Shown piece after piece: positions 1-64,000 of a stretch of 64,000 nt of DNA; position 1 is the first letter of the stretch; every line of letters starts with the position of its first letter. The notes under the pieces are model-generated. The model was not told the DNA's origin and did no database searches. It saw only the letters and a program-made list of their open reading frames with translations. The position numbers and the translations under genes were made by a program. Origin of the DNA: Neptunicoccus cionae (lineage in GTDB: Bacteria; Pseudomonadota; Alphaproteobacteria; Rhodobacterales; Rhodobacteraceae); assembly GCF_014643735.1 (NCBI RefSeq), contig NZ_BMKA01000003.1, positions 124,001-188,000 on the forward strand, given 5' to 3'.

Positions 1-1143
1 ATGATCTATGATATGGCGATCCGGCGCGACCTGATCGCGATTGGTGAAGAAATCAGCGCCAAAGCCACAGAAATCAGCGTTGACGACGAACCAAAAGAGC
101 AGATCGTCGCTGCGGAACAGCGGCTTTATGCGCTTGGCGAACAGGGTAGCGTGGACAGCGGCTTCCAGTCCTTTCTGAAAGCCGTGACCGAAGCGGTCAA
201 TGTGGCCAACACTGCCTATCAGCGGGACGGCGGGCTTGCGGGTATTTCCACCGGGCTGAGGGATATGGATGGCAAGCTAGGCGGCTTGCATAAATCCGAC
301 CTTCTGATCCTTGCCGGACGCCCCTCTATGGGGAAAACCTCGCTGGCGACCAACATCGCCTATAACATCGCCAAAGCCTATAAGAAGGGCATCACACCCG
401 ATGGCAAAGAAGGCGCGATTGAAGGGGGCGTTGTCGGGTTCTATTCGCTTGAGATGTCCGCCGAACAGCTGGCGGCGCGTATTCTGTCCGAAGCATCCGA
501 GGTCGAATCCCACAAGATCCGCGCCGGTGACATGACAGAGGAAGAGTTCCGCCGCTTTGTTGAAGCCGCGAAAAGCCTCGAAAACTGTCCGCTGTTCATC
601 GACGACACCGCCGCCCTGCCGATTTCCCAGCTTGCCGCCCGTGCCCGCCGCTTGAAACGAACCCACGGGCTCGATGTGCTGATCATCGACTATTTGCAGC
701 TTGTCCGCCCCGCCACCGCCAAAGACAGCCGCGTGAACGAGGTATCCGAGATCACCCAAGGCATGAAAGCCATCGCCAAGGAACTGGACATCCCCGTGAT
801 CGCCCTGTCCCAGTTGTCCCGTCAGGTGGAAAGCCGCGACGATAAACGCCCGCAACTTTCAGACCTTCGGGAATCCGGCTCGATCGAGCAGGATGCGGAC
901 TGTGTCATGTTCGTGTACCGCGGCGAATATTATAAGGAACGGGAAAAACCGGCAGAGCATGAGGCCGAGAAAATGATGACTTGGCAGGCCGAAATGGAAG
1001 ACCTGATGGGAAAGGCCGAAGTGATCATCGGCAAGCAGCGTCACGGTCCTATCGGGTCTGTCGATCTGGCATTTGAGGGCCGTTTCACCCGCTTTAGCGA
1101 TCTCGCCAAACCTTGGCAAAGAGACCGCGAAGAAGAATATTAA
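1..1143 (+). CDS. dnaB: Replicative DNA helicase DnaB, C-terminal part (5' end outside window)
   Basis: DnaB is the hexameric 5'-3' helicase that unwinds DNA at the replication fork. The frame is open from base 1, and the 380 visible residues are shorter than the usual 470-500, so the primase-interacting N-terminal domain is mostly cut off by the window edge. The RecA-like motor is complete. Walker A is GRPSMGKT (visible residues 106-113), Walker B is around VLIIDYLQL (226-234), and the ALSQLSR and SGSIEQDAD motifs of the DnaB family follow. The gene ends in TAA at 1141-1143. A 118-bp gap with no obvious terminator separates it from alr. The dnaB-alr order is common in bacteria. Identity is certain; the true start cannot be seen. 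Confidence 0.97.
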   Translation: MIYDMAIRRDLIAIGEEISAKATEISVDDEPKEQIVAAEQRLYALGEQGSVDSGFQSFLKAVTEAVNVANTAYQRDGGLAGISTGLRDMDGKLGGLHKSDLLILAGRPSMGKTSLATNIAYNIAKAYKKGITPDGKEGAIEGGVVGFYSLEMSAEQLAARILSEASEVESHKIRAGDMTEEEFRRFVEAAKSLENCPLFIDDTAALPISQLAARARRLKRTHGLDVLIIDYLQLVRPATAKDSRVNEVSEITQGMKAIAKELDIPVIALSQLSRQVESRDDKRPQLSDLRESGSIEQDADCVMFVYRGEYYKEREKPAEHEAEKMMTWQAEMEDLMGKAEVIIGKQRHGPIGSVDLAFEGRFTRFSDLAKPWQRDREEEY

Positions 1144-1261
1144 GGTTAAATCACAGGCTTGGGGGGGTCCTTTCGTCTGTGTCGCAACCGCACAGGTTTA
1201 AATCCTCTTGACCTCTGCAAGGCTCTGGTGTCCCTACAAATCAAGATAAAAGGAACACGCC

Positions 1262-2299
1262 ATGGCTGTAGCGACACTTACGATTGATCTGAACTCCCTA
1301 GTCGAAAACTGGCGCGCGCTCGACGCTGTGTCGGCAGATGCCGTTGAAACCGCTGCCGTGGTGAAAGCGGACGGTTATGGACTGGACGCGGGACGGGTCG
1401 CAGCTGCACTGGCGAAAGGTGGGGCAAAAACATTCTTTGTTGCCGTAGCCGAAGAAGGCGTCGCCGTCCGCAAGGCTGTTGGTGCGGAGCCAGAAATCTA
1501 TGTCTTTTCAGGCTGTTGCGGTGAAGATGCCGCGCTTCTTAACTCCCACGACCTGATCCCGCTGCTGAACTCTCCTGAACAGGTTTATCAGTTCCTCCCA
1601 AGTGCCAAACCCTTTGGCATCCAACTTGATTCTGGGATGAACCGGCTTGGTATGGAACCCGAAGAATTCGCTGCCCTCAAAGATCAGATCACTGGCGCCG
1701 GCCCCAAACTCGTTATGTCCCATCTGGCCTGTGCTGATGAACCGGAGCACCCCCAAAACAAGGCGCAGCTGGATTGCTTTCGCGCCATGACGGAAGGCTT
1801 GACCGCACGCAAATCGCTCTCCGCGACCGGTGGCACGCTGCTGGGGGCTGATTATCACTTCGATCTGAACCGTCCGGGCGTAGGTCTTTACGGCGGTGCC
1901 CCTTTCGTAGACGCCAAAGCGGTGGTGCGCCTGTCGATCCCCGTGATCCAGACAAGAACAGTGCGGGAAGGCGAAACCGTCGGCTATGGCGCAAACTGGA
2001 CTGCACAGCGCGACAGCAAGGTCGCCACGATTGCATCCGGCTATGCAGACGGCCTGATCCGCGGCATCGGCAACGGCACCCTGAACCTTTACGCCGGTGA
2101 CACCCCTTGCCCGTTGATCGGCCGCGTTTCTATGGACCTCATCACCGTGGATGTAACGGACCTAGATCACGTTCCCGATCACCTTGACCTGCTGAACGAT
2201 ACGCAAACCGTCGATCACCTCGCTGATGCCGCAGGTACCATTGGCTATGAAATCCTCACCTCTCTTGGCGCGCGTTACAATCGCGTCTACAAGGGGTGA
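1262..2299 (+). CDS. alr: Alanine racemase
   Basis: This is a PLP-dependent enzyme that interconverts L- and D-alanine for peptidoglycan synthesis in the cytoplasm. The PLP-binding lysine is K35 in the AVVKADGYG motif. The second catalytic base, a tyrosine, is Y261 in SGYADG. The N-terminal TIM barrel and C-terminal beta domain ([13 protein letters not shown]) are both present. The 345-residue length is normal to slightly short for the family. The ATG at 1262 follows AAGGA with suitable spacing. The gene lies directly downstream of dnaB on the same strand, an arrangement seen in many proteobacteria. Confidence 0.96.
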
Positions 2300-2374
2300 A
2301 ACAGCATCGCTGACTCGCAAATCCGGCAGGATTTTAAGCCTGAAACCGGTAAGAAGCGTAAAAAAGGGTAGATT

Positions 2375-3169
2375 ATGCAGGCACTTACATTCCTAGACGC
2401 ATTTCTGGGCAGTATCGGGCGTTCCGTGCTGGGCCTTTGCGCTGCAATCGGGCGCATTGCCATGTTTGCCGTTCTGACCATCAGCCACCTGCTGCGCCCG
2501 CCCTTTTATCTGGCGGAATTTGGCCGACAACTGCTGCACATCGGTTACTTCTCTCTGCCTGTTGTGGGTTTGACGGCCCTGTTCACTGGCGGGGCGCTGG
2601 CCTTGCAAATCTATTCCGGCGGTGCGCGTTTCAGCGCCGAGGCTGTGGTCCCGTCCGTGGTGGCCATCGCGATGGTGCGTGAACTCGGCCCTGTGCTTAG
2701 CGGTTTGATGGTTGCGGGTCGGGTCTCTTCCTCTATTGCTGCAGAACTTGGTACCATGCGCGTGACTGAACAGATCGACGCGCTGACAACTCTGTCCACA
2801 AACCCGATGAAATATCTGGTGGTGCCCCGCGTGCTCGCCGCGACCATCGCAATGCCGATCCTTGCCTTTATCGGGGATGTGATTGGCATCATGGGCGGCT
2901 TTTTGGTGGGCACACAACGGCTGGACTTTAACGCCGCCACATACATCAACAACACGTGGAGCTTTCTGGAGTTCGAAGACATTTTCTCGGGCCTAGTCAA
3001 AGCCGCCGCCTTCGGGTTCATCGTCGCGCTGATGGGGTGCTACCACGGCTATAACTCGGGCCGCGGTGCGCAGGGTGTGGGCCGTGCCACAACTAACGCC
3101 GTAGTCAGCGCCAGCGTGCTGATCCTTGCTGCCAACTACCTTCTGACAGAGATATTCTTCACCTCATGA
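2375..3169 (+). CDS. mlaE: MlaE-family lipid ABC transporter permease
   Basis: This is an inner-membrane permease of the MlaE/TrgD4 family, part of transporters that move phospholipids or hydrophobic compounds between the inner and outer membranes. At 264 residues with about five or six hydrophobic segments, it carries the family hallmark region VRELGPVLSGLMVAGRVSSSIAAELGTMRVTEQIDAL, here described rather than aligned, around residues 100-140. Its stop overlaps the start of the ATPase gene by 4 bp (ATGA), so the two are translationally coupled. No MCE-domain (MlaD) or MlaB/MlaC gene follows, so those partners must be encoded elsewhere. The substrate is inferred from the family only. Confidence 0.9.
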   Translation: MQALTFLDAFLGSIGRSVLGLCAAIGRIAMFAVLTISHLLRPPFYLAEFGRQLLHIGYFSLPVVGLTALFTGGALALQIYSGGARFSAEAVVPSVVAIAMVRELGPVLSGLMVAGRVSSSIAAELGTMRVTEQIDALTTLSTNPMKYLVVPRVLAATIAMPILAFIGDVIGIMGGFLVGTQRLDFNAATYINNTWSFLEFEDIFSGLVKAAAFGFIVALMGCYHGYNSGRGAQGVGRATTNAVVSASVLILAANYLLTEIFFTS

Positions 3170-3912
3170 TACAGCTTATCAACGTCAAAAAATCATTTGG
3201 AAACAACCACGTCCTGCGCGGTGTTAACCTTACCATCGAACAGGGCGAAAGCATGGTGATCATTGGCGGATCGGGCACCGGAAAATCGGTTGCGCTGAAA
3301 TCCGTGCTCGGTCTTGTGCAACCGGACAGCGGCCAGATCCTTGTGAACGGGGCTGACACAACCGAAGGCGACCGCGATGCGTTTCTGGCCCAGTTCGGTA
3401 TGTTGTTTCAGGGCGGTGCCCTGTTTGACAGTCTCTCGGTCTGGCAAAATGTGGCTTTCCGTCTGCTGCGCGGCAAAGGCAAACTGTCCAAATCCGACGC
3501 GCGCGACGTGGCCATCGAAAAGCTGCGCCGCGTGGGACTGAAACCCGAAGTTGCAGACCAGTTCCCTGCCGAACTTTCAGGCGGCATGCAAAAACGTGTC
3601 GGCCTCGCCCGCGCCATTGCTGCGGAACCGGACATCATCTTCTTTGACGAACCCACCACCGGACTCGACCCGATCATGTCAGGGGTGATCAACGAACTGA
3701 TCCGCGAAATCGTCGTCGAAATGGGCGCAACCGCCATGACCATCACCCACGATATGTCATCCGTCCGCGCCATTGCCGATAAAGTTGCCATGCTCCACGA
3801 AGGGGTTGTCCAATGGACCGGCCCAGTATCCGAAATGGACAGCAGCGGCGATCCCTACCTTGACCAGTTCATAAACGCCCGCGCCGAAGGCCCGATTGAA
3901 GCCGTGCGCTAA
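3166..3912 (+). CDS. mlaF: MlaF-family ABC transporter ATP-binding protein
   Basis: This is the cytoplasmic ATPase that energises the MlaE-type permease encoded immediately upstream. Walker A is GGSGTGKS (residues 34-41), the signature is LSGGM (147-151), Walker B is IIFFDEP (157-163) and the H-loop histidine is H195. The 'FQGGALFDSL' segment after the Q-loop is typical of the MlaF/Ttg2A branch. The start codon lies inside the mlaE stop (ATGA overlap). No MCE gene follows; the next gene encodes a PqiA-like protein, also associated with envelope lipid systems, which may be meaningful or coincidental. Confidence 0.92.
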   Translation: MIQLINVKKSFGNNHVLRGVNLTIEQGESMVIIGGSGTGKSVALKSVLGLVQPDSGQILVNGADTTEGDRDAFLAQFGMLFQGGALFDSLSVWQNVAFRLLRGKGKLSKSDARDVAIEKLRRVGLKPEVADQFPAELSGGMQKRVGLARAIAAEPDIIFFDEPTTGLDPIMSGVINELIREIVVEMGATAMTITHDMSSVRAIADKVAMLHEGVVQWTGPVSEMDSSGDPYLDQFINARAEGPIEAVR

Positions 3913-3965
3913 TCCGCTTCAATGTTCCCTAAATACTCACCCGTCCCCAGCCGCCAGTGGCACCG

Positions 3966-4409
3966 ATGCTCAAAGCCGCCAACCTCTGCCTTCTAATCCT
4001 CTTCCCCGTCGCATGGTTCGCACCACTGCTGCGGGCGGGATTGCTGCCGTTCTTTGCGCTTGATGAAATCAGCGTGATCTCCGGCCTTCAGGCGTTGTGG
4101 GAGAAGGACGTCTTCCTCGCGCTTCTTGTCACTTTACTCGCACTGGTGGCGCCGCTTGCTAAGGTGATCGGCACAGCACTGATACAGTTCAACCTGATGT
4201 CGCCCCGCCTTAAGCCGGTCCTGACCACCCTTGGCCGCCTTGCGATGGCGGATGTATTTCTCATCGCGATTTACATCGTTGCAGCCAAAGGAATTGGCGT
4301 CGGGCGTCTTGAAACCGGCTGGGGATTATACCTCTTTACTGCCTGCGTGCTCGGCTCTTACGCCATCACCCTTATCGACAAATCGCAGGACCCCGATCAA
4401 AGAGCTTGA
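3966..4409 (+). CDS. PqiA-like (paraquat-inducible protein A) membrane protein
   Basis: This is a small integral membrane protein of about 147 residues with four predicted hydrophobic segments. It resembles a single PqiA domain, including the ALxxKDVFLALLVTLLALVAPLAK stretch (described, not aligned). PqiA proteins in other bacteria work with MCE proteins in envelope lipid transport; the exact role of short single-domain versions is unclear. The ATG at 3966 is preferred over a GTG at 3957; neither has a recognisable Shine-Dalgarno sequence. The gene follows mlaF by about 50 bp on the same strand and precedes radA. Confidence 0.75.
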   Translation: MLKAANLCLLILFPVAWFAPLLRAGLLPFFALDEISVISGLQALWEKDVFLALLVTLLALVAPLAKVIGTALIQFNLMSPRLKPVLTTLGRLAMADVFLIAIYIVAAKGIGVGRLETGWGLYLFTACVLGSYAITLIDKSQDPDQRA

Positions 4410-4440
4410 TCCTTGCACCCCCTTTGGCCTATCTGCGCCC

Positions 4441-5814
4441 ATGGCCAAACAAACTCTCGCTTTTTCCTGCTCTGCCTGCGGTGCCTCCCACAAAAAATGG
4501 GCGGGGCGCTGTGATGCGTGTGGCGAATGGAATTCCATTCAGGAACAAGCTCCGCTGGCCGCTGGTCCCAAAGGCAAAACCATCGGCGCCACCAAGGGCC
4601 GCCGGATCGAATTGTCCGACCTCACTACCAAAGACGCTCCACTTCCCCGCGCGAATTGCGGCATAGAGGAACTGGACCGTGTGCTGGGCGGCGGTTTGGT
4701 CCCTGCCTCGGCTATTCTGGTGGGGGGCGATCCGGGAATCGGGAAATCCACCCTTCTGCTTCAGGCCACGGCGCGGTTCGCCATGACCGGCAAGAAAGCG
4801 ATTTATGTTTCGGGCGAGGAAGCCGCCAGCCAGATCAGAATGCGGGCACAGCGGCTCGGCCTGACCAAGGCTCCGGTGCAGCTTGCGTCCGAAACCAACT
4901 TGCGGGACATCCTGACAACACTGGAGGCGGAGAAGCCCGATCTGGTGGTGATTGATTCGATCCAGACCATGTGGGCGGATCACATCGACAGTGCGCCAGG
5001 GTCTGTGTCACAGGTCCGCGCCGTTGCCCATGAACTGACCACATTTGCCAAAAGCCGCGGTGTGGCGGTGATCCTTGTGGGCCACGTCACCAAAGAGGGC
5101 CAGATCGCTGGTCCGCGTGTGGTGGAACACATGGTGGATACGGTCCTTTATTTTGAGGGCGAACGCGGCCACCAGTTCCGCATCTTGCGCGCTGTAAAGA
5201 ACCGCTTTGGTCCCGCGGATGAGATCGGCGTGTTCCAGATGACCGGTGCGGGGCTGGAAGAAGTCACCAACCCGTCCGCACTGTTCCTGTCGGATCGTGA
5301 AAAACCGGCCCCCGGATCGGTGGTTTTCGCCGGAATTGAGGGCACGCGCCCTTTGCTGGTGGAAATTCAGGCGCTCGTCGCGCAATCCGCGCTCGCCAAT
5401 GCACGTCGCACGGTGGTGGGCTGGGACAGCGGGCGTCTCTCCATGATCCTCGCCGTGCTGGAATCCCGCGCAGGTTTGTCCTTTGCGGGGATGGACGTAT
5501 ATCTCAACGTGGCAGGCGGGATGCGGATTTCCGAACCCGCTGCCGACCTTGCTGTGGCGGCGGCACTGATTTCTGCTCGTCAAGACACCAGCCTTCCGGG
5601 CGATCTGGTGGTTTTCGGAGAAATCAGCCTGTCTGGTGGCTTGCGCCCTATTTCGCAGGCCGAAGCCCGTCTGAAAGAGGCGATGAAACTCGGGTTTAGT
5701 GGCGCGTTTGCGCCATCCCGTATGAAACTTGCCAGCACATCTGGCATGACGTTAAAAAAAGTGAATGATGTGGCTACGTTTATCGCTGATTGTTTTGGCG
5801 ACATAGAGGCCTGA
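4441..5814 (+). CDS. radA: DNA repair protein RadA
   Basis: RadA (Sms) is a RecA-like branch-migration helicase used in recombinational repair. The N-terminal zinc finger is visible as CSAC (residues 10-13) and CDAC (24-27). The RecA-type ATPase has Walker A GGDPGIGKST (95-104), and the RadA-specific KNRFG motif follows in VKNRFGPADEIG. The C-terminal part is the Lon-protease-like domain. The protein is 457 residues, a standard length. The open frame runs upstream to 4231, but homology supports the ATG at 4441, where the zinc finger begins 10 residues in; the upstream extension overlaps the pqiA-like gene. Confidence 0.96.
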   Translation: MAKQTLAFSCSACGASHKKWAGRCDACGEWNSIQEQAPLAAGPKGKTIGATKGRRIELSDLTTKDAPLPRANCGIEELDRVLGGGLVPASAILVGGDPGIGKSTLLLQATARFAMTGKKAIYVSGEEAASQIRMRAQRLGLTKAPVQLASETNLRDILTTLEAEKPDLVVIDSIQTMWADHIDSAPGSVSQVRAVAHELTTFAKSRGVAVILVGHVTKEGQIAGPRVVEHMVDTVLYFEGERGHQFRILRAVKNRFGPADEIGVFQMTGAGLEEVTNPSALFLSDREKPAPGSVVFAGIEGTRPLLVEIQALVAQSALANARRTVVGWDSGRLSMILAVLESRAGLSFAGMDVYLNVAGGMRISEPAADLAVAAALISARQDTSLPGDLVVFGEISLSGGLRPISQAEARLKEAMKLGFSGAFAPSRMKLASTSGMTLKKVNDVATFIADCFGDIEA

Positions 5815-5827
5815 AGAAGAGGATACC

Positions 5828-6451
5828 ATGGAAGGTTTCACACTGGTAGACGGCGGCGTTGCTGTCGTTGTTCTAATTTCGGCCATACTGGCCTACTCGC
5901 GCGGCTTTGTACGCGAAGTCCTGTCTATCGCTGGATGGATCATCGCCGCTGTGGTGGCCTATGTCCTCACACCGCAGGTGGAACCTCTGGTGAAGGAAAT
6001 ACCGGTTGTTTCCGATATTATCGGCGGGTCTTGCGTGTTGTCCCTGATAGTCGCCTTCGCGATTATCTTTGCGGTTGCGTTGATCGTCGTCTCCATCTTC
6101 ACGCCGCTGTTTTCCGGCATGATCCAACAATCGGCCATTGGCGGCGTGGATCAGGGAATCGGGTTCCTGTTTGGCGTGGCACGGGGGCTGTTGTTGGTGC
6201 TGATTGCCTTCATATTATACGACAACATCTTCCCTGCCGGTGATCGTCTGGAGATCGTTGAAAACAGCAAATCCCGCGCGGTTCTGTCTGACAGTCAGGC
6301 CCGACTGGCCGAGATGCTGCCAACCGAAGTGCCGACTTGGCTGCAAGACCGTTACGAGTCCTTTGTTGGCACCTGCGGCGGCGTTTCGGACGGTCCGTCC
6401 GACACGGGCATCACCACGCCACCGGCCACTGACAACAGCTCTGAAACCTAA
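5828..6451 (+). CDS. cvpA: CvpA family protein
   Basis: This inner-membrane protein of 207 residues has four hydrophobic segments in the first 140 residues, with the family motif YSRGFVREVLSIAGWI near the N-terminus. The C-terminal tail is soluble and rich in Ser, Thr and Asp. CvpA was named for colicin V production in Escherichia coli, and its cellular role is still not settled. It sits just upstream of purF, the classical cvpA-purF gene order. Here the two genes are separated by two hairpins, the second a strong terminator, so they are probably not a simple cotranscript. AGAGGA precedes the ATG. Confidence 0.9.
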   Translation: MEGFTLVDGGVAVVVLISAILAYSRGFVREVLSIAGWIIAAVVAYVLTPQVEPLVKEIPVVSDIIGGSCVLSLIVAFAIIFAVALIVVSIFTPLFSGMIQQSAIGGVDQGIGFLFGVARGLLLVLIAFILYDNIFPAGDRLEIVENSKSRAVLSDSQARLAEMLPTEVPTWLQDRYESFVGTCGGVSDGPSDTGITTPPATDNSSET

Positions 6452-6457
6452 GCATTC

Positions 6458-6481
6458 CTTGCAGGGCGTCGGTCCTGCAAG
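6458..6481 (+). other. Short hairpin downstream of cvpA
   Basis: Arms CTTGCAGG and CCTGCAAG (8 bp, perfect) flank an 8-nt loop directly after the cvpA stop. It has no T-run and lies just before the stronger terminator hairpin. It may protect the 3' end or assist termination. Confidence 0.45.
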
Positions 6482-6489
6482 CCAATTTC

Positions 6490-6525
6490 AAAACGCGCGC
6501 CGTGGGTCCACTGGCGCGCGTTTTT
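6490..6525 (+). terminator. Rho-independent terminator after cvpA
   Basis: A 12-bp perfect stem (AAAACGCGCGCC paired with GGCGCGCGTTTT) has an 11-nt loop and is followed by a T-run (TTTTTA). It lies between cvpA and purF, so it should end or attenuate transcripts entering purF from upstream. Confidence 0.85.
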
Positions 6526-6648
6526 ATGTTCGCGTCACGCTGTGCGCTGCGACATTTGGTATGACGTTTTGATGAACACTCTGCCATAGACGTCTGGCAC
6601 CTTGCGGGTTATACCCTGCCTACCTGCTGCCAATCTCGGAATCTCCCC

Positions 6649-8121
6649 ATGCTGAGCCAGACCAAGCCGTTTCTTTCCCATCCATTTGACGACGACAAAC
6701 TGAAAGAGGAGTGTGGCGTATTCGGCGTAATCGGCGTTCAAGACGCTGCCAATTTTGTCGCCCTCGGGCTGCACGCCTTGCAACATCGTGGGCAGGAAGC
6801 CGGAGGCATTGTTGCCTATGACGCGGAACACGGCTTTAACAGCGCGCGGCGCTTTGGCTATGTGCGCGATAACTTCACCAAAGCGTCGCTGATGGAAACC
6901 CTGCCCGGTTCAAATTCCATTGGCCATGTGCGATATTCTACATCCGGTTCCAAAGGCCAGACCGCCATCCGCGATGTGCAGCCCTTCTTCGGAGAGTTCT
7001 CGCTTGGTGGTTGCGCGATTGCCCATAACGGCAACCTGACAAATGCTGAATCCTTGCGCAAGGAACTGATCTCGCGCGGGTCGATCTTTCAGTCTTCGTC
7101 AGACAGCGAATGTATCATCCACCTGATCGCACGGTCCTATCAATCCACCCTGCCTGAACGCCTGAAAGACGCGCTGCGCCGTGTTGAAGGCGCGTTTTCC
7201 GTCATCGCCCAGACCCGCACCAAACTGATCGGTGTGCGCGATGCGCTGGGTGTGCGGCCTTTGGTGCTCGGCAAACTGGCAGACGGTTGGGTTCTGTCAT
7301 CCGAGACCTGTGCCCTTGACATTATCGGCGCGGAATTCATCCGCGAAGTGGAACCGGGCGAGATGATCATCGCTTCGGCCAACGGCATTGAAAGCTCTTA
7401 TCCCTTCGAAAAAGCCAAACCACGCCCCTGTATCTTTGAACATGTCTACTTCTCCCGTCCTGACAGCATCCTCGGCGGCCAATCCGTCTATGAGACCCGC
7501 CGCCGGATCGGTGTGGAACTGGCCAAGGAAGCGCCAGTTGAGGCAGATCTCGTCTGTCCTGTACCGGATTCCGGCACACCTGCCGCTATCGGCTTTTCAC
7601 AGGAAAGCGGCATCCCTTACGCGATGGGTATCATTCGCAACCAGTATATGGGTCGGACCTTTATTGAACCGACAGAGCAGATCCGCAACATGGGTGTGCG
7701 CCTGAAACTGAACGTGAACCGCGCGCTGATCAAAGGCAAGCGGGTCATTCTGGTAGACGACTCTGTTGTGCGGGGCACGACGTCGCGCAAGATCAAGGAA
7801 ATGATTCTGGATGCAGGCGCTGCCGAGGTCCACTTCCGCATTGCGTCCCCCCCCACAGCTTGGCCCTGTTTCTACGGCGTGGATACGCCGCAGCGAGAAA
7901 AACTGCTCGCCGCCACCATGAGCGAGGAAGAAATGCGCCACCATCTGGAAGTGGCCTCGTTGAAGTTTGTCACGCTCGATGGATTGTACCGCGCCTGTGG
8001 TGTTGAAACCGGTCGTGACAAAGCGTCTCCGGCCTATTGTGACGCCTGTTTCAGCGGTGAATATCCTGTGAAACCCGTGGACCAGATTGAAAACGGCTTT
8101 CTGATGAAAGCGGCGGAGTAA
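6649..8121 (+). CDS. purF: Amidophosphoribosyltransferase
   Basis: PurF catalyses the first committed step of purine synthesis, forming phosphoribosylamine from PRPP and glutamine. The N-terminal nucleophile of the glutaminase domain is C22 in ECGVFGVIG, so a 21-residue propeptide must be removed, as in the Bacillus-type enzymes. The phosphoribosyltransferase motif VILVDDSVVRGTTS covers residues 366-379. Cysteines in PCIF, PCFYG and the C-terminal CDAC fit the [4Fe-4S]-cluster type of PurF. At 490 residues the length is normal. It starts about 125 bp after a strong terminator and so probably has its own promoter, which I could not pinpoint. Confidence 0.96.
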   Translation: MLSQTKPFLSHPFDDDKLKEECGVFGVIGVQDAANFVALGLHALQHRGQEAGGIVAYDAEHGFNSARRFGYVRDNFTKASLMETLPGSNSIGHVRYSTSGSKGQTAIRDVQPFFGEFSLGGCAIAHNGNLTNAESLRKELISRGSIFQSSSDSECIIHLIARSYQSTLPERLKDALRRVEGAFSVIAQTRTKLIGVRDALGVRPLVLGKLADGWVLSSETCALDIIGAEFIREVEPGEMIIASANGIESSYPFEKAKPRPCIFEHVYFSRPDSILGGQSVYETRRRIGVELAKEAPVEADLVCPVPDSGTPAAIGFSQESGIPYAMGIIRNQYMGRTFIEPTEQIRNMGVRLKLNVNRALIKGKRVILVDDSVVRGTTSRKIKEMILDAGAAEVHFRIASPPTAWPCFYGVDTPQREKLLAATMSEEEMRHHLEVASLKFVTLDGLYRACGVETGRDKASPAYCDACFSGEYPVKPVDQIENGFLMKAAE

Positions 8122-8124
8122 GAC

Positions 8125-8769
8125 GTGACCCAACCTATTTCTCTCGTTACCGGCGCATCGCGCGGGCTGGGCGCTGCTACGGCAGAAGCTTTGGCCGCAA
8201 AGGGCCACCATGTAATCGCGCTTGCCCGTACAACCGGCGCTTTGGAAGAACTGGATGACCGAATCCAAGCCAAAGGCGGCACCACCACGCTGGTTCCGCT
8301 GGATGTGAAAGACGAAGAGGCAGTCAAACGCCTGTGCATCTCTATTTACGAGCGTTGGGGCGGGCTGGATCTGTGGGTGCATTGTATCAACCACGCACCA
8401 CCCCTGTCGCCCGCAAATCATGCGGCACAGAAAGACTGGGACAACACGTTCAACACCAACGTGCGCATGGCGCAGCAGTTGATTGTGAACATCGACCCAT
8501 TGCTGGAAGCTCGCAAAGGCACCGCTGTACACTGCCACGACCCCCGCGCCGGAGAGAAATTCTTCGCGGCTTATGGCGCCTCTAAGGCGGCACAGAAGGC
8601 CCTGTTTGACAGTTGGGCGGCCGAAGGTGCGGGACGCGGACGCAAGGTTGTCAGCTTTGAACCGGCCCCGATGCCAACCGCCACACGGGCGCGGTTCTAC
8701 CCGGGTGAAGACCGCGGCGCACTGACATCCTGTGCGACGGAAGCCGCACGCCTCGTCGCGCTGCTCTGA
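8125..8769 (+). CDS. SDR family NAD(P)-dependent oxidoreductase (atypical active site)
   Basis: This is a short-chain dehydrogenase/reductase of 214 residues with the cofactor motif TGASRGLG (residues 9-16) and the catalytic YxxxK pair Y150/K154. The serine normally found 12-13 residues before the tyrosine is absent: the segment reads H136-C137-H138. The NNAG structural motif is also changed (around CINHAP). The enzyme may therefore use a different proton relay or be catalytically weak. It starts with GTG only 3 bp after the purF stop and is almost certainly cotranscribed with purF. The substrate is unknown. Confidence 0.82.
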   Translation: MTQPISLVTGASRGLGAATAEALAAKGHHVIALARTTGALEELDDRIQAKGGTTTLVPLDVKDEEAVKRLCISIYERWGGLDLWVHCINHAPPLSPANHAAQKDWDNTFNTNVRMAQQLIVNIDPLLEARKGTAVHCHDPRAGEKFFAAYGASKAAQKALFDSWAAEGAGRGRKVVSFEPAPMPTATRARFYPGEDRGALTSCATEAARLVALL

Positions 8770-8867
8770 ACCCCATCGCCTGATCTGACAGACCTCAAGG
8801 TCGGGGTGCAATCCCCCTTCCCTTTTGCGATCGTTTCCAGCAGACTGCCCGAAAACAGTCCGCAGGC

Positions 8868-10265
8868 ATGGTAGTGAGTACATCAAACGTCAAAAACATC
8901 CTCTTCCTGTCGATTGAGGACCTGAACGACTGGATCGAACCGCTGGGCGGTCATCCGGACACAATCACCCCGAATCTGACCCGACTCGCCGCCCGCGCAC
9001 AGGTGTTCCAAAACGCTTACGCAGAGGCGCCAGCCTGCTCTCCCAGCCGCACATCCACCTTGTTTGGCCGCCATCCGTGGTCCACCGGCGTCTATGCTAA
9101 CAACCACAAATGGCACGATTATTTCGAACCGGGCGCGCGCAAATCCCTTGTAGGACAATTCCGTGATGCAGGGTTTGAAACACACGGCGCGGGCAAGGTT
9201 TTCCACGTCGCACCCAAGCACTTCGATCACAGCGACTGGACCAGTTACAATGACATCCGGATCGAGGGGGTTGAACCGATCAGCAAAACCCGCAAGTCCG
9301 GCAAGGTCGGCCCCTACACGGATTTTGGTCCGCTTGACGAAGGCCACCTGCAATACGACGATCACAACACCGAATGGCTGGTGAACCGTCTGCACCCCGG
9401 TGCCATTGGCCAGTTCTGGGCGCTCGGGCTGTATCGTCCGCATCTTCCCTTTCTTGTGCAGCAAAAGTATTTCGACCGCTTCCCTGATGAAGTTGCCGAT
9501 CCACCGGGGTTGGGCCTGAACCGCTTTGATCCCGCAAACACCTCGCTTCACGATCCGCTGCCGGAGTCTGGCAAAACAATTGCGAATGATTCTGCGATGT
9601 TACGGCGGATTCTGGGGCGGAATGATGAATACAAAGACCTGCTGAAGGCTTACCTCGCCTCGATCAATTACGCCGATGAACTGCTTGGGCACGTGCTCGA
9701 CCGGATGGACGCCTGCAACCTGTGGGATAACACGCTGGTGGTGCTTTGGTCTGATCACGGCTGGCAGTTGGGCGAGAAACTGGCCTTCCGCAAGTTCACC
9801 CTGTGGGAAAGAGCGCTGAGGGTGCCTTTGATGTTCGCAGGGGCCGGAATTGAGGCCGGAAAAGTGAACGAGCCCGTGTCGCTTTGTGATATTGCCCCGA
9901 CCCTTTTTGCCCGCGCAGGGCTTTTGACGCCTGAACAGTTTGAAGGGCAGGATCTCTCCCCCGCACTTGATCACAGCGACGGGGAACTGCGCGGCTATGC
10001 AGCGGCGGTCTGGGGGCGCGATTTTAAGACAGACAGCCCAAAACTCGCCATGTCCGCGCGATCCCACACCCACCGTTACATCCTGTACTGGGACGGCGGA
10101 GAGGAGCTTTACGACCACTGCGCCGACCCGTTTGAACATGTGAACCTGCTGGCCGATCCTGCCGCTGTCAAGGACCCCGAACTTGCCGCGCTGCGAGAGG
10201 CCCATCAGTTGATGCTGCCCGAAGATTTTGCCATCCCTGTATCGCAGACAACCTTCCGTGGATAA
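8868..10265 (+). CDS. Sulfatase, iduronate-2-sulfatase-like (first of a tandem pair)
   Basis: This is an alkaline-phosphatase superfamily sulfatase (about 465 residues) that hydrolyses sulfate esters. The formylglycine precursor is C57 in CSPSR (57-61), the standard C-x-P-x-R maturation signal. N-terminal metal ligands lie in SIEDLND, and the C-terminal metal motif is WSDHGWQLGEK. The sequence resembles the iduronate-2-sulfatase-like group (S1_7), but the substrate is not predictable. There is no signal peptide, so it is probably cytoplasmic and acts on an imported sulfate ester. A GTG at 8874, six bases downstream of the chosen ATG, has better spacing from a CAGG and may be the real start. 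No sulfatase-maturation gene is nearby. Confidence 0.9.
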   Translation: MVVSTSNVKNILFLSIEDLNDWIEPLGGHPDTITPNLTRLAARAQVFQNAYAEAPACSPSRTSTLFGRHPWSTGVYANNHKWHDYFEPGARKSLVGQFRDAGFETHGAGKVFHVAPKHFDHSDWTSYNDIRIEGVEPISKTRKSGKVGPYTDFGPLDEGHLQYDDHNTEWLVNRLHPGAIGQFWALGLYRPHLPFLVQQKYFDRFPDEVADPPGLGLNRFDPANTSLHDPLPESGKTIANDSAMLRRILGRNDEYKDLLKAYLASINYADELLGHVLDRMDACNLWDNTLVVLWSDHGWQLGEKLAFRKFTLWERALRVPLMFAGAGIEAGKVNEPVSLCDIAPTLFARAGLLTPEQFEGQDLSPALDHSDGELRGYAAAVWGRDFKTDSPKLAMSARSHTHRYILYWDGGEELYDHCADPFEHVNLLADPAAVKDPELAALREAHQLMLPEDFAIPVSQTTFRG

Positions 10266-11622
10266 GCCGCGCCAGAATATCCTGCTGTTCTCGATCGAGG
10301 ATTTGAACGACTGGATCGAACCCCTTGGCGGGCATCCCGATGCGATTACCCCGAACCTGTCACGGCTGGCAAAACGGGCCGCTGTTTTTACCCAAGCCTA
10401 TAGTCCGGCGCCTGCGTGCTCGCCCGCGCGGACCGCAGCGCTGTTTGGGCAAAACCCTTGGGAAACAGGTATTTATGAGAACAAGCATAAGTGGCACCAC
10501 CATTATCCAAAGGGGAAACGCCTGTCCATTGTCGGGCATATGCGCAGCGCCGGTTTTGAAACGCACGGGTTGGGCAAAGTGTTTCACGTCAACAAACCCC
10601 AATTCGATTACGAGGATTGGGACAGCTTCCCCCAAAGCAATTCCGAACTGTTCTCCCCCATCAGCCGCCTTGCGAAAACCGGAAAATTCGGGCCGTCGAT
10701 TGATTTTGGGGCCATTCCTGACAGGGATGACCTTTACGACGATGTGAACACCAGTGCGATGATCGAACGGATGACGCGCGGCAGTCAGGGGCAGTTCTGG
10801 GCCTTGGGCCTGTACCGTCCGCACCTGCCCTTTGTCGTCCCGCAGCGGTTCTTTGACATGCTGCCTGATACAGTCGCCAATCCGCCAGGTCTGGGGCAGA
10901 ACAGTTTCGATCCAACCGCCGAGGCGCCCCAATCGGGGTTATCCGAAGCTGGTAAAGCCTATGCCAACAGCCGCGCCCAGTTTCGCCGGATCGTAAACAG
11001 GACGGGTGAGTATCAGGACTTCCTCAAAGCCTACCTCGCCTCTGTCGCTTATGCGGATTATCTGCTTGGACGGGTGCTCGATCATATGGACGCGACGGGA
11101 CTGTGGGAAACCACGACCCTGCTGCTTTGGTCCGATCACGGCTATCAGCTGGGGGAAAAGCTGGCCTTTCACAAATTTACACTGTGGGAGCGGGCTTTGC
11201 GCGTGCCCCTGATGATCGCGGGGCCGGATATTGCACCGGCACGCTATGACGAACCGGTGTCGCTGATCGATATTGCCCCAACGCTGATGTCAGCGGCAGG
11301 CCAGCCCCCCGTGCCGCAATTTTCGGGTCAGGATCTGATGCCGCTTGTTAAAGGCGAAAATCCGGCGTGGCGAGGGTATGCGGGTTCGGTCTGGACCCAG
11401 CAGAGCAAGGACGGACTGGCGCAAACCGCGCTTTCCGTGCGCAGCCGCACCCATCGTTACATTTTCTATTGGGATGGCTCAGAGGAGCTGTACGATCATC
11501 GCAGCGACCCGTTCGAGCATGATAATCTGCTAAAGGGTGGGACCGGATCAACGCCAGCGCTTGCCCTGCGCGAAGAATTCATGGCGTTGCTGCCGGAAGA
11601 TATGGCAGAGCCAGCCAATTAA
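10258..11622 (+). CDS. Sulfatase, iduronate-2-sulfatase-like (second of a tandem pair)
   Basis: This is a paralogue of the preceding gene; long stretches such as SIEDLNDWIEPLGGHPD and LALREEF-type ends align without gaps. The formylglycine site is CSPAR (C54-R58 from the chosen start), and WSDHGYQLGEK provides C-terminal metal ligands. No signal peptide is present. I chose the GTG at 10258, which overlaps the upstream stop by 8 bp and places the NILLFSIEDLND motif at the same distance from the N-terminus as in the paralogue. An ATG at 10228 would add ten residues lying within the upstream gene. The tight overlap implies translational coupling of the two sulfatases. Confidence 0.9.
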   Translation: MDKPRQNILLFSIEDLNDWIEPLGGHPDAITPNLSRLAKRAAVFTQAYSPAPACSPARTAALFGQNPWETGIYENKHKWHHHYPKGKRLSIVGHMRSAGFETHGLGKVFHVNKPQFDYEDWDSFPQSNSELFSPISRLAKTGKFGPSIDFGAIPDRDDLYDDVNTSAMIERMTRGSQGQFWALGLYRPHLPFVVPQRFFDMLPDTVANPPGLGQNSFDPTAEAPQSGLSEAGKAYANSRAQFRRIVNRTGEYQDFLKAYLASVAYADYLLGRVLDHMDATGLWETTTLLLWSDHGYQLGEKLAFHKFTLWERALRVPLMIAGPDIAPARYDEPVSLIDIAPTLMSAAGQPPVPQFSGQDLMPLVKGENPAWRGYAGSVWTQQSKDGLAQTALSVRSRTHRYIFYWDGSEELYDHRSDPFEHDNLLKGGTGSTPALALREEFMALLPEDMAEPAN

Positions 11623-11661
11623 CCCCGCCGCAGGCTGAAAGTTTTGAAGCCTCCGGCGGGG
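11623..11661. terminator. Inverted repeat between convergent sulfatase and der genes
   Basis: Arms CCCCGCCG-c-AGGCT and AGCCT-c-CGGCGGGG pair over 13 bp with one mismatch and have a loop of about 11 nt. It sits just after the sulfatase stop and before the end of der on the other strand. The T-runs are poor on both sides, so termination is plausible but not certain. A second small GCCAG/CTGGC hairpin followed by TTT lies at about 11673-11691. Confidence 0.55.
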
Positions 11662-11697
11662 ATATTTCAGGGCCAGAAGAAGCTGGCTTTAAAAGGC

Positions 11698-13191
11698 TTA
11701 GGACTTGGGTTTAACGCCCCGTCCGGCTTCCTTGCGGTAGCGGCCTTCGGTGTGTTTGTTCAGCTTCGTGACCTTCTTTTCCTTCTTGTCCCGATAAGGG
11801 TTCTTGTCAGACTGGCTGCGCATATAGAGGCGGATTGGCGTTCCTGGCATGTCAAGATCGGCCCGCAAGCCATTGATAAGATAGCGGTTATAGCTTTCGG
11901 GCACCAGATCAGGATGCGAGCACATGATCACGAAACTTGGCGGACGGGTTTTCACCTGAGTCATATACCGCAAGCGGATGCGGCGACCACCGGGTGCGGG
12001 CGGCGGGTGCGCCTCTAGCATCAGGGTCAGCCAGCGGTTCAGGCGTGCGGTGCTGATTCGACGGTTCCAGACTTTATGCGCGCTTAGGATAGCGGCATGA
12101 AGACGGTCCAGACCCTTGCCCGTGCGCGCGGAAACTGTGACCATCGGTGCGCCGCGCAATTGGGGCAACAGACGGGTGAAGGCTTCGCGGAGTTCCTTCA
12201 GCTTGGTCTGTTTTTCGTCTTCGAGATCCCATTTGTTCACCGCAACCACCACAGCGCGGCCTTCCCTTTCAGCAAGGTCGGCAATGCGCAGATCCTGTTG
12301 TTCGAACGGAATATCCACATCGAGCAGCACAACTACCACTTCAGAGAATTTAACCGCGCGCAGACCATCAGACACAGAGAGTTTTTCCAGCTTCTCCTGC
12401 ACTTTGGCACGCTTGCGCATGCCTGCCGTGTCCCAGATCCGGAACGGAATCCCGTCCCAATTCGCATTGGTCGAAATCGCATCGCGGGTGATGCCCGCTT
12501 CGGGTCCGGTCAGCAATTTATCCTGACCGAGAATTTTATTAATCAGGGTCGACTTACCCGCATTCGGGCGTCCCACAACCGCGATTTGCAGAGGTTTGGC
12601 GGCGGAGTAGGTAATCTCCACATCCTCGTCTTCAAAATCCTCGGGCATGTCAGAGACATCGACGTCGGTTTCAGGCTCTACCTGACGTTCCGCGAATTCT
12701 TTGGCGAAAGGCTCCAGCATGCGCAGCAGATCGTCCATACCCTCGCCGTGTTCAGCCGACAGCTGCACAGGTTCCCCAAGGCCGAGCGAAAACGCATCGT
12801 AATAACCGGTTTCACCAGCTTTGCCTTCAGCCTTATTCGCACCAAGAATAACGCGGGCGGATTTTTTGCGCAAGATTTCAGCAAACACCTGATCCGCGGG
12901 CATGACACCAGCGCGGGCGTCCATCATGAACAGGCAAACGTCAGCCATTTCCACGGCCCGTTCGGTCAGCATCCGCATCCGGCCCTGAAGGCTTTCGTCG
13001 GTGGCTTCTTCCAGACCGGCGGTGTCAATCACCGTAAAGCGCAGTGGCCCGAGGCGGGCATCGCCTTCGCGCAGGTCGCGCGTCACACCCGGTTGATCGT
13101 CAACCAGTGCGAGTTTGCGTCCAACCAGACGGTTGAACAGGGTGGATTTACCAACATTGGGACGCCCGACTATGGCCAGCGTAAAAGACAT
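11698..13191 (-). CDS. der: Ribosome biogenesis GTPase Der (EngA)
   Basis: Der is an essential double-GTPase needed for 50S ribosome assembly. Two P-loops are visible: GRPNVGKS (residues 9-16) and GRPNAGKS (207-214), each followed by DTAG switch motifs. A KH-like domain (about 385-470) and a basic Lys/Arg-rich tail follow. An acidic linker around 170-195 joins the two G domains. The first G domain has NKAE where NKxD is usual. At 497 residues it is a typical length. It is the last gene of the yfgM-bamB-der operon on the minus strand, the same order as in Escherichia coli. Confidence 0.96.
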
Positions 13192-13254
13192 GACTAGAAA
13201 CCTGTGTATGGGTTGAAACCGCGCTCTAACGGATCATGACCCTCTTGGAAAGGC

Positions 13255-14601
13255 TTATTGATAGGCGTGCAACTGGCCATTGGCCGAGAAGATGTAGAAT
13301 TTGCCACCTGCAATAGCCGGTTGAGAGGCTGCACCACCGGGAATATCGACAGTTCCCGTCAAAGTCCCATCAGCCGGATTATAGCTGCGCAACAGCCCGT
13401 CGCTGCCTGCGACCCAAAGCTGGCCACCGGCCAGAACAGGACCGAAGTAGGCATAGGTTGCTTTCTTGCGCCGGTCCCGTTCCGCTTTGAAATTAGGGAG
13501 TTCTGCGGACCAGACCTCAGATCCGTCCGATGCGTTCAGCCGTTTGACAGCAAAACTGTCAGTGATCATGAAGACCGCGCCACCCGCAGGCCAAACTGGC
13601 GAATAAGAGCCGTCTTTAGCGGTCCAAAGCCTGTCGCCCGACCGCCGGTCAAGGGCTGCAAGACGGCCTGACTGGTTCGCCACATAAAGTGTCGTGCCGT
13701 CAATCACAGGATCGCCCGAAATGTCAGAAACGAGATTGCGCGCCTGTCCTTTATTGCTGCCCGTCACAGTCGTGGACCAAGCCCGCAGACCGTTGCTGGT
13801 CACCGCGCCGACGATTTCACCCGAAGCAAACGGCAGAACCGCCAGTTTGCCAGCAGCCGCAGGCGCACCCGCCCCTGCAATGCCGGATGTATCGCCCGGG
13901 CTCAGTTGTTGCCAAAGCAAACGTCCGTTGGAAATATTAAGACCAATCGCCACGTTATTTCTGGCAACGGCAACCACCACGTCCCCCACGATCAGCGGAT
14001 CGCTGGAAATTGCGCCATTCATCTGATGGCGCCAACGGATGTTGCCTGTGGTCGCATCCGCAAGGATCACTTCGCCGTGGCCGGTGGTGATCGCAAGCAC
14101 GCCATTGGCATAGACCACGCCACCACCCGATACTTCGCCTTTTTTCTCGTTTGGCGGGGTCAGATCGCGGGTCCACACCGACTGTCCGGTCAGGCTGAAC
14201 GCCCGAAGGGATCCATCAGAATCTATGGAATAAACACGTCCGCCGCCAATCACAGGGCTGGCGGTGATGGCGTTCTTGCGGCTGTTTCCAGCCCCGATCC
14301 CAACGCTCCAGACCCGTGAAAGACTGCGGCCAAGCGCAGGGTGGCGGATCAAATGCTGTGCAGATCCGTTGCGATGGGTCCATTCAGCGTTCACGGCAGG
14401 CGCGCGCAAGGCCAGTTTGTCAACCCGCGTCGGCTCCACCTGTGCCCCTTCGGGCAGGAACGGTTCACGCAGGTCAAGACGTTCGCCCGGCAGCGGCGGT
14501 TCCTGTTGGGAACAGGCCACAAGCGCAGTTCCAAGCAGCAGAGACATCGTCAGCGCGCGTCCGAATTTGCTTGTTCTTGTTAATTTACGACTGGTTACCA
14601 C
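13255..14601 (-). CDS. bamB: Outer membrane assembly lipoprotein BamB-like (PQQ-like beta-propeller)
   Basis: This lipoprotein has a signal peptide ending in the lipobox LVAC (lipidated Cys C30) followed by repeated WD/PQQ-like beta-propeller blades (for example GRVYSIDSDGSLRAF, GRLAALDRRSGDRLW, GGQLWVAGSDGLLRSY). These are the features of BamB, a periplasm-facing component of the BAM machine that inserts beta-barrel proteins into the outer membrane. Its place between yfgM and der strongly supports this. An internal ATG at residue 19 would give a shorter signal peptide. The gene begins 54 bp downstream of the yfgM stop and ends 63 bp before der. Confidence 0.88.
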   Translation of the reverse strand: MVTSRKLTRTSKFGRALTMSLLLGTALVACSQQEPPLPGERLDLREPFLPEGAQVEPTRVDKLALRAPAVNAEWTHRNGSAQHLIRHPALGRSLSRVWSVGIGAGNSRKNAITASPVIGGGRVYSIDSDGSLRAFSLTGQSVWTRDLTPPNEKKGEVSGGGVVYANGVLAITTGHGEVILADATTGNIRWRHQMNGAISSDPLIVGDVVVAVARNNVAIGLNISNGRLLWQQLSPGDTSGIAGAGAPAAAGKLAVLPFASGEIVGAVTSNGLRAWSTTVTGSNKGQARNLVSDISGDPVIDGTTLYVANQSGRLAALDRRSGDRLWTAKDGSYSPVWPAGGAVFMITDSFAVKRLNASDGSEVWSAELPNFKAERDRRKKATYAYFGPVLAGGQLWVAGSDGLLRSYNPADGTLTGTVDIPGGAASQPAIAGGKFYIFSANGQLHAYQ

Positions 14602-14655
14602 TTGCTCGGCCCCGATCTTTGATTGATCCTGTTGTATCTGCGATTGTGCCGTTTT

Positions 14656-15327
14656 TTACTCGGAAAGCAATTGGGACGTTGCCGGAATTTCCGCACCCAA
14701 AGCGACCAGAACCTGAGAGGCACGGTTGCGCAGCGCGTCTGTGGCCTCGCTGTCCTGCACCAGTTCGGTATAAAGCGCGATTGCGGCGTCTTTATCATCA
14801 GCGGCCAACGCGGAGATTGCCTGTTGTTCCAATGCAAGCGGGCGATAGATCGCACCGGGTGCAGCCAAATCGTCGAGCACGGCCTGACGCGCGGCGGCAT
14901 CCATTGCAGTTCCTTGAAGGATTACGGATTTTAGCCGCGCCAGTTCGGTATAGATCGGTCCGGCATCGCTGCTGGCAACCGCATCATAGGCCGCAACTGC
15001 GCCATCGATATCACCGGCCTCTGCCAGTTCTGCAGCACGGCGCAAATCCACAATAACCGCTGCTGGACCAGCCTCGGGCGTGAGTGCAGCCAGCGCATCA
15101 GCACGGGCGGAGGGTTCAGGAGCGTCCAGCGCTGCCGCAAACTGATCGCCACGGGCCTGCGCATCCGAAGCAAGGCTCGCTTTTTGCCATTCCAGATAAC
15201 CGGTCACCCCGACAGCACCAACCACAAGCAAAACAGCAATCCAGCCGTATTTGCGGACGTATTTATACAATTGGTCGCGCCGAACTTCCTCGGTGACTTC
15301 TTCAATAAAGGAATCGCTATCGCTCAC
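14656..15327 (-). CDS. YfgM-like tetratricopeptide-type membrane protein
   Basis: This 223-residue protein has one membrane segment near the N-terminus (YGWIAVLLVVGAVGVTGYLEW, about residues 27-47) and an alanine-rich helical periplasmic part compatible with TPR-like repeats. YfgM in Escherichia coli associates with the Sec translocon and the periplasmic chaperone PpiD. The open frame begins upstream at 15441, but the GTG at 15327 has a strong AGGAG six bases ahead and begins right before the conserved cytoplasmic SDSDSFIEEV segment. It is the first gene of the minus-strand operon with bamB and der, and diverges from the RND efflux genes across about 210 bp. Confidence 0.82.
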   Translation of the reverse strand: MSDSDSFIEEVTEEVRRDQLYKYVRKYGWIAVLLVVGAVGVTGYLEWQKASLASDAQARGDQFAAALDAPEPSARADALAALTPEAGPAAVIVDLRRAAELAEAGDIDGAVAAYDAVASSDAGPIYTELARLKSVILQGTAMDAAARQAVLDDLAAPGAIYRPLALEQQAISALAADDKDAAIALYTELVQDSEATDALRNRASQVLVALGAEIPATSQLLSE

Positions 15328-15541
15328 AGTTGTCTCCTGACCCGAATTCGGGCGGACAATACTGCGAAGCAGGCAAGTTTGCCAAGGCGCATTTGCAACA
15401 ACTGGCCCGTTCGGGATAAGAAATGGCCCCTTGACGCACAACCTTGCCTTGTCAGCAAGGGTTCCCCCCCCTATTCAGAGAGCACTGCTTATTTACGCCA
15501 ATCGCCGCGCAATGGGTGCTGCGATGCAAAGAGGTTTCTAC

Positions 15542-16633
15542 ATGCGTTTTACCCCGTTGCTGACAGCCACGCTCGTCTGTGCCTTTACTTATATGCTCAT
15601 TCTTGAGCGCGACGCCCTGCTGGCCTTTGCCGGAGCAGAACCCGAGCCGGCATCTGAAGAAACTGTTGAACAACGGATCGAGGACAAGCCGCCGGTTTCT
15701 GTGTTGGTGCAAAAGTCCCAAGCCCAGCCGGTGGATCGTGGCATTGTGTTGCGGGGGCAGACGGCTGCTTTCCGCTTACTTGACGTCAAAGCCGAGACCA
15801 GCGGGCAGGTAATATCGCCCCCCCTGCGTGCCGGTACACTGGTGGGTGAAGGGGAACTGCTGTGTAAGCTGGATCCTGGCACCCGAGAAGCCACGCTGTC
15901 CGAAGCCAAGGCGCGTCTGGCCGAGGCTGAGGCCAACAACAATGTTTCTGCCAGTTTGGTGCAAAAAGGGTATGCGTCCGAAACCACTGCCATTTCGCGG
16001 GTGGCCGCCTTACAGGCAGCCCAAGCGGTGGTCGAGCGGGCCAAAAAAGAGCTGGAGCAACTGGAAATCCACGCGCCTTTTTCTGGGCTGCTGGAATCCG
16101 ACACCGCGGAATTTGGCGCCTTGCTGCAAACCGGAGGCACCTGTGCGCGGGTGATCGCGTTGAACCCGATCAAGCTGGTGGGCTATGCCACGGAACAACA
16201 GGTGCAGCGCATTTCAGTGGGGGGGCTGGCTGGTGCGCGGCTGATTGGCGGACAAGAAGTCCGCGGCAAGCTGACCTTTATTTCACGCAGCGCCGATCCC
16301 CTGACCCGCACCTTCCGCGTCGAAGTGACCGTTCCTAACGAAGACCTGTCGATCCGCGATGGTTCCACGGCTGAAATCTATATCGCGCTGCACGGGGAAA
16401 CCGGACATTTACTGCCCCAATCCGCCCTTACCCTGAACGATCAAGGGCAACTTGGCGTGCGGATTGTGGACGGAGAAACGGCGGTGTTCAAACAGGTCAC
16501 GATCCTTAACGAAAGCCCTGACGGTGTTTGGGTCGGCGGTTTGCCGGAACAGGCCGAAGTGATCATTGTCGGGCAGGAATACGTCGTGACGGGGCGGCGC
16601 GTGACCGTAACCTATCAGAAGGATGCGTCATGA
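15542..16633 (+). CDS. Efflux RND transporter periplasmic adaptor (HlyD/MFP family)
   Basis: This is the membrane-fusion protein that links an RND pump to an outer-membrane channel. It is about 363 residues, with an N-terminal membrane anchor (residues 4-24), a lipoyl/barrel-sandwich half motif (ETSGQVISPPLRAGTLVGEGELLCKLD), a short alpha hairpin (about 105-150) and a beta-barrel domain. I chose the ATG at 15542 because AGAGG precedes it by 7 bp; earlier in-frame starts (15431 TTG, 15512, 15524) lack such a site. Its stop overlaps the pump gene by 4 bp (ATGA). No outer-membrane factor or dedicated regulator is next to it. Confidence 0.9.
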   Translation: MRFTPLLTATLVCAFTYMLILERDALLAFAGAEPEPASEETVEQRIEDKPPVSVLVQKSQAQPVDRGIVLRGQTAAFRLLDVKAETSGQVISPPLRAGTLVGEGELLCKLDPGTREATLSEAKARLAEAEANNNVSASLVQKGYASETTAISRVAALQAAQAVVERAKKELEQLEIHAPFSGLLESDTAEFGALLQTGGTCARVIALNPIKLVGYATEQQVQRISVGGLAGARLIGGQEVRGKLTFISRSADPLTRTFRVEVTVPNEDLSIRDGSTAEIYIALHGETGHLLPQSALTLNDQGQLGVRIVDGETAVFKQVTILNESPDGVWVGGLPEQAEVIIVGQEYVVTGRRVTVTYQKDAS

Positions 16634-19600
16634 TCGGTATCGTCGATTGGGCCTCGGCCCGCGCACGCATGATCTTTGCGCTGATCGTCCTATCCCTTGG
16701 CGCGGGCACGTTTTCTTACATTAACCTACCCAAAGAGGGCGAACCGGACATCGACATTCCGGCCCTATTCGTTTCTGTCCAATTCCCCGGCATTTCGGCG
16801 GAGGACAGTGAAAAACTGCTGGTCAAACCGCTGGAAAGCAAGCTGCGCGATCTGGACGGGTTAAAGAAAATTTCCGGCACGGCCGCTGAAAATTACGGCG
16901 GGGTGGCGCTGGAGTTTGAATTTGGTTGGGACAAGTCCGCCACCATCGCAGATGTGCGCGACAAGGTTAATCAGGCGCAGGCCGATTTCCCCGAAGACGC
17001 AGACCAACCCACCATCAACGAGATCAACTTCTCGGAATTTCCGGTGCTTGTGGTGTCCCTGTCCGGCGCCATTCCCGAACGAACTTTGCTGCGTGTTGTC
17101 AAGGACTTGCAGGATAAAGTCGAAGCGCTGACACCCGTGCTGGAGGCCGGTCTGGCGGGCCATCGGGATGAAATGCTCGAGGTGTTGATCGACCCGCTGA
17201 AACTAGAGGCTTACAACGTCACCGCTGGCGAGCTGATCAATGTCGTTACCAACAACAACCAGCTGATCGCCGCTGGTGAAGTGGAAACCGCCAATGGTGC
17301 GTTTTCGGTCAAAATCCCGTCCGCATTTGATGAGCCACAGGATGTTTACAACCTTCCGGTTAAGGTTAACGGGGATCGGGTGATCACGCTCGGGGATCTC
17401 GCAGAAATCCGTCTGACCTTTGAAGATCAGGTGGGCACGGCACGCTATAACGGGCAGACAACCGTGGCGCTGCAAGTGGTCAAGCGCAAAGGCACCAATC
17501 TGATCAACGCGGTGCAACTGGTGCGCGACACTGTAGAGGCCTCTCAGGCGGAATGGCCACAAGAGCTGCGCGACAGTATCACTGTCAGCTATTCCATGGA
17601 CGAAAGCACAAATGTGGCCGATATGGTCAGCCAGCTTGAAGCTTCCGTGCTGACAGCCGTGGCGCTGGTGATGATCGTTGTCCTCGCCGCGCTTGGTGTG
17701 CGTTCTGCGCTGCTGGTCGGTTTTGCCATCCCCACGTCGTTCCTGTTGTCCTTTGCAATCATGGCAGTGGCGGGGATTTCTATCTCTAACATCGTGATGT
17801 TCGGCCTTATTCTGGCGGTCGGGATGCTGGTGGACGGGGCCATTGTGGTGGTCGAATACGCCGATAAGGAAATCACCCGTGGCGTCGGCCCGATGCGCGC
17901 CTATACGGCGGCGGCGAAACGGATGTTCTGGCCGATTGTCTCTTCCACTGCGACCACCCTTTGCGCCTTTTTACCAATGCTGTTCTGGCCCGGTGTTCCC
18001 GGGGAGTTCATGGGCAATCTGCCTGTCACCCTGATTTTTGTGCTTTCGGCGTCCTTACTTGTGGCGTTGGTTTACCTGCCGGTTGTCGGCGGTGTGGCAG
18101 GGCGGATGTCGGCTATTCTTGGAAGGGTTTCGCTCTGGCTGCGCAAATCGGTACACTGGAGCATTCGTCTGATCCTGATGGTCCTAAGCGCGGTTATCCT
18201 GTTCAACGGCATTCTGATGCTACTGCGGGGCGAAATGGCCGGCGCCACCATCGCCGTGCTGCTGGGCTGTTTCGCACTGGCCGCCACGGGCGGATCACTT
18301 GGGCCACAGCAAAAGAAGAAGAAGGTTAAGGCCGGTTACAAACGATCCCCGTTTGGCTGGATTATCCACCTGATCGCAGGCAATCCGGTGATGCCGATTG
18401 TGACCATCGCAGCGATCGGATTCTTTGTGGTTTCGGTGTTTGGTTACTTTGGGGCCAATTCTAAAGGTGTTGAATTCTTTGTAGAAACCGAACCCGAACG
18501 GGCCATCGCCTATGTGCGCGCACGCGGCAACCTCAGCCTTGAGGAAAAGGACAATCTGGTCCGTCAGGTCGAAGCCGAGATCATGCAGGTAGAAGGCGTC
18601 GAAAGCCTGTTTGCCTTTGCTGGTGAAGGCGGTCTGAACCAGAATACAGGCGGGGCGATTGCCCCGACTGACAGCATCGGACAGGTGCAGATCGAGCTGG
18701 TTAAATGGACCGAACGCCCCCGTGGATCTGGCAATGACATTCTGGATCAGATCAACGAGCGTCTGAAAACCGTGCCCGGCATTCAGGCCGAGATTTCCGA
18801 GGCGGCGATGGGTCCGGCCTCTGGCAAGCCGCTCAACCTGCGGGTCACGGGCGACAACTGGGAAGAACTCCAAACCGCTGCGGACACTGTGCGGCGCAAA
18901 TTCGACAACACCACAGGCCTGATCAAGATCGAGGACACCCGCCCCCTGCCCGGTATCGACTGGCAGATTGACGTGGATGTGGAACAGGCCGGACGCTACG
19001 GCGCGGATGTTCTGTCGGTGGGCGCGATGGTGCAGCTTGTGACCCGTGGCCTGATGCTGGACACCATGCGGGTTGAAAGTTCGGACGACGAAATCGAAAT
19101 ACGTGTGCGCCTGCCTGAAAACGACCGTTTGCTGTCTACCATTGATACGCTGCGGGTGCGCACCGCTTCGGGGTTGATTCCGCTCAGCAATTTCATCACC
19201 CGCACGCCGGTGGACAAATTAGGACAGATCGACCGTTTTGACACCAAACGCTATTTTGACGTTAAGGCAGATGTTGAAAGCGGCCTGTTTGTAGATGCGG
19301 ACGGCAATATCGTTTCAGCCGATGCCAAAGGGGCAAAGCCGCTCAACGGAAATCTGGCGATTGAGGCGATGACCAAATGGCTGGAGGAAGACACCCCCCT
19401 TCCGCCGAGCGTGGAATGGTCATGGCAAGGGGATCAACAGGATCAGGCAGAATCCGAGGCATTCCTTGGCAAGGCTTTCGCCGGTGCGCTTGGCCTGATG
19501 TTTGTCATTCTGCTGGCCCAGTTCAACTCCGTCTACAACTCCATCCTTGTGCTGCTCGCGGTGGTTCTGTCCACCGCAGGCGTGTTGATCGGGATGCTGG

Positions 19601-20181
19601 TGATGGATCAGACGTTTTCGATCATTATGACCGGCACAGGGATTGTGGCGCTGGCAGGGATCGTGGTGAACAACAACATTGTTCTGATCGACACCTATCA
19701 GGAATACGCCGAATATATGCCGCGCCTACAAGCCATTGTGCGCACAGCCGAGGACCGGATTCGCCCTGTTCTGCTGACCACCATCACCACGATGGCAGGG
19801 CTGGCGCCGATGATGTTCGGCCTGTCCATCGACTTTTACAATGGCGGCTACTCCATCGACGCGCCAACTGCGCTGTGGTGGAAACAACTTGCCACTGCGG
19901 TGGTGTTCGGCCTTGGCATCGCGACCGTTCTAACGCTGGTGTTTACGCCCTCCATGCTGGCCCTGCGGGTCTGGTTCACGACTGGCGCCTACAGTGCCGG
20001 TGCGCTGGCGGGCACGCTGCTTGGCGGGCGCAATACGCGGATCGCACAGGATCGCAGGCAGCGCAAACGGGCGCGTAGAACCGGCGCTGGCGAAATCCAC
20101 TGGGACGAAGCAGACGAAGGCCCTGCCCCTGTGACAGAAATATCCGCCAGCCCCAAACCGCCCCTAAAAGCGGCCGAGTAA
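16630..20181 (+). CDS. Efflux RND transporter permease (AcrB/MMPL-type)
   Basis: This is a large inner-membrane proton-driven exporter of 1183 residues, with the two-fold RND layout: TM1, a periplasmic loop, TM2-6, then a second loop and TM8-12. The TM4 acidic residue region GMLVDGAIVVVEYADKE and the matching second-half segment GIVALAGIVVNNNIVLIDTYQEY are visible. An unusual hydrophobic pair and a KKKKVK stretch lie around residues 510-565 between the halves. The C-terminal tail is basic then acidic. The start overlaps the adaptor stop (ATGA). The broad group exports drugs, detergents or bile-like compounds; the substrate here is unknown. Confidence 0.93.
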   Translation: MIGIVDWASARARMIFALIVLSLGAGTFSYINLPKEGEPDIDIPALFVSVQFPGISAEDSEKLLVKPLESKLRDLDGLKKISGTAAENYGGVALEFEFGWDKSATIADVRDKVNQAQADFPEDADQPTINEINFSEFPVLVVSLSGAIPERTLLRVVKDLQDKVEALTPVLEAGLAGHRDEMLEVLIDPLKLEAYNVTAGELINVVTNNNQLIAAGEVETANGAFSVKIPSAFDEPQDVYNLPVKVNGDRVITLGDLAEIRLTFEDQVGTARYNGQTTVALQVVKRKGTNLINAVQLVRDTVEASQAEWPQELRDSITVSYSMDESTNVADMVSQLEASVLTAVALVMIVVLAALGVRSALLVGFAIPTSFLLSFAIMAVAGISISNIVMFGLILAVGMLVDGAIVVVEYADKEITRGVGPMRAYTAAAKRMFWPIVSSTATTLCAFLPMLFWPGVPGEFMGNLPVTLIFVLSASLLVALVYLPVVGGVAGRMSAILGRVSLWLRKSVHWSIRLILMVLSAVILFNGILMLLRGEMAGATIAVLLGCFALAATGGSLGPQQKKKKVKAGYKRSPFGWIIHLIAGNPVMPIVTIAAIGFFVVSVFGYFGANSKGVEFFVETEPERAIAYVRARGNLSLEEKDNLVRQVEAEIMQVEGVESLFAFAGEGGLNQNTGGAIAPTDSIGQVQIELVKWTERPRGSGNDILDQINERLKTVPGIQAEISEAAMGPASGKPLNLRVTGDNWEELQTAADTVRRKFDNTTGLIKIEDTRPLPGIDWQIDVDVEQAGRYGADVLSVGAMVQLVTRGLMLDTMRVESSDDEIEIRVRLPENDRLLSTIDTLRVRTASGLIPLSNFITRTPVDKLGQIDRFDTKRYFDVKADVESGLFVDADGNIVSADAKGAKPLNGNLAIEAMTKWLEEDTPLPPSVEWSWQGDQQDQAESEAFLGKAFAGALGLMFVILLAQFNSVYNSILVLLAVVLSTAGVLIGMLVMDQTFSIIMTGTGIVALAGIVVNNNIVLIDTYQEYAEYMPRLQAIVRTAEDRIRPVLLTTITTMAGLAPMMFGLSIDFYNGGYSIDAPTALWWKQLATAVVFGLGIATVLTLVFTPSMLALRVWFTTGAYSAGALAGTLLGGRNTRIAQDRRQRKRARRTGAGEIHWDEADEGPAPVTEISASPKPPLKAAE

Positions 20182-20201
20182 TCAGGCCCACGCAGAAACG
20201 A

Positions 20202-20241
20202 AAAAGCCCCCGCCAGAGCATCAACTCCGGCGGGGGCTTTT
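20202..20241. terminator. Bidirectional Rho-independent terminator
   Basis: A 13-bp perfect stem (AAAAGCCCCCGCC with GGCGGGGGCTTTT) has a 14-nt loop and A and T runs on both flanks. It lies between the convergent RND pump gene and the Atm1-type exporter gene and can serve both. Confidence 0.9.
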
Positions 20242-20263
20242 GATTTGGTCGGGCTTACCCCGC

Positions 20264-22102
20264 TTAGGCTACGGCGCTGTCGTCTTCGTCCTGTTCAGAC
20301 AGTTGGCGCTGCCACATGCTGTAATAGCGGCCCGCTTGCGCCACCAGTTCGTCGTGGGTGCCCTGTTCAACAACCACACCTTTTTCCAGCACCATGATCC
20401 GGTCCGCGTCCACCACAGTAGACAGACGGTGCGCGATGGTAATAACCGAGCGCCCCTGCCCCATTGCCCGCAGACTTTCCTGAATGTCCCGTTCGGTTTC
20501 CGTGTCCAGCGCCGAAGTTGCCTCATCCAGCAGCAGGATCGGCGGGTTCTTCAACAGCGTCCGCGCAATGCCGACCCGTTGTTTCTCACCCCCCGACAGC
20601 TTTAACCCCCGCTCCCCAACAGCGGTGTCATAGCCTTCGTGCAGGGATTCCACAAAGTCGTGGATTTTTGCGGCCTTGGCAGCAGCGATCACATCCTCGC
20701 GGGTGGCCCCTTCACGCCCGTAAGCGATGTTATAACCGATGGTATCGTTGAACAGCACCGTATCCTGCGGCACGATCCCAAGCGCATCGTGCAGGCTGTC
20801 TTGCGTCACATCGCGGATATCCTGACCGTCAATTTTAATCGCCCCTCCGTTCACATCATAGAACCGGAACAACAGCCGCCCGATGGTGGATTTGCCCGAA
20901 CCGGACGGACCGACCACCGCCACCGTTTGCCCCGGCTTCACCACCAGATCGAGCGATTTGAGGATTTGCCGTTCGCCGTTATACCCGAAATCTACCTCTT
21001 CAAAGCGGATTTCACCGCCGGACACATCCAACAGCTTGGCGTCCGGCTTGTCGCTCACTTCGGAAGGTTGCTCCAGCAGATCGAACATCTCGCCCATATC
21101 CACCAGCGCCTGTCGAATTTCGCGGTAAACCGTACCAAGGAAGTTCAACGGCATGGTGATCTGGATCATATAGGCGTTCACCATCACGAAATCGCCCACC
21201 GTCATCTGGCCGTTTTGCACCCCAATCGCGGCCATCACCATAACGATCACCAAACCGGTAGAGATGAAAAGAGACTGTCCAAAGTTCAGAAAGGATAGCG
21301 AATAGCTGGTTTTCAGCGCCGCAGATTCGTAGTTTTTCATGCTTTCGTCGTAACGGGCCGCCTCGCGCTTTTCAGCGCCGAAGTATTTCACCGTCTCAAA
21401 ATTCAGCAGGCTGTCGATGGCCTTCTGGTTCGCATCCGTGTCCTGATCGTTCATTTCCTTGCGGATCTGAACGCGCCATTCGGTCACTTTGAAGGTGAAC
21501 CAGATATAAAGCCAGATGGTCACAACAACCACCGCCAGATACCAGACATCAAAAACAAAGAACAAAATGCCGCCGATTAGCACCAGCTCCAATATCAGCG
21601 GGCCGATGGAAAACAACAAAAAGCGCAACAGAAAGTCCACGCCTTTCACACCCCGTTCAATAATCCGGCTAAGGCCGCCGGTTTTGCGGGTGATGTGATA
21701 GCGCAGCGACAGCGCGTGCATGTGTTCAAAGGTTTCAAGCGCGAGTTTGCGCAACGCGCGCTGGCCGACACGGGCAAAAATCGCGTCCCGCAACTGGTTG
21801 AACCCCACAGCAAGCAGACGCAGCGCGCCATAAGCCACCGTCAGGCCAACAGCCCCCATCGCCAGCATTGTCGCAGGTGATGCGTCTTCCGCCACCGGTG
21901 CCAGCGCATCCACTGCCGCCTTATAGAAAAACGGCGTCACAACCGCGATCAGACGGGCGATCACCAGCACAACCAAAGCCGCAATTACGCGGGTTTTGAT
22001 CTCGGGTTTGTCGCTCGGCCAAAGATAAGGCATGACCTTTCGGATCGTGCGCATACCGCTTTTGCGATCGATGTCGGACGTAGTGATGGTAGATTTTCGC
22101 AT
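20264..22102 (-). CDS. Atm1-type ABC exporter (ABCB7/HMT1 family)
   Basis: This fused ABC half-transporter has 612 residues: six membrane segments (about 35-330) followed by an ATPase. Walker A is GPSGSGKST (398-406), the signature LSGGE (502-506) and Walker B ILLLDEA (522-528). The NFETVKYFGAEKREAARYD segment (about 234-252) is typical of the Atm1 branch, whose members export glutathione-linked sulfur or metal compounds connected to Fe-S metabolism and heavy-metal tolerance. A hairpin that buries its likely ribosome-binding site lies directly upstream. An alternative ATG is at residue 17. Confidence 0.93.
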   Translation of the reverse strand: MRKSTITTSDIDRKSGMRTIRKVMPYLWPSDKPEIKTRVIAALVVLVIARLIAVVTPFFYKAAVDALAPVAEDASPATMLAMGAVGLTVAYGALRLLAVGFNQLRDAIFARVGQRALRKLALETFEHMHALSLRYHITRKTGGLSRIIERGVKGVDFLLRFLLFSIGPLILELVLIGGILFFVFDVWYLAVVVVTIWLYIWFTFKVTEWRVQIRKEMNDQDTDANQKAIDSLLNFETVKYFGAEKREAARYDESMKNYESAALKTSYSLSFLNFGQSLFISTGLVIVMVMAAIGVQNGQMTVGDFVMVNAYMIQITMPLNFLGTVYREIRQALVDMGEMFDLLEQPSEVSDKPDAKLLDVSGGEIRFEEVDFGYNGERQILKSLDLVVKPGQTVAVVGPSGSGKSTIGRLLFRFYDVNGGAIKIDGQDIRDVTQDSLHDALGIVPQDTVLFNDTIGYNIAYGREGATREDVIAAAKAAKIHDFVESLHEGYDTAVGERGLKLSGGEKQRVGIARTLLKNPPILLLDEATSALDTETERDIQESLRAMGQGRSVITIAHRLSTVVDADRIMVLEKGVVVEQGTHDELVAQAGRYYSMWQRQLSEQDEDDSAVA

Positions 22103-22107
22103 CGGAT

Positions 22108-22125
22108 AGCCTTCTCTTGAAGGCT
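22108..22125 (-). promoter_or_regulatory. Hairpin sequestering the Shine-Dalgarno of the Atm1-type gene
   Basis: On the minus strand, arms AGCCTTC and GAAGGCT (7 bp, perfect, 4-nt loop) end five bases before the ATG at 22102. The GAAGG in the second arm is the only credible ribosome-binding site, so folding would hide it. It may act as a translational control element; this is inference. Confidence 0.4.
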
Positions 22126-22169
22126 CTTAGATAGTTCGCGGGGCACGGATTGGCCAGAGCAGCGCACGC

Positions 22170-23804
22170 TTATTTTGGGTCTGCGCCCTCTGGCAGATCA
22201 AACACCTGTCCGGGATAGATCAAATCGGCGTTTTTAATACGGTCCCGGTTTGCGCTGAAGATCTGGACGTATTTCACGCCGTCCCCGTAGCGGCTCTCGG
22301 CCAATGCCCAAAGTGTATGGCCCGGTTGCACGATTACAGTGGACTGATCAGGTGCATTGCGCGCCGCTGCTGCCAGTTCTGCCGGTGCCTCCCGTTTGAA
22401 CGGGCTTTCGACGCGGGACAGCACGTCACCCCCTTTGCTGATCTGATCCACCCGCAGCGTATGCACGCCCTGATCCACCGCGGGCAGCACCACCCGCCAG
22501 TTGCCATCCTGAAGCACCGGTTCAGTCTGGATCGGCTGGTTATCCACATAGACGCGCACAAATTGGTCGCCACTGCCTCGCCCCGAGAGCACAACAGCAC
22601 CGCCCTGATCGTAAGAAATTGTATCAAGGCTAAGCGGATCATCCGACAATTCCTCTGGCACAACCGGCTGGCCTGGCTGGATCACAGCGGCACCTTGTGT
22701 ATCCGCCACTACAATGGTGGGCGAGGTTTCGGGCATATCGGGTTGGGGCGGCACCACCAGAACCGTCTGGGGCGAAGTGGACACCACAGTCCCGTCGCGC
22801 AATTCCTCAAGTCCCATAGTTTGCGGGGTGTCACCGGCTGGCAGCTGGACGATCGCCACGAAAGAGCCGCTTTGATCCGCGCGCACGGTCTCCAACGGCG
22901 CATTGCCAAGGGTGACCTGCACCTGCGCGCCTGGCGCGGCCTGACCGGCAATCACCGTTGCGCCGCTGTTATCCACCCGCACCAAATCAAAACGGGGCTC
23001 GGCCGCTGTGGGTTCCGGCTGCGCAGTGCCAAGCTGCACATCCGATGCAGAAGCAGGCGGCGCTTGGTTCGACGCCACCTCTGGTGAAGGTTCCACCGCA
23101 GGTTCCGCGACTTCAACTTGCGAGCCGGTTTCGCTGGCAACTTCAAGTGCCGCCGTGTCGGTTTCATCCAAGGGCCCAAGGGGTTCGTCAGCCGATACTG
23201 TGGCGGGGGCATCTGCACCTTCGGCAGCATCCGTCGTTTCAGGGGTATCCGCAGATGTTGAATTATCTTCTGCCGAAACGTCAACCGCGGCGGTTGGCTC
23301 TGTTACAGCCGCAGTTTGTGTCGTTACGACAGACTCAGCCTGTGCCTCCGGCTTGATCGGGGCTGCCGCGTTCTCTTCCACCGGGACAACATCTGCTTTC
23401 ACTTCAGTGTCCAGCGGCGCAGTCTTCGTAACCGCCGCAGTGATGGCGACCGTTTCTTCAGCCTCCACCGGATCAGCCGGATCGGCAGGTTCTAAAGTCT
23501 CGTCCCCGATCAATGCGAAATCTTCCACGGGATTCACGTCCGCTTCATTACTGGCGGGCTCTTGTTCGCGCGGCGCGTCCGATACAGCCGTATCGCGCTG
23601 CGCAGTCTCAACTGATGGAACCGTTGGCTCTTGCACAGCGGCTCCCTGCTGCGCAGGTTCCGGCGTGGTCGTTTCCTCCATCACCGGGACCAGTTCCAAC
23701 GGCGAGGGTTCACGCAAGAATACAATCAACGCCATAATCACAGCGAGCGTCAAACCCGCTATGGCAATCTGGATTGGGACGGAAATGGAAGGCAACTTGG
23801 ACAT
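22170..23804 (-). CDS. LysM-domain envelope protein with Ig-like domains
   Basis: This protein of about 544 residues has an N-terminal membrane anchor (IAIAGLTLAVIMALIVFL). A long low-complexity region rich in Ala, Glu, Val, Thr and Pro (about 40-260) follows, then two Ig-like segments (VDNSGATVIAGQAAPGAQVQV and YDQGGAVVLSGRGSGDQFVRV) and a C-terminal LysM domain (VIVQPGHTLWALAESRYGDG...YPGQVFDLP). LysM binds peptidoglycan, so the protein probably spans the periplasm from the inner membrane to the wall. I chose the ATG at 23804; the open frame extends to a GTG at 23864 without better support. It diverges from the LOG-family gene over 103 bp. Confidence 0.82.
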   Translation of the reverse strand: MSKLPSISVPIQIAIAGLTLAVIMALIVFLREPSPLELVPVMEETTTPEPAQQGAAVQEPTVPSVETAQRDTAVSDAPREQEPASNEADVNPVEDFALIGDETLEPADPADPVEAEETVAITAAVTKTAPLDTEVKADVVPVEENAAAPIKPEAQAESVVTTQTAAVTEPTAAVDVSAEDNSTSADTPETTDAAEGADAPATVSADEPLGPLDETDTAALEVASETGSQVEVAEPAVEPSPEVASNQAPPASASDVQLGTAQPEPTAAEPRFDLVRVDNSGATVIAGQAAPGAQVQVTLGNAPLETVRADQSGSFVAIVQLPAGDTPQTMGLEELRDGTVVSTSPQTVLVVPPQPDMPETSPTIVVADTQGAAVIQPGQPVVPEELSDDPLSLDTISYDQGGAVVLSGRGSGDQFVRVYVDNQPIQTEPVLQDGNWRVVLPAVDQGVHTLRVDQISKGGDVLSRVESPFKREAPAELAAAARNAPDQSTVIVQPGHTLWALAESRYGDGVKYVQIFSANRDRIKNADLIYPGQVFDLPEGADPK

Positions 23805-23907
23805 GGATCTTCGTCTTCTTGGGGTAGCGTTTTGCCGTTTCACCGGCACAGGACCGTGATACACTATGAAAACCCAATCTCAAACTACCAATACCAAAGG
23901 GACCTTA

Positions 23908-24471
23908 ATGCCTATCAATGCTAAAAACCTCTCTGTCTGCGTCTTCTGCGGCTCCCGTTTCGGAACGGAACCAGCCTACAAGCAATCTGCAGTCGACCTT
24001 GGCACTGGACTGGCCGAGCGGAATATGCGGCTGGTTTACGGCGCGGGTGATGTCGGGTTGATGGGGGCTGTGGCCACGGCTGCGCAAAAAGCGGGCGGCG
24101 AAACCTTTGGCGTTATCCCCGAGCATCTGCTGAACTGGGAAGTGGGCAAACGGGATTTGTCCGCTTTCGTTGTCACCGAAACCATGCACGAACGCAAAAA
24201 AGTGATGTTCAAAAACTCCGACGCGATTGTGGTTCTACCCGGTGGCGCCGGTTCACTGGACGAGTTTTTTGAAGTGCTAACGTGGGCGCAACTGAAGCTG
24301 CACGCCAAGCCGATTATTCTGGTGAATGTGGACGGTTACTGGGACCCACTTTTGGCCTTGGTGGATCATAGCGTGGACAAAGGGTTTGCCGATGCCAGCC
24401 TTAAGCAATTGTTTGTGGTGGATGACACAGTTGAGGCGGTTCTGGACAGGCTGGCCCCGTCCGACACTTAA
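23908..24471 (+). CDS. LOG family protein (TIGR00730)
   Basis: This 187-residue Rossmann-like protein belongs to the LOG group, which includes cytokinin riboside 5'-monophosphate phosphoribohydrolases and general nucleotide 5'-monophosphate glycosidases. The CVFCGSRFG N-terminus, the MHERKKVMF arginine/lysine region and PGGAGSLDEFFE are visible. The usual PGGxGTxxE motif has Ser in place of Thr here. AAAGGGA lies five bases before the ATG at 23908, which supports this start over an upstream ATG at 23866. The physiological substrate in this bacterium is unknown. A terminator hairpin follows. Confidence 0.88.
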   Translation: MPINAKNLSVCVFCGSRFGTEPAYKQSAVDLGTGLAERNMRLVYGAGDVGLMGAVATAAQKAGGETFGVIPEHLLNWEVGKRDLSAFVVTETMHERKKVMFKNSDAIVVLPGGAGSLDEFFEVLTWAQLKLHAKPIILVNVDGYWDPLLALVDHSVDKGFADASLKQLFVVDDTVEAVLDRLAPSDT

Positions 24472-24481
24472 GCGCAGAAAA

Positions 24482-24516
24482 AGCGGCGCAGGATCACATC
24501 CCGCGCCGCTGCTTTG
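24482..24516. terminator. Terminator between LOG gene and host-attachment gene
   Basis: An 8-bp perfect stem (AGCGGCGC with GCGCCGCT) has a 13-nt loop, an A-run before it and GCTTT after it. It is placed between two convergent genes and can act in both directions. Confidence 0.7.
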
Positions 24517-24531
24517 ATAGCCGCCGTCAGA

Positions 24532-24984
24532 TCAGGCGGCCAATTCTTTCTTAACGATATCTTCAATCTCGTTGATGGGATGGTTGGTCAGGGTCTTTGC
24601 AACCTCCCCGATCACTTTGTCAGACACTTCTGAGTGGATTTGACTGCGCAATTCCCCAAGGATGTTCGGTGCGGCCACCAGCACCAGATGCTTGAACCGG
24701 CCCTTATGCGCCCATTTGTACAGCATATCAGCGAGATCTCCGGCAAAGCGCTCTTTCTCTAGTTCGTGGAAATCCGTATCCGCCAGTGCAGAGCGTTGTC
24801 CCTGCCCCACATCAGGCATCCGGCCCGGGCGATTGGCAGCTTGTTCGCGGTGGGGCGGGTTTTCCTGCTCCTCCTTGCGAACCACCTGCAAGTGGGGATC
24901 TTCGCCATCGGTCAGGTTTTCCAGAAACAATGCTTTCTCACCGTCTGCGATAAGAACCCAAGTCCCGTTTTTCAGTTCAGCCAT
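24532..24984 (-). CDS. Host attachment family protein (PF10116-like)
   Basis: This small soluble protein (150 residues) begins with NGTWVLIADGEKALFLEN, followed by a charged loop with several His/Arg residues and the conserved HLVLVAAPNILGELR core near residues 98-112. These are the marks of the 'protein required for attachment to host cells' family, named from work on Agrobacterium; its biochemical activity is unknown. The fold resembles the eRF1/baeRF group by motif. AGGAGG precedes the ATG with good spacing. It lies downstream of sodB on the same strand, separated by the sodB terminator. Confidence 0.82.
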   Translation of the reverse strand: MAELKNGTWVLIADGEKALFLENLTDGEDPHLQVVRKEEQENPPHREQAANRPGRMPDVGQGQRSALADTDFHELEKERFAGDLADMLYKWAHKGRFKHLVLVAAPNILGELRSQIHSEVSDKVIGEVAKTLTNHPINEIEDIVKKELAA

Positions 24985-25046
24985 CTGATCCTCCTAAGGT
25001 TTTGTGATACAGAAAACCAACGCGGTTTGCCGTGACAAGGTTGCAC

Positions 25047-25082
25047 GAAAAAACCCGCCACCGTGAAAACGGAAGCGGGTTT
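25047..25082 (-). terminator. Rho-independent terminator of sodB
   Basis: Arms AAACCCGC and GCGGGTTT (8 bp) plus an inner CCG/CGG pair lie 39 bp past the sodB stop. Read on the minus strand, the hairpin is followed by a run of T. Confidence 0.85.
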
Positions 25083-25120
25083 AAAGTTTCTGTCATGGCG
25101 CAGGGATGCGCCCGCGCAGA

Positions 25121-25720
25121 TTACATACGGCTTGCGACGTTTTCCCAGTTCACCAGTTTGTCGAGGAAGTTCGACAGGTAAGCCGGACGCTTGTTGCGGA
25201 AATCGATGTAGTAGGAGTGCTCCCAAACATCACAGCCCAGCAGCGCAGTCTGGCCAAAGCACAGCGGGTTCACGCCGTTTTCTGTTTTGGTCACTTTCAG
25301 ACCGCCATCTGTGTCTTTCACCAGCCACGCCCAGCCGGAGCCGAACTGACCTGCGCCGGCAGCAGAGAAATCTTCTTTGAATTTGTCAACGGAACCAAAG
25401 CTCTCTTTCAGAGCAGCCTCCAGTTCGGACGGCATGTTGCTTTCGCCCGGACCCATCATTTCCCAGAACTGGTTGTGGTTCCAAAGCTGGCTGATGTTGT
25501 TGAAAATGCCGTTCTGCGCAACGGAAGACGAATCGTAAGTACCGGTGATGATATCTTCGAGGGACTTGCCCTCCCACTCGGTTCCAGCGATCAGCTTGTT
25601 GCCGTTGTCCACATAGGCTTTGTGGTGCAGGTCGTGGTGATATTCCAGTGTTTCCTTGGACATGCCGGCATCCGCCAGAGCATCGTGCGCATAGGGAAGA
25701 TCGGGAAGTTCAAAAGCCAT
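25121..25720 (-). CDS. sodB: Superoxide dismutase, iron type
   Basis: This enzyme converts superoxide to oxygen and hydrogen peroxide. The four metal ligands are visible as H28 (EYHHDLHH), H82 (QLWNHNQFW), D164 and H168 (DVWEHSYY). The active-site glutamine is Q78 just before the second histidine, the position used by iron-type enzymes, which favours Fe over Mn. At 199 residues the length is standard. The start at 25720 is preceded by AGAGGA; an upstream in-frame ATG at 25744 would add eight non-conserved residues. No signal peptide is present, so it is cytoplasmic. A candidate promoter and a folded element lie upstream. Confidence 0.96.
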   Translation of the reverse strand: MAFELPDLPYAHDALADAGMSKETLEYHHDLHHKAYVDNGNKLIAGTEWEGKSLEDIITGTYDSSSVAQNGIFNNISQLWNHNQFWEMMGPGESNMPSELEAALKESFGSVDKFKEDFSAAGAGQFGSGWAWLVKDTDGGLKVTKTENGVNPLCFGQTALLGCDVWEHSYYIDFRNKRPAYLSNFLDKLVNWENVASRM

Positions 25721-25773
25721 AGTATCCTCTTTCTGTTTATTCATGCCAAAGCAAACCTTTGGCGTTGGGGGTG

Positions 25774-25801
25774 ACTATATCGCGCTTCACCTGTCGGTAA
25801 A
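25774..25801 (-). promoter_or_regulatory. Candidate sigma-70-type promoter for sodB
   Basis: On the minus strand a TTTACC box is followed after 16 bp by TATAGT, about 54 bp before the sodB start codon. A GCCAAA/TTTGGC inverted repeat (25745-25763) lies in the predicted leader. The match is by eye only. Confidence 0.4.
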
Positions 25802-25824
25802 AGCCGCGTTTTGACTATCTCTAG

Positions 25825-25910
25825 AGCGTTGAAATTGTTTTGCAAACCAAAACAGACTTTTGCTTTGTCCGAAGGTTCGGAAGTTTTCAACGCTGGCTGC
25901 CCAGTCTGTT
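25825..25910. repeat. Multi-stem intergenic element upstream of sodB
   Basis: An outer stem AGCGTTGAAA/TTTCAACGCT (25825-25834 with 25885-25894) encloses two hairpins: TGTTTTG/CAAAACA (25836-25842, 25848-25854) and TCCGAA/TTCGGA (25868-25873, 25876-25881). A further 8-bp pair AACAGACT/AGTCTGTT (25851-25858, 25903-25910) crosses the outer stem and overlaps one hairpin, so it could form a pseudoknot or an alternative fold. It lies between the upstream secreted-protein gene and the sodB promoter. It may be a mobile palindromic element, a terminator or a structured RNA. Confidence 0.6.
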
Positions 25911-25917
25911 AACCGGG

Positions 25918-26376
25918 CTAGGGATTAACCAGTTGCTCAAGTGGCGCGTTGCTCTCGACGCAGGCGCCTTTTGCTGAATAGAAGGTGTTCAAACCACTCG
26001 GAGTGGCGCGCAAAAGTATCTTGTTACCGCCACGCAGCAGTGTAGCAGTATAGGTGATCGGCAACGCACTGTTCGCCGCATAATCTCGGCTCGGACGTGC
26101 CTTGGGGTTGTTGTAACGTCCCGACTTCCAGCTGAGCGACACGCGCACCGAATTGGCTGTTGCAACCTTGGCCTCGGCCAATTCGCCACTTACCGAATAG
26201 GTGATCGGATCATAGGTGCGTGCTGTGGCATCGCCATGAAGTACCTCAAACACGAGCTTTTCTGGTGCCCATCCGCTGTTTCGGCTGTCGGTAAGCACAC
26301 AACTGTAAGTAAGCGCCGACGCTGGCGCAGCCATAAGGATCGCGGCGAGACCGGACAGATTTAAGAGTTTATTCAT
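25918..26376 (-). CDS. Small secreted protein of unknown function
   Basis: I do not recognise this family. The 152-residue product has a clear Sec signal peptide (MNKLLNLSGLAAILMAAPASA) followed by a mature part with two cysteines (in SCVLTD and GACVESN) that could form a disulfide. It is predicted to be mainly beta and periplasmic. The open frame extends far upstream to 26757 across the Mth938-like gene, but the signal peptide fixes the likely start at the ATG at 26376, 49 bp after the Mth938-like stop. It is probably the last gene of the yajC-secDF-TauE-Mth938 transcription unit, although the link is loose. Confidence 0.65.
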   Translation of the reverse strand: MNKLLNLSGLAAILMAAPASALTYSCVLTDSRNSGWAPEKLVFEVLHGDATARTYDPITYSVSGELAEAKVATANSVRVSLSWKSGRYNNPKARPSRDYAANSALPITYTATLLRGGNKILLRATPSGLNTFYSAKGACVESNAPLEQLVNP

Positions 26377-26425
26377 ATCCCATAACCTAGAGCCTGGAAG
26401 CGCAAAGCCAAGCCCTATTGCGCGC

Positions 26426-26779
26426 TCAGACCGGTAAAGCAGCAATGGCAACGCGACGGCCTTCGGACAGCAGGATGTTATAGGTACGACACGCACTTGG
26501 GCTCGACATAACTTCAGCGGCGACACCGGCGTCTTCCAGAGTAGCCCGCAATGATGCAGGCAAGGGCGCGATGTCCGCACCGGTGCCCACAAACAGAATG
26601 TCAAAGCTATCAGCAAGCGCGAGCAGCGGCGCAGGATCATCCAGCCCCTCCCAGCCTGTGATGCCCTTCGCGCTGAGGAACAGGGCACCGTCACGAGGTT
26701 GGTCTTTGACACGGAAAAAGCCCGGTCCGTAGGCATCCACAGGGGGCTGTCCGTCAAAGGTGACTTCGGTAAGTTTCAT
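26426..26779 (-). CDS. Mth938-like domain protein (DUF498)
   Basis: This 117-residue cytoplasmic protein matches the Mth938/NDUFAF3-like fold by its pattern: an N-terminal beta segment (MKLTEVTFDG), the LFLSAKGITGW stretch, then ILFVGTGADIAPLP and the C-terminal ACRTYNILLSEGRRVAIAALPV. Relatives in mitochondria (NDUFAF3) assist complex I assembly; the bacterial role is not established. In related alphaproteobacteria this gene typically follows secF directly. Here a TauE/SafE gene lies between them, ending 30 bp upstream of this start. Confidence 0.8.
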   Translation of the reverse strand: MKLTEVTFDGQPPVDAYGPGFFRVKDQPRDGALFLSAKGITGWEGLDDPAPLLALADSFDILFVGTGADIAPLPASLRATLEDAGVAAEVMSSPSACRTYNILLSEGRRVAIAALPV

Positions 26780-26809
26780 GTGCTCTCTCCTGTACTGGCG
26801 CGAAGGCGG

Positions 26810-27559
26810 CTAGCCCCAAACCGGCAGCCCCATCAGGGCAGATACGGTTATCACGATGAATGCTGCTGCTCGATACAGGTTTTCGCGCGCAGGATCAAAC
26901 AGTGCCGCACCGATTGCCGTGCCAGCCATATAAGGCAGCAGCGCCAGCATTCCGATGAAAATCGCGTCCCAACCGAGCACCCCTTGAAACCCGAGTATCG
27001 GGAAGATCGCAACGTCGGCCAGCAGCAAATAGAGAATCATGTTGGCGCGCACGGTTTCCGCAGACAGGCGGCTGGCCATATAAAGCACTGTGACCGGCGG
27101 ACCGGGCAATCCGGCAATGCCGCCAAGAAAGCCGCCGATGCCACCTGTGGTCGCAATCACCGGCTTTGACAGACGCCCCGCATAGCGCACCCCAGACAGC
27201 AGGATAAGCACACACAGCAGAGTACTGATCGACACCACATATCGGTAAGTGTCAGATTCCATTCGCACCAGAAAATACAGGCCGACGGGCAACATTAACA
27301 CCAGCCCGACCCCCAGCAAAGCAACATCACGGGGTTGGCCCTTACGCAGGGCACTTGGCACCAATGGCAATGGGCCGAAAATGTCCATTGAAAGCAACGA
27401 AACCAGCGCTGTCACCGGACTAACCACCGCCCCTGCAAAGGGCAGATAGACCATCGCTGTGCCAAACCCTGTAAAGCCGCGCACCACTCCGGCAATGGAA
27501 GCGCCCAGAAGCAGCCACCACAGACCGGGCAGCTGCACAAGTTCTGTCAGGGTTTGCAC
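26810..27559 (-). CDS. TauE/SafE family permease (sulfite exporter-like), copy 1
   Basis: This integral membrane protein (249 residues, about seven or eight hydrophobic segments) carries the family motif GVVRGFTGFGTAMVYLPFAG near the N-terminus and a matching GGIGGFLGGIAGLPGPPV repeat in the middle. Members export sulfite, sulfoacetate or other small organosulfur anions. The GTG start at 27559 is one base past the secF stop, so the gene is fused into the sec operon. The substrate cannot be told from sequence. A second, divergent family member lies at 51940-52668. Confidence 0.88.
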   Translation of the reverse strand: MQTLTELVQLPGLWWLLLGASIAGVVRGFTGFGTAMVYLPFAGAVVSPVTALVSLLSMDIFGPLPLVPSALRKGQPRDVALLGVGLVLMLPVGLYFLVRMESDTYRYVVSISTLLCVLILLSGVRYAGRLSKPVIATTGGIGGFLGGIAGLPGPPVTVLYMASRLSAETVRANMILYLLLADVAIFPILGFQGVLGWDAIFIGMLALLPYMAGTAIGAALFDPARENLYRAAAFIVITVSALMGLPVWG

Positions 27560-27560
27560 G

Positions 27561-28526
27561 TCAGGCGTCGATATTCGCGAACTGGTTGCCAGAGGTGTTG
27601 TCGGGCTTGGATTTGTCCCGTGTCACACCAAGATGCAGCAGCAAGCTGGATGCTACAAACACCGAGGAATAAGTCCCCACCAGAACGCCCCAGATCATCG
27701 CAAATACGAAGCCGCGGATCACATCGCCGCCCAGCACGAACAGGGAAATCAACGCGATCAGTGTTGTGACAGAGGTCATCACCGTCCGGCTAAGCGTTTC
27801 GTTGATAGAGAGGTTCAGAACGTCTTTCAGTGGCGTGGTTTTGAACTTGCGCAGATTTTCCCGCACCCTGTCAAACACGACCACGGTATCATTTAGCGAA
27901 TAGCCTACAATCGTCAGCAGTGCGGCGATAATCGCCAGATCGAACTTGATCTGCAACAGACTGAACACGCCGATGGTCAGTGTTACGTCATGGATCAGCG
28001 CCAGAACCGCACCAACGGAGAACTGCCACTCAAACCGCAGCCAGATATAAAACAGCACCGCCAATACCGCGAGAACCACAGCTTCGACAGCCGTCCAGAC
28101 CAGCTCTCCCGAGACTTTCGGTCCGACACTTTCTACCGAAGGAAAGGTCATGGTGCTGTCAACGTCGCTTAGCGCGGCTTTCACGGCGAGGATGGTCTCG
28201 TTGGTAATCGACTGCGCGCCTTCTTGTGCTTGAATGCGCACTTGCGCCACGTTCAAATCAGGGCGGGTCGGATCAGTCACTTCGGTGATGGAAATATCAC
28301 CAAGATTCAGCGGCGTCAGCGCATCGCGGTAAGCGCCGACATCCACGCTAACATCGCTGTCCGTGCGGATTGTCGTGCCCCCTCTGAAATCAATGCCGTA
28401 GTTCAGACCCATCGTCAGGAACAGCACCACAGAGGCAATCATCGCAAAAGCAGACAGTCCAACCGTGATATAGGTGATACCAAAGAAGTTAATATTCGTG
28501 TTTTCGGGAACCAGTTTCAAACGCAT
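27561..28526 (-). CDS. secF: Protein translocase subunit SecF
   Basis: SecF works with SecD as an RND-fold accessory to SecYEG, using the proton gradient to help pull proteins into the periplasm. The 321-residue protein has six membrane segments. The first (ITVGLSAFAMIASVVLFLTMGLNYGIDFRGGT) ends in the diagnostic GIDFxGG motif, and TM4-5 includes GYSLNDTVVVFDRVRENL. It follows secD by 13 bp on the minus strand. The gene length and motif set are normal. Confidence 0.96.
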   Translation of the reverse strand: MRLKLVPENTNINFFGITYITVGLSAFAMIASVVLFLTMGLNYGIDFRGGTTIRTDSDVSVDVGAYRDALTPLNLGDISITEVTDPTRPDLNVAQVRIQAQEGAQSITNETILAVKAALSDVDSTMTFPSVESVGPKVSGELVWTAVEAVVLAVLAVLFYIWLRFEWQFSVGAVLALIHDVTLTIGVFSLLQIKFDLAIIAALLTIVGYSLNDTVVVFDRVRENLRKFKTTPLKDVLNLSINETLSRTVMTSVTTLIALISLFVLGGDVIRGFVFAMIWGVLVGTYSSVFVASSLLLHLGVTRDKSKPDNTSGNQFANIDA

Positions 28527-28539
28527 GTCTCTTGCTCCT

Positions 28540-30204
28540 TCAAACTTCGATTGTCTTTGGACGACGGTATTGCATCCATGTGGAGATCAGCAACCGCGTG
28601 ACCCAGATTGCCGTAAACACGGAGGTAACGATGCCAAAGCCTAGGGTAATCGCAAAGCCACGCACTGGACCGGAGCCCATAACAAACAGGATCACGGCTG
28701 CAATCAGTGTCGTAATATTCGCATCTATAATGGCCGAGAACGCCCGCTCGTAACCGAGCTCGATCGCGCGAGCCGGTCCTTTGGCGGATTTCAACTCTTC
28801 GCGGATACGCTCGAACACCAGCACGTTGGCATCCACCGCCATCCCGATAGTCAGCACGATCCCCGCGATGCCGGGCAGTGTCAGCGTTGCACCAATCGCG
28901 CTAAGCAATCCGAAGATCAAAGCCACGTTAATGATCAGTGCCACATTGGCAAACAGACCGAAGGCGCCATAGCTTAGCCCCATGAAGATAAGAACAGCGG
29001 CGAAGGCAACGATACAGGCAATACGCCCCGCCTCAATGCTGTCCTGCCCCAGTTCCGGCCCGATGGTCCGTTCTTCAAGGTAGGTCACTTTCGCAGGCAA
29101 TGCCCCTGCCCGCAGCTGAATCGACAGCTTTGCGGTTTCTTCTACACTGAACCGGCCCGTGATGATGCCCGAACCGCCCGGAATATGGCTGCGAATTGTC
29201 GGGGCGGACACAACGCCGCCATCCAGAACAATTGCAAAAGGCGTGCCGATGTTATTAGCAGTGTATTCGCCGAAGATGCGCCCGCCCGACGGGTTCAGCC
29301 GGAAGCTGACAGCCGCCTGATTGTTCTGATCAAACGCTGCCTGCGCGTCCACAAGCTGGTCGCCGTTGATGACAGGTGTCTTTTCAAGAATGTAGTAAAT
29401 GCCTGGCTCGTCTTCGGCGGGGAGCATGATCTGACGGGATTGAACGCGTGCGTTCTGGTCTGAAGTCCGCCCTACAACCGCATGAAACGTCAGTTTTGCG
29501 GTGGTGCCAATCAGGTCTTTCAGCTCCTCAGCGGAGCCAATACCGGGCACCTGAATAAGGACACGATCCGTGCCTTGCCGTTGGATTGTCGGCTCACGCG
29601 TGCCAGCCTCGTCTACGCGGCGACGGATGATTTCTAGGGTTTGTTCCAAGGTCCGCTGGTCCGTGGCAAGCTTTTCTGCCTCGGACAGGCGCACGATAAT
29701 GTCGGCGCCGCTAGAGCTGACCTCTATATCGGTCTGTCCCGCACTGGTCAAAGACACAACAGGCTGCGCAAGGGCGCGAATGGCGGTGACAGCCGAATTG
29801 ATCGCTTCCGGCTTGGAAATACGAACGTGCAGTTCGTCGTCAGGGCTGTCCACGCGGCGTATGGTGCCGATTTCGCTGCGCTTTTCACGCAGGGCATCGC
29901 GCACGGACGGCCACATATCGTCCATACGGGCGGAATAAACTTCGCCCAATTGGACCTCTGCCAGCAAATGCGCACCACCCCGCAGGTCAAGCCCGAGATT
30001 CACCAGCGAAGACGGTAGAAAAGACGGCCAGTTCTGGGCCTTCGCCATTAACTCCGGCGTCTCCTCTGCACCAGCTTCTAAAGCAGCTGTCGCATCATTG
30101 TATTCTTCCACCTGCGTGTACTGCAGGTTGGGTGCGGCCATCAGAATTCCAAGGGCGCAAATGCCCCAGATCACTATCTTTTTCCAAAGGGGGAATTGAA
30201 GCAT
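28540..30204 (-). CDS. secD: Protein translocase subunit SecD
   Basis: This is the SecD partner of SecF. The 554-residue protein has an N-terminal membrane segment followed by the periplasmic P1 domain with the GLDLRGGAHLLAEV motif. The C-terminal bundle includes GIVLTIGMAVDANVLVFERIREEL, where the aspartate is the conserved proton-path residue. It lies between yajC and secF. A hairpin with a T-run separates it from yajC, so secDF levels may be set by partial read-through or by a promoter of their own. Confidence 0.96.
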   Translation of the reverse strand: MLQFPLWKKIVIWGICALGILMAAPNLQYTQVEEYNDATAALEAGAEETPELMAKAQNWPSFLPSSLVNLGLDLRGGAHLLAEVQLGEVYSARMDDMWPSVRDALREKRSEIGTIRRVDSPDDELHVRISKPEAINSAVTAIRALAQPVVSLTSAGQTDIEVSSSGADIIVRLSEAEKLATDQRTLEQTLEIIRRRVDEAGTREPTIQRQGTDRVLIQVPGIGSAEELKDLIGTTAKLTFHAVVGRTSDQNARVQSRQIMLPAEDEPGIYYILEKTPVINGDQLVDAQAAFDQNNQAAVSFRLNPSGGRIFGEYTANNIGTPFAIVLDGGVVSAPTIRSHIPGGSGIITGRFSVEETAKLSIQLRAGALPAKVTYLEERTIGPELGQDSIEAGRIACIVAFAAVLIFMGLSYGAFGLFANVALIINVALIFGLLSAIGATLTLPGIAGIVLTIGMAVDANVLVFERIREELKSAKGPARAIELGYERAFSAIIDANITTLIAAVILFVMGSGPVRGFAITLGFGIVTSVFTAIWVTRLLISTWMQYRRPKTIEV

Positions 30205-30233
30205 GCTCTGCCCTTGTTCTTGTTATTATAGCC

Positions 30234-30263
30234 AAAAATGCGCACCGGAGGCCGATGCGCATT
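30234..30263 (-). terminator. Intrinsic terminator or attenuator between yajC and secD
   Basis: On the minus strand an 8-bp stem (AATGCGCA with TGCGCATT) and an inner CGG/CCG pair are followed by a run of five T. It starts 9 bp past the yajC stop and lies 33-60 bp ahead of the secD start. Confidence 0.75.
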
Positions 30264-30272
30264 CAGGAATGT

Positions 30273-30593
30273 TTATGTTGTCGGTTCTGTCTTGCTTAGA
30301 ACAGTCTGGATCGTGGATTGAACCACCCGCACCTTAACGCCTGTTGCCAGTTCGACTTCGACTTCGTTGTCGTCTTTGACCTTGGTCACTTTACCGATCA
30401 AACCACCAGCGGTGACAACTTGATCCCCTTTGCGCAGGGCTTCGACCATAGCGCGGTGTTCTTTCAGCTTCTTTTGCTGGGGACGGATCATCAGAAAATA
30501 CATGATGCCAAAGATCAGAATCAGCGGCACAAAGCCCCCGATTCCACCCAAACCACCACCGGCTGCCTGTGCATAAGCAGGACTTGCAAACAT
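30273..30593 (-). CDS. yajC: Preprotein translocase subunit YajC
   Basis: This is a small single-span inner-membrane protein (106 residues) that associates with SecDF-YidC. The glycine-rich N-terminus (AAGGGLGGIGGFVPLILIFGIMYFLMIRPQQKK) contains the membrane segment and the conserved FLMIRPQQKK boundary, followed by the soluble HRAMVEALRKGDQVVTAGGLIGKV region. AAAGGA precedes the ATG. It is the first gene of the yajC-secD-secF group. Confidence 0.95.
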   Translation of the reverse strand: MFASPAYAQAAGGGLGGIGGFVPLILIFGIMYFLMIRPQQKKLKEHRAMVEALRKGDQVVTAGGLIGKVTKVKDDNEVEVELATGVKVRVVQSTIQTVLSKTEPTT

Positions 30594-30975
30594 ATTTTTA
30601 TCCTTTGTAGCGGGCAGCCCGTTCAGCCACCGAATTTCCGCGTGGAACCTAGAACTTCAGATGGGGGATAGCAAGGCCGCTGACAAGAGCTAATGCAGCG
30701 ACAGAACAGAACGAATCGCGCAATCCGCCTGTAATATGCCCCTCACCACGGTTCTTAGAGCGTTCGGCAGCGTGCAGATTTCCGAAAATCAAGAAAATCC
30801 TACCTCACCAGCGCGCTTCGTTTCCCGAACGGAAACGATCATCAAATTGCGCCCTTGCCCCCGAGTAAGTTTGCGTCAAATAAGTTGATAAGACAATAAA
30901 TCCGGCGCACTCTAGTCGCTATACTACTGTAACATTTATCTAATACGCCTTGTGCATCTGTCGGGGGGACAGTCC
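30594..30975. other. Divergent intergenic region, yajC / pentapeptide-repeat gene
   Basis: This 382-bp region has no credible gene. It contains a 7-bp inverted repeat CGTTTCC/GGAAACG with a 5-bp centre (30819-30837), which could be an operator or hairpin, and a smaller GATTT/AAATC pair just upstream (around 30777-30790). The AT-rich stretch 30870-30950 is the likely promoter of the rightward gene: TTGCGT at 30871 is 18 bp from AATAAA, and TATACT is at 30920. None of these boxes is a strong match. Confidence 0.5.
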
Positions 30976-32322
30976 ATGGAAACACCGGAACGCGGGCTTG
31001 TGCTCGATCTGCCCGCAATTACGATTCCAACCGCTCTCACACCAGAGACGGTGCCTTGGGCGCTTGCTGCGGTGGTGTTGCTGCTTATTTTGGCCCTGCG
31101 TTACAAGCTGTGGCGAGGCTGGCGGCGACGGTTCGATTTCTTCCGCCGCACCGAAAAACCGCTGCTGCGCGTGATCGGCTGGATGTCGATTCTGGTCTCT
31201 CCAATCTGGATCTCCCTCATTTTTCTGGTGTTTTTCTCTATTTGGATGCTTGCAATCTCTTTTGGCGAAGCAATTGGCGTGGAATCCATGCGCTGGCATG
31301 TTCTGGCGATTGTGGGGATGATTGCCTCGCTCGTTGGATTGCTGTCCATGCCACTGCTGATTATGAATGCTTTTCACGCGGAACGGCGCACCCGTGCGAG
31401 CGAGGAAAGCTATCTGACCGACCGGATTTCCCAAGCCGTCGAAAAACTCGGGGCGGAGCGGGTGGTCTGGCGGGACAACAAACAGCAGTCCGAACCGAAT
31501 CTGGAGGTGCGTATGGGCGCGCTCTACCTGCTGGAGCGGATTGGCAAGGACAGCCAGCGCGATCACATTCCAATCACCGAAACCATCTGCGCCTATATCC
31601 GTGAAAATGCCAACGCGCCCTATATTGACGCTGAAGCGACCCGCCAGAAAGAACAGGACGCAGCCCGTCGCCTCAAGATCAAGCGCACCGAATTGGACGC
31701 AAGCGACAAAGCCGCCTGTCTGACCTACGCCGTTCCGCGTGCGGATATACAGGCGGCTGCGACGATCCTTGGCCGCCGTTCAGAAGACGCGATTGCGCTG
31801 GAAGAGTCCGAGCGTTACGTGCTCGACCTGCGCGGTGTGCATCTGGACCGGATTGATTGGACCAATGCCCAGCTAGCCAATGCCATTATGGATGACGCCA
31901 GCCTGAACGGCGCGAGCCTTTGTGTGGCAAACCTGCGCGGTGCACGGTTGAAGAACGCCGCGCTGGACGGGGCCGATTTGTTCAAAGCCAACCTGACCGA
32001 GGCATGGCTGTCCGGTGCGACACTGTCTAATGCGTGGCTGGACTGGGCGGTGCTACACGGCTCGCAACTCTCTCTCGCCAAGTTCCAAAACGCGAATTTC
32101 TCGGCAACGGAACTTAGCTTTGCAGCGGTGAAAAACACCGACTTCACAGATGCCAAACATCTGGACGAACAACAATTGGCCGGAACAGTGGGCGATGGGT
32201 CCACGATCCTGCCAGACAATATTATCACGCCGCGCTCTGAAACATGGACGGATAAAGTGCTGCCGTCTGAAGCGTTCTTCAGCCTTTGGCGCAACGTGAA
32301 GAAACAGGCGGGGATGACCTGA
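30976..32322 (+). CDS. Membrane-anchored pentapeptide-repeat protein
   Basis: This 448-residue protein has three N-terminal hydrophobic segments (about 25-40, 65-90, 102-125) followed by a charged region. A C-terminal right-handed helix of pentapeptide repeats (A[DN]LxG-like, for example LANAIMDDASLNGASLCVANLRGARLKNAALDGADL) covers about residues 290-395. The repeats are cytoplasmic by topology prediction. The architecture resembles other uncharacterised bacterial proteins with a channel-like membrane part and a pentapeptide sensor, but no function can be assigned. GGGGGA lies seven bases before the ATG at 30976; a GTG at 30952 is possible but less likely. Confidence 0.82.
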   Translation: METPERGLVLDLPAITIPTALTPETVPWALAAVVLLLILALRYKLWRGWRRRFDFFRRTEKPLLRVIGWMSILVSPIWISLIFLVFFSIWMLAISFGEAIGVESMRWHVLAIVGMIASLVGLLSMPLLIMNAFHAERRTRASEESYLTDRISQAVEKLGAERVVWRDNKQQSEPNLEVRMGALYLLERIGKDSQRDHIPITETICAYIRENANAPYIDAEATRQKEQDAARRLKIKRTELDASDKAACLTYAVPRADIQAAATILGRRSEDAIALEESERYVLDLRGVHLDRIDWTNAQLANAIMDDASLNGASLCVANLRGARLKNAALDGADLFKANLTEAWLSGATLSNAWLDWAVLHGSQLSLAKFQNANFSATELSFAAVKNTDFTDAKHLDEQQLAGTVGDGSTILPDNIITPRSETWTDKVLPSEAFFSLWRNVKKQAGMT

Positions 32323-32343
32323 CCCGCCTGCCCTGAAATATTG

Positions 32344-32859
32344 TCAGTTCAACAGCACCCTTAACCGCTGTCCGGCGCGCAATGTGATACGTTTGGCCAC
32401 CGATCCACCTTCAGGGAAGTAGCTGTTTGGCACCATCCAGACCACGCGGGACTGCACATAATAGGTGCCTGGCGCGATGCCGGAGAATTCAAAGTCCCCA
32501 TCCGCATCACAGGTCGCCACCCGACGGTACTCCAGATACTCCGGTGGGACCCCTTTGGTTGTGACGCCCTGAAATACATTGATCCGCCCGCCAGAGACGT
32601 CCCCGTAAATTTTTGCAAACCGTTCCGTGGCATAGCGTGTGGCCGGAAAAAGGTTCACATCTTCCCCTGCACAAGTCACAACACCGCCACCATTCTGGCG
32701 CATAAACGCCTGCCCCGACAGTTTCGCTGAGCCGCCCCGCTTGATAAGGGCTGCCTCCCGCGGGTCAAATTTCGCCGTAATTTCCAAATCACGCCCGACA
32801 CATCCCGCAACCAACAGGATCAGACAGCAAAGTTTAATCGCTTTAAACACAGTAAACAT
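32344..32859 (-). CDS. Putative lipoprotein with carboxypeptidase-regulatory-like domain
   Basis: The product (171 residues) has a lipoprotein signal with lipobox LVAGC (C20). The mature part ends in a segment (ATCDADGDFEFSGIAPGTYYVQSRVVW) typical of carboxypeptidase-regulatory-like/CNA-B beta-sandwich folds. Other features are two further cysteines and a Gly/Arg-rich middle. It is probably exposed in the periplasm or on the outer membrane. I do not recognise a named family. It converges with the pentapeptide-repeat gene and lies downstream of another small lipoprotein gene on the same strand. Confidence 0.7.
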   Translation of the reverse strand: MFTVFKAIKLCCLILLVAGCVGRDLEITAKFDPREAALIKRGGSAKLSGQAFMRQNGGGVVTCAGEDVNLFPATRYATERFAKIYGDVSGGRINVFQGVTTKGVPPEYLEYRRVATCDADGDFEFSGIAPGTYYVQSRVVWMVPNSYFPEGGSVAKRITLRAGQRLRVLLN

Positions 32860-32876
32860 CCTTACAATTCATAGAT

Positions 32877-33176
32877 CTAACAGCGCAAAGATGCACGGGT
32901 CAGCACCGTATCAGATTTCGCATGGAGAGCGGTGATCTTGCAGCCTGTAACCGCTTCAATCGCAGCCCCACCATCCGCCATCGTACCTTTCAGCCCACGC
33001 AGGCTTTGATTGTTGAGCCGGATCGCCTGGGCCTGCTTGTCCGAATAATAAACCAGAAACCGGTTCTTCCCGATGTCGATCCGCCCCGTTTTATCGTAGG
33101 AAAACCCAACCGTCGGAGTATCGCACCCCGAAAGCACCACAATTACTCCAACACAGACAATCCAAAGTTCACGCAT
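32877..33176 (-). CDS. Small putative lipoprotein, unknown function
   Basis: This 99-residue lipoprotein has the signal peptide MRELWIVCVGVIVVLSGC (lipidated C18) and a short mature domain containing two more cysteines (GCK and the C-terminal RC). The open frame extends up to 33251, but the ATG at 33176 has a purine-rich GGTGGGGG upstream and begins the signal peptide. The next gene downstream, also a lipoprotein, starts 17 bp beyond the stop, so the two probably form an operon. I do not recognise the family. Confidence 0.65.
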   Translation of the reverse strand: MRELWIVCVGVIVVLSGCDTPTVGFSYDKTGRIDIGKNRFLVYYSDKQAQAIRLNNQSLRGLKGTMADGGAAIEAVTGCKITALHAKSDTVLTRASLRC

Positions 33177-33350
33177 ACCCCCACCCTGCCCGATAGCCGT
33201 TAACACAGAGTTAACGCCGGTATCCGACGCCTTAAGATGCAGCCACAACACGCTGACTGTCGCTGTTTCACAAAGCCCCTTAACCTTGGCGCCGGTTTCC
33301 TATATCCCGCCTTCATCACCGACTCCGTTACTTTGAAAGGCTTAAGGACG

Positions 33351-34643
33351 ATGCATGATATTCGACTGATCCGTGACAACCCCGAAGGGTTTGATGCCGC
33401 ACTGGCGAAACGTGGATTGGCGCCGATGTCGTCCCAAATCCTCGCGCTTGATGAATCCCGCCGCACCAAGATCACCGCAGCCGAGAAAGCTCTGGCGGAT
33501 CGCAACGCGGCCAGCAAACAAGTCGGCGCGGCTAAGGCGAAGGGCGATGAGGCTGAATTTGAACGTTTGCGGGCGCTTGTGGCGGATAAAAAGGCCGAAA
33601 TCGCGACGCTGGAAGAAGAAGCCAAGGCCGAAGACCAGCGTTTGCAGGATCTTCTGGCGACCATCCCGAACCTGCCCCATGAAGATGTGCCGCTTGGCGT
33701 GGATGAAAACGACAACGTGGAATTGCACACTTGGGGTACTCCAAAGGCGTTTGATTTCAAACCTGTAGAACATTTCGAACTGCCTGCCGTTCAGGACGGC
33801 ATGGACTTTGAGATGGCGGCCAAACTGTCCGGTTCGCGGTTTGTTGTGATGTCGGGCGCTGTGGCGCGCGTGCACCGTGCGCTGGCGCAGTTTATGATCG
33901 ACACCCACACCAGCGAAAACGGCCTGACCGAGGTGAACACTCCGGTTCTGGTGCGCGATGAGGCGATGATGGGCACCGGCCAACTGCCGAAATTTGCCGA
34001 GGACAGCTATCAGACCACCAACGGCTGGTGGCTGATCCCCACATCCGAGGTTACGCTGACCAACCTTGCCGCTGGCGAGATGATGGAAGAGTCCACTTTA
34101 CCCCGTCGCTACACCGCCCATTCGCTGTGTTTCCGTTCCGAAGCGGGTTCGGCGGGCCGCGACACGTCGGGCATGTTGCGCCAGCACCAGTTCGAGAAAG
34201 TCGAAATGGTCAGCGTCACGCGCCCCGAAGATAGTCTCGACGAACTCGACCGGATGACCAAATGCGCCGAGGGTATTCTGGAACGTCTGGAACTGCCCTA
34301 CCGCACCGTTGTTCTGTGTACCGGCGACATCGGCTTTGGCGCACGCAAGACCCACGACATCGAGGTGTGGCTGCCCGGACAAGACGCCTACCGCGAGATC
34401 AGTTCCTGTTCGGTCTGTGGCGATTTCCAAGCCCGCCGCATGAACGCCCGCTTTAAGCGCACCGGCGAGAAGAAGCCGGAGTTTGTGCACACGCTGAACG
34501 GTTCCGGTCTGGCGGTCGGTCGCTGTTTGATTGCTGTGCTGGAAAACGGCCAACAGGAAGACGGTTCGGTCAAACTGCCAGAGGCACTTCACCCATGGCT
34601 CGGTGGCAAAACCATGATCACTGCTGACGGGAAGATGGCGTAA
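33351..34643 (+). CDS. serS: Serine--tRNA ligase
   Basis: This class II aminoacyl-tRNA synthetase charges tRNA-Ser and also serves selenocysteine tRNA where present. It has an N-terminal long coiled-coil arm (about 30-105, rich in Lys/Glu/Ala) that reads the tRNA long variable arm, then the catalytic core with motif 2 ([22 protein letters not shown]) and motif 3 ([16 protein letters not shown]). Length is 430 residues, as expected. AAGGA precedes the ATG at 33351. The in-frame extension to 33237 overlaps the divergent promoter area and is not conserved. Confidence 0.97.
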
Positions 34644-34687
34644 ACCGCTAGCCTGTCAGACCGGCAACAGAACAACGACAGAACGAC

Positions 34688-34715
34688 AAAACCCCGCCAA
34701 CACGGCGGGGTTTTT
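34688..34715. terminator. Bidirectional terminator between serS and nlpD-like gene
   Basis: An 11-bp perfect stem AAAACCCCGCC with GGCGGGGTTTT and a 5-nt loop is followed by TTTTT. It lies 45 bp after serS and 42 bp from the end of the convergent peptidase-like gene. Confidence 0.92.
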
Positions 34716-34755
34716 CTGTTTTTGCAGTCTGTTACGCGGCGCTCGGGAAGCGGTG

Positions 34756-35928
34756 TTACAGATAGGGTGTCGGGTCAACGCTCTCGGTGCCGCGCCGGAT
34801 TTCAAAGTGTACAAACCCCGGCGAACCGCCTGCAACTTTGCCCAATGACTGGCCACGGTTTACACTTTGGCCTTTCGTAACCGAGACATCGGACAGATTG
34901 GAATACACCGTATAAAGATTGTCGGGATGGCGAACCAAAACGATTTTGGAGTTGCCGCCAGCGGAAGACACCAAAGCGACCTCGCCGTTTTCAGCGGCCT
35001 TGACGGCTGTGCCCTTATCGGCCGCAATATCCAGACCTTCGTTCCCGCCCGGTTTATTGGAGTAGCCCCGCAGGACCTTACCGGACACCGGTTTGAGCAG
35101 TTTGCGGGACGCGCCCGCAGGGGTGCGATCCGCTGCAAGGTTTGGGCTGTCGGGAATAACAGCTTCCTCAACAGGTTCTGGCAGCGGTTCAACCGCGCTT
35201 GGCGGGATTGGTGTGATGGACCCCTGCCCCGGAGCCGGTTCAACCGCGGCGATTTCCTGTGTCTGGCGAGCCGGTGTGCCGTCCTCGACCACGGGAATCA
35301 GCAAGCGCTGTCCGGTGCGCACGGCAAGGTCTTTGCCAAGTCCATTCCAGCTGGCCAGCGACGTGACAGACACCCGGTAAAGCCGCGCGATGGAATAGGC
35401 GGTTTCGCCCTGTTCGACAACATGGCGGATCGGTTCGGGGCCTTGTTGCACAGCGGCAGTCTGTTGATCGCCCGCGCGCCCGATTGCAGAAGATGCAATC
35501 GCTTCGATATTGTTCGTACCCGTCGCCGTGCCAGCAGTGCCAGTTGTGGCGGCAGTGGAACCGACCGGGATAACAACGCCTTTGGGTAATGCCAGAACCT
35601 CGCCGGAGCGGGGCATGTAATTCGGGTCAAGACCGTTATAACGGGCCAGTTCAACGCCGCTCATTCCGATCCTGCTGGCTACGTCGTTCATTGTGTCACC
35701 GCGCTTTGCTACGATGACCTGATAATGGGGATAGGTGATCAACCCGCGACTGTCGGGTTTGGGTCTTGGAGCGGATTCGACAACTGCGTTATTCACAGTC
35801 GGTTTGCGATCCAGTCTGTCGGTCAGACTGCCCGGACCGGTGTCACAGCCCATCAGCAGAATTGCGCCGCCTGTCAGAAGAATTGCACTTTTGCGAAGTC
35901 CTGTAATACGCTTCGTCATACCGCTCAC
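34756..35928 (-). CDS. nlpD: NlpD-like LysM/LytM lipoprotein (probable amidase activator)
   Basis: This 390-residue lipoprotein has lipobox LLMGC (C28), two LysM domains (about 66-118 and 166-212) and a C-terminal M23/LytM domain (about 275-388). The M23 zinc ligands are mostly lost: the first HxxxD site reads GGNEGLDIAA, and the usual HLH reads FVHFEIR. Such degenerate LytM domains in NlpD and EnvC do not cut peptidoglycan but switch on cell-division amidases. The gene follows pcm and surE, the same order as surE-pcm-nlpD in Escherichia coli. I infer an outer-membrane amidase activator. Confidence 0.87.
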   Translation of the reverse strand: MSGMTKRITGLRKSAILLTGGAILLMGCDTGPGSLTDRLDRKPTVNNAVVESAPRPKPDSRGLITYPHYQVIVAKRGDTMNDVASRIGMSGVELARYNGLDPNYMPRSGEVLALPKGVVIPVGSTAATTGTAGTATGTNNIEAIASSAIGRAGDQQTAAVQQGPEPIRHVVEQGETAYSIARLYRVSVTSLASWNGLGKDLAVRTGQRLLIPVVEDGTPARQTQEIAAVEPAPGQGSITPIPPSAVEPLPEPVEEAVIPDSPNLAADRTPAGASRKLLKPVSGKVLRGYSNKPGGNEGLDIAADKGTAVKAAENGEVALVSSAGGNSKIVLVRHPDNLYTVYSNLSDVSVTKGQSVNRGQSLGKVAGGSPGFVHFEIRRGTESVDPTPYL

Positions 35929-35960
35929 CTCAATCGTTTGCCCAGTTTCAGGCTTATTTC

Positions 35961-36602
35961 TTAGGGATCCGGAGAGATCCCCTCTACCAATGGCACAAAG
36001 CGCACCGCTTCTAACTCTGTGTACTCAAAGCCGTTTTCCAGCTTTTCCACTTTAATCAGATGTTGAACAGCATCCGTTTGCCCGACGGGTAATACCATAA
36101 TACCCCCGACACGCAATTGCGCCAAGAGATTTGCAGGCGGGTCTTCTGCCGCAGCTGTTAAAAGGATGCGGTCGAACGGAGCCTGATCTCTTAGACCGAG
36201 CGATCCGTCCCCTGTCATAACGATCACATTCGCCAAGCGCAGTTCGTCCAGAACCCGCTGCGCGCCGCGCGCAAGGCCGCGATGCCGCTCGATCGTGTAG
36301 ACCCTGCGTGCCAGATGGGACAGGATCGCCGCCTGATAGCCCGATCCGGTCCCGATTTCGAGCACCTTGTCACGCGGCCCCACATCCAGTGCCTTGGTCA
36401 TCTTTCCGACCACAGATGGCTGGCTGATGGTCTGACCGCTGGCAATCGGTAGGGCTGTATCTTCATAGGCGCGGGGTTGGAAATGGCCTTGCACGAACAG
36501 GTGCCGAGGCACTTTTTCCATAGCATTCAGGATGCGCTTGTCTGTGACGCCGGCTGCGCGCAGAGCGAACATATACTGCATCATGGATTGCGCATCGACC
36601 AT
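35961..36602 (-). CDS. pcm: Protein-L-isoaspartate O-methyltransferase
   Basis: Pcm repairs spontaneously damaged isoaspartyl residues using S-adenosylmethionine. The 213-residue protein has the SAM motif [13 protein letters not shown] and the upstream substrate-binding region [19 protein letters not shown]. The start codon shares one base with the surE stop (TGATG), so the two are translationally coupled. nlpD follows 32 bp downstream. Confidence 0.94.
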
Positions 36603-37381
36603 CAGGCAAAGACCTTTTGCAGCTGTGCCATTGATTGGTGCGCGGTCAAATCGGCCCGCATTGGCGTGACCGAGACATAGTTTTGCAGATTGGCATGCAC
36701 ATCACTGCCCGGTTCCGTGGGCTGGTCCTGCGGCCCGCCCTGAATGAACAGGAAGCGACGGTTGTTGATGGTATGCGGGTCGATGGTGAATTCTGTATTC
36801 GCACGCCAGCCTTGGGTCACCGCTTTGGCGCCCTGCACCTGTGCACCGGAACACGGCGGGAAGTTCACGTTGTAAAACAGCTCGTAAGGGCCGTCGTGCC
36901 ACGGGGCTTCTTCGTATAGCTGGCGCACAACCTGTTCGCCACTGGCGCGCGCGGCTTCGAACGGGTCCTCCAGATCGCGGTTGTCCGGTCCGAAATACTG
37001 GGACAGCGCGATGGATTTGACCTGATGCATGGCGGCCTCGATCACAGCACCGACGGTGCCGGAATAAAGCGTGTTTTCGGCGGCGTTATTGCCCCGGTTC
37101 ACACCGGACAGGATCAAATCCGGTGGATTGTCCTTCATTACCTCAAACAGCCCTGCCAACACGCAATCCGCCGGTGATCCGTCCACCGCAAAGCGGCGCG
37201 GATCGAGTTCGGTCAGCAGCATCGGTTTGGTGTAGGAAATACAATGCCCGACGCCCGATTGTTCAAACGCAGGCGCAACGGTCCAGACGTTTTCTTCTCC
37301 GGCGATAGCACTGGCAATTTCATGCAGCGCCATCAGTCCGGGCGCGGAAATTCCGTCATCATTGGTAATCATTATCCGCAC
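36602..37381 (-). CDS. surE: 5'/3'-nucleotidase SurE
   Basis: SurE is a metal-dependent phosphatase acting on nucleoside monophosphates and polyphosphate, linked to stationary-phase survival. The N-terminal motif [13 protein letters not shown] supplies the metal-binding aspartates, and [25 protein letters not shown] is the second conserved block. The GTG at 37381 is chosen because the conserved RIMITNDDG follows at once and a GCAGG lies just upstream; the open frame extends to 37516 without conservation. It is the first gene of surE-pcm-nlpD. Confidence 0.94.
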
Positions 37382-37600
37382 GGCTGCCTGCTTTCCGTTC
37401 TGCTCGCTTAAATACTCTGTTGTGTAGCTACCCCAAGCAGCGCGGCGTGAAAAGGCGCAATTCGCTCCTGCACCTAGGGAAACCTTGACAGAACAGAGAC
37501 GAGGCGGAACACTCAACCCTGTGTTTATCGCCTTTCATTGCCGCGACACGGTTTCTGCCTGTGTCTGTCGGCCTTCCGCCTGATCTTTAGGAGCTGCTTT

Positions 37601-39175
37601 ATGTCTGCCAAACTTCTCACCACCATATCCGCCCTCGCGCTAAGCGCTTCTGCGGCGGCTGCGGATTATTCCCTGACCATATTGCACACGAACGATTTCC
37701 ATTCGCGCTTTGAACCGATCAGCAAATACGACAGCGGTTGTTCTGCTGAAGACAATGACGCGGGCAAGTGTTTTGGCGGGTCTGCCCGTCTGGTCACAGC
37801 GATTGCGGATGCGCGGGCGCGGTCTAACAACTCTATTCTTGTGGACGGGGGGGACCAGTTTCAGGGCTCTCTCTTTTACACCTATTATAAAGGCAAGCTG
37901 GCCGCCGAGATGATGAACAAGCTTGGCTATGACGGGATGACCGTTGGCAATCACGAATTCGACGACGGCCCCGAAGTATTGCGCGGGTTTATGGATGCCG
38001 TGGATTTTCCGGTGCTGATGTCCAATGCCGATGTTTCGCGCGAGGAATTGCTCAAGGACAAGCTGGCCAAATCCACCGTGATTGAACGGGGCGGCGAAAA
38101 GCTCGGCCTGATCGGTCTGACGCCCCATGACACCCACGAACTGGCAAGTCCCGGCCCCAATATCACCTTCACCGATCCGGTGGATGCGGTTCAGGGCGAA
38201 GTGGACCGGCTGACGGAAATGGGTGTGAACAAAATTATCGTTCTGTCCCACTCGGGCTATATGGTGGACCAAAAGGTTGCAGCGGAAACAACTGGCGTGG
38301 ACGTGATCGTCGGGGGTCATACCAACACACTGCTGAGCAACACCAACGAGCGCGCACAAGGCCCCTACCCCACAATGGTTGACGATACGGCGATTGTGCA
38401 GGCCTATGCCTATGGCAAATTTCTGGGCGAACTGAATGTAACCTTCAACGACGCAGGCGAAATCGTCAGTGCCGAGGGGGAACCGGTGATTGTAGATGGT
38501 GAAGTTGCCGAGGATGCCGACACCAAGGCCCGCATCGCAGAAGCGGCCGTGCCACTGGATGAAATTCGCAATAAAGTTGTGGCCGAGACCGCGGCATCTG
38601 TCCAAGGCAACCGCGAAGTCTGCCGGATCGAGGAATGCGAGATGGGCAATCTGGTGGCAGATGCCATGTTGGCACGGGTGAAAGATCAGGGGATTCAGAT
38701 CGCAATCGCGAATTCCGGCGGATTGCGGGCCTCTCTTGATGCGGGCGAAGTGACTATGGGGGAAGTGTTAAGCGTGCTGCCCTTCCAAAACACACTGTCC
38801 ACCTTTCAGGTCAGCGGGCAGACCGTGATCGACGCGCTGGAAAACGGGGTTAGCCAAGTGGAAGAGGTCAAAGGCCGCTTTCCGCAGGTGGCCGGTCTGA
38901 CCTTCATGTGGGACCCGTCCAAACCTGCAGGTGAAGGCCGGATTAGCAATGTGATGGTGGACAGAGGTGACGGTTACGCGCCAATCGATCCAGCCGCAAC
39001 CTACGGGCTTGTCTCTAACAACTATGTGCGTGGTGGCGGTGACGGGTTCAAAATGTTCCGCGACGCGGAAAACGCCTATGATTATGGACCAGATGTTGCG
39101 GACGTTTTGGCCGAGTATCTGGCAGAGAATGCCCCTTACAAGCCTTACACCGACGGGCGCATCGTCCGGAAGTAA
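37601..39175 (+). CDS. Secreted 5'-nucleotidase / metallophosphatase (UshA-type)
   Basis: This 524-residue periplasmic enzyme has a signal peptide ending at ASAAAA and an N-terminal metallophosphoesterase domain (HTNDFHSRFEP, DGGDQFQGS, GNHEFDDG, GGHTN metal-site motifs). A C-terminal 5'-nucleotidase domain (GNLVADAMLARV, NSGGLRASLDAG, YGLVSNNYVRGGGDGF) follows. It strips phosphate from extracellular nucleotides for phosphate and nucleoside uptake. TAGGAG precedes the ATG at 37601; the longer open frame starting at 37538 adds residues before the signal peptide and is rejected. It diverges from surE over about 220 bp. Confidence 0.93.
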   Translation: MSAKLLTTISALALSASAAAADYSLTILHTNDFHSRFEPISKYDSGCSAEDNDAGKCFGGSARLVTAIADARARSNNSILVDGGDQFQGSLFYTYYKGKLAAEMMNKLGYDGMTVGNHEFDDGPEVLRGFMDAVDFPVLMSNADVSREELLKDKLAKSTVIERGGEKLGLIGLTPHDTHELASPGPNITFTDPVDAVQGEVDRLTEMGVNKIIVLSHSGYMVDQKVAAETTGVDVIVGGHTNTLLSNTNERAQGPYPTMVDDTAIVQAYAYGKFLGELNVTFNDAGEIVSAEGEPVIVDGEVAEDADTKARIAEAAVPLDEIRNKVVAETAASVQGNREVCRIEECEMGNLVADAMLARVKDQGIQIAIANSGGLRASLDAGEVTMGEVLSVLPFQNTLSTFQVSGQTVIDALENGVSQVEEVKGRFPQVAGLTFMWDPSKPAGEGRISNVMVDRGDGYAPIDPAATYGLVSNNYVRGGGDGFKMFRDAENAYDYGPDVADVLAEYLAENAPYKPYTDGRIVRK

Positions 39176-39199
39176 ACAAGCCGGATGCATGAAAAGGGA

Positions 39200-39264
39200 G
39201 GGAGCTACAAGCTCCCGCCCAATATAATACAGCACCGGCACAGCAACGAAAACTGCGCCGGTGC
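39200..39264 (+). terminator. Two hairpins downstream of the nucleotidase gene
   Basis: The first is GGGAGCT/AGCTCCC with a 3-nt loop (39200-39216). The second is GCACCGGC/GCCGGTGC with a 17-nt loop (39232-39264). Neither has a good T-run, so factor-independent termination is uncertain. The remaining 165 bp up to the RTX gene shows no gene. Confidence 0.4.
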
Positions 39265-39429
39265 CCCTTCCCCAGTCCGGTCTGTGGGATCCTACCAAAC
39301 ACATTGGATTGAGTATTTGTGGAACGATGAAGCTGATCCGTTACACCGTGCTGCCCTGGAACTGACCTGGCTAAACTTGAAATGCACACGCAGTTCCGTT
39401 AGCATTTCGGGCAATATTAGGAGGGGCCG

Positions 39430-41298
39430 ATGACCACGCATATTTTTAACGCATTTAGAGCAACTGATAAAAAAGACGTCCTTACACTGGTAAACAATAA
39501 CTCCAGTGTGGCAATGACATTCAATCATATCGGGGAGACGCTGAGCTACCATTTTGGCGATGATGAACCCAAAGGCCTGTCTCCCGTCACGTTGAACACG
39601 GTCCCGCAGCAGGTCGTCATCGACGGTACGATTTACAACGGACTGGATGGCTTTCAGGATATCGACGTTGGTCGTATCGAGTGGGGCGACGACAAAACAT
39701 CCGACATCATGCTGATCCATCTGTCGCGGACAGAGTTCGTCTTTATTAATATTGCAGGAGATCCAGTAAAAGTGGACTCCACTGCGCAACTCCGAAACTT
39801 CGTGTCGAGCCTGACCGGTGAAGGCCCGATCGAATCCGGAGATCTTGCCCAGAACCAGTCCTTCAGCTTCACCCGCTTCACAGATCACGTCTCTTTCGTC
39901 GAAGACGACACTATCACAGGGACGAAGGATGACGACAACTACAGGCTCGGAGCGGGCGATGATATTGTATATGCCCTCGGAGGCTCGGATCTGATCGACG
40001 GCGAGGACGGCAACGACACCCTGTTTGGCGGCGACAGTCAGGACTACCTTTACGGCGGCAAAGGGAACGATCATCTTTACGGCGGAGCATCCGGTTATTC
40101 GAGTTCGTTTGGCGTAGATCGACTCTTCGGTGACGCTGGTAAGGACTATCTGTTTGGGGGCCCTGAGCAAAGCGAGCTTTACGGAGGTGGCGGGCGCGAC
40201 AAACTTTACCTGCTTGAAGGTGACGGGGTCGTTTATGGCGGCGGTGGCGGTGACAAAATATATCTTGAGACAGAGCTGTTTGGCGGGCTGATTGAAATGC
40301 AGGCTTCTGGCGACAGCGGCAACGATAAAATTTTCGGCGGAAATGCTTCTGATTATCTCTACGGCGGTGACGGGCGCGACTTGATTAAAGGGGCCAAACG
40401 CTCTGATTTTATTGACGGCCGGAACGGTGATGACAGGTTGCTCGGCGGTGCGGGCGCGGATCAAGTTATCGGAGGCGCCGGTAAAGATAAAATTTTCGGG
40501 CAGAAAGGGTCCGATGATCTTTATGGCGGGGAAGGTGCGGACGAATTTTATGGTGGTAAAGGCAACGACACCGCATCGTACGAAAGGGATGCTGGCGCTG
40601 TGATTGCATCCCTGAAAGACGACAGCAAGAACGCCGGCGCTGCTGCCGGTGATACCTATCACAGCATCGAAAACTTGCTTGGAAATTCCTCCCATGACCA
40701 TCTTACTGGCGATAACGGGAAGAATGCGCTCCACGGTGGTGCGGGAAACGACGCGCTGTTTGGCGGGGCCGGTGCAGACAGGCTTTCGGCTGACGACGGC
40801 AACAACAGCCTTTACGGCGGTAAGGGTAACGACAACTTGGAAGGGTTCGGGATCGGGACCAATTTGTACTACGGCGGCAAGGGAAAGGACACTATTTGGG
40901 ACGAGTCCAGAGGCGCTACAGTTCATGGGGGTGGAGGCGCGGACTACATCGAAACATCATCAGGCCGTGACATAATTTTCGGCGGATCTGGTGCGGACGA
41001 TATTTACAGCGGGAAAGGCAATGACACGGTTGCCGGCGACGGCGGGTCGGACAGTTTCCACTTTGGCAAGACTGAGAACGACAAACTTACCATCACCGAT
41101 TTCAAGGATGGCGAAGACACTCTGGTTTTCGATACGGACCTCTACAGGACAAAATCCGGCGATTTCATGGGGGCAAACGCTTTTATGGACACTTACGCCG
41201 AGGAAACCGGTAGCGATGTCCTGTTCGATTTCGGCGGTGGCAACACGGTCCTCGTGAAAGATATGACAGTATCAGAGCTGACAGACGATATCGCGTAA
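39430..41298 (+). CDS. RTX (hemolysin-type calcium-binding repeat) protein
   Basis: This acidic 622-residue protein has no Sec signal. Residues 1-155 form a beta-rich N-terminal domain of unknown type. About residues 158-540 hold many glycine- and aspartate-rich nonapeptide RTX repeats (patterns such as GGxGxDxLxG: LFGGDSQDYLYGGKGNDHL, LLGGAGADQVIGGAGKDKI), some degenerate. The end (about 540-622) resembles the C-terminal type I secretion signal region, closing with DMTVSELTDDIA. It is probably exported by a type I system and folds on binding calcium outside the cell. No type I ABC exporter is nearby. By eye, base composition is more AT-rich than its neighbours. AGGAGG precedes the ATG. Confidence 0.88.
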   Translation: MTTHIFNAFRATDKKDVLTLVNNNSSVAMTFNHIGETLSYHFGDDEPKGLSPVTLNTVPQQVVIDGTIYNGLDGFQDIDVGRIEWGDDKTSDIMLIHLSRTEFVFINIAGDPVKVDSTAQLRNFVSSLTGEGPIESGDLAQNQSFSFTRFTDHVSFVEDDTITGTKDDDNYRLGAGDDIVYALGGSDLIDGEDGNDTLFGGDSQDYLYGGKGNDHLYGGASGYSSSFGVDRLFGDAGKDYLFGGPEQSELYGGGGRDKLYLLEGDGVVYGGGGGDKIYLETELFGGLIEMQASGDSGNDKIFGGNASDYLYGGDGRDLIKGAKRSDFIDGRNGDDRLLGGAGADQVIGGAGKDKIFGQKGSDDLYGGEGADEFYGGKGNDTASYERDAGAVIASLKDDSKNAGAAAGDTYHSIENLLGNSSHDHLTGDNGKNALHGGAGNDALFGGAGADRLSADDGNNSLYGGKGNDNLEGFGIGTNLYYGGKGKDTIWDESRGATVHGGGGADYIETSSGRDIIFGGSGADDIYSGKGNDTVAGDGGSDSFHFGKTENDKLTITDFKDGEDTLVFDTDLYRTKSGDFMGANAFMDTYAEETGSDVLFDFGGGNTVLVKDMTVSELTDDIA

Positions 41299-41392
41299 AT
41301 CTGGGATCGCGCGCCGGTCATCGCAAGGTGCTACCGGCGAATTTACCCAAGCATAACAGACCGAATCAAATATGCGACGGGCGGCCAATGCA

Positions 41393-41426
41393 TTATGTGA
41401 TCACATAATTTTATCGTGTGATCACA
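41393..41426. promoter_or_regulatory. Twin palindromic operator upstream of sucC
   Basis: The first site is the perfect 16-bp palindrome TTATGTGATCACATAA (41393-41408). The second is the 10-bp palindrome TGTGATCACA followed by TAA (41417-41426). Their centres are exactly 21 bp apart, two helical turns, so a dimeric regulator could bind both on one face. The same core occurs at 53331-53340 in front of the GntR gene. It lies 107-140 bp ahead of sucC, in the probable promoter. Confidence 0.7.
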
Positions 41427-41532
41427 TAACAGCATATTTGTGCCGATACGGGGAAAATTCTTCTTTTTCCCTTCAAACACAGTGCGGGATGTGCGACCAA
41501 CAGGTGAATTCTTTGCCTAAGGGACAGCTCGC

Positions 41533-42726
41533 ATGAACATTCACGAATATCAAGCCAAACAACTTTTGAAAGAATACGGTGCTCCGGTATCCGACGGCCG
41601 CGTGGTTCTGCGCGCCGAAGATGCCAAGACCGCCGCAGGAGAGCTGGACGGACCGCTTTGGGTTGTCAAAGCACAAATCCACGCAGGTGGACGCGGTAAA
41701 GGCTCTTTCAAAGAGGAATCCGCTGGCGAAAAAGGTGGTGTGCGCCTGACTAAATCCGTGGAAGAAGCCGCAGAAGAAACACGCAAGATGCTGGGCCGCA
41801 CATTGGTTACCCATCAAACCGGTCCGGCTGGCAAGCAGGTAAACCGCGTTTACATCGAAGACGGTTCGGGCATCGAAAAAGAACTCTACCTCGCGCTGCT
41901 GGTGGATCGCGTATCCAGCCGCGTCTCTTTTGTGGCCTCCACTGAAGGTGGCATGGACATTGAAGAAGTTGCAGCCAACACGCCCGAAAAGATCATTTCC
42001 TTTTCGGTTGATCCGGCATCCGGTCTGTCCGCATTCCACGGCCGCCGCGTTGCATTCGCGCTGGGTCTGGAAGGCGCACAGGTTAAACAGTGCGTTCAAC
42101 TGATCGCGAAGCTTTACAAAATGTTCGTCGAGCGCGACATGGAGATGCTGGAAATCAACCCGCTAATCGTCACTGATAAAGGCGATCTGAAGTGTCTCGA
42201 CGCGAAAATGGGTTTTGATGGCAACGCTCTGTACCGTCAGAAGGATATTCTGGCATTGCGGGATGAAACCGAAGAAGACCCCAAAGAACTCGCCGCCTCC
42301 AAGTTCGATCTGAACTACATTGCGCTGGACGGTGAAATCGGTTGCATGGTGAACGGTGCCGGTCTGGCGATGGCCACAATGGACATCATCAAGCTGTACG
42401 GCGCAGAGCCTGCCAACTTCCTTGATGTGGGTGGCGGTGCGACCACTGAAAAAGTAACCGAGGCTTTCAAGATCATCACGTCCGATCCGAACGTCAAAGG
42501 CATTCTGGTCAACATCTTTGGTGGCATCATGCGCTGTGACGTAATCGCAGAGGGCGTTGTTGCGGCTGTGAAAGAAGTCGGCCTTCAGGTTCCGCTGGTT
42601 GTGCGTCTGGAAGGCACAAACGTCGAAGAAGGAAAGAAGATCATCAACGAGAGCGGCCTAGCCGTGATTGCTGCGGACGATCTGGGCGATGCTGCACAGA
42701 AGATCGTTAAAGAGGTCAAAGGCTAA
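41533..42726 (+). CDS. sucC: Succinate--CoA ligase subunit beta
   Basis: This is the beta subunit of succinyl-CoA synthetase, which makes ATP or GTP from succinyl-CoA in the TCA cycle. The 397-residue protein has an N-terminal ATP-grasp domain ([29 protein letters not shown]) and the C-terminal CoA-ligase domain ([34 protein letters not shown]). It is the first gene of a long plus-strand TCA operon. A 22-bp-arm palindrome separates it from sucD. Confidence 0.97.
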
Positions 42727-42727
42727 A

Positions 42728-42781
42728 GTAGGGCGGGATTCACCCCGCCAGCGCTTATTGGCGGGGTGAACCCCGCCCTAC
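42728..42781. repeat. Palindromic intergenic element between sucC and sucD
   Basis: Two 22-nt arms beginning GTAGGGCGGG and ending CCCGCCCTAC pair with a single mismatch around a 10-nt loop. This very stable hairpin fills the gap between sucC and sucD. A shortened relative lies downstream of sucB. The sequence resembles REP-like palindromes; effects on mRNA stability or subunit ratio are inference. Confidence 0.7.
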
Positions 42782-42806
42782 CCCAAATTACCAAGGAACA
42801 AACACT

Positions 42807-43688
42807 ATGGCCGTACTCGTAAACAAGAACACCAAAGTTATATGTCAGGGCATCACCGGCTCTCAGGGGACTTTCCACTCTGAGCAGGCTATTGAATATG
42901 GCACGCAAATGGTTGGCGGTGTGACACCGGGCAAAGGCGGGCAAACTCACCTGAACATGCCGGTTTTCAACTCTGTCCATGAAGCCAAAGCGATGACCGA
43001 GGCCAATGCTTCTGTGATCTACGTCCCCCCGCCCTTCGCTGCGGATTCCATTCTTGAAGCCATTGATGCGGAAATGGAACTGATCGTCTGCATCACCGAA
43101 GGCATTCCGGTTCTGGACATGATGAAGGTAAAACGGGCGCTTGAAGGCTCCAAATCCCTGCTGATCGGTCCGAACTGTCCGGGTGTTATCACGCCGGGTG
43201 AATGTAAGATCGGCATCATGCCGGGCCACATCCACAAACCGGGTTCTGTGGGCATCGTTTCCCGCTCCGGTACGCTGACCTATGAAGCGGTTGGTCAAAC
43301 ATCTGCAGCGGGTCTGGGTCAGTCCACAGCCATCGGCATCGGCGGCGATCCGATCAAAGGCACAGAGCACATCGACTGTCTGGAAATGTTCCTTGCAGAT
43401 GAAGACACGCATTCCATCATCATGTTGGGCGAAATCGGCGGTTCTGCAGAAGAAGAAGCCGCACAGTTCCTCAAAGACGAAGCCAAGAAGGGTCGATCCA
43501 AGCCTTGCGCCGGTTTCATCGCTGGCCGCACAGCGCCTCCGGGTCGTCGCATGGGTCACGCCGGTGCGATCGTTGCAGGTGGCGTCGGTGGCGCAGAAGA
43601 CAAGATCGAAGCGATGAAATCTGCTGGTATCGTTGTAGCTGACAGCCCTGCCGGTCTTGGCGAAGCTGTGATCAAGGCTATCGGCTGA
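42807..43688 (+). CDS. sucD: Succinate--CoA ligase subunit alpha
   Basis: This is the alpha subunit of succinyl-CoA synthetase. The 293-residue protein has the CoA-binding Rossmann domain ([17 protein letters not shown]), the phosphohistidine region [21 protein letters not shown] and the GxCPG loop ([23 protein letters not shown]). AAGGA precedes the ATG. The stop shares a base with the start of the following unknown gene. Confidence 0.97.
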
Positions 43689-44395
43689 TGCCCCGCCGCC
43701 CTGAAGGTTGCGCGGATGCTGCGCACATGTTCCTGACTGGCGGCTATAAACTGGCAAGGCGCGCCCGTCGCGCCTTGTGTGCTTTGCTTTTGGTAGGGCT
43801 TGCCCCAGCTGCGCACGCTTTTGACGCGGCCACTTGCACCACTCCGGCGCAAAGCTTTGCCGATCTGGAAAACGCACTGAGCGCAGAAGGTTGGAGCGTT
43901 GTCGAAAAACAAACCAAACCCGTCATCGAGGCCCTCGCCTGGATCGGGATGCCGCAATATTTTGCAGGGGACAGCGGCGGACGCTCGCAAGCTTATGTGC
44001 TGGATCTGAAACGGGCCGCGGCGAAGGGGTATTTTCGCAAGAAAGACCTGACAAACGCTAAGACCCGCATTCTGACCCGCAAAGCAGGCCGCCAAACCGA
44101 ACTGCTACTGGTATCTTGGTTGAAGACCTCGCTGATGCAAATCCAGGTCACCTGCGATTTCGCCTTGAGCGAAGCATCGACCGCCCCCTTGCGCACTGAA
44201 CATACGGCCCTAACTTACGACAAAGGCTATGCGCGTATACCCACGGAATACGGCGCGGACAGGACCGCCATGCATCATTCCCAACTCGTCTTTCTGGACC
44301 GAGAAACTTTAAAATCCAGCCTGAACATCAATATTCCGGCGTCTGCTATTCTCTCAACCTCCCTGAGCTATCCCGCAAAGGACCACAAACCATGA
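43688..44395 (+). CDS. Unknown secreted protein encoded inside the suc operon
   Basis: I do not recognise this family. The 235-residue product carries a signal peptide-like stretch (RRALCALLLVGLAPAAHAFDA, roughly residues 28-48) after a basic N-terminus, then a mature domain of about 187 residues with two cysteines (ATCTTP and VTCDFA). It is predicted to be periplasmic. Its start overlaps the sucD stop (TGATG) and its stop overlaps the sucA start (ATGA), so it is tightly coupled to TCA-cycle enzymes although it seems to be exported. A shorter form from the ATG at 43727 is possible. Confidence 0.7.
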   Translation: MPRRPEGCADAAHMFLTGGYKLARRARRALCALLLVGLAPAAHAFDAATCTTPAQSFADLENALSAEGWSVVEKQTKPVIEALAWIGMPQYFAGDSGGRSQAYVLDLKRAAAKGYFRKKDLTNAKTRILTRKAGRQTELLLVSWLKTSLMQIQVTCDFALSEASTAPLRTEHTALTYDKGYARIPTEYGADRTAMHHSQLVFLDRETLKSSLNINIPASAILSTSLSYPAKDHKP

Positions 44396-47349
44396 CCGAA
44401 CATCCTTCCAACGACCAGTTTAATGCTGAGAGTTTTTTGCAGGGACATAATGCTGAATATATCGAACAGCTTTATGCGCGGTTTACGAAAGACCCCTCTG
44501 CAGTGGATGCAGCATGGGGCGATTTTTTCCGTTCTATGGATGATCCGGCAAAGGACGTTCAGGCAGAAGCAGCCGGTCCAAGCTGGGCGCGCACAGACTG
44601 GCCCCCCCAGCCAAATGATGACCTGACAGCCGCACTGGATGGTCAATGGGGCGTGGACCCGAGCGCGAACGCCGAGAAGAAAATCACCGAAAAAGCCGCT
44701 GAAAAAGGCGTCGCGATTTCAGAAACGCAGGTGCGTCAGGCTGTGCTGGATTCGGTTCGTGCCTTGATGCTGATCCGCGCCTACCGCATTGTCGGACATC
44801 TGGCAGCGGACCTTGATCCGCTTGATATGCGCAAAACCGGCGACTTGCCGGAACTGAAGCCGGAAAACTACGGTTTCTCTGAGTCCGATATGGACCGGCC
44901 AATCTTTCTGGATAACGTATTGGGTCTGGAAACAGCCACCATGCGCGAGATTCTAGAGATCGTGAAACGCACATATTGTGGCACTTTCGCGCTGCAATAC
45001 ATGCATATTTCCGATGCGGAACAGGCAAGCTGGCTGAAAGAACGGATCGAAGGTTTCGGCAAGGAAATCCACTTCACCAAGGAAGGTCGTAAGGCGATCC
45101 TGCAAAAGATGGTCGAAGCCGAGGGCTTTGAGAAGTTCCTACACGTTAAATACACTGGCACCAAACGCTTTGGTTTGGACGGCGGCGAAAGCCTGATCCC
45201 CGCGATGGAACAGATCATCAAACGGGGCGGCGCGCTCGGCGTTCAGGACATCATCATCGGCATGCCCCACCGTGGCCGTTTGAACGTTTTGTCGAACGTG
45301 ATGCAAAAGCCATTCCGCGCGATCTTTAACGAATTTCAGGGCGGCAGTTTCAAACCCGAAAGTGTTGATGGGTCAGGTGATGTTAAATACCATCTCGGCG
45401 CGTCTTCAGACCGCGAATTCGACGGCAATTCTGTGCACCTGTCCCTGACTGCGAACCCTTCTCACCTTGAAGCGGTCAATCCTGTGGTTCTGGGCAAGGC
45501 CCGTGCTAAACAGGAACAGCTGAATGACGAAGAACGCACCAAGGTGCTGCCAATCCTGCTGCACGGCGATGCGGCCTTTGCTGGACAAGGTGTGGTTGCG
45601 GAATGTTTCGGCCTGTCCGGTCTGAAAGGCCATAAAACCGGTGGGACGATCCATTTGGTCGTAAACAACCAGATCGGCTTTACCACTGCGCCGCATAACT
45701 CGCGCTCCAGCCCTTATTGCACCGATATCGCCCTGATGGTGGAAGCACCGATCTTCCACGTAAACGGCGACGATCCCGAAGCTGTGGTCCATGCGGCGAA
45801 AGTGGCGATCGAATTCCGGCAGAAGTTCCACAAGGATGTGGTGATCGACATCATCTGTTACCGTCGTTTCGGCCACAACGAGGGCGACGAGCCCATGTTC
45901 ACCAACCCCGAAATGTACACCCAGATCAAAAAACACAAAACCACGCTCGCGGTTTATACGCAGCGTCTGGTAAAGGACGGTCTGATCCCCGAGGGCGAAA
46001 TCGAAGACCAGAAAGCCGCGTTTCAGGCCTATCTGAACGAAGAGTTCGAGGCCGGGAAAACATTTAAACCCAACAAGGCCGACTGGCTGGACGGACGCTG
46101 GTCCCATCTTGATAAACGGGGTGAGGAATACCAGCGCGGTGCGACTTCCGTGAACGAGGACTCCTTGCGCAGCGTCGGGGATGCCCTGACCACCCTGCCC
46201 GACGGCTTTAACGTCCACCGCACCGTGGCACGGCTGCTGGAAGCCAAAAAAGAGATGTTCAACTCCGGTAAGAACATCGACTGGGCCACAGCCGAAGCGC
46301 TTGCCTTTGGTACATTGCTGCGCGAAGGGTATCCGGTGCGACTGTCGGGTCAGGATTCCACCCGCGGTACATTCAGTCAGCGTCACTCCGGTATTATCGA
46401 CCAGAAAACCGAAGAGCGCTACCTGCCGCTAAACCACATCGCGGACAAACAGGCGAAATATGAAGTCATCGACTCCATGCTGTCAGAATATGCGGTGCTT
46501 GGGTATGAATACGGCTACACCCTTGCGGAACCCAATGCGCTGACCCTCTGGGAAGCGCAATTCGGGGACTTCGCCAATGGTGCGCAGATCATGTTCGACC
46601 AGTTCATCAGCTCAGGCGAAAGCAAATGGCTGCGGATGTCGGGGCTCGTCTGTTTGCTGCCTCATGGGTATGAAGGCCAAGGGCCAGAGCACTCAAGCGC
46701 GCGTCTGGAACGCTTCCTGACCATGTGTGGCGGGGACAACTGGATCGTGGCGAACTGTACAACGCCTGCGAACTATTTCCACATCCTGCGTCGACAGATG
46801 CACCGGACCTACCGCAAGCCGCTGATCCTGATGACGCCAAAATCCCTGCTGCGCCATAAAATGGCCGTGTCCAAACTGGAAGAAATGGCCGAAGGCTCCA
46901 GCTTCCACCGCGTGCTTTGGGATGATGCGCAATACGGCAATTCCGACACGCAACTGGTGGATGACGCCAAGATCAAGCGGGTGGTTCTGTGTTCCGGCAA
47001 GGTCTACTACGATCTGCTGGAAGAACGCGACAAACGCGGGATTGATGACATCTACCTGCTGCGTCTGGAACAGTTCTACCCGTTCCCCGCCCATTCCATG
47101 GTGACAGAGCTGCAACGTTTTCAGGACGCCGATTTTGTCTGGTGTCAGGAAGAGCCCAAGAACCAAGGGGCTTGGTCCTTTGTAGAACCGAACATCGAAT
47201 GGGTTCTGACCCGTATCGAACACAAAAACACCCGCCCGTCCTATGTGGGCCGTAACGCTTCGGCGTCGCCGGCAACAGGTCTGGCAAGCCAACATAAAGC
47301 AGAACAACAAGCGCTGGTGAATGACGCGCTGACATTAGAGGATAAATAA
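44392..47349 (+). CDS. sucA: 2-oxoglutarate dehydrogenase E1 component
   Basis: This thiamine-diphosphate-dependent E1 subunit decarboxylates 2-oxoglutarate and passes the succinyl group to SucB. The 985-residue protein has the N-terminal segment ([19 protein letters not shown]) used to dock E2. The core contains [30 protein letters not shown] and the ThDP-binding region [11 protein letters not shown]...NNQIGFTT. The C-terminal transketolase half ([28 protein letters not shown]) follows. The start overlaps the preceding stop (ATGA), and sucB begins 2 bp after the stop. Confidence 0.97.
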
Positions 47350-47351
47350 CC

Positions 47352-48893
47352 ATGGCCGACGTAAGAGTACCAACTTTGGGCGAAAGCGTAACCGAGGCGA
47401 CAATCGCCACATGGTTTAAACAGCCCGGTGACAGCGTTGCAGTAGACGAAATGCTGTGCGAACTGGAAACGGATAAAGTCACCGTCGAAGTCCCTTCCCC
47501 AGTGGCAGGCACTTTGGGGGAGATCGTCGCTGCAGAGGGCGAAACTGTTGGCGTTGATGCGTTGCTGGCCGTGATCAGCGAAGGCGGCGAAGCGACTGCC
47601 GCTCCGGCCAAGAAAGACGCGCCAGCGGAAGCAAAAGCAGACGCAAAACCGGCTGACAATACGGCCAAACCGGCTGAAGGTGGGGAAGATGTGCCTGTGA
47701 TGGTTCCTGCCCTCGGTGAAAGCGTCACAGAAGCCACTGTAGCCACATGGTTCAAGGCTGAAGGCGACGAAGTGGCTATGGATGAAATGCTGTGCGAATT
47801 GGAAACAGACAAAGTTTCTGTCGAGGTTCCTGCACCGGCTGCCGGAATCCTGACCAAGGTTTATGCCAACGACGGTGAGACCGTGGAAGCAGGCGCCAAA
47901 CTTGCCCTTATTTCTGCCGGTGCTGGCAATGGTGCAGCGAAGTCCGACACACAAGCGGTTGCCGCAACAGCCGATCCTAAAATCACCAGCGACGGCATGA
48001 AAAACGCGCCTTCCGCGGAAAAACTGATGGCTGAAAAAGGTCTGACAGCGGATCAGATCACAGGCACAGGCCGTGACGGGCGGATCATGAAAGAGGACGT
48101 GCTTAAGGCCGAAGCCTCTGGCGGTGCGTCCAAACCGGCGGCTGCTACACCTCCACGCGCGGCAGCTTCGGCGCCGGTAGCGGCGGATCAGGCCGGGCGT
48201 GAAGAGCGGGTGAAGATGACCCGTCTGCGCCAGACCATCGCGCGTCGCTTGAAAGACAGCCAGAACACCGCCGCCATGCTGACCACCTACAATGAGGTGG
48301 ACATGACCGAGGTGATGGCCCTGCGCAATGAATACAAAGACCTGTTCCTAAAGAAACACGGCGTAAAGCTCGGCTTTATGTCCTTCTTCACCAAGGCTTG
48401 TAACCACGCGCTGAAAGAAGTGCCCGAGGTGAACGCCGAAATCGACGGCACCGAAATTGTTTACAAAAACTACGTGAACATGGGGATTGCCGCAGGCACG
48501 CCGACAGGTCTGGTGGTTCCGGTGGTCAAAGACGCAGACAGCATGTCCTTTGCCGCGATCGAAAAGGAAATCGCACGTTTGGGTGGTCTCGCCCGTGACG
48601 GAAAACTGTCTATGGCAGATATGCAGGGCGGCAGCTTTACCATCTCTAACGGTGGGGTTTACGGCTCGCTTATGTCCTCGCCCATTTTGAACCCGCCACA
48701 ATCGGGTATTCTGGGGATGCACAAGATTCAGGACCGTCCGATGGCAATCAACGGCGAAGTTGTTATCCGTCCGATGATGTATCTGGCCCTGTCCTACGAT
48801 CACCGCATCGTGGATGGCAAAGGCGCTGTGACCTTCCTTGTACGGGTCAAAGAAGCACTGGAAGATCCCCGCCGCCTGCTTATGGATTTGTGA
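47352..48893 (+). CDS. sucB: 2-oxoglutarate dehydrogenase E2 (dihydrolipoyl succinyltransferase), two lipoyl domains
   Basis: This is the core subunit of the 2-oxoglutarate dehydrogenase complex. The 513-residue protein has two N-terminal lipoyl domains with lipoylation sites K42 and K154 (each in ELETDKV), joined by an Ala/Lys/Pro-rich linker. A peripheral subunit-binding domain ([32 protein letters not shown]) and a C-terminal acyltransferase domain with [14 protein letters not shown] follow. Many E2s of this type have only one lipoyl domain, so the duplication is notable, although it may be common in this family. It begins 2 bp after sucA. Confidence 0.96.
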
Positions 48894-48905
48894 TTGCGAT
48901 AGGTT

Positions 48906-48948
48906 AATCCCCGCCCTACCGTGAAAGGTAGGGTGGGGTTTGCCCACC
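48906..48948. repeat. Palindromic element downstream of sucB with alternative stems
   Basis: Stem A pairs CCCCGCCCTACC with GGTAGGGTGGGG (48909-48938, one G-T pair). Stem B pairs GGTGGG with CCCACC (48932-48948) and would break stem A. The sequence is related to the sucC-sucD palindrome. It lies between sucB and the first MAPEG gene, where it could affect transcript processing or read-through. Confidence 0.6.
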
Positions 48949-48974
48949 GCAAAACCAGCCAAAGGAGAATACCC

Positions 48975-49361
48975 ATGACCTCCGAACTATCCATTCTTGC
49001 CCTCTATGGCCTGCTCGTCATCCTGACGATTGTTGTGCAGGCGTCTTTCGGTGCGGCGCAACTGGGCCTGCCCTATCTGGCGACCGCCCGTGATGAGGGG
49101 CGGGAACTGTCCGGCATGGGTGCGCGCGTTGAACGCAGTCTGAACAATTCGGTCGTCGCACTGGCCCTGTTTGCCCCTGCGGTGCTGATACTGGCCGTAA
49201 GCGGCGCAACCACAGCCAGCACCCTGCTGGCCGCACAGGTGTTTCTGATCGCGCGTATTCTTTATGCGCCAATTTACTGGTTTGGCATTCCTTGGGTACG
49301 GACCTTGGTTTGGGCTATCGGGTTTCTATCAACCATCTACCTTTATCTTGCGGCGCTCTGA
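48975..49361 (+). CDS. MAPEG family membrane protein, copy 1
   Basis: This four-span membrane protein of 128 residues belongs to the MAPEG group (glutathione transferase/leukotriene synthase-like). The ALYGLLVILTIVVQA first helix and the GARVERSLNNSVVALALFAPAV segment are typical. Bacterial MAPEG functions are mostly unknown. AAGGAG lies before the ATG at 48975; the longer frame from 48921 overlaps the palindrome. A second MAPEG gene follows, and both lie between sucB and lpdA in the same orientation. Confidence 0.85.
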   Translation: MTSELSILALYGLLVILTIVVQASFGAAQLGLPYLATARDEGRELSGMGARVERSLNNSVVALALFAPAVLILAVSGATTASTLLAAQVFLIARILYAPIYWFGIPWVRTLVWAIGFLSTIYLYLAAL

Positions 49362-49391
49362 GCTAGCTAAGACCGTGAGTACTTTTAAATC

Positions 49392-49430
49392 GCAACCCCG
49401 ACGCAAAACGCGAAAAATTGTCGGGGTTGC
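49392..49430. repeat. Inverted repeat between the two MAPEG genes
   Basis: Perfect 11-bp arms GCAACCCCGAC and GTCGGGGTTGC are separated by 17 bp. There is no T-run after it. It could shape mRNA processing within the operon or act as a protein-binding site. Confidence 0.55.
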
Positions 49431-49463
49431 AGCCTTCCGCCGAACTGAACCGGACAGAGTTTT

Positions 49464-49874
49464 ATGACCACAGAGATCACAGTCCTGACCTATGCGGCCC
49501 TGCTGCAAGTGGTGCAATTCGCACTGATGTCGATTACGGCCAATCTGGATGTGGGACCGGGGAAGACCATGTCTGCCCGTGACCCTTCCCGACTGGGAAA
49601 ACCGGTACAAGAACTGTTGTCGGAAAAGCCGGGCCGTCTGTTCCGCGCCTTCAACAATCACTTTGAAGGCCTGATCCTGTTCACAATCGCCGTCGTGGTG
49701 GTGACACTGGGCGAGCAATCCACAGGCTTTACCGCAATTTGCGCTTGGGTCTACCTCGGCGCACGTGTTCTTTACATTCCGGCCTATTACTATGGCCTCG
49801 CGCCCGGCCGTTCGATCATCTGGTTTGTCGGCTTCCTTGCCACGGTCTTCATGCTGCTGGCCACATTGGTATGA
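49464..49874 (+). CDS. MAPEG family membrane protein, copy 2
   Basis: This 136-residue protein has four hydrophobic segments and the MAPEG-like core GRLFRAFNNHFEGLILFTIAVVVVTL, in which the arginine and asparagine-rich turn corresponds to the glutathione-binding area of the family. It is only distantly similar to the neighbouring copy, so the pair is not a recent duplication. The stop overlaps the next gene's start (ATGA). Function is unknown. Confidence 0.85.
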   Translation: MTTEITVLTYAALLQVVQFALMSITANLDVGPGKTMSARDPSRLGKPVQELLSEKPGRLFRAFNNHFEGLILFTIAVVVVTLGEQSTGFTAICAWVYLGARVLYIPAYYYGLAPGRSIIWFVGFLATVFMLLATLV

Positions 49875-50524
49875 TTGCGCTCGATCATATTGCGCTGGCG
49901 GCGGCTACCCTTTCCGAAGGCGTTGACTATGTGAAAACCCGAAGCGGCGTGACTGTGCCGTTCGGCGGTGCCCATCCGGGGCGTGGGACCCATAACGCGC
50001 TGACCGCCACTGGCGGAGGCAGCTATCTGGAGATCATCGCCCCCGATCCCGAACAGGATGAACCGCAAACCCCGCGCCTGTTTGATCTTGATGCAACAAC
50101 CACAAAGGCCGCGCTGATGGGTGGGCCACGTATCCAGACCTATCTGCTGCGCACGGATGACATCGAACGGGACATGGCGATCTTTCGTGAACACGATTTT
50201 GATCTCGGCCAATCCGTCACCGCAGCGCGCGGCGATTTGCGCTGGCAGATTGCCTTGCGCGGTGATGCCAAGCTGAACGCCCAAGGGGTGGTTCCGGTGC
50301 TGTTGCAATGGCCGGACGGCCCCCACGTGAGCGAAAGCATGGACAATCAGGGCCTTAGCCTGCAGCGTCTGGATATACACACCCCACTGGCGGATGAGTT
50401 GACCGCGCTTTACCGCGCCCTTGGCCTTGTGGACGACCGTATTTCAGTGACCCCCGCAGCACATCCTGCGATCACTGCGACCTATCAAACACCCGACGGC
50501 AAACTGGCTGTATTGGGCGACTGA
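49871..50524 (+). CDS. VOC/glyoxalase-like domain protein
   Basis: This 217-residue soluble protein starts with MIALDHIALAAATL, a typical first strand of the vicinal oxygen chelate fold. It continues with HPGRGTHNALTATGGGSYLEIIAPDP, like the glyoxalase-like PF13468 group. Such proteins bind a metal and act on small molecules, but the substrate is unknown. The ATG at 49871 lies within the upstream MAPEG stop (ATGA). The longer reading frame from 49739 runs over that gene and is rejected. lpdA follows 20 bp downstream. Confidence 0.82.
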   Translation: MIALDHIALAAATLSEGVDYVKTRSGVTVPFGGAHPGRGTHNALTATGGGSYLEIIAPDPEQDEPQTPRLFDLDATTTKAALMGGPRIQTYLLRTDDIERDMAIFREHDFDLGQSVTAARGDLRWQIALRGDAKLNAQGVVPVLLQWPDGPHVSESMDNQGLSLQRLDIHTPLADELTALYRALGLVDDRISVTPAAHPAITATYQTPDGKLAVLGD

Positions 50525-50544
50525 CATTTTAAAGGAGACCTATC

Positions 50545-51933
50545 ATGGCAGACTATGACGTAATCATCATCGGTGGTGGCCCGGGCGGCTATGTCTGTGC
50601 GATCCGCTGTGCGCAATTGGGACTGAAAACAGCCTGTGTTGAAGGCCGTGGCGCCCTTGGCGGCACTTGCCTGAACGTGGGTTGTATCCCGTCCAAAGCC
50701 CTGCTGCACGCGTCGCACATGCTGCACGAGGCAGAGCATAACTTTGCTAAAATGGGTCTGAAAGGCAAAAGCCCCTCTGTGGATTTCAAACAGATGCTGG
50801 CCTATAAAGACGAAACCATCACACAGAATACCAGCGGCATTGAGTTCCTGTTCAAAAAGAACAAAGTGGACTGGCTGCGCGGTTGGGGCAAGATCTCTGG
50901 CAAGGGCGAGGTTTCTGTGGATGGCGAAGTTCACAAAGCGAAGAATATCGTCATCGCGACAGGCTCCGAACCATCGAGCCTGAAAGGTGTCGAGGTGGAC
51001 GAAAAAGTCGTCGTGAGCTCCACCGGTGCTTTGGAACTGCCTAAAGTGCCAAAAACCATGGCCGTGATCGGTGCCGGTGTGATCGGGCTGGAACTCGGGT
51101 CCGTCTATTCCCGTCTTGGCACGGAAGTGACCGTGATTGAATACCTCGACCACATCACGCCCGGCATGGACAAGGAAACCGGCAAGGCGCTGCAACGCAC
51201 GTTGAAAAAGCAGGGTCTGAAGTTTGTTCTGAACGCGGCTGTGCAAAGCGTTGAGGCCTCCAAAACCAAAGCCAAACTGACCTATGAAACCCGCAAAAAA
51301 GGCGAATCCGTCACCATTGATGCGGATGTCGTTCTGGTCGCCACAGGGCGCAAACCTTACGTTGACGGTTTGGGTTTCACCGAACTTGGCGGCGAAATGA
51401 CAGAGCGCGGCCAGATCAAAACCAACGGCACATGGGGCACCACCATTGAAGGTGTATATGCCATCGGTGACGTTATCGAAGGCCCGATGCTGGCCCATAA
51501 AGCAGAAGACGAAGGCATGGCCGTAGCTGAACAAATCGCAGGCAAACATGGCCATGTGAACTACGGCGTTATTCCTGGCGTGATCTACACAACCCCCGAA
51601 GTGGCTTCTGTTGGCAAAACCGAAGAGCAACTGAAAGAGGAAGGCGTGGCCTATAAGGTTGGCAAATTCCCCTTCATGGGAAACGCCCGCGCCAAAGCGG
51701 TGCATCAGGGCGATGGTTTTGTGAAACTGCTGGTGGATAAAGAAACAGACCGGATCTTGGGCTGTCACCTGATTGGGCCATCTGCTGGTGATCTGATCCA
51801 CGAAATCTGTGTGGCAATGGAATTCGGTGCTTCGGCACAAGATGTGGCGCTGACCTGCCATGCCCACCCGACCTTCTCTGAAGCGGTGCGCGAAGCCGCA
51901 CTTGCCTGTGGTGACGGCGCAATCCATGCGTAA
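50545..51933 (+). CDS. lpdA: Dihydrolipoyl dehydrogenase (E3)
   Basis: This FAD enzyme re-oxidises the dihydrolipoyl groups of SucB and passes electrons to NAD+. The 462-residue protein has the N-terminal FAD motif [14 protein letters not shown], the redox disulfide in [19 protein letters not shown], a second dinucleotide motif [19 protein letters not shown] and the C-terminal [14 protein letters not shown] with the catalytic His-Glu pair. AAGGAG precedes the ATG. It completes the 2-oxoglutarate dehydrogenase set encoded in this operon. Confidence 0.96.
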
Positions 51934-51939
51934 CGCCTA

Positions 51940-52668
51940 GTGGAACTCGCTCTTTTAGCCGCCGGCGCGCTCGCTGGCGGCTTTGTGAATGGACTGACAG
52001 GATTCGGCTTTGCCTTGATGTCTGCCGGATTTTGGCTGATCGTGCTTCCCCCGACAACGGTTGTGCCGCTGATGGCCGCCTGCATGACCTGTGGTCAATT
52101 GCTGACCATGCCGCGTATCTGGCGGATGATAGAGGTGAAACGCGCCCTCCCTTTAACACTGGGTGGGTTGATCGGTGTGCCCTTCGGGATCGCCCTGTTG
52201 CCCCATGTGCCACTGCCCCAGTTCAAAGCGGGGGTGGCCCTGCTGATTTGTCTCAACCTGCTGTTCGTTCTGGTCCTGCAAAACCGCCTATCCCTGCCCC
52301 GCAGCGCAGAGCGGTTTCATTTCCCAATTGGTATTCTGTCCGGTGTGTTTGGAGGGATTTCCGCGCTATCCGGCGTCGTCACAACCATTTGGGCCGGATT
52401 GTTCGGCTGGACCAAACAAGAAAAACGCGGGGTATTTCAGGCGTTTAACCTGTCGATGGGGTTGTTCTCGCTCAGTCTGTTTGCCTATTGGGGATACCTC
52501 GACAAACAGTTTTTTTACACAGCCCTGTTTGTCATCCCACTGACTATGCTTGCCGCGACAATCGGTCTGCGGGTGTTTGAGCGGATGGGCAATGCAGGCT
52601 TCACCAAGCTTATAAATCTGCTGCTCGGCCTGTCGGCACTGAACCTGTTGGTATCGGTGTTTTTCTGA
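51940..52668 (+). CDS. TauE/SafE family permease, copy 2
   Basis: This 242-residue membrane protein with about seven to eight hydrophobic segments shows the family repeat motifs GGFVNGLTGFGFALMSAG near the N-terminus and GVFGGISALSGVVTTIWAG in the middle. It starts with GTG 6 bp after the lpdA stop, so it is probably the last gene of the suc operon. The transported anion is unknown. It converges with the GntR gene, only 4 bp apart. Confidence 0.85.
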   Translation: MELALLAAGALAGGFVNGLTGFGFALMSAGFWLIVLPPTTVVPLMAACMTCGQLLTMPRIWRMIEVKRALPLTLGGLIGVPFGIALLPHVPLPQFKAGVALLICLNLLFVLVLQNRLSLPRSAERFHFPIGILSGVFGGISALSGVVTTIWAGLFGWTKQEKRGVFQAFNLSMGLFSLSLFAYWGYLDKQFFYTALFVIPLTMLAATIGLRVFERMGNAGFTKLINLLLGLSALNLLVSVFF

Positions 52669-52672
52669 ACGC

Positions 52673-53323
52673 CTAACTGCCGAGCATTCGCAAGCCTTGG
52701 GTCACATCAGCCCGAATAGCCAGCTTAAGCCCCGGTTCATCCCCCGCCCGCAAAGCCGCAATCGCGGTACGGTGGTTTCCGGCGGCATTGGGCCTCTGCA
52801 AGCGGGCGTAAAGCGCGCTCATGGTCGGGCCAAGCTGCAACCAGACCGTTTCCACCATCGCCAGCATCGCCGGAGCCTGCGCACGCAGATAAAGCGTGCG
52901 GTGAAACTCCAGATTGCTGCGAATATACCCCACGGCATCCTTTTTTACGATCATCTGTTCAATGGTCGTGTTGATGTTCTGCAAACGCTCGATCAGTGCC
53001 AGATGCGCCCGCGGTTGGGCCCGCGCGGCAAGTTCCGGTTCCAGCAGCGCCCGGATAGAAGCCAGTTCTTCGATCCGTTCGGTGCTAAGCTGGGGGGCAG
53101 ACACACGGCCGGTTTTAGACAGGGACAACGCACCTTCCGCTGTCAGGCGGCGCACCGCCTCGCGTGCGGGTGTCATTGACACGCCGTAGGTTTCAGCAAT
53201 GCCCCGTATGGTAAGCGCCTGCCCCGGAGTGATCTCTCCGTGCATGATTTCAGAACGCAGCGCGCGGAAAACCCGCTCGTGGGTCGGGGTGGTGGTTTCT
53301 GCGGGGCGGTCTGGTTTTGTCAT
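52673..53323 (-). CDS. GntR family (FCD-type) transcriptional regulator
   Basis: This regulator has 216 residues: an N-terminal winged helix-turn-helix (about 12-78, with ITPGQALTIRGIAETYGVSMTPAREAVRRLTAEGAL) and an all-helical FCD ligand-binding domain (about 85-212). FCD regulators usually bind palindromes of the form GT-n-AC and respond to organic acids or sugar acids. A TGTGATCACA palindrome sits 7 bp upstream of its start codon, and a 14-bp tandem repeat farther up. The same palindrome occurs twice upstream of sucC, so it may control itself and the suc operon; this is inference. Confidence 0.9.
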   Translation of the reverse strand: MTKPDRPAETTTPTHERVFRALRSEIMHGEITPGQALTIRGIAETYGVSMTPAREAVRRLTAEGALSLSKTGRVSAPQLSTERIEELASIRALLEPELAARAQPRAHLALIERLQNINTTIEQMIVKKDAVGYIRSNLEFHRTLYLRAQAPAMLAMVETVWLQLGPTMSALYARLQRPNAAGNHRTAIAALRAGDEPGLKLAIRADVTQGLRMLGS

Positions 53324-53330
53324 GGCTTTT

Positions 53331-53340
53331 TGTGATCACA
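53331..53340. promoter_or_regulatory. Palindrome TGTGATCACA in front of the GntR gene
   Basis: This perfect 10-bp palindrome occupies the place where the Shine-Dalgarno sequence of the GntR gene would be. It matches the two sites upstream of sucC. A weaker relative (TCTGATCACC) lies at 53377-53386. It is the likely binding site of the encoded regulator for autoregulation. Confidence 0.6.
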
Positions 53341-53389
53341 CTGACTGTCTTTGTCAATGACAGAGACCCGATGTTTCTGATCACCCTGC

Positions 53390-53473
53390 AAATATGAAGC
53401 GTCATAAATGAAGCGTCTTGTATCACGCGTCATATATGAAGCTTCTTAAATGAAGCGTCATATATGCAGTGTC
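53390..53473. repeat. 14-bp tandem repeat, six copies
   Basis: Six head-to-tail units start at 53390, 53404, 53418, 53432, 53446 and 53460. The consensus is ATAWATGAAGCGTC; copies 2, 4 and 5 are near-perfect and copy 3 is the most diverged. A further degenerate unit follows. The period is not a multiple of three and the array lies between the stop of the metallopeptidase gene and the start of the GntR gene, so it is non-coding. Confidence 0.85.
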
Positions 53474-53511
53474 ATAAAAAGAAACGAACCACGAAAACCG
53501 CCCAGAAATCC

Positions 53512-54198
53512 TCACAGAACAACGCGGTGTAACTGCGCTCCGTGGTCTCGCAACCATTGCCTTTGCGCCTGATAGTCCGGATAGACCGCCGCGACATTGG
53601 CCCAATAGGCTGCGGAATGGTTCATCTCCAGCAGGTGACACACCTCATGTGCTGCGACATAGTCCTGCACCGCGCGGGGCGCCATAACCAGCCGCCATGA
53701 ATACATTAAATTGCCATCACTGGTGCAGGAGCCCCAACGGGACCGCGTATCCCGCAGGGTAATCCGTGAAACTTTCCGCCCCACCTGTGCTGCATAGCGC
53801 TCCGATGCATCAGACAGCCGGTCCCGCGCCATCGTCTTAAGATAGGCACGCAACTTGCCGGCCAACTGCTCTGGTGTTCCTGGAACTGCCAATCCCTCAG
53901 CATTAAACACCACACGACGTCCCTGCCCTTGCAACAGCAAAACCGGCGCACCGTCGATCAGAATCGTTCCGCCAAACACCGGCACAATCCGGTCGGGCTG
54001 CTTGTCGAGATGCTTGCGCATCCAGCCTTCCTGCGCGGTTGCAAACGCCAGCGCATCACGTTTCGCCGCGCGTTTTGGCATGGTCAGGCTCACCGTGCCG
54101 TCCACATTGGAAATCCGCAGCGAAAACCGCCTCGCCCGCGCGGATTTCTTCAACACTACAGCAATGGGCGGCGCCCCGATTTCAAAACTCTCTGACAT
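53512..54198 (-). CDS. YgjP-like M48 metallopeptidase (SprT/DUF45 group)
   Basis: This 228-residue cytoplasmic protein has the zinc motif HExxH in AHEVCHLLEMNHSAAYW near the C-terminus and the upstream RWGSCTSDGNLMYSWRLVMAP segment, both characteristic of the YgjP/DUF45 family. The native substrate is unknown. The open frame runs to 54753 over the opposite-strand TIGR02300 gene, but homology supports an ATG at 54198 (or 54204), with AAGGA just upstream. It diverges from the TIGR02300 gene over about 155 bp. Confidence 0.85.
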   Translation of the reverse strand: MSESFEIGAPPIAVVLKKSARARRFSLRISNVDGTVSLTMPKRAAKRDALAFATAQEGWMRKHLDKQPDRIVPVFGGTILIDGAPVLLLQGQGRRVVFNAEGLAVPGTPEQLAGKLRAYLKTMARDRLSDASERYAAQVGRKVSRITLRDTRSRWGSCTSDGNLMYSWRLVMAPRAVQDYVAAHEVCHLLEMNHSAAYWANVAAVYPDYQAQRQWLRDHGAQLHRVVL

Positions 54199-54354
54199 GG
54201 GCATATCCTTAGCGCCACCTGTACCAGAGGCAATCCAAAAGCGAGGAGCGGAGCCCTGGCACAGTAAAAATCCCCATTCAGCCTTTGACAACCCTCTTGC
54301 TCTATGGCAGTTGGCTGCGATACTCGCAAAAACAGTGTACCAAGGGGTTATCCA

Positions 54355-54693
54355 ATGGCAAAAGAAGAATGGGGAGTGAAACGCGTTTGCCCTGAAACCG
54401 GCAAGCGTTTCTACGATCTCGGCAAAGACCCGGTCGTCAGCCCCTACACCGGGAAAGAATATCCTCTGTCCCAGTTCGTGTCCGACAAGTCCAAAACGTC
54501 CATGGCCGACAAAGAAGACAAATCCGCGATCAAGAAAGCCACCGAGGCTGAAGAATCCGATGATCTCGATGTGCTCGATGATGACGACGACGTGGATGTG
54601 GATCTGGGCGATGACGTGCTCGAAGATGACGACGACGAGACCGTTCCGCTGGAAGAAATTGCGGATGTTGCATCTTCGGATGACGATAGCTGA
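54355..54693 (+). CDS. TIGR02300 (FYDLN acid) family protein
   Basis: This 112-residue protein has a compact N-terminal part with the family motif RFYDLGKDPVVSPYTGKEYP (about residues 18-37) and a very acidic C-terminal tail of Asp and Glu. The family is found in alphaproteobacteria and its function is unknown. AAGGGG precedes the ATG at 54355; the in-frame extension to 54304 is unlikely. A tRNA gene follows 75 bp downstream. Confidence 0.9.
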   Translation: MAKEEWGVKRVCPETGKRFYDLGKDPVVSPYTGKEYPLSQFVSDKSKTSMADKEDKSAIKKATEAEESDDLDVLDDDDDVDVDLGDDVLEDDDDETVPLEEIADVASSDDDS

Positions 54694-54768
54694 AAAAAAA
54701 TGGATTTTCCGCTTGCACCTGCAAGCGGGTTTTCCTAAACACCACAGGCGCACTGCAGAGTGCGCATC

Positions 54769-54844
54769 GGGGCCTTAGCTCAGCTGGGAGAGCGCTTCGC
54801 TGGCAGCGAAGAGGTCAGGAGTTCGATCCTCCTAGGCTCCACCA
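54769..54844 (+). tRNA. tRNA-Ala (anticodon GGC)
   Basis: The 76-nt sequence folds into a full cloverleaf. The acceptor stem GGGGCCT pairs with AGGCTCC (one G-T pair), with TTCGATC in the T loop and a CCA end encoded at 54842-54844. The anticodon loop CTGGCAG places GGC at 54802-54804, reading alanine GCC/GCU codons. Confidence 0.96.
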
Positions 54845-55093
54845 AAACTTTCTTACATTTATGTTTGTTTTGCGTGGGTTACGGAGAAATCCGACCCGCC
54901 CCCGATGTTCGGGGCATTATTGGCACTGCGCAACATTCGCGCAGAAGCAGATCGGATTTTCGCTGGTCGCGGATCGGTACTTTTGCCTGTTCATTCAGGC
55001 GGCTCCGCTAACCCACAGCTAAATCGATCAGACGAATCCCCCTCCCCTTCAGCCCCAAGTTTGGCCAGTGTTCCACACATCTGCGCCCGTCTT
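54845..55093. other. Intergenic region downstream of tRNA-Ala
   Basis: No convincing gene is present. Two hairpins are visible: a GGGT-CGGA stem capped by a GAAA tetraloop (about 54876-54897) and CCCCGA/TCGGGG (54900-54914). The rest is unstructured by eye, and no direct repeat of the tRNA 3' end was found. Confidence 0.5.
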
Positions 55094-55936
55094 CTAATGC
55101 GGCGATTCTTCCAGCATCCAGTCCCGAAACACCATCGCGGTTGTGTTGCGCGGATCGGCACGCAGGTAATACCCCTCCTGTGATGGTGCGATATGGGAAT
55201 CGGCCAGCACGAGCGTTCCAGAGTCCAGCGCGGGTTGGGACAGTGCCTCGCTCACTAGGGCCACACCGTTGCCATGCACCGCCATGTTGAGCGCGGCACC
55301 AAAGGAATCCACATAGATTCGCGGCGCAAGGTCCAAATTCCGTCCCTCTTGCCAATTTTTCCATCCCGAAGACGTGCCGACAGCCTCGATCAGGGGCAGA
55401 CGCTCCAGCGGCCCGTCCAATGCAGGGGACTTCATCGCCACCAGCCCGTTTGGTTCCAACAGCACAGCCCCCTGACCGAATTGTTTTTCCGATCCGAAAG
55501 GAATTTCCACATCCGCGCTAATTGAATTAAAATCATCCGGCCAAATCGTGCTGAGAAACCGGAAACGCACATCAGGATGGCGCATCCTGAATGTCGCGAG
55601 TCGCGGCGCAATAAACCACTGCGCCACCGTTACCGAGGTCGCAATCGTCAGCAGGTTCTGCGTTGTACCGATCTCAAACGATCGCGCCGCTGCCCCCAGT
55701 GTTTCGAGCGCTGATGTCACCTGCGGCATCAGCTTGCGCCCGTCATCTGTGATCATCAAGCCTCTCGCTTGGCGCACAAAAAGCGCCACCCCAAGGCGGC
55801 TTTCCAATGATTTCACCTGCTGGCTGACAGCGGATTGAGTCATGCCGATTTCTTCAGCAGCGGCGGTAAAACTCAGGTGGCGGGCGGCGGCCTCGAACGC
55901 GCGAAACCACGTCAACGGCGGCAGGGATTTTGCCAT
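55094..55936 (-). CDS. LysR family transcriptional regulator (GcvA-like)
   Basis: This DNA-binding activator of about 280 residues has an N-terminal helix-turn-helix (residues 3-62, FEAAARHLSFTAAAEEIGMTQSAVSQQVKSLESRLG) and a periplasmic-binding-like effector domain (about 88-280). The start at 55936 fits the usual LysR N-terminus; an ATG at 55951 is also possible. It is transcribed away from the flavin-monooxygenase cluster with about 109 bp between them, the classic arrangement for a LysR protein that controls its divergent neighbour. Confidence 0.9.
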   Translation of the reverse strand: MAKSLPPLTWFRAFEAAARHLSFTAAAEEIGMTQSAVSQQVKSLESRLGVALFVRQARGLMITDDGRKLMPQVTSALETLGAAARSFEIGTTQNLLTIATSVTVAQWFIAPRLATFRMRHPDVRFRFLSTIWPDDFNSISADVEIPFGSEKQFGQGAVLLEPNGLVAMKSPALDGPLERLPLIEAVGTSSGWKNWQEGRNLDLAPRIYVDSFGAALNMAVHGNGVALVSEALSQPALDSGTLVLADSHIAPSQEGYYLRADPRNTTAMVFRDWMLEESPH

Positions 55937-56044
55937 GGTCAATCCATCCATTAGTAAAGCTAATACCTAAGCCTGCGAATCCTTCGTTTGTCAATTCTCG
56001 GCCATAGCGCGATGATCCTTTCAACGCTTTTAAGGAACATCCCA

Positions 56045-56644
56045 ATGACCCCAGAAATCCGAAAGATCGTCACCTTTGATGAGGAAGTCCTCGTGGAAGG
56101 TTTCAAACCCGCACAAACACCGTGGCGCATGTTTGCCGTGGCGGCTGTGGTGAAAAACCCTTGGGCCGGTCGCTATGTGGAGGATCTGAAACCGGAAATC
56201 ATGGCCTACGGCCCCGTCTTGGGGGAGCTGTTAACAGAGCGGATGATCACGCTGGCCGGATCCGGCGACAATATCGAGGCCTATGGCAAAGCTGCTGTTG
56301 TCGGACTGAACGGAGAGATCGAACACGCATCCGGCCTGATCCACACCCTGCGCTTTGGCAATCACTACCGCGAGGCGGTTGGTGCGAAATCCTACCTTGC
56401 ATTCACCAACACACGCGGCGGGGCCAACGCGCCGATTGCCGTGCCGCTGATGGATAAAAACGATGCGGGTCGCCGCTCTTATTATCTGACTGTGCAATTC
56501 GCCATCCCTGACGCCCCGCGCGACGATGAAATCGTCGTGGTGCTTGGCGCGGCCACCAGCGGGCGTCCGCACCACCGTATCGGAGACCGCTATCAGGATT
56601 TGAAGGATTTGGGTCATGACCTGGACAATCCGGCCGCGGTCTAA
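56045..56644 (+). CDS. Amino acid synthesis family protein (PF06684, formerly DUF1185)
   Basis: This soluble protein of 199 residues matches the PF06684 family by its overall pattern (EIRKIVTFDEEVLVEGF, AVVGLNGEIEHASGLIHTLRFGNHYREAVGAKSYL, RPHHRIGDRYQDL). Structural work on this family found a chorismate-mutase-like fold and proposed a role in amino acid metabolism; the reaction is unknown. The ATG at 56045 has AAGGAA upstream. It is the first gene of the LysR-divergent cluster, and its stop lies 29 bp inside the next gene. Confidence 0.85.
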   Translation: MTPEIRKIVTFDEEVLVEGFKPAQTPWRMFAVAAVVKNPWAGRYVEDLKPEIMAYGPVLGELLTERMITLAGSGDNIEAYGKAAVVGLNGEIEHASGLIHTLRFGNHYREAVGAKSYLAFTNTRGGANAPIAVPLMDKNDAGRRSYYLTVQFAIPDAPRDDEIVVVLGAATSGRPHHRIGDRYQDLKDLGHDLDNPAAV

Positions 56645-57389
56645 AATCGGCGCTCTGGCGGCGATCACCGCAGGAGAAGGCCCGCTTGTGGTGCTGATCC
56701 ACGGCGTTGGTTTACGCGCAGAGGCTTGGGGCGCACAGATTGACGCGCTCGCCAAAAGCCACCGCGTTGTTGCGGTGGATATGCCGGGCCACGGGAAAAG
56801 CGCGCGATTGGCGGGCACCCCGACACTCGCGGCGTATACCGACCGGATTGCAGAAGTGATCGACGGGCCGGCCACGGTGATCGGCCACTCTTTCGGAGCG
56901 ATGATCGCGCTTGATCTGGCGATCCGGTATCGGGCCAAGGTTTCGCGTTTGGCAGCGCTGAACGCGATCTACCACCGCAGCCCGCAAGCACGCCAGGCCG
57001 TTCTTGCCCGTGCAGACAGTCTGGACGGTGAAAGCCACGCCGATCCGGCAGGGCCTCTCGAACGGTGGTTCGGACCTACCGCATCCACGGCACGATCGGC
57101 TTGCGAAGTCTGGCTGCGGGACGCTGATCCGGCGGGCTACCGTGATGCCTACCGCGTTTTTGCGCAGGAGAACGGAGCGCAGGACGATTATCTGCGATCC
57201 CTGCCCTGTCCGGCGCTGTTCCTGACGGGTGGGCAGGAACCGAATTCCACGCCTGCCATGTCGCAACAAATGGCGGCTTTGGTCCCGCACGGTCGGGCGG
57301 AAATCTTGCCAGATGCGGCACATATGGCCCCGATGACCCACGGGGATGACGTGAACAGAATTTTAACCGATTTCATGAAGGAGGCGTAG
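56616..57389 (+). CDS. Alpha/beta hydrolase
   Basis: This 257-residue alpha/beta-fold hydrolase has the nucleophile elbow GHSFG (S92), oxyanion-hole region HGVGL and the catalytic histidine H236 in DAAHMAP. The substrate is unknown, and an ester, amide or C-C bond cleavage is possible. The start overlaps the preceding gene by 29 bp, and the next gene begins 2 bp after its stop, with its AAGGAGG inside this gene's last codons. Confidence 0.9.
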   Translation: MTWTIRPRSKIGALAAITAGEGPLVVLIHGVGLRAEAWGAQIDALAKSHRVVAVDMPGHGKSARLAGTPTLAAYTDRIAEVIDGPATVIGHSFGAMIALDLAIRYRAKVSRLAALNAIYHRSPQARQAVLARADSLDGESHADPAGPLERWFGPTASTARSACEVWLRDADPAGYRDAYRVFAQENGAQDDYLRSLPCPALFLTGGQEPNSTPAMSQQMAALVPHGRAEILPDAAHMAPMTHGDDVNRILTDFMKEA

Positions 57390-57391
57390 CG

Positions 57392-57886
57392 ATGCAAACC
57401 ATCGACCCGAAAGAATTGCGTGTAGCCTTTAGCAGCTACCCCACCGGCGTCACCGTGGTGACGGCACGGCGCGCTGACGGCACGCCGGTCGGTTTTACCG
57501 CCAATTCTTTTTCTTCTGTATCGCTCGACCCGCCGCTTTTGCTGGTTTGTCCGGGCAAATTCCTCTCAAGCTATTCAGCTTTCGCCGAATGCACCCGTTT
57601 TGCGGTCAACGTGCTGGCACAGGGGCAAGATGACATCGCGGATGTTTTCGCCCGCTCCAAAGGCGACCGTTTTGCGCAAGTGGCCCACCGGATTGACGCC
57701 CACGGGCTGCCGCTGATCAATAATGCCGCCGCGCAGTTTTCCTGCCAGACCCACCGGTCGATCCCGATGGGAGACCACAGCATTCTGATCGGTCAGGTGT
57801 TGGAGTTCACCCAGAACGACCCGCTTGGCCTTGGCTATGGCGGCGGTCGTTACCTCAACCTCGCCCCGCAACTCGCAGCAGAATAA
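57392..57886 (+). CDS. Flavin reductase family protein
   Basis: This 164-residue protein with a FMN-binding split-barrel fold has the family segments FSSYPTGVTVVTARRADGTPVGFTANSFSSVSLDPPLLLVC and CTRFAVNVLAQGQ. It probably supplies reduced FMN to the luciferase-like monooxygenase encoded next, as in typical two-component flavin monooxygenases. It starts 2 bp after the hydrolase stop with a strong AAGGAGG. Confidence 0.92.
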   Translation: MQTIDPKELRVAFSSYPTGVTVVTARRADGTPVGFTANSFSSVSLDPPLLLVCPGKFLSSYSAFAECTRFAVNVLAQGQDDIADVFARSKGDRFAQVAHRIDAHGLPLINNAAAQFSCQTHRSIPMGDHSILIGQVLEFTQNDPLGLGYGGGRYLNLAPQLAAE

Positions 57887-57910
57887 ACCGTTTCGTAAAG
57901 GACGCACCCG

Positions 57911-58945
57911 ATGGATTTTTCGCTTTTCGCGCATATGGAACGCATCACACCGCAGCAGACCCACCGCAGCCTGCGGGACGAGCTGATCTCGCTGGCTAAG
58001 ATGGCTGATAGCGGGGGCATGCGGGCGATCTGGACCGGCGAGCATCACGGCATGGATTTCACCATCGCGCCCAACCCGTTCCTCACACTTGTGGACCTAA
58101 GCCACCACACCAAGAACCTGCGTCTTGGGACCGGCACGGTCGTGGCCCCCTTCTGGCACCCCATCAAGCTGGCCGGAGAAGCCGCTGCCGCTGATCTGAT
58201 CACCGACGGGCGTATCGAACTTGGCATCGCGCGGGGTGCTTATTCCTATGAATACGAGCGGCTTCACCCGGGACTGGACGCTTGGGAGGCTGGCCAAAGG
58301 ATGCGCGAGACCGCACCATTGCTGCGCCCGCTCTGGGAGGGCGACTGTGCCCATGACGGAGAGTTCTTCCAGTTCCCGTCAACCACCTCCGCCCCCAAAC
58401 CGCTGCAACTAGACGGCCCGCCGATCTGGATCGCCGCGCGGGACATTAACAGCCACAGTTTTGGCGTGGAAAACGGGTTCAACATTCAGGTGACACCGCT
58501 TTGGCAGGGGATGGGCGAAATCAAAAGCCTGATGGAGAAATTCAACGAGGCTTGCACCGCCCACAATAGTCCGCGCCCCAAAATCATGCTGCTGCATCAC
58601 ACCTATGTGGCCTCTGATGACGCAGACACAGCGCAGGCTGCCAAAGACCTGTCGCAGTTTTACAACTACTTTGGCGCGTGGTTCAAAAACCAGCGCCCCG
58701 TGCATCAAGGGTTGATCGAAACCCTGTCAGAGGATGAAATGGCGGCGAACACAATGATGAGCCCCGAAAACATGCAACGCGACCTGACCATAGGCACCGC
58801 GCAAGAAGTGATAGACCAGATCAAGCGCTATGAGGATCTGGGCTACGATGAATACGCCTTCTGGATCGATAGCGGCATGGATTTCGCCCGCAAGCGCGCG
58901 TCCCTTGCGCGGTTTATTGACGATGTAATGCCAGCTTTCGCTTAA
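57911..58945 (+). CDS. LLM class flavin-dependent monooxygenase
   Basis: This 344-residue bacterial luciferase-like TIM-barrel protein contains AIWTGEHHGMDFTIAPNPF, LRLGTGTVVAPFWHPIKLAGEAAAADLITDGRIELGIARGAY and the C-terminal IGTAQEVIDQIKRYEDLGYDEYAFW. Members use reduced FMN from a partner reductase to insert oxygen, for example into ring, sulfonate or amine substrates. The partner is most likely the preceding flavin reductase. AAGGA precedes the ATG. The substrate is not predictable from sequence. Confidence 0.92.
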   Translation: MDFSLFAHMERITPQQTHRSLRDELISLAKMADSGGMRAIWTGEHHGMDFTIAPNPFLTLVDLSHHTKNLRLGTGTVVAPFWHPIKLAGEAAAADLITDGRIELGIARGAYSYEYERLHPGLDAWEAGQRMRETAPLLRPLWEGDCAHDGEFFQFPSTTSAPKPLQLDGPPIWIAARDINSHSFGVENGFNIQVTPLWQGMGEIKSLMEKFNEACTAHNSPRPKIMLLHHTYVASDDADTAQAAKDLSQFYNYFGAWFKNQRPVHQGLIETLSEDEMAANTMMSPENMQRDLTIGTAQEVIDQIKRYEDLGYDEYAFWIDSGMDFARKRASLARFIDDVMPAFA

Positions 58946-58953
58946 GGATTAAG

Positions 58954-60432
58954 ATGACCGATCTCCCCCATTTCCAGCTTTATATCGATGGCAGCTTCAC
59001 CGAAGGACAGGATGGGCAGGTTCTACGCTCCAAAAATCCGGCCACGGGTGTGGATTGGGCGAGCTTTGCCTGCGCCAATCCTGCGGATGTAGACCGCGCA
59101 GTCAGCGCGGCGCGGCGCGTGCTGGACGATCCCACATGGCGCGATATGACCCAGACCCGACGGGGCAAGCTGCTCTATCGTTTGGCAGAATTGATAGAGG
59201 AAAACGCCCAAGCGCTTGGCCGATTAGAGACCACGGACAGTGGCAAGCTGCTGGCTGAAACCGCCAGCCAGACCGGATATGTGGGTGATTATTACCGCTA
59301 TTATGCAGGGCTTGCAGATAAGATCGAGGGCGCGGTGCTGCCCATCGACAAGCCCGATATGCACGTATTTACCCGCCGCGAACCCATCGGCGTGGTGGTG
59401 GCCGTGGTGCCGTGGAATGCGCAGATGTTCCTGACGGCAACAAAACTGGGTCCGGCACTGGCGGCGGGGTGTTCGGTGGTGCTGAAAGCATCCGAAATTG
59501 CACCCGCGCCGATGCTGGAGTTTGCAAAACTGGTGGATCAGGCTGGCTTTCCTGCGGGTGTGGTGTCGGTCATCACCGGGGATGCGGAAAACTGCGCCAT
59601 TCCGTTGACCCGTCACAAGGATGTGGACCGGATCGCCTTTACCGGCGGGCCGGACACAGCGCGCCATGTGGTGCGCAATTCGGCTGAAAACTTCGCTGTG
59701 ACCTCGCTTGAACTGGGCGGTAAATCCCCGATCCTTGTGTTTGAGGATGCGGATCTGGATAGTGCGGCGAACGGGCTGATCGCAGGCAATTTCGGCGCTT
59801 CGGGGCAAAGCTGCGTTGCAGGATCGCGCGGGTTGGTGCAGCGCTCTGTCCTAAAAGAGCTGATCGCGCGGATCGCAAAAGCAAGCGAGGGTATCACCGT
59901 TGGCGACCCGCTGGCGGCGGACACCCATGTCGGCCCGCTGTGTACCCGCGCGCAGATAGAGAATATCACCGCGACGTTGGATAAAGCCCGCGATCAGGGG
60001 GCAGAAATCCACTTTGGCGGCGCACCGCTGGACCGCGCCGGAAATTATATGGCGCCAACACTGGTGGAATGCGGCGATCACAGCATCGAAACGCTGAACA
60101 CCGAACTGTTCGGCCCCGTCATGTCGCTACTGGCGTTTGACACCGAAGAAGAGGCAATCGCGCTGGCCAACAGCACTCCTTTCGGACTCGGCTCTGGCGT
60201 GTTTACCCGGAACCTTGCCCGTGCCCACAGGGTGTCGGAGCGGTTGAAAGCGGGGATTTGCTGGGTAAACACCTACCGCGCCGTATCACCCATCGCGCCC
60301 TTTGGCGGGTCCAACCATTCAGGCTATGGCCGCGAGGCTGGCTTAGACGCAATACACGATTATACCCGTACGAAAACCACATGGATCAACACATCAGATG
60401 CGCCGATGGCCAACCCTTTTGTGATGCGTTGA
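58954..60432 (+). CDS. Aldehyde dehydrogenase
   Basis: This 492-residue NAD(P)-dependent aldehyde dehydrogenase has the catalytic cysteine C287 (GASGQSCVAGSR) and the general base E253 (SLELGGKSP). The cofactor region VVPWNAQMFLTATKLGPALAAGCSVVLKASE is present. It begins 8 bp after the monooxygenase stop with AAGGA upstream. It would oxidise an aldehyde released by the upstream enzymes and is the last gene of the cluster; it converges with the MFS gene. Confidence 0.94.
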   Translation: MTDLPHFQLYIDGSFTEGQDGQVLRSKNPATGVDWASFACANPADVDRAVSAARRVLDDPTWRDMTQTRRGKLLYRLAELIEENAQALGRLETTDSGKLLAETASQTGYVGDYYRYYAGLADKIEGAVLPIDKPDMHVFTRREPIGVVVAVVPWNAQMFLTATKLGPALAAGCSVVLKASEIAPAPMLEFAKLVDQAGFPAGVVSVITGDAENCAIPLTRHKDVDRIAFTGGPDTARHVVRNSAENFAVTSLELGGKSPILVFEDADLDSAANGLIAGNFGASGQSCVAGSRGLVQRSVLKELIARIAKASEGITVGDPLAADTHVGPLCTRAQIENITATLDKARDQGAEIHFGGAPLDRAGNYMAPTLVECGDHSIETLNTELFGPVMSLLAFDTEEEAIALANSTPFGLGSGVFTRNLARAHRVSERLKAGICWVNTYRAVSPIAPFGGSNHSGYGREAGLDAIHDYTRTKTTWINTSDAPMANPFVMR

Positions 60433-60440
60433 ACAGCCTG

Positions 60441-61646
60441 CTACCCGTCTTGTTGCACCTCTGATAGGCGGCTTCCGACAAACACCGCCGCGCCGCTTAG
60501 CGCTGCCATGATCCCCAGCACCAGTTGTGGTCCGGCGGCGTCTGCGATCACGCCAAAGATGCCGCCCGCCAGCAGCAGTGCGCCGATCATCGTATTGGAC
60601 AGCGCCGTGTAGACCGGTTTGCGGTCATGGCTGTCCATGTCGGTCAGATGGGTTTTGCGCCCTGCCCGCGCCCCCTGATAGGCGATCTGGGCGAAGAAGA
60701 CATAGGCCGCGATCAGCCAACCTCCGCCCCCCATTCCAAACAGGCCACCAACCGCGGCGAGTGCGAAGATCACACCGGACACGCCCCCCGCAACCATCAG
60801 GGTCTGGCGGCTGGAGTAATCGGCGAAGGTGCCCCACAGGTAGGACGACACAATGGATGCGATGGAGGATGCAAGGATCAGCAGCCCAAGATTGCCAAAG
60901 CCGCTTTCGCTCTCCCCGCCGCCAAGCATGATCAGGAAAGGCGGCGCCAGCGCTGTAGAGATAAGCAAGGCGCGGGTGGCGATGTACGTACGAAACTCGC
61001 TATCCTCACGCAGGGGTTGGCTTAGCCCTTTCAAGGATTGCTCTGCATCCTTCGAAGTTTCGGCTTCCGGTTCGTCGAGCGTGGTAAAGATAAAGGACGC
61101 CAGCAGCCAGAGCCCTCCGGCCAGTGCAATGGCAATTGCGATCACAGCGGGGTCTCGTGGCAGGATTTGAAAGCTCAGCAATAAAGCAAACACAAAAACC
61201 ACGACCGCCGACAGGGTTCCGGCAAGGCCTGACACCCGCCCCCGACGCCCCTTTTCAACCGTGCGGGCGAGAATATCCTTGAAGCTGGCAGAACAGACCG
61301 ACCGCGCCACCGCAAGAACCGCAAGGCAGAGCAGGATCGCCCAACCCGCCGCCGCACCTTCCAACAGGATCGCCGCTGCGGCCATTCCGAATGCCGCCAA
61401 CCCTTGAACAGCGGCGCCACCCGCCCAGAAATATTTGCGAAGATGGCGGCGCTCCAGCATTCGGGCGAATAACAATTGTGGAAATAACGAACCGGATTCG
61501 CGCACCGGCACCAGAAAGCCGATCAGATACCCCGGCGCACCGAGCGCGTTTAGCAACCACGCAAGCACAAGTTTCGGATTGATTAGCCCATCGGCCGTTT
61601 TGGTCAGGGCCAGCGCGCTGACGTGGGTGATAAATGCTTTGTTCAT
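60441..61646 (-). CDS. MFS transporter
   Basis: This major facilitator superfamily permease (401 residues) has about eleven or twelve hydrophobic segments and a central loop around residues 195-220 rich in charged residues. The usual family A motif is weak. It most resembles uncharacterised alphaproteobacterial MFS proteins. The ATG at 61646 is chosen because the membrane part starts shortly after; the longer frame to 61742 begins upstream in the icd terminator. A role with the neighbouring catabolic cluster is possible but unproven. Confidence 0.82.
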   Translation of the reverse strand: MNKAFITHVSALALTKTADGLINPKLVLAWLLNALGAPGYLIGFLVPVRESGSLFPQLLFARMLERRHLRKYFWAGGAAVQGLAAFGMAAAAILLEGAAAGWAILLCLAVLAVARSVCSASFKDILARTVEKGRRGRVSGLAGTLSAVVVFVFALLLSFQILPRDPAVIAIAIALAGGLWLLASFIFTTLDEPEAETSKDAEQSLKGLSQPLREDSEFRTYIATRALLISTALAPPFLIMLGGGESESGFGNLGLLILASSIASIVSSYLWGTFADYSSRQTLMVAGGVSGVIFALAAVGGLFGMGGGGWLIAAYVFFAQIAYQGARAGRKTHLTDMDSHDRKPVYTALSNTMIGALLLAGGIFGVIADAAGPQLVLGIMAALSGAAVFVGSRLSEVQQDG

Positions 61647-61701
61647 GTAGCGGATATATGCCGAACTGCGACAGCCGCCAGAAAAAAGCTCCGGACACGA
61701 A

Positions 61702-61735
61702 AAAGCCGCGCGACGGCATCCCGACGCGCGGCTTT
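61702..61735 (-). terminator. Rho-independent terminator of icd
   Basis: An 11-bp perfect stem (AAAGCCGCGCG with CGCGCGGCTTT) and a 12-nt loop are followed on the minus strand by a T-run (TTTTT). It lies 21 bp after the icd stop and upstream of the MFS gene. Confidence 0.88.
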
Positions 61736-61755
61736 GGATCAAGCGGATTAGCGGC

Positions 61756-63945
61756 TTAGCCGATAATGCTGTTCAGCGTTTCAGATGGACGCATCACCGC
61801 AGCGGTTTTTGCGTCGTCTGTGTGGAAATACCCACCCAGATCAACCGCTTTACCCTGTGCAGCCGCCAGTTCGGAAACGATTTTATCTTCGTTTTCTGCC
61901 AGTGCCTTGGCGATCGGTTCAAAGTGGGACGCCATGTCTGCATCATCACCTTGTGCCGCAAGTGCCTCGGCCCAGTAGCGCGCAAACCAGTAGTGGCTGT
62001 CGCGGTTGTCAGGCTCTCCCACTTTGCGCGAAGGTGAGCGGTCGTTGTCGAGAATACCTTGCGTCGCCGCATCCACAGCTTCGCCCAGAACACGCGCTTT
62101 GGCATTGCCCCGTGCATCCGCAAGGAAGGTCAGGCTTTCGCCCAAGGCACAGAATTCGCCCAGAGAATCCCAGCGCAGGTGGTTTTCTTCCATCAACTGC
62201 TGAACGTGTTTCGGGGCGGACCCGCCAGCACCTGTTTCAAACAGACCGCCGCCGTTCATCAACTTGACGATGGACAACATCTTGGCCGACGTCGCCAGTT
62301 CTAAAATCGGGAACAGGTCTGTCAGGTAATCCCGCAGCACGTTACCGGTGATGGCAATGGTGTTTTCGCCTTTGGTGATGGTTTCAAGGCTGGCACGGGT
62401 GGCTTCGCGCGGGGCCATGATCTCAAACTTGTCGGCAACGCCTTTGGTTTCAAGGATCGGCTTCACATAGGCGATCAGTTCGGCGTCATGGGCGCGGTCC
62501 GCGTCAAGCCAGAAGATCGCGCGGCAACCTTCGGCCTTTTGACGGTCAATCGCGAGGTTCACCCAGTCTTCGATCGGGGCTTTGCGCGCAGAGGCAGAAC
62601 GCCAGATGTCACCAGCTTCAACCTTGTGGCTGTGCAGAACGGTACCATCGTCGAGGATCATCTTCACTGTGCCTGCTTCGGACAGTTCGAATGTGGTCGG
62701 GTGGGAGCCGTACTCTTCCGCCTTTTGCGCCATCAGGCCGATGTTCTGAACCGTACCAGCCGTGGCAGGGTTCAGTTTGCCGTTGGCTTTGAAGAACTTG
62801 ATCGATTCATCGTAAACCGGCGCGTAAGAATTGTCAGGGATCACGCAGTTTGCATCGGATTCCTGCCCATCTGGCCCCCAACCTTTACCACCCGCACGGA
62901 TCAGCGCAGGCATGGAGGCGTCGATGATCACATCGGACGGCACGTGCAGGTTGGTGATGCCTTTGTCGGAATCAACCATGTACATTGGTGGGCGGGAGTC
63001 CATGCAGGCTTTGATGTCGGCCATGATCTCGTCATTGCCAGCAACATTCGCCATCAATGCACCCAGACCGGAGTTCGGGTTCACACCCAGTTCTTTCAGG
63101 GCTTCGCCGTGCTTTTCAAACACCGGCGCAAGGTAGGCTTTTACAGCATGGCCAAAGATGATCGGGTCAGAGACCTTCATCATGGTGGCTTTCATGTGAA
63201 GCGAGAACAGCGTGCCTTCGGCTTTGGTCTTCTCGATCTCATCCGCCAGAAACGCATCCAGTGCAGCCGCGCTCATGTATGTGGCGTCAACCACGGTGCC
63301 AGCCGGATAGGACAGACCGTCCTTCAGAACAGTTTCGCCATTTGCGGTTTCCAGAACGATCTTCGCGCCTGTTTCCTTGTCAAGAGTAGCCGAAACTTCG
63401 TTAGAGAAGAAATCACCGCCCGACATGGACGCAACGCGGGTCTTGCTGTCTGCGGTCCATTCACCCATGCGGTGGGGGTTGTTCTGGGCAAAGCTTTTCA
63501 CCGCTTTGGCCGCACGACGGTCAGAGTTGCCTTCGCGCAGGACAGGGTTCACAGCCGAGCCTTTCAGCGTGTCATATTTTGCGCGAATTTCCTTTTCCGC
63601 GTCGCTGGAAGGCGTTTCTGGATAATCTGGCAGCGCGTACCCTTGTGTCTGAAGCTCTTTCACGGCGGCAACCAGTTGTGGTACCGAAGCCGAGATATTT
63701 GGCAGTTTGATGACATTGGCTTCTGCGGTCTTCACCAGACGGCCCAGCTCTGCGAGATCATCGGACTGGCGTTGGTCCTCTTTCAGATGCTCGGGGAAAG
63801 TTGCCAGAATGCGCCCGGCAAGGCTGATGTCCTTTGTGCCAACGGAAACACCTGCGGCCGCGGCGAATTTCTGGATGATCGGCAGGAAGGATGCGGAAGC
63901 CAGTTCCGGCGCTTCATCCACTTTGGTGTAGATAATATCTGACAT
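61756..63945 (-). CDS. icd: Isocitrate dehydrogenase (NADP+), monomeric type
   Basis: This large single-chain NADP isocitrate dehydrogenase (729 residues) converts isocitrate to 2-oxoglutarate in the TCA cycle. Recognisable blocks include [69 protein letters not shown] and [20 protein letters not shown]. The monomeric type is unrelated in length to the common homodimeric enzyme. GAGAGG precedes the ATG at 63945; the open frame starts at 63978. It supplies the substrate of the SucAB-Lpd complex encoded 12 kb upstream in the window. Confidence 0.95.
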
Positions 63946-64000
63946 GGGAAACCTCTCGAATGTTGCTCGCTGCCTCATAACGGATAGATCCGGTGAAGTC

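Follow-up and report, generated by a model that had tools for sequence, protein, structure and literature searches.

The suc locus and its palindromes

The window, that is, the whole 64-kb stretch of DNA analysed, contains a suc operon and, convergent to it, a gene for a GntR/FCD regulator, referred to below as gntR. The features were as follows.

41392..41409, no strand: site 1 upstream of sucC, read by eye as a perfect palindrome of 18 bp, with the core TGTGATCACA at 41396-41405
41417..41426, no strand: site 2 upstream of sucC, its centre 21 bp from that of site 1
41533..42726, + strand: sucC, first gene of the operon, succinate-CoA ligase beta by NCBIfam
42807..43688, + strand: sucD, an open reading frame and conserved neighbour of sucC, named from position and recall
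44392..47349, + strand: sucA, 2-oxoglutarate dehydrogenase E1, from family search
47352..48893, + strand: sucB, the E2 component, an open reading frame and conserved neighbour, also named from position and recall
50545..51933, + strand: lpd, dihydrolipoyl dehydrogenase, from family search
51940-52668, between lpd and gntR: TauE-family gene, from family search
52673..53323, - strand: gntR, an open reading frame assigned by domain search to a GntR/FCD regulator of 216 aa, probable AkgR orthologue
53331..53340, no strand: site 3, a single putative operator upstream of gntR, 7 bp from its ATG
53352..53357, - strand: TTGACA, located 11 bp upstream of site 3 and predicted as the -35 of gntR, with columns conserved in 56 non-redundant promoters

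The 216-aa regulator matched the Pfam domains GntR (1.4e-14) and FCD (2.1e-17). The 64-kb window has just three exact copies of TGTGATCACA, located at 41396-41405, 41417-41426 and 53331-53340. These three copies compare with 0.05 expected; none of 100 shuffles reached three, and the Poisson chance is about 1e-5 at the window's 57% GC. A search allowing one mismatch added a single site, at 61137, with 1.6 matches expected at that looseness.

An earlier sequence-only reading of this DNA had reported the palindrome twice before sucC with centres 21 bp apart, and the spacing is indeed exactly 21 bp. The first copy, given there as 16 bp, is a perfect palindrome over 41393-41408 but proved slightly longer. 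The same reading correctly put the third copy directly before the start codon of an FCD-type GntR gene. It described this gene as lying just past the end of the operon; the TauE-family gene intervenes, and gntR runs convergently. The palindrome shared by the regulator gene and the suc operon is confirmed as a real observation.

Conservation of the site pair before sucC

The regulator protein scan gave 445 confirmed loci, of which the best 80 were used; these 80 are from Rhodobacteraceae genera or alphaproteobacteria. The nearest relatives found by regulator identity were a Rhodobacteraceae MAG (98%) and Amylibacter cionae (97%). Since several other promoter sets were gathered at a fixed 21-bp spacing, we also took a motif-free sample, in which the sucC and sdhC promoters of 31 family genomes were fetched by protein and searched with the pair spacing free between 12 and 40 bp and up to 3 mismatches. 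Moreover, 149 family genomes were screened for the regulator, which was found in 139 at E 1e-20; a split by hand at about E 1e-70 separated 131 genomes with close orthologues from 8 with weaker matches and 10 with none.

The pair was present in 25 of the 30 sucC promoters of the motif-free sample, at 21 bp in 23 and at 20 bp in 2. It was carried by one of the six genomes without a close regulator orthologue (G020) and by 24/24 of those with one; the loss of the sucC sites from relatives that keep the gene, which the sequence-only reading had named as evidence against the link, was thus not observed. Among the best 80 of the 445 loci, 17 were testable, with at least 260 bp upstream of sucC, and the pair was present at 21 bp in all 17, no more than 2 of its 20 positions being mismatched. 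The close spacings between sites with at most one mismatch in these 80 loci were 21 bp in 19 cases, 36 bp in one and 19 bp in one.

In the 149 genomes, a 21-bp pair with at most one mismatch per site was found in 114, and a reversed-pattern control gave 0. The pair occurred in 110/131 genomes with a close orthologue versus 4/18 others (Fisher p 2e-7, uncorrected for kinship). When the 21 pair-negative genomes with a close orthologue were rescanned at up to 3 mismatches, 14 gained a pair, each before sucC or sdhC, which brought the count to 124/131; the 18 genomes without a close orthologue still had 4. The remaining 7/131 showed no 21-bp pair even with 3 mismatches: one of them (G010) has a 20-bp spacing, and the other six were scanned at 21 bp only. 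We found sucC in 35 of the 39 rescanned genomes, in two of them (G022 and G148) only as a 52-53% homologue. Of the four pair-bearing genomes without a close orthologue, G034 encodes a 46% orthologue whose start is preceded by an exact site; our guess is that the other three are incomplete assemblies. The orthologue-free genomes may simply form a more distant branch. The putative operator which, as the sequence-only reading had proposed, the regulator promoter shares with the suc operon is conserved family-wide together with the gene.

The sdhC promoter and other sites

Sites upstream of sdhC, a further putative target that the sequence-only reading could not have noticed, were seen in the near relative A. 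cionae and in most of the family sample. The motif-free sample comprised 30 sdhC promoters from 29 genomes, one of which has a second copy; 19 carried the pair at 21 bp, 2 at 20 bp, A. cionae among these two, and 9 had none (21/30 in total). The pair was found in 21/24 genomes with a close orthologue, being absent from G008, G013 and G031, and in 0/5 genomes without one. We also inspected 70 pair loci fetched by motif, 30 returned by the motif scan and 40 chosen among the matches listed, with some genomes represented twice. In this set of 70, the next gene was sucC at 47 loci, sdhC at 21 and sucA at 1; at 1 locus it was none of the query genes.

Single sites were distributed more broadly. Of the eight exact sites in A. 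cionae, two precede sucC, one gntR and one sdhC; 20 bp from the last is a partner with one mismatch. A further site lies near a malyl-CoA-lyase-like gene, one is maybe intergenic, and two are inside other genes. Across five whole genomes (A. cionae, Yoonia vestfoldensis, Celeribacter baekdonensis, Ruegeria halocynthiae and Rhodovulum marinum), 15/27 exact sites were at suc, sdh or gntR; three C. baekdonensis sites were placed from its locus L040. Single sites are therefore not confined to these targets, and pairs nearly are. We viewed 11 of the 12 off-target exact sites, leaving out the one on contig 22 of G151. Eight overlap plausible open frames and were treated as likely chance occurrences; the other three (L081, L084 and L167) may be intergenic.

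The site upstream of gntR

Just before gntR, a single site with at most one mismatch was found in 70 of the best 80 of the 445 loci, and the site had two or more mismatches in the other 10. The first in-frame ATG followed after 6-9 bp in 68 of these 70 loci and after 2 bp in 2. The exact site is kept before the 46% orthologue of G034 and a 51% orthologue (G123), and no site was found before the start of a 42% paralogue (G055). The sequence TTGAC occurs 17 bp before the site start, with T in 48, T in 48, G in 42, A in 45 and C in 47 of 56 non-redundant promoters; its counterpart in the window is the TTGACA at 53357-53352. By this prediction, the spacer and the -10 lie under the site, and transcription would start close to the ATG. 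Because of this arrangement, the gntR message is probably leaderless, and the position of the site between the conserved TTGAC and the start codon would suit autorepression of gntR.

Promoter anatomy at suc and sdh

Across 42 non-redundant sucC promoters, gathered with up to 2 mismatches allowed, the two palindromes hardly varied and were flanked by outward runs of T and A. Most columns around the pair carried little information, and a T-rich element was located 47-49 bp after site 2. Core promoters were sought with a simple weighted -35/-10 scan and are computed only. The best-scoring candidate started 47-48 bp after the pair in 23/63 sucC promoters and 57-59 bp after it in 10/22 sdhC promoters, and was located elsewhere in 40/63 and 12/22, respectively; the window's own copy is a weak match. 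The pair-to-promoter distances at suc and sdh thus differ by about one helical turn. With the transcription start placed 35 bp beyond the -35 element, the centres of the sucC sites would lie near -87 and -108, predicted positions that fit an activator and not a simple blocking repressor. Since the pair is upstream of the most frequent predicted -35 position, and since the suc and sdh distances are about one helical turn apart, we regard repression of suc as unlikely. At suc we take activation to be most likely, with repression likely only at the regulator's own gene.

The regulator protein

The AlphaFold model of the regulator had a pLDDT of 89. Its closest solved fold was E. coli McbR/YncC (PDB 4p9f; Foldseek TMq 0.87, 27% identity). 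The PDB fold search returned general FCD relatives only, and no effector was indicated by it. The pocket residues N137, H141, H184 and D206 do not vary among the 38 orthologues aligned. The metal sites of FCD domains are usually D-H-H-H, and for this reason the set of four looks modified.

On the basis of motif, targets and gene order, we identified the product of 52673-53323 as the probable orthologue of Rhodobacter sphaeroides AkgR. Imam et al. are said to have shown in mBio in 2015 that AkgR is RSP_0981, a direct activator of TCA genes. PMC6365646 describes AkgR as an activator of transcription, and GTGATCAC is one of the binding sites given for it. In PMC4344238, the predicted targets of the GntR protein RSP_0981 are sucCD (RSP_0967-6), sdh (RSP_0974-6) and the 2-oxoglutarate dehydrogenase complex (RSP_0965-62). 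At one related locus, L174, the gene order is lpd-sucB-sucA-sucD-sucC-mdh-mcl-like-MaoC-like-sdh-gntR, which parallels the RSP_0962-0981 numbering given in PMC4344238; in the window, gntR comes after lpd and tauE.

Proposed mechanism and alternatives

We consider it very probable that the AkgR orthologue activates suc and sdh through paired sites and represses its own gene through a single site. What the analysis itself established of this scheme are the sites, with their spacing, placement and conservation, and that they occur alongside the gene. Dimers of the protein would bind TGTGATCACA. At the suc and sdh operons, two dimers would sit side by side upstream of the core promoter, 21 bp or about two helical turns apart, and, by analogy with the activation reported for the R. 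sphaeroides orthologue, would activate transcription of the TCA-cycle genes for the steps from 2-oxoglutarate to fumarate. At gntR, a single dimer would cover the predicted -10, between the -35 and the start codon, and block transcription, which would amount to negative feedback on the activator. The effector is probably a TCA-linked acid bound in the FCD pocket. A more far-reaching version, to which we give slightly less than even chances, is that one palindrome acts with opposite signs throughout the family: the phased pair, whose distance to the core promoter differs by one helical turn from suc to sdh, would activate, and the single copy would repress a leaderless gntR. Together these would form a homeostat of 2-oxoglutarate flux, with N137, H141, H184 and D206 as a modified FCD metal or acid sensor.

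The sequence-only reading had suggested an autoregulated repressor. Autoregulation does fit a single site over the regulator's own core promoter; repression of suc fares worse. Such a repressor, relieved by a TCA acid, would be in keeping with the many FCD-GntR proteins that are repressors, and paired operators would suit cooperative repression as well. The core promoters, moreover, are computed only, and some of those 40/63 sucC promoters whose best candidate is elsewhere have it close to the pair. Nevertheless, the orthologue is described as an activator in PMC6365646, and the pair is upstream of the most frequent predicted -35 (47-48 bp at sucC, 57-59 bp at sdhC, about one helical turn apart). 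We judge that the same regulator represses suc too only with low probability.

A different protein, for instance of the CRP/FNR family, might read the palindrome, with gntR merely one of its targets; TGTGA/TCACA are CRP half-sites. CRP, however, needs 6 bp between them (TGTGA-N6-TCACA), and in all three window sites the half-sites abut with zero bp between, so that a CRP/FNR site was rejected. The pair also co-occurs with the GntR gene, the gntR site is retained by orthologues of 46-51% identity and was not found before the 42% paralogue, and GTGATCAC is among the AkgR sites in PMC6365646. Taken together, another reader of the palindrome is very improbable. Even less credible, to the point of being negligible, is that the palindromes arose by chance or are functionless sites inherited with neighbouring DNA. 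The 10-bp word does occur 2-10 times per genome in the five genomes, partly within genes. However, neither the excess in the window (3 in 64 kb versus 0.05 expected), nor palindromes near-invariant amid low-information columns in the 42 sucC promoters (collected at up to 2 mismatches), nor a pair at 20-21 bp in 25/30 sucC promoters taken without the motif would be expected of such sites.

Returning to the AkgR orthologue as an activator at paired sites and a repressor at its own gene, the analysis assigns an uncharacterised regulator from a marine member of the Rhodobacteraceae to a regulon that is already known. It gives a sharp family-wide site rule, paired and phased at suc and sdh and single at the regulator's own gene, so that the sign of TCA control, its cooperativity and its feedback can be tested directly. 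The guess that this FCD regulator represses the TCA operon, natural as it is, is probably wrong and is corrected here.

Comparison with known systems

The system is mostly known already. We conclude that the link between the regulator and suc is real and already described in kind, and that the window holds an AkgR orthologue together with its suc target. The literature searched for TGTGATCACA contained no regulator study of such kind by title; the 21-bp phasing and the self-operator were not found in the literature searched, a scope that did not include the original AkgR paper.

AkgR of R. sphaeroides shares with the present system the GntR protein, the GTGATCAC site, the targets sucCD, sucAB-lpd and sdh, and, as seen at L174, the gene order around sdh and suc; it differs in the species, and in the window gntR is directly past lpd and tauE. 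CceR (RSP_1663) is likewise a central-carbon regulator of alphaproteobacteria, but it belongs to another family, LacI, and its site is [A/G/T]GTT-N6-8-AAC[A/C/T], as given in PMC4344238. E. coli McbR/YncC resembles the regulator in fold and is also its best phmmer match, but its targets differ. The regulator of the deoxyribonate cluster of Pseudomonas simiae, PS417_07240, is GntR-like, with a conserved GTGATCAC upstream; it is 32% identical to AkgR and serves a different pathway, according to PMC6365646. The window has the GntR and FCD domains in the regulator and GTGATCAC-type palindromes, as candidate binding sites, at the putative target promoters.

Regulator and its upstream DNA

In the FCD domain of the gntR product (52673-53323, minus strand), N137, H141, H184 and D206 were invariant across 38 aligned orthologues. 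Set against D-H-H-H, the set usual at FCD metal sites, these residues suggest that the metal/acid site of this domain is modified.

A second, degenerate copy, TTTCTGATCACCCTG, was located at 53374-53388, 45 bp from the site preceding gntR. Immediately 5' of the gntR promoter, we also observed a tandem repeat (53394-53463) of about five copies of a 14-bp, ATGAAGCGTCATAA-like unit with a spacing of 14. No such repeat was visible within the 80 bp inspected 5' of the gntR site in the nearest relatives found, a Rhodobacteraceae MAG (L001) and Amylibacter cionae (L002).

Candidate further targets

The exact 10-bp site occurred at position 1501 of A. cionae locus L084, flanked by mdh and a malyl-CoA-lyase-like gene, and may mark an additional TCA-linked target. 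Another target is possibly represented by Celeribacter baekdonensis locus L167, where the exact site (position 1501) lay ~70 bp 5' of an FAD-oxidoreductase-like frame. In one genome (G043), a paired site (L122) had none of the query genes next downstream; it is a possible additional target.

Gene upstream of sucC

39430-41298, gene with matches to RTX-type calcium repeats, directly 5' of sucC in the window

A frame resembling this gene was found at the equivalent place 5' of sucC in A. cionae, whereas in three other loci (L160, L165 and L169) the position is occupied by mdh.
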